Shown: positions 1 to 22,098 of the stretch, piece after piece | How the letters are laid out: each line of letters starts with the position of its first letter | Position numbering within the stretch: position 1 is the stretch's first letter | IMG/VR virus record: IMGVR_UViG_3300034093_000597 | Coordinates: 1-22,098 of that record | Reading direction: 5' to 3' (one strand) | DNA length: 22,098 bases | Source: a virus | Notes under the pieces: generated by a model | The model's input: the letters and a program-made list of their open reading frames with translations, nothing else | What the model was told of the DNA's origin: nothing | Databases searched by the model: none | Translations under genes and position numbers: made by a program

Positions 1-777
1 GTCTACAGGGATAAACTTCAAGTTGATGCCAGGGAAGCTAAGACCTTCGCTTGCATCGCTGTCAGTTGCACCATTCACTCCGCTGTTGATTTGAACACCG
101 TAAGTTGAACCGCCTACTACCAACGCTTGTACTAGAACCGCGTAAGTGTCATATCCTACGAAAGCAACTAGGTCAGTCTTAGAAGTAAGGCCAGCAGTAG
201 CGAGTGAGTTGTACAAACGGAACGCCATCTCTTGTGCGTTTGTTACTGTGAATGCAGTTGCAAGTGGAGTGCCGCCTAGATTTGCATTGATGTAACCCGA
301 CCCGATTGTAGTAATAAAGCCATCCCAATAAGAACCGTTGTTTGACGTTGGAGCAGAAAGGCTACCCTTCCAAATGTTCTTGTCGATTTCCAAAGCTACC
401 TTAGCCAAGTAAACCTCCATGATTTTAGCCCATACTTCAGCAGGTTGTACTTCTTCCGAATGCGAACCAGCTCTCATTTTGGTAACGAAGAAACGGGTTT
501 CCAAATCTTTAGGACACCATTCATCGTTAATTTTTACCTTGCCCGGAGTAAGCGTTCTTTGAGTAAAGGTAGTATTACCAGTTGCATCAAAAGAACATCC
601 GTCTGCTTGGAAGAAAACCGATTGAGTAAGGATAGGTAGTTTAGATGGCCCTTTTACACCGGGCATTACTTCTACCAAATTCATCATTTTGGCTTTGTTG
701 ATAGTACCAGCCATCAAAGGGAAACGATTCTCCTCGATGTAAGCTACTAAGCCGTTTACGTTAAATGCACTTGCCAT
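1..777 (-). CDS. Probable major capsid protein, C-terminus cut by window edge
   Basis: An open frame starts at an ATG at 777 and runs without a stop to the left window edge, giving 259 residues of an incomplete protein. It begins MASAFNVNGLVAY and is a mixed alpha/beta, low-cysteine, Gly/Thr/Asn-rich sequence with no membrane segment, as expected for an HK97-fold capsid subunit. The call rests mainly on position: it follows the prohead protease and a scaffold-like gene, which is the usual protease-scaffold-capsid order. The leader is A-rich (AACATTTAAAAACTTAACAAA) with no Shine-Dalgarno, as is typical of highly expressed Bacteroidota genes. I cannot see the end of the protein, and I recognise the family by style rather than by a diagnostic motif. 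A minor head protein is the alternative. Confidence 0.75.
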   Translation of the reverse strand, partial: MASAFNVNGLVAYIEENRFPLMAGTINKAKMMNLVEVMPGVKGPSKLPILTQSVFFQADGCSFDATGNTTFTQRTLTPGKVKINDEWCPKDLETRFFVTKMRAGSHSEEVQPAEVWAKIMEVYLAKVALEIDKNIWKGSLSAPTSNNGSYWDGFITTIGSGYINANLGGTPLATAFTVTNAQEMAFRLYNSLATAGLTSKTDLVAFVGYDTYAVLVQALVVGGSTYGVQINSGVNGATDSDASEGLSFPGINLKFIPVD

Positions 778-803
778 TTTGTTAAGTTTTTAAATGTTAT
801 TTT

Positions 804-1400
804 TTAGTTTTTCTTACGTGTTTCTAGCCACCTATCAAGACCGTTTGCATCTTCTTTTTTGAAGTAATTCTTTACGGCTTTGGTTGGTGTTGCTGTTGGT
901 GTTGTGGCGAATTTCTCGAAAAGGTCAGCCATTTCGTTAACCGCTTTTCTCAAATTAGCGTTGTCAGCTTTGATGGCTTCATTCTCAAATTTGAGGTTGT
1001 TGATACGGTCACCAATTGAAGCGTTAATCTTCGCCATAACTGCTGCCTGTATTTCATCCATGTTGAATGCAGGCTTTTGTGCTGCCAATGTTGGAGCGTT
1101 TGGAGCAACCTCCATTTCTTCTACAACTATTTCAGCTTCGGGGGCTGGTATGATTTCAGTAATTAAACCAGCTTCAGTAGTTACCACGCTGCCGTCCTCT
1201 AGTTGGTGTGCTGCATCGGGTGCTGGTAGCAATTCGCCATCTGCTCCGATAACTTGAACCAATGCGCCTATGGCTACTTCGGGTTCAATACGTACTAGCG
1301 TGCCATCAATTAGTTTGGCATCCTCAAACTTCAATTCAGTAGCGAACAATAATTTCTTAATGTCGCCTAGTTTTGCCTTAATTGTGTTTTCTAAATTCAT
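804..1400 (-). CDS. Putative head scaffolding protein
   Basis: A 198-residue protein lies between the prohead protease and the capsid gene, the normal place of a scaffold. The first ~80 residues look beta-rich (a run of short strands around LEDGSVVTTEAGLITEI). Residues ~85-105 form a Pro/Glu/Ala-rich linker. Residues ~112-163 are a predicted amphipathic helix or coiled coil (KFENEAIKADNANLRKAVNE). The C-terminus is basic (FKKEDANGLDRWLETRKKN). Acidic, helical, low-complexity scaffolds with a basic C-terminal capsid-binding tail are common in HK97-like phages, so the role is an inference from composition plus position. There are no cysteines. The ATG at 1400 has no Shine-Dalgarno. It could instead be a capsid decoration or assembly factor. 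Confidence 0.6.
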   Translation of the reverse strand: MNLENTIKAKLGDIKKLLFATELKFEDAKLIDGTLVRIEPEVAIGALVQVIGADGELLPAPDAAHQLEDGSVVTTEAGLITEIIPAPEAEIVVEEMEVAPNAPTLAAQKPAFNMDEIQAAVMAKINASIGDRINNLKFENEAIKADNANLRKAVNEMADLFEKFATTPTATPTKAVKNYFKKEDANGLDRWLETRKKN

Positions 1401-1440
1401 AGGTTCGATTTTGTCTAAATAGATTTAATGCGCTTGGTGT

Positions 1441-2016
1441 TCAATTAGCTTCTAAAATTTCGCGCAATGCTGAAATAATGCGGCTATCAATATCGCGTTC
1501 GATAGCTTCGTCAAAGATGCCCTCCACGCTAAAACCGCGAAACGTGCCATCCTTAACTTTAGCCCAAACCGCATCGTTGTCTACTTTGAAAGACCCAAAC
1601 CAACTGCCATTTGGTAGCGTATCGTGACCGCTTGGAGTACCAATTCCACGTTCTTCATCTATTAGTATGCTCTCAAACATGAACACGCCATCCACGTCTT
1701 TCTCGTGCATCTCGTTTACCATCGAAAGCCTACCCTCGCGCATGAATTTGAACACGATTTTCTTAATGGTTTCAGCATTGAAAACAACGTAGTACTCTTC
1801 GCCTGTTTTAGACCGCCTAAAGATTGGCAGGTCGGCAACCATTAGCGCGCCCGATACTATGCGCTTTTCTTCGCTTTGGATTTTGAACGCTTGCCCGTGT
1901 TTTTGGAATGCAAGCCATTCGCGTTTGATTGCAGGATCGTCAACAAAGGATATTTTTTCCACCCTTGTTTCATCGTCCAACTCGTCAATAGTCATTTCTA
2001 CTAATCTCTTTTCCAT
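1441..2016 (-). CDS. Prohead serine protease, XkdF-like
   Basis: A 191-residue protein resembling the XkdF-like phage serine protease family (peptidase U35 type), which matures the prohead by cleaving scaffold and capsid N-termini. Features seen: the opening segment RVEKISFVDDPAIKREWLAF, then RIVSGALMVADLPIFRR (residues 52-68) and YYVVFNAETI (75-84), both typical of this family. His104 in NEMHEK and Ser163 in GTFRGFSVEG are the likely catalytic His/Ser pair. The GxSxxG context and the ~60-residue spacing fit herpesvirus-like prohead proteases. It lies 11 bases after the tape measure stop and ~40 bases before the scaffold gene. Normally a portal gene precedes this protease; here a tail gene does. 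Confidence 0.82.
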   Translation of the reverse strand: MEKRLVEMTIDELDDETRVEKISFVDDPAIKREWLAFQKHGQAFKIQSEEKRIVSGALMVADLPIFRRSKTGEEYYVVFNAETIKKIVFKFMREGRLSMVNEMHEKDVDGVFMFESILIDEERGIGTPSGHDTLPNGSWFGSFKVDNDAVWAKVKDGTFRGFSVEGIFDEAIERDIDSRIISALREILEAN

Positions 2017-2027
2017 TGCTTTAGTTT

Positions 2028-3929
2028 TTACCCACCTCCGAAAGTGGACTGTGATTCTATTTGGTTAATGTTTGCTTGCGACCCTGTGATTTGCGTTTCA
2101 ACTACATAGGCTTGCACTGGCTGTAGTTCAGCTTGCTGCGTGTTGCCTAATTGGGTCGTGTTGGTTGTGACTGGAGAGAATGATGGTGCGGATGTTGCGC
2201 CAATGCTGGATGCGGTTGGAGTAGATACCGACCCCCCACCTGGTGCGCTTGAAAGTATAGCGGTTGCCTGCGCTACTGAAGCTAAAACGGTTGCAATAGA
2301 TGTAGCAATAAATAATGGAGTGGCCACAAATGCACCCGGTCCCGTTGCTGTTGCCGAAGTAGTTGCGCCTGCAATCGCTTCTGATATTGACATAGCCGTG
2401 TTGATGGCTAATTGACCGATTGCAAAGGCTTTAGATGCAGCGGTTTGTTCACCTTGCGCCTGTGTAATAAGTTGCCCAATTGCACCAAGCCCCTGCGCTA
2501 CTTGCCCAGCAACCATAAGCCGCGCTTGTTTTACTTTCTTTTCTTCTTCTACCTTTTTGGCGTTGGCATCCTGTTGAACTTTAAGCAGGTCGGCTTCTGA
2601 TTTTTCAGCGTCAGATAACACCTTTGCATAATACTCCGATTCAATAGCGCCCTTTACAAGCATTCGCTCACGTAGGTACAAGTCCTCCGCTTCGGCTAAT
2701 TCTTCTGCGCGAAGTTGTGCATCGGCTTGGTTTTGAGTAATAGCTGCTACAACTGCCGCGTGTTTTAGTTCCTCCGCTTTTTGCGCACGTTCAATGTCTA
2801 GTGCTAGTTGCTCCTCTACTGTAACCGCCTTACGTTCTGCAATATATTCATCAATTAACTGCTCATTTGCCGCGCGTTTTTCAGCTATTTTATAATTGCT
2901 TTCTGCTATAGCTGCCTTTTCTTCTGCTAATTTTCTTTCAGCTTCTAGTTCTGCTTCCTTTTGTTCTTTTAGTCTAGCTAACCTTGCTGCATCTCGTTCC
3001 TTGTCCTTGGTATCCTGTTCATTTTTTAAGCCTTGTATTTCAGAATTAAGACTCTTTTCTCTTTTTAATCCTTCATTTTGAAGTTGGTAAACACGCACAG
3101 CGGCTTCGCTTGCAATCCTTTTTTCTTCTTCACCAGCGTCTACTTGTGCTGCTACATTGGCAGCTAATATTTTAGCTTTTTGTTCGGCAATTTTTAACTC
3201 TTGTGCAGCAACTTTTTCTTCAAATTCAGCGGCACGTTTAATGGCTTCAATTCGTTCTTCAGTAGACTTGTTTAGGTCGTCAGCAATTAGTCGTGCCTCT
3301 GTTATCTTTAAATTAGACTTTGCCCTTGTTTCAGTTAATTTACCTTCGGCAACTGCAACATCATTTAAGGCCTTTGCATTATTTACGGCTGCCGCTGTAT
3401 TTTCAACTAATCCAACGGTAAATGAATTAAAGGATTGTTTGATGTTATCAATTCCGCCCTTTAAGTCTAAGGTTAAAAAAGAACCAATAGCTTTAACAAA
3501 CCCAAGCCATCCGTCTATCAAATTGCTTACAACAGCACCAAGCCCAGCCATTGCAACACGTAAAGACTGCGCTCCCTTTTCGGTATTGGCAAAATATGCT
3601 ACCAACGTGCCAACTATAGCGACAAACGCACCTATACCCGTAGCAACTAATGCCACACGCACACCAACAAGTGAAGCCTTTACGGCATCAAATGAACCTT
3701 TTAACCCAACTACTGCTGTTGCCGCTTGTCCAATAGGCCCAGGTATTAAAGCCGCTGCATTTGCGCCTGCTGTAAAGCCTTGCCCCATAGACTTGCTAGT
3801 CTTATCAGTTTCGTCTTTTAAGTTCTTAACGCGAGTCTTTGTTTCATCGAGTTGCTTGTTTACGTTACCTAAACTTGCCCCCGATGGATTGACTTCAACG
3901 TCAATCATTATTTTCCTAGTTTCGGCCAT
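2028..3929 (-). CDS. Tail tape measure protein
   Basis: A 633-residue protein with the architecture of a tail tape measure protein, which sets tail tube length and is ejected with the DNA. The N-terminus (1-50) is polar and helical. Residues ~55-115 are Ala/Gly-rich and hydrophobic, with a likely membrane-active segment at 85-113 (VALVATGIGAFVAIVGTLVA). Residues ~200-480 are a long Lys/Glu/Ala-rich coiled coil. Residues ~485-570 form a second hydrophobic Ala-rich region, followed by a Ser/Thr/Gln-rich tail ending in STFGGG. By the rule of about 1.5 A per residue the tail would be near 95 nm (inference). It follows the large tail protein and directly precedes the head protease, an unusual junction. 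The antisense open frame over its N-terminal part is an artefact of this composition. Confidence 0.88.
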   Translation of the reverse strand: MAETRKIMIDVEVNPSGASLGNVNKQLDETKTRVKNLKDETDKTSKSMGQGFTAGANAAALIPGPIGQAATAVVGLKGSFDAVKASLVGVRVALVATGIGAFVAIVGTLVAYFANTEKGAQSLRVAMAGLGAVVSNLIDGWLGFVKAIGSFLTLDLKGGIDNIKQSFNSFTVGLVENTAAAVNNAKALNDVAVAEGKLTETRAKSNLKITEARLIADDLNKSTEERIEAIKRAAEFEEKVAAQELKIAEQKAKILAANVAAQVDAGEEEKRIASEAAVRVYQLQNEGLKREKSLNSEIQGLKNEQDTKDKERDAARLARLKEQKEAELEAERKLAEEKAAIAESNYKIAEKRAANEQLIDEYIAERKAVTVEEQLALDIERAQKAEELKHAAVVAAITQNQADAQLRAEELAEAEDLYLRERMLVKGAIESEYYAKVLSDAEKSEADLLKVQQDANAKKVEEEKKVKQARLMVAGQVAQGLGAIGQLITQAQGEQTAASKAFAIGQLAINTAMSISEAIAGATTSATATGPGAFVATPLFIATSIATVLASVAQATAILSSAPGGGSVSTPTASSIGATSAPSFSPVTTNTTQLGNTQQAELQPVQAYVVETQITGSQANINQIESQSTFGGG

Positions 3930-3932
3930 AGC

Positions 3933-6827
3933 TTAGATTTGAACGAGTATGTAAGTGAGGTATAATTTAACGGTGCTGTTGCCTGCTGTTGGGTTTGACA
4001 CTCCCGAAACAAACGCTTCTACATCTGCACCGTTTATTAGTTGGTTTGACGTTACTCCTGTACCTGAGGTTAGTGTGCTTGTGGAATATCGGTCTGTTGT
4101 GGCAAATAGGAATTGAACGGCAGTCCATCCAGCTTGTGGGTCGGTAGTTCCAACGGTTCTTATTAGTAGGTTTCCGCTAACTGCATAAGCTACCGTATTA
4201 AAATCTAAATACCCATCGCACCCCAACACTCGCAAATAGTATCCCGATGGAACTGTTATTCCAAAGGAAACAGGCGTTGTATTTAGTGCTAGTATTTGTG
4301 CGCTTGTCAATTCTAATGTTGCCACTTGCACCCCCCCATCTCCATTGATTGTAGTATTGTTTTGGGTAATGTTAAGGTTGCTCACTCCGATAGCGGTCAC
4401 GTTCTCCACGCCATCTGCTACCACGTTATTAGAACCGATTAGAGTGACGTTCTTACTTGCACCTACCCTGTTATTATCACCTTGCACAAAGAAACCCACA
4501 GCGTTGGGGCTTACCACGTTTTCGCGACCGACTACCTTACCTTGAAACGGTTCAAATTGGTTGCCGTTAAGTAGCCTTTTTGATGGGTTAAGTGGCGCAA
4601 GTTCTAATAGCCTGCCACTACCTAACGACTTACCGCTACCCATTGCCGCGCTTTTCTTTTCATCCATTACGATGTCACCAGCTTTGAATAGTTCTACTTT
4701 GGTAAGCCCTGTTTTGAACGGGTTGTAATCAATTACCTTGTTTAATCTGTAGTAGGTTTGGTCAATTAGTATGGTATCCCTAAAATCTAGCTGTTGAATG
4801 TCCAATTCAGTTAAGTAGAACATCGCTGTGATTAGCTTGCTATCCTTGCTTGCTAATTCTAAGAACTGCGCTTCGTGGTATTTCTTGAATAGGTTGTTGT
4901 TGGTTACTTGAACTGGACCAGTTGCCCCGTTGCCTTGATAGTAATACTCCTGTGATATCCCCCAATTTATATCTATTGTTGGGGTTATCGGGTTATCCCA
5001 ATGCCCAGCGTACGGATATTGGTCGTAATAAATTACTGTACCAGGAACTGTTTGATGCGCCCAACTAGGGCTACTATCCAACATCCCACCGTAGTAAAGT
5101 ATGCGAATGTTTGCATCCGTTTGTTTTGCCCCTTCGCTTATATCGGCATCGTATATCTTTGGAATGATTCGGCTACTAATGCCATCGTTTACTAGCGGAG
5201 TACCGCTAAACACAACGCTTGTTTCCTTTTTCTCAGGCACAAAGTCGTTGTCAATGTTTAGCGTCCTATGCCCGTATGCCTTTCCGTAGTTGCTTTGGAA
5301 TCGTTCGTTGTAATAGTCGCCATCCTCTGAATAGGTATAGACGTACTCACGCCCCGATAGCAAACCCATTGGCGTTACGCTTAGCTGCTTATCGCGTGCC
5401 AGCTTATACGTCCAATCCCTTAGTACACCGCTTGCATAGTAGTCATTACGGGTTTGAAATATGTAATGCCTATCTACTGTTTTGCTAGGCGTCATATACA
5501 AATTGAACATTTTTAGAATGCTCAAAAAGAAGTCTTTAATGGTCGTTTCGGGCATCCCGAAATTCATACGCACTAAGTCACCATAAGCCAATTCAGTATT
5601 AACCGCTGTCATTGATAGCGATGAACCTAGCAGTAAATCCACCCTGTAATTAACGGACACAGCGTTACCTCCTGTGCCCCCATATCTAACTTCAACTACA
5701 TCATATTGGTCAAGTATTACATCGGGAAATGTAAATGCAGAACCGCTATATACCATTGTTCCTATTGGGTCGCCAGCTTCAGAAATTGTTATGATACAAG
5801 TAACTGTACTAATCAACACACCATTCACGAACAAACGAACGTCAAACGGCAAAAATCCAGTTTGGTCAGGAACTGCGGTTCTTTGTTTTGATGAAAAGTT
5901 CATAAAACCGCTTATTTGGTAGGTGCTATTGTTGGCAATGTTTATTTGGCTTGTAGGCAAATAGTATTGATTGCTTTCATCCAAAGTAACCTGCTCCATA
6001 GCGTACAATGTTCCTGCGGCAAATGCTGGCCCAGAGTACATTTCAAAAGATGTTGTTCTTATCGCTTGCACTTCACGCAATAGCAAATCTTCGCTGGATA
6101 TTTCAAATCCACTAACCCACGGCAAACACAACCGTTCAAACGTGCCATCTGTAAAGAATGCGCCTTCATAGGTAGCGTCTGCATAGGCAAAAATTCTATT
6201 CCATAACTCTTTAACGTACAAAGCAGGACGAAGGTCAAGTACAGGGTAAGTACGCACTCCACTATTGTCAACAAGCGTAGTATTTCGCCCGTAGTCAATT
6301 AACGGATATACATAACCAACTCCAACTGGTGCAAACCATGTAGCCGATTGATTGCTTTCAGTAAGGTTATGGTTTAAGTCGCTAATGTCAATAATACGAT
6401 TTCCTGCATCATCTCGCCCGTTTAATTGTTGGTCACCCCATACTCCGAATATATCAATTAGCTTGCCTATGAAAACAACCTCGTATTCTATTAGCCCTTC
6501 AGTTATGCTAATCTTTCGCAGCTGCATAGACCCGTCTAGCTGTGGCAAACTGTTGTGCAATACTTGAACGCTTGCCTTTTTGTTTGGGTTAAAATTCGCC
6601 CCTATGTTTGGAAGGCTTGCATCGTATAGGTTAGCTATGTCAGCTTCAAATAGGTTGCCAAATAGCGTATTATTGTTTGCCGTACCTGCACACCGTATTG
6701 TTTTGGTGAACTCCGTTTGGCGTTTGTCGGGCTCACGTACATCACTAACCGCGTAATTGAACGAAAAGTCTGCACCCGATACTACGTCTAGTAAGTACCC
6801 TTCTACTAATACCTCTGTGCCTATCAT
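3933..6827 (-). CDS. Large tail/baseplate protein with repeat stalk and C-terminal head domain
   Basis: A 964-residue virion protein. Residues 1-130 hold a conserved-looking N-terminal module (REPDKRQTEFTKTI near 31-44, NPNKKASVQVL at 80-90, YEVVFIGKLIDIFG at 115-128) that I associate with tail or baseplate proteins of Bacteroidota phages. The middle is beta-rich. Residues ~765-830 contain short repeats of the type GxNNxV (GDNNRVG at 783-789, then IGSNNVV and VTAIGVSN), like YadA-style or other trimeric beta-roll stalks. Residues ~830-964 form a compact C-terminal domain beginning TLELTSAQILALNTTPV, of a kind seen at phage fibre tips. It may act as tail hub plus receptor-binding fibre. It starts inside an ATGA overlap with the previous gene and lies just before the tape measure. 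The exact role is inferred. Confidence 0.65.
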   Translation of the reverse strand: MIGTEVLVEGYLLDVVSGADFSFNYAVSDVREPDKRQTEFTKTIRCAGTANNNTLFGNLFEADIANLYDASLPNIGANFNPNKKASVQVLHNSLPQLDGSMQLRKISITEGLIEYEVVFIGKLIDIFGVWGDQQLNGRDDAGNRIIDISDLNHNLTESNQSATWFAPVGVGYVYPLIDYGRNTTLVDNSGVRTYPVLDLRPALYVKELWNRIFAYADATYEGAFFTDGTFERLCLPWVSGFEISSEDLLLREVQAIRTTSFEMYSGPAFAAGTLYAMEQVTLDESNQYYLPTSQINIANNSTYQISGFMNFSSKQRTAVPDQTGFLPFDVRLFVNGVLISTVTCIITISEAGDPIGTMVYSGSAFTFPDVILDQYDVVEVRYGGTGGNAVSVNYRVDLLLGSSLSMTAVNTELAYGDLVRMNFGMPETTIKDFFLSILKMFNLYMTPSKTVDRHYIFQTRNDYYASGVLRDWTYKLARDKQLSVTPMGLLSGREYVYTYSEDGDYYNERFQSNYGKAYGHRTLNIDNDFVPEKKETSVVFSGTPLVNDGISSRIIPKIYDADISEGAKQTDANIRILYYGGMLDSSPSWAHQTVPGTVIYYDQYPYAGHWDNPITPTIDINWGISQEYYYQGNGATGPVQVTNNNLFKKYHEAQFLELASKDSKLITAMFYLTELDIQQLDFRDTILIDQTYYRLNKVIDYNPFKTGLTKVELFKAGDIVMDEKKSAAMGSGKSLGSGRLLELAPLNPSKRLLNGNQFEPFQGKVVGRENVVSPNAVGFFVQGDNNRVGASKNVTLIGSNNVVADGVENVTAIGVSNLNITQNNTTINGDGGVQVATLELTSAQILALNTTPVSFGITVPSGYYLRVLGCDGYLDFNTVAYAVSGNLLIRTVGTTDPQAGWTAVQFLFATTDRYSTSTLTSGTGVTSNQLINGADVEAFVSGVSNPTAGNSTVKLYLTYILVQI

Positions 6828-8086
6828 TGCGCTTGCGTGTAATCAGCCAATGCTGTTTTGAACTCCAACTCCAATTGGAAAACGCCATCCTGCACACCGC
6901 GTTTCAACTGCCATTTTTTGTCATCAATAGTTATGGCTACAAACTCCGACCCTTGCTCCATAAATGCAACGGGCGAAGTAACCAAACCATGTAACCAATT
7001 CCATTCGGCATCTGTGAGATTGTCGCTGCTAACGCTTATTGATGTGTCTAATCGCGTGTAGTATTCTGTGCGACCTCTTGAATCGTATGTGTAACCGTAT
7101 GCCCCTGCTGTACTTAGCTTGTTTTGCTGTTGTACAAATGTTTCGCGCTTAATGCTCTCTTCAAGTTGGCTCTTTAGTTTGAACGTGTAGGCATCAAACC
7201 CACCGTAAGGATTAAGCCAATGCAAGCGAATAGGCTCATACTTTGAACAGTTGGTTATATTGAAGGCAAAGGTCAGCGGAGTAGCCGACCCCGTAGATAA
7301 GAAGTCTACTTTGTATGATTGCACTCCTGTGAAGCTTGGAGGGCTTGCCATTAAGCTAAAGTCACGCGTCCCTATTCCAGCACGTACGCGATGGCGTGTA
7401 AACTCGTTACCAGCTACTGCAGGAAAGGCTGTAAATGATAGCCCAAACGGGTTAACTTGTAACGGGTCTAAGGTTAGCGGTGTGCCTTGCAAATTAGGCA
7501 ATGGGTATTTAGTTAGCTGCAGACTTATAGGTGCTTGCTCGTCCTTTGCTAGAAAGTGAACCCATTGGCTTTCTGCACTACCAATATCCCTAATAGTAGG
7601 GTTGTAACTTGTTAACGCTTTAGGGGCTGCGCCTTGAACAGATAGGTAGTCGTTTTGATTGTAGCTAATGAATGCAATGGTAGGTGCAACGCCATTAAAT
7701 AAGCATTTACGCGGCTTAGTGAATTGGCTTTTTGTTACCCATTTACCAGCTTCATACTTTTGTGATTTCCATGTGATAGAATACCATTGGATGCTGTTTT
7801 CACAAAGCCCCCACGGTGCATAGGTTGGCGTTTGTTTAGTGTGGTCATAGGACATAAAGCCTTGCATCACTCTAGAGGGGTCGAATACAACTCGCCTATT
7901 GCTATTTGCTCTAAATCGTAAAATGAATGTAGCCGCTAAAGTAGATACAGGCGTGTTGCCGTTAAACACTTCAACCTGCATACGCCAGTCGTTTAGCGTT
8001 CCACTTGTATCACTTTCGCGAACTACCCACGGGCTTTGATTGTAGGCAGGCGTGTATTCGCTTGGTTCTTGGTCAAATATCAGCAT
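6824..8086 (-). CDS. Putative minor tail / distal tail protein
   Basis: A 420-residue beta-rich, aromatic-rich protein with no signal peptide or membrane segment. Around residues 280-302 it has C-S-K-Y-E-P-I-R-L-H-W-L-N-P-Y-G-G-F-D, a motif I have met in tail proteins of Bacteroidota phages. The segment VVFDPSRVMQGF lies near residues 66-77. The C-terminal ~80 residues (after SISVSSDNLTDAEWNWL) resemble the receptor-like beta domain of tail tip components, but I cannot name a family. It sits between the head-tail completion gene and the large tail protein, and its TGA overlaps the next ATG (ATGA at 6824-6827), so the two are translationally coupled and probably partner in the tail tip. A distal tail (Dit-like) role is an inference from this order. 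Confidence 0.55.
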   Translation of the reverse strand: MLIFDQEPSEYTPAYNQSPWVVRESDTSGTLNDWRMQVEVFNGNTPVSTLAATFILRFRANSNRRVVFDPSRVMQGFMSYDHTKQTPTYAPWGLCENSIQWYSITWKSQKYEAGKWVTKSQFTKPRKCLFNGVAPTIAFISYNQNDYLSVQGAAPKALTSYNPTIRDIGSAESQWVHFLAKDEQAPISLQLTKYPLPNLQGTPLTLDPLQVNPFGLSFTAFPAVAGNEFTRHRVRAGIGTRDFSLMASPPSFTGVQSYKVDFLSTGSATPLTFAFNITNCSKYEPIRLHWLNPYGGFDAYTFKLKSQLEESIKRETFVQQQNKLSTAGAYGYTYDSRGRTEYYTRLDTSISVSSDNLTDAEWNWLHGLVTSPVAFMEQGSEFVAITIDDKKWQLKRGVQDGVFQLELEFKTALADYTQAQ

Positions 8087-8105
8087 AGCTGTAAATAGGC
8101 AAATT

Positions 8106-8603
8106 TTACCTACTGTTTATTGCGTCTATTTGATTGTTTAGAATAGCTAGAATGTCCTGTTCCATTGTATTAGCTAGTATTTGCTCCATGTCATCAAATA
8201 TGCCGCTTTTTACCACGTTAGTAAAGAAGTTTGTTCCTTCAGTACCGTAATACTTAATTTTTCTTTGAATTAGGTATGCAATGCTTTTAGCTTCACTTTC
8301 GCCAAATGCCGCGTCACTTTGTCCCCATCTTAACTTATCGCGTACGTTTTCATACGAAAGCCACTTAATAAGAGCGGAGAGAGGCACCACATGAGGATCT
8401 GTGCCCTCGTCTACATCATCCCAATAGTCTAGGGCATCTATGAACATACCCAGCCCGTTAGGCTTTATGTGCAGCGTTATGCTGCCCTTTAGGCTTCCGC
8501 TTGCGTTGGTGTTATTTGCGTCTAGGTTGTCGGCTAACCTTTGAATAATAAGGCCGCCAATCACTTCTAACTCGGCCGCTGTATTGGTGTACTTATTTGC
8601 CAT
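8106..8603 (-). CDS. Putative tail completion / HK97 gp10-like protein
   Basis: A 165-residue protein that reads like an HK97 gp10-type or other tail-terminator/head-tail joining protein. It has an N-terminal helix (AAELEVIGGLIIQRLADNL), a central GSITLHIKPNG strand pair, and a YWDDVDEGTDPHVVPLSALIKWL stretch resembling the GT-P-H element of gp10-like proteins. A C-terminal part, IKYYGTEGTNFFTNVVKSG, matches the common 'GT...FF/FL' ending where the last strand and helix pack. Such proteins close the tail tube or join it to the connector. Its ATG at 8603 lies inside the end of the frameshifted tail chaperone product, an 11-base overlap, so translation of the two is linked. The assignment is by resemblance and position. 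Confidence 0.55.
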   Translation of the reverse strand: MANKYTNTAAELEVIGGLIIQRLADNLDANNTNASGSLKGSITLHIKPNGLGMFIDALDYWDDVDEGTDPHVVPLSALIKWLSYENVRDKLRWGQSDAAFGESEAKSIAYLIQRKIKYYGTEGTNFFTNVVKSGIFDDMEQILANTMEQDILAILNNQIDAINSR

Positions 8604-9353
8604 GCCTTTGTGCTTGTTGCCGTTCGTAAATACCCACGTGCTTAAAGAACGTCATGGTATTAAATAGCTCAACCACGTTCATGTTCAAGTAGAAGTCCCA
8701 CTGCTCGCGCCTGCCATTCGTGAGGAGGTGAATTGAGTAAAGCCATCCGTAGATTTCGATGAATTGGCTAGCTGCGCCAATGCCTTTGTTTTCATCTCCG
8801 TTCCCTTTCGCATCAAATAGTCCGCGATATTTTTCATTAAGTCCACGTAATTCTGCAAAAAAAAATCAGCTAATGGTTTTACTGTGGTAATTGGTAGCCC
8901 TAGCATTGCCTTCGCTACGTTCTCATGTTCTTTGCCGTTGTATGGCTGCTTGATAAAACCCCACTTTAACGGAGTAGCAAGGCAAGCAATTACGTTGTGC
9001 AGGTTAAAATCTATTTTGTCCACATCCTTAATGAAGTGGTTCATGTCGATGTACTGCCCCCCTGTTATATCCTTAGCCTGTGATTCAATTCTATACCACT
9101 TGCCACCCACTTTAACACGTGTCTTTAGCTTGCCATTAGGTACGGTGTTTAGGAACTTGAGCGTGTGACACATAATATGCCCGTGTTCGTGCCTACTAAT
9201 CGACATAATCACATCCATATCTGCACCGGATAGCGTGCTAATTATGGCACACTCCGTTAGATACGGATCTTCATCTTCGCTAAGTATCTTTCGGATTGCT
9301 TGCCATTCAGCTAGGGTCACCGCATCCCACGATGTAGGTAGTTTGAGTTTCAT
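8593..9353 (-). CDS. Tail assembly chaperone, long form made by -1 frameshift (G-T type)
   Basis: Translation starts at the ATG at 9353. After codon 165 in the T9 run (8857-8865), a -1 shift would continue into a second frame that ends at TAA 8595-8593. The product has 253 residues, with residues 1-165 shared with the short form. The 88-residue extension is clearly protein-like: FDAKGNGDENKGIGAASQFI is followed by IYGWLYSIHLLTNGRREQWD and NVVELFNTMTFFKHVGIYER. The pattern Gly-Trp-Leu-Tyr, then a small loop with Asp, then a helix, is what T-type chaperone domains show. A TGA sits directly before the T run in that frame, and the frame has no upstream start, so it can only be reached by slippage. 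In lambda and many siphophages the G and GT forms bind the tape measure during tail assembly. A homopolymer sequencing error is the main alternative. Confidence 0.8.
8685..9353 (-). CDS. Tail assembly chaperone, short form (G type)
   Basis: The unshifted product is 222 residues and ends at TGA 8687-8685. The first ~160 residues are a folded-looking alpha-helical domain: KLPTSWDAVTLAEWQAIRKI at 4-23, a small-residue loop LSGADMDVI, then conserved-looking helices to LGLPITTVKPLADFF. The opening 'KLPTSWDxVTLxEW' is a style common to tail chaperone proteins of Bacteroidota phages. After the slippery site this frame runs through a Lys/Met- then Ser/Thr-rich tail that ends SSRMAGASSGTST, much less ordered than the shifted frame. 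It starts in an ATGA overlap with the upstream glycosyltransferase gene. It lies at the head of the tail gene block, where G-like genes belong, although the tape measure is three genes further downstream. Confidence 0.75.
   Translation of the reverse strand: MKLKLPTSWDAVTLAEWQAIRKILSEDEDPYLTECAIISTLSGADMDVIMSISRHEHGHIMCHTLKFLNTVPNGKLKTRVKVGGKWYRIESQAKDITGGQYIDMNHFIKDVDKIDFNLHNVIACLATPLKWGFIKQPYNGKEHENVAKAMLGLPITTVKPLADFFLQNYVDLMKNIADYLMRKGTEMKTKALAQLANSSKSTDGFTQFTSSRMAGASSGTST
8857..8867 (-). other. Slippery site for programmed -1 ribosomal frameshift
   Basis: On the coding strand the sequence reads GA T TTT TTT TTG CAG, a run of nine T. In the zero frame it contains T TTT TTT, a perfect X-XXY-YYZ heptamer where both tRNA-Phe can re-pair after slipping back one base. 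The -1 frame is closed by TGA immediately before the run and open for 91 codons after it, so the site sits at the earliest possible point of the second frame. I saw no strong stem-loop just downstream by eye. Confidence 0.75.
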
Positions 9354-10294
9354 AATAGGCGTTCTTTTCTTAGGTCGTTAATCTTGTTAAGGTCGTACTT
9401 GTCGAAGCAGTAAGTCATCAGTTCCATGCCCTCATCTTCTATTTGCGCATCACTCATACGGCTTGCTGTTCTTATGCCCTCGAACCAATTTGACACGTGG
9501 TAAATCCCCTTTGCCTTGTCAATGTATGGGTGCATATCCTGTACAAATATCGGTTTGCCTTTGAACCCAGCTTCGAGAATCTTTAGGTTGGATTTGTAGG
9601 TGTTAAACTTGGCATCTGTGAGCGGTGCAATAGCAATATCGAACTGGTCGTAAAGCATGGCATAGTTCCAAACGTCTAGCCCTTTGACGTAGGTAGCTGG
9701 TAGGTTATCGCTTAGCCTTGTCCATTCGGGTTCGCCCTCCACGTAGCCGCATATTACGGGTTCTATTCCGTTCCAACTGCCTGCCGTTAAAAGTAGGTCG
9801 TTCACATGGGTAATGCTGCCAGTCCATCCAATGCGCCCGTTGCCGTTGTAGGTTGGTTTCCATTGCTGTTCATCGGAATCTATTGCATTGGGTATAACAT
9901 ACACGTTACTGTTTAGCGGTGTGACTAGATTAGCTAGGTGTTGATGCGTTACCCATACCTCATCACTAGCCATAATTGCGCCAATAATACGGGATTTGAT
10001 ATTGTTCACCTTCCAATGTTTGGCTAAGTAGTGACCGCCATCTAGCACCCAGCTATCATCTATATCGCATATCACATACGTGCCAGCTTTGCGCAGGTCG
10101 TTAATCAACTCCGATTGCTTCATGCAAGGTAATACGCGGTTAAAAATTACCACGTCAAACTCCATTTCTAGAATGCCCTTGTCTACTCCAACGCATCGAA
10201 CGACCTCAAACCCGATAAGGCTAAGCGGTTTGTAAAGGCGGTGATACTCAACCCCTCCAACATCTTCAAAATGTACTATGTAACCTATCTTCAT
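9350..10294 (-). CDS. GT4-like (GT-B fold) glycosyltransferase
   Basis: A 314-residue protein with the marks of a GT4-family GT-B glycosyltransferase, which moves a sugar from a nucleotide-sugar donor. The N-terminal Rossmann half starts KIGYIVHFEDVGGVEYHRL with a Gly loop. DEVWVTHQHLANLVT (111-125) and VIPNAIDSDEQQW (133-145) mark the interdomain hinge. IGWTGSITHVNDL (155-167) opens the second half. KSNLKILEAGFKGKPIF (234-250) carries Glu241, the donor-binding EX7E-like position. It is shorter than typical (350-400). It lies between the large terminase and the tail chaperone with ATGA overlaps on both sides, in the slot where a portal gene is usually found. The acceptor is unknown; virion protein, host surface glycan or DNA are all possible. 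Confidence 0.82.
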   Translation of the reverse strand: MKIGYIVHFEDVGGVEYHRLYKPLSLIGFEVVRCVGVDKGILEMEFDVVIFNRVLPCMKQSELINDLRKAGTYVICDIDDSWVLDGGHYLAKHWKVNNIKSRIIGAIMASDEVWVTHQHLANLVTPLNSNVYVIPNAIDSDEQQWKPTYNGNGRIGWTGSITHVNDLLLTAGSWNGIEPVICGYVEGEPEWTRLSDNLPATYVKGLDVWNYAMLYDQFDIAIAPLTDAKFNTYKSNLKILEAGFKGKPIFVQDMHPYIDKAKGIYHVSNWFEGIRTASRMSDAQIEDEGMELMTYCFDKYDLNKINDLRKERLL

Positions 10295-11448
10295 CTTATT
10301 GCGTATGTGCCGCTGCGTGCGCTTAGTTTCTCCATGATGCAGTAACGGCTCGCATCGATGGCGTGGTCTAATCCAATCGGGTCGTTTGTCTGTGCGCCTG
10401 TCTTATCCACTTGCCAAATGTAACCACGAAGTTCTTTGATTAGATTAAGGCTGCTACTCGTTACCATAAGCGGCTGCTGTTGCATTTTGTCTAGCCCTAT
10501 GCGTATGCTATCCGCGCCCTTCTTGCACCCTCTAATTCTAAAGCCAAACCGCTTCAAGTCCTCAATGCTTTTCGGTTCTGCGCTGTCTGCGATAATCTCA
10601 CCGCCCTTGTATGCGTTTAACCGTTGAGCAATGTCGCTGTTAGTTAGGTTCGTTTCATAAAGCAATTCGTTAAGCCAAAGTTTGCCCTCACTTTCGCACA
10701 CCTCCACAAAGCTAGTAGGGTCGTTTGTGAAGCCCCAGTCTAGGCCGTATGCTTTCCATTTGTAAGTCGTTGGCATCTTATCCACTTGCTGCCATTCTTT
10801 GAACACCACGCCCTGCAAACTGCCAACCTCACCAAGCCCATACACACGCCACCAATTCGCCCAATAGATAGACGTTTCGCCTTTAGTTCGGGCTGCTTCT
10901 ATTTCCTTAACGATTGCAGGTTCTAACGCTTCATTATCCTTGTATGTTAGTATGATAAAGTCAGTATCGGGCTTGCCTATCAGCTCCGTGTTAGCCCAAA
11001 ATAACATGGTAGGGTTGTAATCAATGTAGATAAACCGCCTTGTTCTAATGCTTAGTTGGTGAAACGCTTCCCAGCTTATGTTGTTGGCTTCGTTCACAAA
11101 TAGAACGTCACGCCTTGCGCCCCGTAGTTTGTCGCTCTGGTCTACACTAAAGAACTCAATAAAGCTACCACTATTAAACGCATAGGTTAGGGTAGATCTG
11201 TTCCAGTTTGCCATCTTGAAGTTTCCCGTGTCCTCCATTATCTTCAAGAAGTCACGTATTGCGCCCCTACGTAAATGTGGGATGCTTTCAGATACCACGC
11301 TAATTTCGACATTCTTATTCTCGATTGCGTAACTAATCAGCATCGGGATTATGGTGAACGTCTTGGAACTGCTCGTGCCGCCTTGTACTACCCTAACGCG
11401 CTTGCGAAGGGTAGCTATTTTAACTTGCGCTGTTGTCCGTTGGAACAT
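10291..11448 (-). CDS. terL: Terminase large subunit (packaging ATPase and nuclease)
   Basis: A 385-residue large terminase: the motor that pumps DNA into the prohead and the nuclease that cuts concatemers. ATPase motifs: a variant Walker A GGTSSSKT at 23-30, and a Walker B DVLFVNEANN at 114-123 with catalytic Glu120. A coupling-type YNP motif (IDYNPT) is at 142-147. The C-terminal RNase H-fold nuclease shows YGLDWGFTNDPT with Asp237, EIIADSAEPKSIEDL with Asp288, and DHAIDASRY with Asp361/Asp365, the expected acidic triad. The length is at the short end for the family. It starts 29 bases inside the small terminase gene and its TGA overlaps the next ATG (ATGA). All key residues are present. 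Confidence 0.97.
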   Translation of the reverse strand: MFQRTTAQVKIATLRKRVRVVQGGTSSSKTFTIIPMLISYAIENKNVEISVVSESIPHLRRGAIRDFLKIMEDTGNFKMANWNRSTLTYAFNSGSFIEFFSVDQSDKLRGARRDVLFVNEANNISWEAFHQLSIRTRRFIYIDYNPTMLFWANTELIGKPDTDFIILTYKDNEALEPAIVKEIEAARTKGETSIYWANWWRVYGLGEVGSLQGVVFKEWQQVDKMPTTYKWKAYGLDWGFTNDPTSFVEVCESEGKLWLNELLYETNLTNSDIAQRLNAYKGGEIIADSAEPKSIEDLKRFGFRIRGCKKGADSIRIGLDKMQQQPLMVTSSSLNLIKELRGYIWQVDKTGAQTNDPIGLDHAIDASRYCIMEKLSARSGTYAIR

Positions 11449-11860
11449 CTAGTAGCAATGATTTAAACGGGCTTTGTTCTATGCTTATTTCAGTCTGTGT
11501 CTTTTCAGTCAGCCCGTTTAAACGCTGTGTAATGCTTGGATTGTACTCGCCTAACATCCCACCCGTTATCTGGTCGTGCCTTATTTCTTCACGTATATGC
11601 GCGCAGATGGCAATGAAGTCGGTGTATAACCCATCTTGATTAAGAAAGTAATGCTTAACCAATCCGTACTGTTTAAATGCCCAAACATTAAACCCTTCAA
11701 GTGTCAAAGGTAGCTTTGGGTAGTCAATTACTTGTCCCCCGTCCTTACCCACGTATTGAATTTTAGGCCACCTCTTTGCTTCCGCAATTAGTGAACCCTT
11801 GTAGGATTCCCACGCTGCAAATAATTCGTCTGGTGTCTTAAATGTTCGTGTTGGGTGCAT
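11420..11860 (-). CDS. terS: Terminase small subunit (gp3-like)
   Basis: A 146-residue protein directly upstream of and overlapping the large terminase gene. The N-terminus TFKTPDELFAAWESYKGSLI forms a helix of the sort that begins gp3-like small terminases. LPLTLEGFNVWAFKQYGL (51-68) resembles the DNA-binding helical region. The stretch DFIAICAHIREEIRHDQITG followed by GMLGEYNPSITQRLNGLTEK fits the oligomerisation helices seen in P22-gp3-like packaging proteins. It recognises the packaging site and loads the large subunit. The ATG at 11860 lies within the end of the preceding methyltransferase gene (a 23-base overlap), tying the modification genes to packaging. The family match is by pattern, and the location is decisive. 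Confidence 0.85.
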   Translation of the reverse strand: MHPTRTFKTPDELFAAWESYKGSLIAEAKRWPKIQYVGKDGGQVIDYPKLPLTLEGFNVWAFKQYGLVKHYFLNQDGLYTDFIAICAHIREEIRHDQITGGMLGEYNPSITQRLNGLTEKTQTEISIEQSPFKSLLLDVPTDNSAS

Positions 11861-12449
11861 CTGCTATCAAGTTTTCGTAATACCGTTCAACACTTGCATT
11901 GTCAGGACCAAGGAAATCACCGTTAACCGCGCTAACGTCTACACTACCCTCCCAAATCAATACTATTTCAGTCTTTGTACTTCCAAACTCATTTAGCTTA
12001 TCAAACTTAGAATGCTCAAATAAGTTCAGTTTTGGATAACCTACAAAGTTATTGCCCTCAATATTCCAAATCCATCTGTGATGAATAAAGCCTCGATAAT
12101 AGCCAGCGTGTCGACCGCTTTCAATGTACTTGCTAGGCACTACTATCCCACCGCCTTTAGCAACCTTTGCCATTTGCTCACAAACGAATAACGGGTTGGA
12201 TATATCTTCGAGCGTATGCGTACAAATAGCAAAGTCATATTTGCCGTTCTTTTTAACGTGCGCTAGAACCTTAATCCAAACATCGGGATTGTTTATATTG
12301 CCTTGAAAGGTGCAAGGCTGGTTAATGTCTACCGTGTCCACGTTGGCAAACATGGGGTTAACCATTGCGCCAATATCTAAAATATTGCCCGTTGCGTATT
12401 GCTTTACAATATCGCGCCCCTCATTTGTGTAGTGCAGTAGTATGTTCAT
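11838..12449 (-). CDS. Class I SAM-dependent methyltransferase
   Basis: A 203-residue small-molecule-type methyltransferase (Methyltransf_11-like). Motif I is ILDIGA at 23-28 (binds SAM). The acidic end of beta2 is VDI at 40-42. YDFAICTHTLEDI (71-83) is motif II/post-motif, as in sugar or lipid methyltransferases of the 'SxxVLEHV' type. KGGGIVVPSKY is at 98-108. The following HHRWIWNI resembles substrate-binding lid residues. No DNA-methylase catalytic motif (DPPY or PC) is visible, so DNA base methylation is unlikely. Its ATG overlaps the stop of the glycosyltransferase-methyltransferase fusion (ATGA), and its end overlaps the small terminase. Likely substrate: a sugar or a glycan transferred by its neighbours (inference). 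Confidence 0.8.
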   Translation of the reverse strand: MNILLHYTNEGRDIVKQYATGNILDIGAMVNPMFANVDTVDINQPCTFQGNINNPDVWIKVLAHVKKNGKYDFAICTHTLEDISNPLFVCEQMAKVAKGGGIVVPSKYIESGRHAGYYRGFIHHRWIWNIEGNNFVGYPKLNLFEHSKFDKLNEFGSTKTEIVLIWEGSVDVSAVNGDFLGPDNASVERYYENLIADAPNTNI

Positions 12450-13705
12450 TTGATTCTCTTAAACACTCTAATGTGGACCACGCTAAATAACTCACAAAAG
12501 TAATCATTTGGCAGCAATTCATCTACTGCTTGGCTCACTGTTTCAATACCTTTAAAGTAACCTTCGGGCATATTGTAACGATTTGCGCAGTCATCAACTA
12601 CTAAGTAACCGCCTACTTTGACAAATGATGAGTAGGTATAAATGTCTTGTTTAGCTACCTCGTAACTATGCCCACCATCTACATAGATAACGTCCCACGC
12701 TTTTGCACTTGCAACTGCTAATGCTTCGGGTGCATCACTGCGATATGGCACGATAGTAGGCTGCTTTAATTTGTAGCGTTTGTGCAAGTCGCTTATGTCC
12801 TTTGAGTAATCGCTCGAATGAAAACCGCCTGTAGTGTCTAGTGGAGTGATGCCCGTTACTTTGGCTTTTGGTTGTGCTAGTTTGATGGCTGCTAAAGATT
12901 GCCCTCTATAAACTCCAATCTCTAAAAAAGAAAAGGTAGGCGGTAATGCGTCTGCTAATACTTGCCAAAATCCAATAAAGGAACGCTCACCAAAACCGTA
13001 GGCTGTTTGCTCTACGTAATCCCTAAACTCTTTTAGCTTTGGATTGGCGTTGGTTAGGTCTGTAAGTGAGTTGTTGATGTTCCTGTGGCTTTCGGGCGTG
13101 TCCTGCCATAGGGCTGTTAGCGTTGCGATTGTAATAGGTAATGTCATTAGTGCTGGTTCTAAAGGTGTGTGTCCGTTACCATGCCAAAAGGTTGCGCCCT
13201 CTACAAAGTCAGTAGGTGGGCAAAAGGCTAAGGTCTGGAATAGTTCGCGGTTGGTGTCTAGTTTGATTGTGTTGGTGTTGGCAAGGTATCTATCCGTTAA
13301 CCATACTTGGTCGTTTACTTCATCGGTTGGTGGGCATGATTCGTATAACTCAATAAAGCGTTGTGATTCTCCTGCAAACCCTCCACCATTAACGTACTTA
13401 AACGCGCTATCTGTTTCGGGATATAAAACCGCCTTTTCGGGATGTGGATAGCAGGCACGTTCAGCAGAAAATAGTAGCCCTTCAATTGGCTTGCTAGGCG
13501 GCAAGAGTGCTACGGTATCCCACGCATCCGTGTAGATGAAATGAATAACATTTGGGTTTGCCTTTAGCCATTTGTAAGTGTAGTGCAATTTATCCAGGAA
13601 GCCTGTCCACTCATGCTGAATAATATGGTACTCATGCCCCGTTGCAATTAGGCTACGTATTAACCGATTGCAATTAGGTAGGCTTGAGGTTGTCGTAATT
13701 ACCAT
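12446..13705 (-). CDS. Fusion: PLOD/GT25-like glycosyltransferase plus class I methyltransferase
   Basis: A 419-residue two-domain enzyme. Residues 1-~195 resemble the glycosyltransferase domain of procollagen lysyl hydroxylases and GT25-like enzymes: IYTDAWDTVALLP at 57-69 (metal-binding DxxD), FSAERACYPHPEKA at 79-92, YVNGGGFAGESQRF at 104-117, NDQVWLTDRYLA at 131-142 and WHGNGH at 174-179. Residues ~225-419 form a Methyltransf_24-type domain: FLEIGVYRGQSLAA at 260-273, DVIYVDGGHSYEVAKQD at 338-354 and GGYLVVDD at 365-372. The domains are joined by a helical linker (DTPESHRNINNSLTDLTNAN region). Transfer and methylation of a sugar in one polypeptide is the simplest reading. It starts 7 bases inside the GT2 gene and ends in an ATGA with the next methyltransferase. 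Confidence 0.82.
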   Translation of the reverse strand: MVITTTSSLPNCNRLIRSLIATGHEYHIIQHEWTGFLDKLHYTYKWLKANPNVIHFIYTDAWDTVALLPPSKPIEGLLFSAERACYPHPEKAVLYPETDSAFKYVNGGGFAGESQRFIELYESCPPTDEVNDQVWLTDRYLANTNTIKLDTNRELFQTLAFCPPTDFVEGATFWHGNGHTPLEPALMTLPITIATLTALWQDTPESHRNINNSLTDLTNANPKLKEFRDYVEQTAYGFGERSFIGFWQVLADALPPTFSFLEIGVYRGQSLAAIKLAQPKAKVTGITPLDTTGGFHSSDYSKDISDLHKRYKLKQPTIVPYRSDAPEALAVASAKAWDVIYVDGGHSYEVAKQDIYTYSSFVKVGGYLVVDDCANRYNMPEGYFKGIETVSQAVDELLPNDYFCELFSVVHIRVFKRIK

Positions 13706-14463
13706 GTCGCTTCTGAATATACTGGAATAGTTCCACTAAGGTAACCATTTTTAAGTCGGTTATACTCCGCCATGTCCTCGCCTGCGTGTTTCTCCTTCCA
13801 TCCTTGATAGGCAGTTGCGCCCGTGTCGATGTGGTCAATTTCAATATGTGGAAGGAAACAAGAATAGAACCCAGCAACTTGGCAACGGATGGCCGCAAGC
13901 GCATCGTCAAAACCATAAAGACGCGGCTGGTATAGGTAGCCTATTTTGTCGAGCAAAGCGGAGTTAAACATTTGACACGTACCCATCACATGATTAACAC
14001 GCTCAACAACTACCCACGGCTCTCCTGGTACGTGTGGCAACATCTCTAGGCTAGACTTGTAGAAGTCGTTGCGGCTTGGTTCTTCCCAGCAGTCCTTTCG
14101 TTTAAGGCCTACAATTCCAATGGTAGGGTCTAAGGATATTGCACACTCCATATCCTCCACCCAATCGCGCGAATGAATTACTACGTCATTATCCATCTTC
14201 ACGCAGTTCTCGTTAGGCTTACGTAGCTGCCATGCCTTGTTGACCGCTTTAGCTGTACCGATATTCTCATGCAAACGTATCACTTCAATACGTGCGGCCT
14301 TATTCAGTAGGGTTTGGGTTGCTTCGCAACTGCCATTGTCTACTATTACAATGCGGTGCTTACGTGTGTTGACCGTTAAGTAAAGTGTTTCTAATGTTTT
14401 CGCTGTGTATTCTGTCCTCCCGTTTTCCTCCGTATCCCAAACTGCTAAAGAAATTAGTGCCAT
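13699..14463 (-). CDS. GT2-family glycosyltransferase
   Basis: A 254-residue GT-A fold glycosyltransferase. The nucleotide-sugar binding core shows IVIVDNGSCEAT at 38-49, NIGTAKAVNKAW at 67-78 and CVKMDNDVVI at 87-96, with the metal-binding Asp-X-Asp at 91-93. GFDD at 184-187 and HIEIDHID at 206-213 supply the later acidic and His acceptor-loop residues. There is no membrane segment, so it is probably cytosolic. It is first in the glycan gene run and overlaps the upstream CxxC gene by 10 bases and the downstream fusion by 7. Donor and acceptor sugars cannot be read from sequence. Together with the next two enzymes it suggests stepwise building and methylation of a short glycan. Confidence 0.88.
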   Translation of the reverse strand: MALISLAVWDTEENGRTEYTAKTLETLYLTVNTRKHRIVIVDNGSCEATQTLLNKAARIEVIRLHENIGTAKAVNKAWQLRKPNENCVKMDNDVVIHSRDWVEDMECAISLDPTIGIVGLKRKDCWEEPSRNDFYKSSLEMLPHVPGEPWVVVERVNHVMGTCQMFNSALLDKIGYLYQPRLYGFDDALAAIRCQVAGFYSCFLPHIEIDHIDTGATAYQGWKEKHAGEDMAEYNRLKNGYLSGTIPVYSEATW

Positions 14464-14687
14464 TGTAAACTGTTTTTAATATATGCCCCTATTGTTTGAA
14501 TGCCCGAACCGCAAGTCCAACACACCAAAAAACCAAACCCGATTAAATGCTGCGCTATTCTGTGATAGTTGCCCCTATCTTCTATTGATATTTCCCCTGC
14601 AAAGTTGCCGCTTGCCATCCTTAAAATAGTGTCGCGCTTTGACTCAACCCATGCAGCATCCTGCTCACTCAAAACATTGTTGGCCAT
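14454..14687 (-). CDS. Small CxxC protein of unknown function
   Basis: A 77-residue protein if started at ATG 14687. Longer frames begin at GTG (14798) or ATG 14696. I prefer 14687 because a GGAAG precedes it and the extra N-terminal residues read like the shadow of the upstream membrane gene, which it overlaps by 19 bases. It is mostly helical: WVESKRDTILRMASGNFAGE, then EDRGNYHRIAQHLIGFG, then VCWTCGSGIQTIGAYI with a lone CxxC. The single pair is too little for a structural zinc site alone, so it may form a dimeric site or a disulfide. I do not recognise the family. It follows the sigma-like and membrane genes and precedes the GT2 gene. Confidence 0.6.
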   Translation of the reverse strand: MANNVLSEQDAAWVESKRDTILRMASGNFAGEISIEDRGNYHRIAQHLIGFGFLVCWTCGSGIQTIGAYIKNSLQWH

Positions 14688-14899
14688 ATCTTCCATAAGG
14701 TTTGACGGGTTAAAATTGCAGCTCCAATAAATACTACAGCATCTACTGTGGTGAAATGCAATAAGGCAAAAGCCAAAGAACACCACCAGACCATGCACAT
14801 CGAGCAGTTGAACGGTTTGTATGGTATCTGCTTAGTGAACTCGGTGACGGCCATCGCTATAATAGCAATAAATGCGCCCGATACTATTAGTTCAATCAT
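14669..14899 (-). CDS. Small multi-pass membrane protein, unknown
   Basis: A 76-residue, very hydrophobic protein. Likely membrane helices are at residues 3-20 (ELIVSGAFIAIIAMAVTE) and ~34-64, probably two closely spaced passes. Between them is KPFNCSMCMVWWCS, a CxxC followed by aromatic residues, a motif style seen in small membrane proteins of phages and bacteria. The C-terminus is short and ends RQTLWKIWPTMF. The start is a clean ATGA overlap with the sigma-like gene. Size and topology would allow a holin, but no lysin is adjacent and I see nothing specific, so the role is unassigned. Confidence 0.65.
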   Translation of the reverse strand: MIELIVSGAFIAIIAMAVTEFTKQIPYKPFNCSMCMVWWCSLAFALLHFTTVDAVVFIGAAILTRQTLWKIWPTMF

Positions 14900-15357
14900 T
14901 TGATTTGTTTACGTAGTTTAATTTGCACCTGTGAAATAGAACTGTAAACGCTGCTTAAAGGTAGCTTTGTTGCTTTGGCTACGTTACGAAACGACCCCTC
15001 CTGTAGATATACTTTGAACAATTCACGGTCGTACCACGGCATTTCTTCTAGCATCTTGTTGGCTTGCGTTGCCATCTCGGTCACGTTGCATTCGTCTATT
15101 ATGTCGGGTGTATCGCTAACCTCCACGTTGCCATCTATAAGAACATCAATACGGCCTACAACACCTTTGCGGCTGCTCATGTTCATAATGGTCCGGGCAC
15201 ACCAAAAGTTGAAATATTGGCCAATCCTTTGCAGTTCGCTATCAGATTTTAAGCAAAGAACTATCCCGATTTCTTGCATAACGTCCTCCCACTTATCGCC
15301 CGAACATCGCTTTGCTAGGTTGCAAAGGCTAACGTCATTCCGAAGTTGGTTATACAT
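14896..15357 (-). CDS. Sigma-like helix-turn-helix DNA-binding protein
   Basis: A 153-residue protein from ATG 15357; a GTG 12 bases upstream (15369) is possible, but a GTAGAGG sequence precedes the ATG. The N-terminal half has KWEDVMQEIGIVLCLKSDS and WCARTIMNMSSRKG, loosely like sigma region 2. Residues ~107-150 (PWYDRELFKVYLQEGSFRNV, then AKATKLPLSSVYSSISQVQI) form a typical sigma-70 region 4 helix-turn-helix with scissor helix. Phages of Bacteroidota often carry such sigma-like factors, thought to drive late genes. Here it sits directly before the packaging and morphogenesis genes, which fits that job (inference). Region 2 is too degenerate to be sure it replaces a full sigma factor; a sigma region 4-like regulator is the alternative. 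Confidence 0.7.
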   Translation of the reverse strand: MYNQLRNDVSLCNLAKRCSGDKWEDVMQEIGIVLCLKSDSELQRIGQYFNFWCARTIMNMSSRKGVVGRIDVLIDGNVEVSDTPDIIDECNVTEMATQANKMLEEMPWYDRELFKVYLQEGSFRNVAKATKLPLSSVYSSISQVQIKLRKQIK

Positions 15358-15378
15358 TGCCTCTACCACAATGCAAAG

Positions 15379-15735
15379 TTAAGGCTCAACATCCTTAGCA
15401 ACCGTCACAAATTGCCCTTTATTGTTTCGCTTACGCCCTGTTAACGTGCGAGCGGTTAAGTGCTGGATTGTTTCCTTAGCGGCTTTTAACTCCCTATCCT
15501 TCGCATCATATTCTTTGTCAGCTTCGAGTAAGTCATCTTCAAGTTTCTTTGATACTTCAATCTCAACTTCGTAAAGTTTTCGCATGGTTGTGATTGCCTT
15601 AATCGAAATTTCTTTGTCCTCCAACAGATCTGCTATCCTTTCATCCTTTTGGTGGATAATTGCAAAGAGAACACCACACGCAAGGGTTAACGTGGCTGCG
15701 ATAAATACTGGAATTGTCAAAAGTACAGGGTTCAT
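15379..15735 (-). CDS. N-terminally membrane-anchored coiled-coil protein
   Basis: A 118-residue protein with one membrane helix at residues 4-28 (VLLTIPVFIAATLTLACGVL) followed by a charged coiled coil at ~30-95 (KLEDDLLEADKEYDAKDREL) and a basic tail RKRNNKGQFVTV. This topology (short N-terminus, one helix, long coiled coil) resembles inner-membrane spanins, and a DUF5675 gene lies ~0.7 kb upstream, so a lysis role is conceivable. However, the RNNKGQFV tail also occurs in many phage proteins of unknown role, and no outer-membrane lipoprotein partner is seen. Clean ATG at 15735, no Shine-Dalgarno. Function unassigned. Confidence 0.6.
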   Translation of the reverse strand: MNPVLLTIPVFIAATLTLACGVLFAIIHQKDERIADLLEDKEISIKAITTMRKLYEVEIEVSKKLEDDLLEADKEYDAKDRELKAAKETIQHLTARTLTGRKRNNKGQFVTVAKDVEP

Positions 15736-15740
15736 TTTCG

Positions 15741-15977
15741 TTAGTTTTCTTTAGTAAATTGCCAGCCCTCCCAGTTATAACCAACCGTAAACGCGGTGCT
15801 GCCTTGTGTTTTTAGCGTGTGATACGGAAATCTATGCAACGTGCAGAAATCCCTAAACGTGCCCGAATGCTTAACGCTACGCCCGTCAAAGTGAGTTGCC
15901 GTGTAACGTGTTGGCTTGGCACGTCCAACCACCTCCACGCCTTTCATTACCTCCGTAATATGCGAATAGTTACTCAT
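15741..15977 (-). CDS. Small hypothetical protein
   Basis: A 78-residue protein, rich in Thr, His, aromatic and Gly residues, with no membrane segment. Short beta-prone stretches recur (YTATHFDGRSVKHSGTFRDF, then AFTVGYNWEGWQF). The mid-part FCTLHRFPYHTLKTQ is reminiscent of a small helix-turn-helix or AP2-type DNA-binding unit found in phage proteins of the 'tfrdfCrlhglpyhTv' style, but I cannot prove it. Its start overlaps the upstream small gene by 8 bases. Coding is supported by tight packing between neighbours and a clean ATG. Confidence 0.5.
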   Translation of the reverse strand: MSNYSHITEVMKGVEVVGRAKPTRYTATHFDGRSVKHSGTFRDFCTLHRFPYHTLKTQGSTAFTVGYNWEGWQFTKEN

Positions 15978-16155
15978 TTTCTTCTACTACTTTAAACAAG
16001 CTTGGTTTGCTTAGAATGAATGCCTCACTCCAATAGTCACCATTTTGTTTAGTTCCAAACTGCCGACCAAAACCGCGCGTGTCAAACATTAACAGCTTGG
16101 TGTTCTTTGGGATTAACGGATGTGAATCGGTCAAAACTATTGCGTATGTTTTCAT
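15970..16155 (-). CDS. Small hypothetical protein
   Basis: A 61-residue protein starting MKTYAIVLTDSHPL, with a beta-rich first half (KNTKLLMFDTRGFGRQFGTK) and an acidic end VVEENE. I do not recognise it. Coding is likely because its ATG forms an exact ATGA overlap with the preceding gene and its end overlaps the next start by 8 bases, so the three small genes form one translationally coupled set. It has no signal peptide, membrane helix or cysteine. Confidence 0.5.
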   Translation of the reverse strand: MKTYAIVLTDSHPLIPKNTKLLMFDTRGFGRQFGTKQNGDYWSEAFILSKPSLFKVVEENE

Positions 16156-16352
16156 TTTTCTTCGAGAGCTTTAATGCGTTCATCCTGTATCAAATTGTAC
16201 TCCGCAGCTTTCAAAAGTGCTTGCTCCAAACGGTTAACCCGTTCGCGAAGTAGCCCGCGCTTTTCGATGCCCGATTTAATTAAGTCAATTAGCTGGCTGG
16301 CTAATGTGAAGATGCCCTCTATAGGGATTGCTTTGTTAGATTGGTTGTTCAT
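16152..16352 (-). CDS. Small coiled-coil hypothetical protein
   Basis: A 66-residue, almost entirely helical protein. Residues ~12-26 (EGIFTLASQLIDLIK) form an amphipathic helix and residues ~28-66 (EKRGLLRERVNRLEQALLKA) a leucine-heptad coiled coil ending KALEEK. It is probably an oligomeric adaptor or a small membrane-peripheral protein. No family recognised. It follows a 66-base spacer after the DUF5675 gene and is coupled by ATGA to the next small gene. Confidence 0.5.
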   Translation of the reverse strand: MNNQSNKAIPIEGIFTLASQLIDLIKSGIEKRGLLRERVNRLEQALLKAAEYNLIQDERIKALEEK

Positions 16353-16418
16353 GTTGCGAAGGTATTACGTGTTTTTCTTTGTTTGTGTAATTAGATGGAC
16401 GTTGTGGAAATAAAGTTA

Positions 16419-16877
16419 CTATGAATTATACCACTTTTTAAAGTCATAAATCTCCATAGTGTTACTCTTAATGGTCAACTCAAACCCATCAGGAAACATA
16501 AGCATCAACCCAGCGAATGTAGGCTTGGAGTTTACGATGTCAAGTATGCCATCCTTGTTGATGTCGGCCATTGCAGAACCTACCAATACGCAGCCTTTGA
16601 TGTCACTTTGCCCAGTTTTCGGGTTAATGCTCCCAGCGTAATTGCCCCAATGGATTAGCACAAAAGAACGGTTCGGCACGTTGGTAATGTGTAGGTGTCT
16701 GCCATACTTTGCCGAGTGACGTGGAACAACTTGATACACGCCTTCGGGTATGCAACTAATCTTTGCCGCGTTATCCTTCCAAGCCAGTTCTAAAGTCTTG
16801 CATTTAAAATTACCAATCACCAATTCGCCTGGCGTTTGGGTTGGTGTGTATTTTCGGGTTAGGGTTGCTTTAATCAT
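16419..16877 (-). CDS. DUF5675 family protein with dockerin-like calcium loop
   Basis: A 152-residue protein matching the DUF5675 pattern as I know it: a Thr/Gly-rich start with TPGELVIG, TLELAWKDNAAKISCIPEGV at 28-47, PNRSFVLIHWGNYAG at 68-82, and SDIKGCVLVG at 91-100. The His in IHWGN and the later Gly-Cys recall the HG...GC layout of L,D-transpeptidase-like enzymes, so a wall-acting or lysis role is plausible but unproven. Residues 105-116 read D-I-N-K-D-G-I-L-D-I-V-N, with ligands at positions 1, 3, 5, 9 and 12 like a dockerin or EF-hand loop. There is no signal peptide. Its ATG overlaps the stop of the 53-residue gene (ATGA). Family call fairly sure, function inferred. Confidence 0.8.
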   Translation of the reverse strand: MIKATLTRKYTPTQTPGELVIGNFKCKTLELAWKDNAAKISCIPEGVYQVVPRHSAKYGRHLHITNVPNRSFVLIHWGNYAGSINPKTGQSDIKGCVLVGSAMADINKDGILDIVNSKPTFAGLMLMFPDGFELTIKSNTMEIYDFKKWYNS

Positions 16878-17035
16878 TCGTTCAAATCTTTATAGAATAG
16901 TCTTTGTTGCTGCACGCTGAATAGCATAACGTGTATTGGTGTCGGCTTAATTACCTCTTTGCACACGTGCGGCTCGAAAGCAGCAAGTGGGCAAAGTAGG
17001 CATGAGATGTAATATGTGATTGCTAATGTGCGCAT
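16874..17035 (-). CDS. Unrecognised 53-residue protein with hydrophobic N-terminus
   Basis: A small frame that fills what would otherwise be a 157-base gap. It starts at ATG 17035, which shares one base with the SSB stop (TGATG), and ends at a TGA overlapping the DUF5675 ATG (ATGA). The protein begins MRTLAITYYISCLLCPLAAF, a basic residue then a hydrophobic stretch like a signal peptide or a single membrane helix, then EPHVCKEVIKPTPIHV and a polar end. Perfect couplings on both sides make it very likely real. Next to a candidate wall-acting protein, a small secreted or lysis-related role is possible. It has three cysteines (12, 15, 25). No family recognised, and the lipobox is not convincing. 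Confidence 0.65.
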   Translation of the reverse strand: MRTLAITYYISCLLCPLAAFEPHVCKEVIKPTPIHVMLFSVQQQRLFYKDLNE

Positions 17036-17379
17036 CAGAAAGGAAGCATATCCGCGTCAATATCTTCAACTGGTGCACTTACGGCTTGAGGTGGTGCACT
17101 TTGCTTTTGAGGTGGTGCACTTTGCCCAGCGGTCAATTTCCATCCCGTTATGCTTGGGTAATACTTGCCCGAATATTCACGGCCGCCTAAATTAATCTCG
17201 ACCGATACGCTTTGACCGATACGCAGCCCGTCAAGTAGCGCGATGTTTTGTTTGGTAAACTCAATCGGGGTCAAATTATTGAACTTTTCCTCCGTTGCAA
17301 CTACCAGCAATCGCTTGCTGAATTTGTCGCTTATTACTTCTGTTTGTCCAATGTGGTGAACTGTGCCTGTGATTGTCAT
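17035..17379 (-). CDS. ssb: Single-stranded DNA-binding protein (DUF3127, OB-fold)
   Basis: A 114-residue DUF3127-type OB-fold protein, an SSB analogue in Bacteroidota and their phages. GTVHHIGQTEVISDKFSKR at 5-23 and LVVATEEK are the first strands. FTKQNIALLDGLRIGQSVSV at 41-60 and GKYYPSITGWKL at 71-82 complete the barrel. A disordered Pro/Gln linker (repeats of QSAPPQ) leads to an acidic tip, EDIDADMLPF, which matches the SSB C-terminal tail used to recruit replication and recombination partners. It lies last in the recombination set, after ERF and Gp157-like genes. The linker is encoded by a 21-base direct repeat. Function is well supported by the fold pattern plus tail. Confidence 0.85.
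   Translation of the reverse strand: MTITGTVHHIGQTEVISDKFSKRLLVVATEEKFNNLTPIEFTKQNIALLDGLRIGQSVSVEINLGGREYSGKYYPSITGWKLTAGQSAPPQKQSAPPQAVSAPVEDIDADMLPF
17086..17125 (-). repeat. 21-base tandem repeat in SSB linker
   Basis: Two near-identical copies of a 19-base unit (plus strand TTGAGGTGGTGCACTTTGC) begin at 17086 and 17107, a 21-base period, with a partial third copy (TGGTGCACTT) at 17071-17080. In protein they give seven-residue repeats of QSAPPQ in the flexible linker before the acidic tip. The period is a multiple of three, so copy-number change would alter linker length without a frameshift. Confidence 0.85.
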
Positions 17380-17381
17380 TT

Positions 17382-17876
17382 CTATTTGATTTGAAGGTTA
17401 TTGATTGTTTCGATTTTATACCCTTGCACGTCCTCACCGCTTTCAATAGCGGCTTTGATGGCGGTCAGGTTAGGCTTGCGCGATTCAGGTACTAAGGTAG
17501 TAAATCTATCCGCTAAAGTGAACGCCACGCCATCACTCACACATCGCTTTGACGTGCGAAAGGATAGCTTAATTAGTGGCGTTTTGACCTCCGTAATCTC
17601 GAAGTATTGCATGGCCTGTGAGATGGCGGCTTTCAAACGCTCGGCTTTCTTTTCTTCAGATTTGGCTAATGCTTGCAGTCGGGCTATTTCGTCTTTAATC
17701 GCTTGCACGTCATGCTCTGCTTGCTTAATCACATAGGCATAAGCAACTGCCTTGCCTTGTAGTTCCGCTTGGTTAATGGCCAGAGCGTTCTCAATTTCGG
17801 GTGTTAATTCTTCTTGCTCTAGTAAGGTTGCAAGTTCGATGTACTCCTGTTCGATTTGGTATAGTGGCTTGTTCAT
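17382..17876 (-). CDS. Siphovirus Gp157-like protein
   Basis: A 164-residue protein with the Gp157 family pattern: LYQIEQEYIELATLLEQEEL at 5-24, then EIENALAINQAELQGKAVAY, a long coiled coil to ~residue 85, and a C-terminal beta-rich part (KLSFRTSKRCVSDG, then DRFTTLVPESRKPNLTAIK). In Streptococcus phages Gp157 was linked to phage resistance, and in general the gene travels with ERF or other single-strand annealing genes, as here. Its exact activity is not established; a recombination accessory role is inferred from context. It starts in an ATGA with ERF and ends 2 bases before the SSB start. Confidence 0.85.
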   Translation of the reverse strand: MNKPLYQIEQEYIELATLLEQEELTPEIENALAINQAELQGKAVAYAYVIKQAEHDVQAIKDEIARLQALAKSEEKKAERLKAAISQAMQYFEITEVKTPLIKLSFRTSKRCVSDGVAFTLADRFTTLVPESRKPNLTAIKAAIESGEDVQGYKIETINNLQIK

Positions 17877-18421
17877 AGTTGTGTAAATTTAGATTTGAGT
17901 GATTCTTTTAACGCGATAACGGACGGGATTCGTTGCTCGTGGGCGTTTAGCGATTTCCATGCAATGCCCAGTGTTTCGAGCGTGGTGCAAGCGTTCAATA
18001 CTGCGATGGCGTTGTGGTCGGTTACACGTGGAGCTGGTGCTATCGTTGCCCTTTGCGCGTCATCATCTTCATCTATGTTCAAAGATAAGACCGCGCCTAA
18101 TGCGTAACGCCTTGCGTACGTCAAAGCCGACCCCAAAGCCTGCGGGTTGCTTATGTCCTTGCATGGAGTTGAAGATATGCTGCTAATGTATTCGCCCGAT
18201 GTATGCAGTAGCATCGTCTCTAATCCACTTTCGCACGGCAACTGGATAATTGATAGCCCGACCGCGTTTAAGTGCGGTGTGGTGGCTTCAATAATATTGC
18301 TCAAAGAAGCGTACTTGTTCTTGAAGTGTGGGTTAACGGCATCCTTGCCCACCTTACCCATTAGCCCGTGGAATTTGTGAAGGGCAACGGCTATTTCTTT
18401 AATTGATTCGCTTGTTTTCAT
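17873..18421 (-). CDS. erf: ERF-family single-strand annealing protein
   Basis: A 182-residue Essential Recombination Function protein, which anneals complementary single strands to circularise or recombine phage DNA. Motifs: LHKFHGLMGKVGKDAVNPHF at 14-33 followed by KNKYASLSNIIEATTPHLNA, the signature of the family, then NPQALGSALTYARRYALGAV at 92-111 and NIDEDDDA at 115-122. A longer frame extends to a TTG at 18478, but I choose ATG 18421 because it makes an ATGA with the preceding gene and starts the family-like sequence MKTSESIKEIA. The C-terminal ~55 residues are less conserved. Its neighbours, Gp157-like and SSB, form a normal recombination set. Confidence 0.92.
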   Translation of the reverse strand: MKTSESIKEIAVALHKFHGLMGKVGKDAVNPHFKNKYASLSNIIEATTPHLNAVGLSIIQLPCESGLETMLLHTSGEYISSISSTPCKDISNPQALGSALTYARRYALGAVLSLNIDEDDDAQRATIAPAPRVTDHNAIAVLNACTTLETLGIAWKSLNAHEQRIPSVIALKESLKSKFTQL

Positions 18422-18642
18422 AATCCTAATTTCTCTAAAAGTTCTTCTTCGATATTCCTTACTTCGAATGATGCCCAAGCGTTAACCAGCTGGGTGACAT
18501 CCATGCCGTTCCAATGGTAGCTATCAATTTCCAACGTGTCGGGTGTTCCCGGTACATCTCTTGTTCCTTCGCTACCTTTCTCAAAGTAATACTCAACACG
18601 AACGGTTATGTCGTTAATGTCGTAATCTAAATGGTCTTTCAT
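18418..18642 (-). CDS. Small hypothetical phage protein
   Basis: A 74-residue protein from ATG 18642; an upstream TTG (18669) would add nine basic residues, but TTG is rare here. The core is beta-rich: DITVRVEYYFEKGSEGTRDV is followed by PGTPDTLEIDSYHWNGMDVT, then an acidic C-terminal helix NIEEELLEKLGL. I recall similar short proteins near recombination genes in other Bacteroidota phages but have no function. It ends in an ATGA with ERF, so it is coupled to it. There are no cysteines, membrane helix or signal. Confidence 0.6.
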   Translation of the reverse strand: MKDHLDYDINDITVRVEYYFEKGSEGTRDVPGTPDTLEIDSYHWNGMDVTQLVNAWASFEVRNIEEELLEKLGL

Positions 18643-18726
18643 CTTGTTTGTGGTTTTAAGTTTGGCCAAATATCGGGGTAGTGTTTCTAATTAAATGTTT
18701 CAAAACATACAAAAGCTAAAATAAAG
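18643..18726 (-). promoter_or_regulatory. Longest noncoding spacer, with a 14-base dyad; possible operator or promoter
   Basis: At 84 bases this is the longest non-coding spacer in the window. It carries ATGTTT-CA-AAACAT (18695-18708), a 6+6 inverted repeat, and TTTGGCCAAA (18661-18670), a perfect palindrome 19 bases before the chosen start. The coding strand has TATGTTTTG, loosely like the Bacteroidota -7 box (TAnnTTTG), but I see no TTTG at a -33 distance, so promoter status is weak. It separates the VRR-NUC/60-residue gene from the recombination set. Confidence 0.3.
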
Positions 18727-18909
18727 TTATCTGCACTTACTTTCTTCAATCCACCACCACTTTTGCCCATTTTCTTCCCGAATGCTGCAATACCAATCTT
18801 CGCCCCGTTGCTCTATTCCATCCACCCAATAGGTTTTACCGTTGCGTTGTATTGCCCGAACGTGGGTTGGTTGCTTAGTTAGTAGCGTTGTTGCCTTATC
18901 CTTCGCCAT
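18727..18909 (-). CDS. Small tryptophan-rich hypothetical protein
   Basis: A 60-residue protein from ATG 18909, which lies inside the end of the VRR-NUC gene (a 14-base overlap); a TTG at 18933 would add eight residues and is less likely. The sequence looks like a single small beta barrel: THVRAIQRNGKTYWVDGIEQ is followed by RGEDWYCSIREENGQKWWWI and ends EESKCR. It is rich in Trp (five). No family recognised. Coding is supported by the overlap and the ordered hydrophobic pattern. Confidence 0.5.
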   Translation of the reverse strand: MAKDKATTLLTKQPTHVRAIQRNGKTYWVDGIEQRGEDWYCSIREENGQKWWWIEESKCR

Positions 18910-19234
18910 TGAACAATTCTTGAAACTCCGCAAGGCTGCGAATGATTACATACTTGCATCCAACGGATTCGGCTATTTTTTGCCAGTCCTTTTGCGCCTG
19001 TGATTGCTTGCCCGTTTCGTCCTTCATTTCGATGCACAAAGGCGGCAAATCATCCCGTAGGTAAATTAAATCTGACACGCCAGCTATCATGCCCATTGCC
19101 TTACGTCTTGCCCCGTCAATTTTGTTAAGTGGGTTATTGTTCACCTCGAAAAGTTTATATCGTGTTTCGGGTCGCTCGTTCCATAGCCATCTAACACATT
19201 CCGATTGAATGTAGGATTCAGATTTTTCGCTCAT
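18896..19234 (-). CDS. VRR-NUC domain nuclease
   Basis: A 112-residue stand-alone VRR-NUC (virus-type replication-repair nuclease), a PD-(D/E)XK enzyme thought to resolve or trim branched phage DNA. Seen: an N-terminal helix ending CVRWLWNERPE, KIDGARRKAMGMIAGVSDLI (38-57) with metal ligand Asp55, then LCIEMKDETGKQSQAQKDW with Glu69-X-Lys71 and Gln77/Gln81, and the closing KYVIIRSLAEF strand. All core catalytic positions are present. Its start overlaps the helicase stop (ATGA), so the helicase and nuclease are coupled and may act together. Confidence 0.92.
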   Translation of the reverse strand: MSEKSESYIQSECVRWLWNERPETRYKLFEVNNNPLNKIDGARRKAMGMIAGVSDLIYLRDDLPPLCIEMKDETGKQSQAQKDWQKIAESVGCKYVIIRSLAEFQELFNGEG

Positions 19235-20679
19235 CTTTGGAATACTTTATATCGTTCTTTGTTGTGAAATTCCCATCCTTTTTTGAAGCCCATGTGCATT
19301 ATAAATTCTCGCGCTTCGCCTATGTGATTCATATTGTGCAGCACCCAAGCCCACTTAATTATAGGCTTACCAAATGAATCTTTTGTTTTACATAATCGCG
19401 CTTTTTGTGCTATTGTCATTCCGCTAACCGTCTTAAATAATTTAGGCTTTGGCAAATGCACCAAGTAAGCAAATTCTCCAGTGTCATTTTTCTTTTCTTT
19501 TTTAGGTTCTTCATATCCACAATACCTACATTTCACCGCTGAAATTGAAATCATACCGTTGCAACTTTTGCAATTCTTAACAGGTGGAATATCCAATTTT
19601 TTACTAATTTTTTTTTTCAATCCCCAAACACGTTCGGCTTCCCAAAAGTTATGCGTTTTAATATTGTTGCCAAAGTCCAAAATTGTGAAACTCTTTTTTG
19701 TTTCCGTAGTTCGAGAACCACGCCCTACCATTTGAAGAAACAAAGGAAGCGAAGTAGTAGCCCTGTAAAGGATAATCGTTTCAATAGTTGGTTCATCAAA
19801 TCCTGTGGTAAGTATTCCAACGGAAACAAGTATTGCGTTTGATGTTTCTTTAAACCATGCCAGCGTTTCGGTTCGCTCAATATCTGACATTGTGCTATCT
19901 AAATTCCTTGCATTCAAACCGCTTCTTTGCATTTGAAAAGTTAAACTAACCGCGCTATCTATATTCGAACAAAACGCCAGGGCTTTGCTATTTGGGCAAA
20001 TCCTTTTGTAGTTTTCAATTACTCCATTGTAAACCTTTCTTTCTTCATACCGTTGGGCTAACTGTGATGGGTCATATTCGCCAGCTACCTTCTTAATTCC
20101 TTTTAAGTCTATTTCAATACCGTAAGATTTTGCGTCCGCTAAAAATCCCAATTCAACCAAGTCTGGAGTGTCGATTGGTTGCACTATGTCGGTATAAAAC
20201 TCATCCATACTACTTTGATTCCCCGACCTGTGAGGTGTGGCCGTTGCTCCTATTACGTACGTGTTTGGTGCAATGTAATCAAATAGCTTGTCAAAGGCTG
20301 TTTTGTGGCTTTCATCAAAGATTATCATTGTACGGCTTGCAATAAAGGTTGCATAGGCTTCCGCTCGTCTTGAAAGTGTTTCAACCATTGCAACGTGGCA
20401 ATGTAGCGATAAGTCAGGTTTTGAATTTGCCTTAATAAATTCGGGTGTTAAACCAACGCGCTCAAATGCACCTCCAGCTTGCTTCATTAGTTCAATTCTA
20501 TCCGTTACCACTAAAGCCCGTCCTCCGCGCTTTATGTGTTCGTTCACCATGTGAGTAAAAAGTACAGTTTTGCCTGAGCCAGTTGGAGCGCAAAGCACTA
20601 CCTTCTTGTTGCCTATTTTCATGCTATTCTTTAATAATTGAACAGCGTTATTTTGGTATTCTCTAAGTTCTACACTCAT
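19231..20679 (-). CDS. SF2 DEAD/DEAH-type helicase with zinc ribbon
   Basis: A 482-residue superfamily 2 DNA helicase of the UvrB/RecG-like or phage repair type. Motif I is APTGSGKT at 31-38, motif Ia VVTDRIELM at 57-65, motif II DESHK at 122-126, motif III GATATPHR at 144-151, motif IV-V region VGILTTGFDEP at 287-297, and motif VI QMVGRGSR at 316-323. Four cysteines (370, 373, 384, 387) in CKSCNG...CRYCGY form a zinc ribbon. Role: unwinding or remodelling during replication or recombination. It is coupled by ATGA to VRR-NUC and follows the primase-helicase by one base. A run of ten A (minus strand, 19608-19617) lies between the core and the zinc ribbon. Confidence 0.93.
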   Translation of the reverse strand: MSVELREYQNNAVQLLKNSMKIGNKKVVLCAPTGSGKTVLFTHMVNEHIKRGGRALVVTDRIELMKQAGGAFERVGLTPEFIKANSKPDLSLHCHVAMVETLSRRAEAYATFIASRTMIIFDESHKTAFDKLFDYIAPNTYVIGATATPHRSGNQSSMDEFYTDIVQPIDTPDLVELGFLADAKSYGIEIDLKGIKKVAGEYDPSQLAQRYEERKVYNGVIENYKRICPNSKALAFCSNIDSAVSLTFQMQRSGLNARNLDSTMSDIERTETLAWFKETSNAILVSVGILTTGFDEPTIETIILYRATTSLPLFLQMVGRGSRTTETKKSFTILDFGNNIKTHNFWEAERVWGLKKKISKKLDIPPVKNCKSCNGMISISAVKCRYCGYEEPKKEKKNDTGEFAYLVHLPKPKLFKTVSGMTIAQKARLCKTKDSFGKPIIKWAWVLHNMNHIGEAREFIMHMGFKKGWEFHNKERYKVFQR

Positions 20680-20680
20680 T

Positions 20681-22098
20681 TTAAAAAGGGTTTATTTCAA
20701 TTTCATCTTGTACAGGTTGCGTTTCCGTTTCAAACATAATCCAACGAATATCACTTTTACCTTGCGTTACCTTGTATCCCATTTGCTTACCGTAAATGTC
20801 CATCCAGCTTGTGAACTTCCTTTGTGATAGCGTTCGCTCATAGTCTTTATACTCAGATACAAACGCCGCAAACCTTGCGCCCTTATCCAGTCTTTGGTTA
20901 ACAGATAGATTTTCTTCTGTTGCCCATTCGACAAAGTCGCTCGAAGTTTCTTTGATGAATTTGCGAAGGTCTAAGTTTACCGATTCATGAGCTACCAATC
21001 CATTGGCTAAGTAGAATTGAACGCATCCAATCATGAAGGTATCAAACCTTGCCCACTCCGCAGCATCCCACTCATCAAATAGCATACATCCAAATTCATC
21101 AAACGGGGTGTGATGCGCTCCAAAGTGACTACTGAATTCTACTTCAAACTTTCGCCTTTCAAATGAACCCCCAATCCCTCCAATAGTGTAATTTGTAGTA
21201 ATTACAATTTTCGGGCTGCGACTAACTGGAATGTGTATGGCATCCTTGTTTTTCTTTTCAAGCGTAATACCCTCCGTAATTAAAGAGAATAACTGCTCAA
21301 ATGCAAAGGACTTTTTTACGTCATCAAATACCAGCACCTGAGTATCTGCTCCAACGGTTTGATATGGAAATGATTTTTCAAAACTAAACTGCTTACCATC
21401 CAAAGTTGCAACCCGTTTCATTCGCCCGATTGCATTGCAAAACATACCCTTTCCGCTTCCTCCGTTTGGGTTTTCGCTTATCAGCTCATCATTCATAATA
21501 ATGGCCTTGTTGTTTGCGGAGGTCTTATGTGAGTGAAGCAAGTAACCAGCAACGCTGCGAAGTGAATTAAACCTTTGCAAATCTTTGCCAGCAGCAAGAA
21601 ATAGGAACTTTGAATACATACCACCGTCTTTGCCTACTTCCACAAAGTCGCGTTCAATTACGTGTTTCTTCCATACAAACCCATCTAGATCTAAATAGTC
21701 AATCTTTTTAACGTAGTCAATCCCAACTTCAACCGCGCAATTTTGATAGTATAGATAGCAATTCGTTTCCGTGTCCTTTTTTAGTTTGACTTCTGCGGTG
21801 TCCAATAGGCTCAAATAGTCATCTTTGAAAAGCCTTGTTTGGTTTGCCATAAAGTCGTAAGGCGAATAGCCAACGTCTGAGCGGTTCAAAATGTGTGTTA
21901 ACACAAAATCCTTCATGTAGGCCGCTGCGGTGTCCTCTAAAAGATTCGAATTTATTTTTACAAATAAGTAACTACTTGAACCCTCAGGAAAAAACTTGCA
22001 GAATTGATTTTGCTCTAAAAAGAACTTGTAACGGTGTGGGCTTAGTTGGATTTTTCCTTTCTCATTATAAGTCCAGAAATCACTTATTGCCAGCGTTT
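20681..22098 (-). CDS. Phage primase-helicase (SF3 helicase), N-terminus beyond the right edge
   Basis: The frame has no stop up to the right window edge, so at least 471 residues lie here and the start is outside. The internal ATG at 21916 is not the true start, since coding-like sequence (FWTYNEKGKIQLSPHRYKFF) continues upstream. The C-terminal part is a DUF5906/D5-like SF3 helicase: Walker A GGSGKG at about 21449-21463, Walker B VLVFDDV, motif C KIVITTNY, and an arginine (FERRKF) after it. In phages such proteins form a hexameric replicative helicase, often fused to an AEP-type primase N-terminus that would lie beyond the edge. It heads the replication gene set here. Confidence 0.9.
   Translation of the reverse strand, partial: TLAISDFWTYNEKGKIQLSPHRYKFFLEQNQFCKFFPEGSSSYLFVKINSNLLEDTAAAYMKDFVLTHILNRSDVGYSPYDFMANQTRLFKDDYLSLLDTAEVKLKKDTETNCYLYYQNCAVEVGIDYVKKIDYLDLDGFVWKKHVIERDFVEVGKDGGMYSKFLFLAAGKDLQRFNSLRSVAGYLLHSHKTSANNKAIIMNDELISENPNGGSGKGMFCNAIGRMKRVATLDGKQFSFEKSFPYQTVGADTQVLVFDDVKKSFAFEQLFSLITEGITLEKKNKDAIHIPVSRSPKIVITTNYTIGGIGGSFERRKFEVEFSSHFGAHHTPFDEFGCMLFDEWDAAEWARFDTFMIGCVQFYLANGLVAHESVNLDLRKFIKETSSDFVEWATEENLSVNQRLDKGARFAAFVSEYKDYERTLSQRKFTSWMDIYGKQMGYKVTQGKSDIRWIMFETETQPVQDEIEINPF

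Follow-up and report, generated by a model that had tools for sequence, protein, structure and literature searches.

The window analysed here is the whole of a virus record of 22,098 bases; within the phage collection, the terminases closest to its own, at 49% identity, come from Flavobacterium phages. On its minus strand, read directly from the window, lies an open reading frame of 53 residues that starts with the ATG at 17035-17033 and ends with the TGA at 16876-16874 (Table 1); the product of this copy is MRTLAITYYISCLLCPLAAFEPHVCKEVIKPTPIHVMLFSVQQQRLFYKDLNE. Its upstream neighbour is an SSB-like gene, itself preceded by Gp157-like and Erf-like genes, and its downstream neighbour is a DUF5675 gene. 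The first-pass annotation had described the small gene as fitting exactly between these two, and both overlaps are indeed exact: the stop codon TGA of the SSB-like frame at 17037-17035 forms TGATG with the ATG of the small gene, and the start of the DUF5675 gene at 16877 forms ATGA with its stop.

Table 1. Features of the 53-residue gene and its surroundings in the window
Feature	Position	Strand	Basis
53-aa gene	16874..17035	-	ORF reading; 24 relatives; purifying selection
TGATG stop/start overlap: stop of upstream SSB gene and start of 53-aa gene	17033..17037	-	
ATGA stop/start overlap: stop of 53-aa gene and start of downstream DUF5675 gene	16874..16877	-	
Upstream neighbour, SSB-like, DUF3127 / phrog_4932 single-strand binding protein	17035..17379	-	Pfam and PHROGs
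Downstream neighbour, DUF5675 (PF18925), modelled L,D-transpeptidase fold	16419..16877	-	E 3.9e-27
Spanin-like candidate with N-terminal hydrophobic segment and coiled coil (by eye), 1.3 kb downstream	15379..15735	-	Weak: phrog_6631 (unknown) E 0.0026, phrog_13 Rz-like spanin E 0.0058
Residues 1-19, signal-peptide-like segment	16979..17035	-	Simple rules: R2; no K, R, D, E, H, N or Q at 4-20; C12 and C15 inside; SPase I-like site after A19
Residues 20-53, predicted exported part, 34 aa	16877..16978	-	Alignment: invariant E21 P22 H23 V24 C25 K26, P33 H35 V36, Q43 Q44, F47 Y48

Relatives of the small gene were collected from IMG/VR, where the first search returned 15 contigs, a profile search 24, and a second profile search the same 24, with copies of 58-98% identity. 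A degenerate DNA pattern for C-x2-C-P-x3-[YF]-E-P-H-x-C matched these 24 contigs and no others in IMG/VR; both the profile scans and the pattern are built on short conserved stretches, so that more distant relatives may escape detection. Together with the window, the contigs provide 25 copies, which after removal of five duplicates represent 20 distinct ORFs; all counts of 20 given below refer to the distinct ORFs. All 20 are open and encode 52-56 aa counted from the aligned ATG (an earlier in-frame ATG is present in L056 and L057), and the gene is intact in L001, L006, L013, L015 and L059. Conservation of the frame in relatives had been proposed earlier as a check on the gene, and frame-breaking changes were found in none of the 25 copies.

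Comparison of all pairs of the 20 distinct ORFs by the Nei-Gojobori method gave pN 0.158 and pS 0.618, a ratio of 0.256. Variable columns number 28, 18 and 48 at codon positions 1, 2 and 3, respectively, each out of 51, and stops occur in 99 of the 100 other-frame readings (five frames in 20 ORFs). The ORF is short and without a known family, which would suit a chance open frame between two genes; this explanation is refuted by the conservation data, namely the frame kept intact on 24 contigs at the above identities, the low pN/pS ratio and the closed alternative frames, and the gene is moreover kept beside differing neighbours. We regard its probability as negligible. The sequence comparisons thus indicate that the 53-aa ORF is a real, well conserved phage gene.

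Searches with the 20 members gave no match in Pfam up to E 10 or in PADLOC up to E 1, and nothing credible in NCBIfam (best E 0.095, for one member) or PHROGs (best E 0.087). Nothing credible was found among the PDB sequences (best E 0.094) or, for two queries, among phage records (best E 2), and plasmids gave zero matches. The earlier impression that the gene is of no known type is therefore sustained for Pfam, PHROGs, NCBIfam, PADLOC and the PDB sequences. Literature searches on DUF5675, on spanins and small membrane proteins of Bacteroidetes phages, on small metagenome genes and on exclusion likewise returned no mention of the 53-aa protein. As far as homology searches can tell, the family is an orphan that belongs to none of the catalogued families found, and its kind is an ordinary one, that of small phage accessory proteins.

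Several candidate matches were rejected. Two matches in cellular genome contigs (L064 and L065) cover 17 residues and fall within a BamA-like gene (named by reading), on its strand but in a different frame, and a third (L093, E 3e-4, from 395 genomes of the phylum of the L065 genome) overlaps, likewise out of frame, a chain-length-determinant-like gene (by eye). Since none of the three shares the frame of the gene on which it falls, they were set aside as chance matches. A PDB profile match of the family to a region of MutY (E 0.094-0.1) was also dropped.

Comparison of the 20 distinct loci revealed four genomic settings of the small gene: (i) in the window type, comprising 12 loci, it lies between the SSB gene and DUF5675, separated from the latter by an extra gene in L011 and L013; (ii) in L015, L056, L058, L059, L060 and L061, it directly follows c10, a gene of 69-70 aa, and comes before small genes, a methylase-like gene (by eye) or, in L015, a primase-like gene; (iii) in L055, a 70-kb contig, it lies beside a phrog_4301 gene; and (iv) in L063, it lies shortly before a DNA polymerase-like gene (by eye). 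In five of the six loci of the second setting, an M15 gene comes after SSB, with its start 1.9-3.0 kb upstream of the small gene, the sixth locus, L058, covering only 1.1 kb upstream; the M15 gene of L015 corresponds to the phrog_465 endolysin (E 2.7e-38). The start of the small gene overlaps the upstream stop in 18 of the 20 loci, the upstream gene being SSB in eleven of them (BLASTP E 1.8e-21 or better), c10 in six and c106 in one. The exceptions are L013, with a one-base gap after SSB, and L055, with a 32-base gap. The upstream genes c10 and c106 gave no BLASTP alignment with each other (hhalign E 0.82), and comparison of c10 with the window gene c8 gave an hhalign E of 7.7e-4 at a probability of 25%.

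Retention of the small gene was assessed on contigs found via other genes. Among the contigs found via c5, a marker of the window type, all 14 that cover the region carry the small gene, while two more end inside c5; the contigs found via c10 carry it in six of six cases. None of 25 distant DUF5675 loci (L029-L053) lies on a contig matching the family pattern, many of these contigs being fragments on which a diverged copy could escape. Thus, the small gene is kept within its own phage groups and in differing settings, and neither the small gene nor DUF5675 requires the other.

A protein of 119-132 aa was observed in L055 (5165-5527), directly beside the small gene, and in L063 (3846-4205) and L011 (4232-4630), within about 2.2 kb of it. 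This protein belongs to phrog_4301 (unknown function), the PHROG match being obtained from the L055 copy only.

Alignment of the 20 members shows that M1, Y8, C12, L13, C15, P16, A19, E21, P22, H23, V24, C25, K26, P33, H35, V36, Q43, Q44, F47 and Y48 are invariant; C12, C15, H23 and C25 form an invariant set of four Cys/His residues, to which the likewise invariant H35 may be added. Residue 2 is R in 17 members and K in three. Positions 4-20 contain no K, R, D, E, H, N or Q in any member, and the first such residue after residue 3 is at position 21. Within residues 14-25, the sole site that fits our own (-3,-1) rule follows the invariant A19 in all 20 members, with a variable -2 position (A/V/L/I/F) and an invariant -1 position. 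By these simple rules of our own making, the Sec/SPase I features, i.e., a basic n-region, an uncharged h-region and a (-3,-1) site, are present in 20 of 20 members, in keeping with the signal-peptide-like or membrane N-terminus read from the window at first pass. For the window peptide, the chance of residues 4-20 being free of the seven residue types, calculated from composition, is 7e-4. A further signal-peptide rule was drawn up with the family already in view. Of the 322 distinct ATG ORFs of 40-70 aa from 20 sources, 21 conform to it, comprising 16 of the 17 family ORFs and 5 of the remaining 305; the family ORF that does not is L056, for which the script picks the earlier ATG.

The hydrophobicity of the N-terminal segment is modest or marginal (KD17 1.60-2.61 in the 20 members), and the KD15 maximum of a peptide is reached by 21% of its shuffles for the window copy and by 1.5% to 20% for the other 19. 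Beyond residue 20, the highest 15-residue KD value lies between -0.14 and 1.23 in all 20 members, so that a second, C-terminal hydrophobic segment is absent, and the lipobox pattern [LVI][ASTVI][GAS]C near the N-terminus was found in none of the 20. The AlphaFold model of the protein is poor (pLDDT 59, pTM 0.34), with helices including residues 2-13 and 41-52. A Foldseek search with this model against viral models gave one match (E 7.6), which is meaningless at such model quality and was discarded.

Among the possible readings of these features, the one that we put first, at somewhat less than an even chance, is that the product is a small protein exported to the envelope, where it serves host takeover or exclusion. 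It would be translated, through the observed overlaps, by stop/start coupling within a replication/recombination operon, the neighbours of which include recombination genes and, in relatives, a primase-like gene. The Sec-type N-terminal segment (R/K at position 2, uncharged positions 4-20 and Ala19 at -1) would take the C-terminus across the inner membrane, and signal peptidase may then cut after A19 or the segment may remain as a weak anchor. The 34-residue exported part, with its invariant EPHVCK, P-x-H-V and QQ-x-x-F-Y, would act in the periplasm or at the membrane during infection, and its role, the weakest step of the scheme, would most likely be that of a host-takeover or superinfection-exclusion factor rather than of a lysis part. 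The conservation of the gene and its frame and the N-terminal helix of the low-confidence model are consistent with this scheme. As a class, small exported superinfection-exclusion proteins of phages may be likened to the family, which is short, predicted to be exported and found in differing phage settings.

The invariant C12, C15 and P16 inside the supposed signal peptide count against export, since disposable signal peptides seldom keep exact residues. Residues 1-19 are, moreover, about as constrained (pN/pS 0.272) as residues 29-51 (0.309), and the modest hydrophobicity, matched by about a fifth of the shuffled window peptides, and the weak model also speak against an exported product.

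The same invariant residues could instead belong to a cytosolic metal-binding mini-protein, in which C12-x2-C15-x7-H23-x-C25 (with H35) would hold a zinc ion and the protein would have a host or phage protein, or nucleic acid, as its binding partner, as is frequent among small phage takeover proteins. This explanation draws on the invariance of each of the five residues in 20 of 20 members, on the position of H23 and C25 within the most constrained stretch of the protein (residues 20-28, pN/pS 0.108), and on the many neighbours that are DNA-metabolism genes. The five invariant Cys/His residues are reminiscent of short zinc-binding phage proteins; however, the C-x2-C-x7-H-x-C arrangement matched no family model, zinc families included, and the N-terminus is hydrophobic. 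All members have, close to the N-terminus, a run of seventeen residues that lacks K, R, D, E, H, N and Q, which is odd for a soluble finger, and the model shows helices and no zinc fold, although its confidence is too low for the fold to be judged. Export is favoured over a metal-binding protein by the charge pattern and by the variable -2 and invariant -1 positions, and we rank the latter second, as a doubtful alternative.

An improbable further variant would make the family a new kind of microprotein, in which the invariant C-x2-C-P in or at the edge of a membrane helix and the H-x-C just outside it form a thiol or metal site close to the membrane, through which a host envelope protein (receptor, secretion or redox) is altered during infection. 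The gene would then be a stop/start-coupled single-gene cassette passed between different phages, probably of Bacteroidota.

The position of the small gene before DUF5675 in the window raises the question of a function in lysis. When the DUF5675 model (pLDDT 82) was realigned to the Foldseek candidates, the best matches were chains of the L,D-transpeptidase fold; 19 of the top 23 rows are so titled, and the other four (Bd1075, two of Pgp2, and Csd6) have the same fold. The top structural rows reach Z 8.7 to 7.2 over 92-102 residues with rmsd 2.6-3.4, versus Z 2.6 or less for unrelated rows; best Z values of 7-8 are, however, often obtained with models that have no clear match, and the Foldseek search of DUF5675 by itself was not significant (best E 0.79). 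All 17 aligned DUF5675 sequences share H76, G95 and C96, which fits the His and Gly-Cys motif of the L,D-transpeptidase family, and in five relatives the place of DUF5675 after SSB is occupied by the M15 endolysin. Judging from the model, DUF5675 (PF18925, 'unknown function') is likely a phage wall enzyme of the L,D-transpeptidase type, so that the wall-acting neighbour proposed at first pass is plausible.

Two other features of DUF5675 loci were observed. An inserted open frame interrupts the DUF5675 gene in L004 (5452-6267) and L011 (3137-3951); this frame (cluster c30), itself in two pieces in L011, carries Cys/His motifs that look HNH-like by eye, as would suit a homing endonuclease. In other phages, another small Cys-rich protein is encoded a short way upstream of DUF5675 (L044:1983-2126, L046:4871-5023, L049:4844-5017, L051:1996-2148, L052:2363-2539, L033:501-689 and L039:115-273), with W11, C12, P16, E18, C19, C23 and C29 invariant in 7 of 7 sequences; its kinship with the 53-aa family was considered and rejected (hhalign probability 0.1).

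The small gene is genuinely, though loosely, linked to lysis. In 17 of the 20 distinct loci, a candidate endolysin gene has its start no more than 3 kb away; it is adjacent or one gene off in the 12 loci of the window type and several genes off in five. Spanin-like genes occur within 3.3 kb in the same 17 loci (c6, 1.3-3.3 kb downstream, in 12; c18, 0.9-1.8 kb upstream, in five) and are never adjacent to the small gene. No gene of the DUF5675 or M15 clusters was found within -3.5 to +4.5 kb of the small gene in L055 and L063, and neither of the spanin-like clusters c6 and c18 near L055, L063 or, within its short upstream coverage, L058.

These distances bear on the hint of the first-pass annotation at a holin or spanin, and on the rival reading in which the product would be a lysis part, such as a small holin, antiholin or spanin subunit helping a nearby wall enzyme. 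The place beside or one gene from DUF5675, with its modelled L,D-transpeptidase fold, in 12 of 12 window-type loci, the endolysin and spanin-like genes in the vicinity of 17, and the single hydrophobic N-terminal segment agree with such a role, and the candidate endolysins within 3 kb weigh against exclusion or takeover as compared with lysis. The hint nevertheless fares poorly, since the lipobox and a C-terminal hydrophobic segment are absent from all members, the M15 gene lies several genes off in L015, L056, L059, L060 and L061, no endolysin is recognised near L055 and L063, and the family pattern matches no contig among those of the 25 distant DUF5675 loci, many of which are fragments. In the five loci with M15, in addition, the genes between M15 and the small gene include membrane or coiled-coil candidates (by eye) of the M15 gene's own.

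Comparison with known lysis proteins gives a similar picture. Rz1-type o-spanins are small outer-membrane lipoproteins of phage lysis; the 53-aa family is like them in its small size, its export-type N-terminus and, in the window type, its place in a phage operon beside a likely wall enzyme, but it has no lipobox and is not adjacent to a spanin-like gene in the surveyed loci. A unimolecular spanin combines an N-terminal export signal with a C-terminal membrane segment, and the latter is lacking in all 20 distinct members. Holins with one membrane segment share with the family the short length, the one N-terminal hydrophobic segment and the basic residue 2, whereas the modest hydrophobicity, the three invariant Cys residues and the lack of a recognised endolysin near L055 and L063 set the family apart. 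We consider a lysis part unlikely and rank it third, after the exported envelope protein and the cytosolic metal-binding protein.

Other candidates for lysis genes were observed nearby. In the window, the 76-aa product of positions 14669-14899 of the minus strand looks like a holin by eye, having some three hydrophobic segments; searches of Pfam and PHROGs up to E 0.1 gave no match. Downstream of the M15 endolysin, L015 (3804-4184), L056 (4140-4508) and L060 (3225-3593) encode proteins of 122-126 aa with a signal-peptide-like start, a coiled coil and a C-terminal hydrophobic segment (by eye), an arrangement like that of a unimolecular spanin; the L015 protein gave no credible family match. A report on flavophages describes membrane proteins near the endolysins and unimolecular spanins in some of these phages (PMC8776804).

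The family described here adds a well-supported orphan to the very small phage genes that are missed by family libraries. Its conserved positions, with their unusual Cys/His pattern, provide a clear set of residues to mutate, and one short gene holds tight start/stop overlaps beside differing neighbours. Since other relatives keep the small gene several genes away from any recognised endolysin, it should not be named after the wall enzyme that adjoins it in the window.
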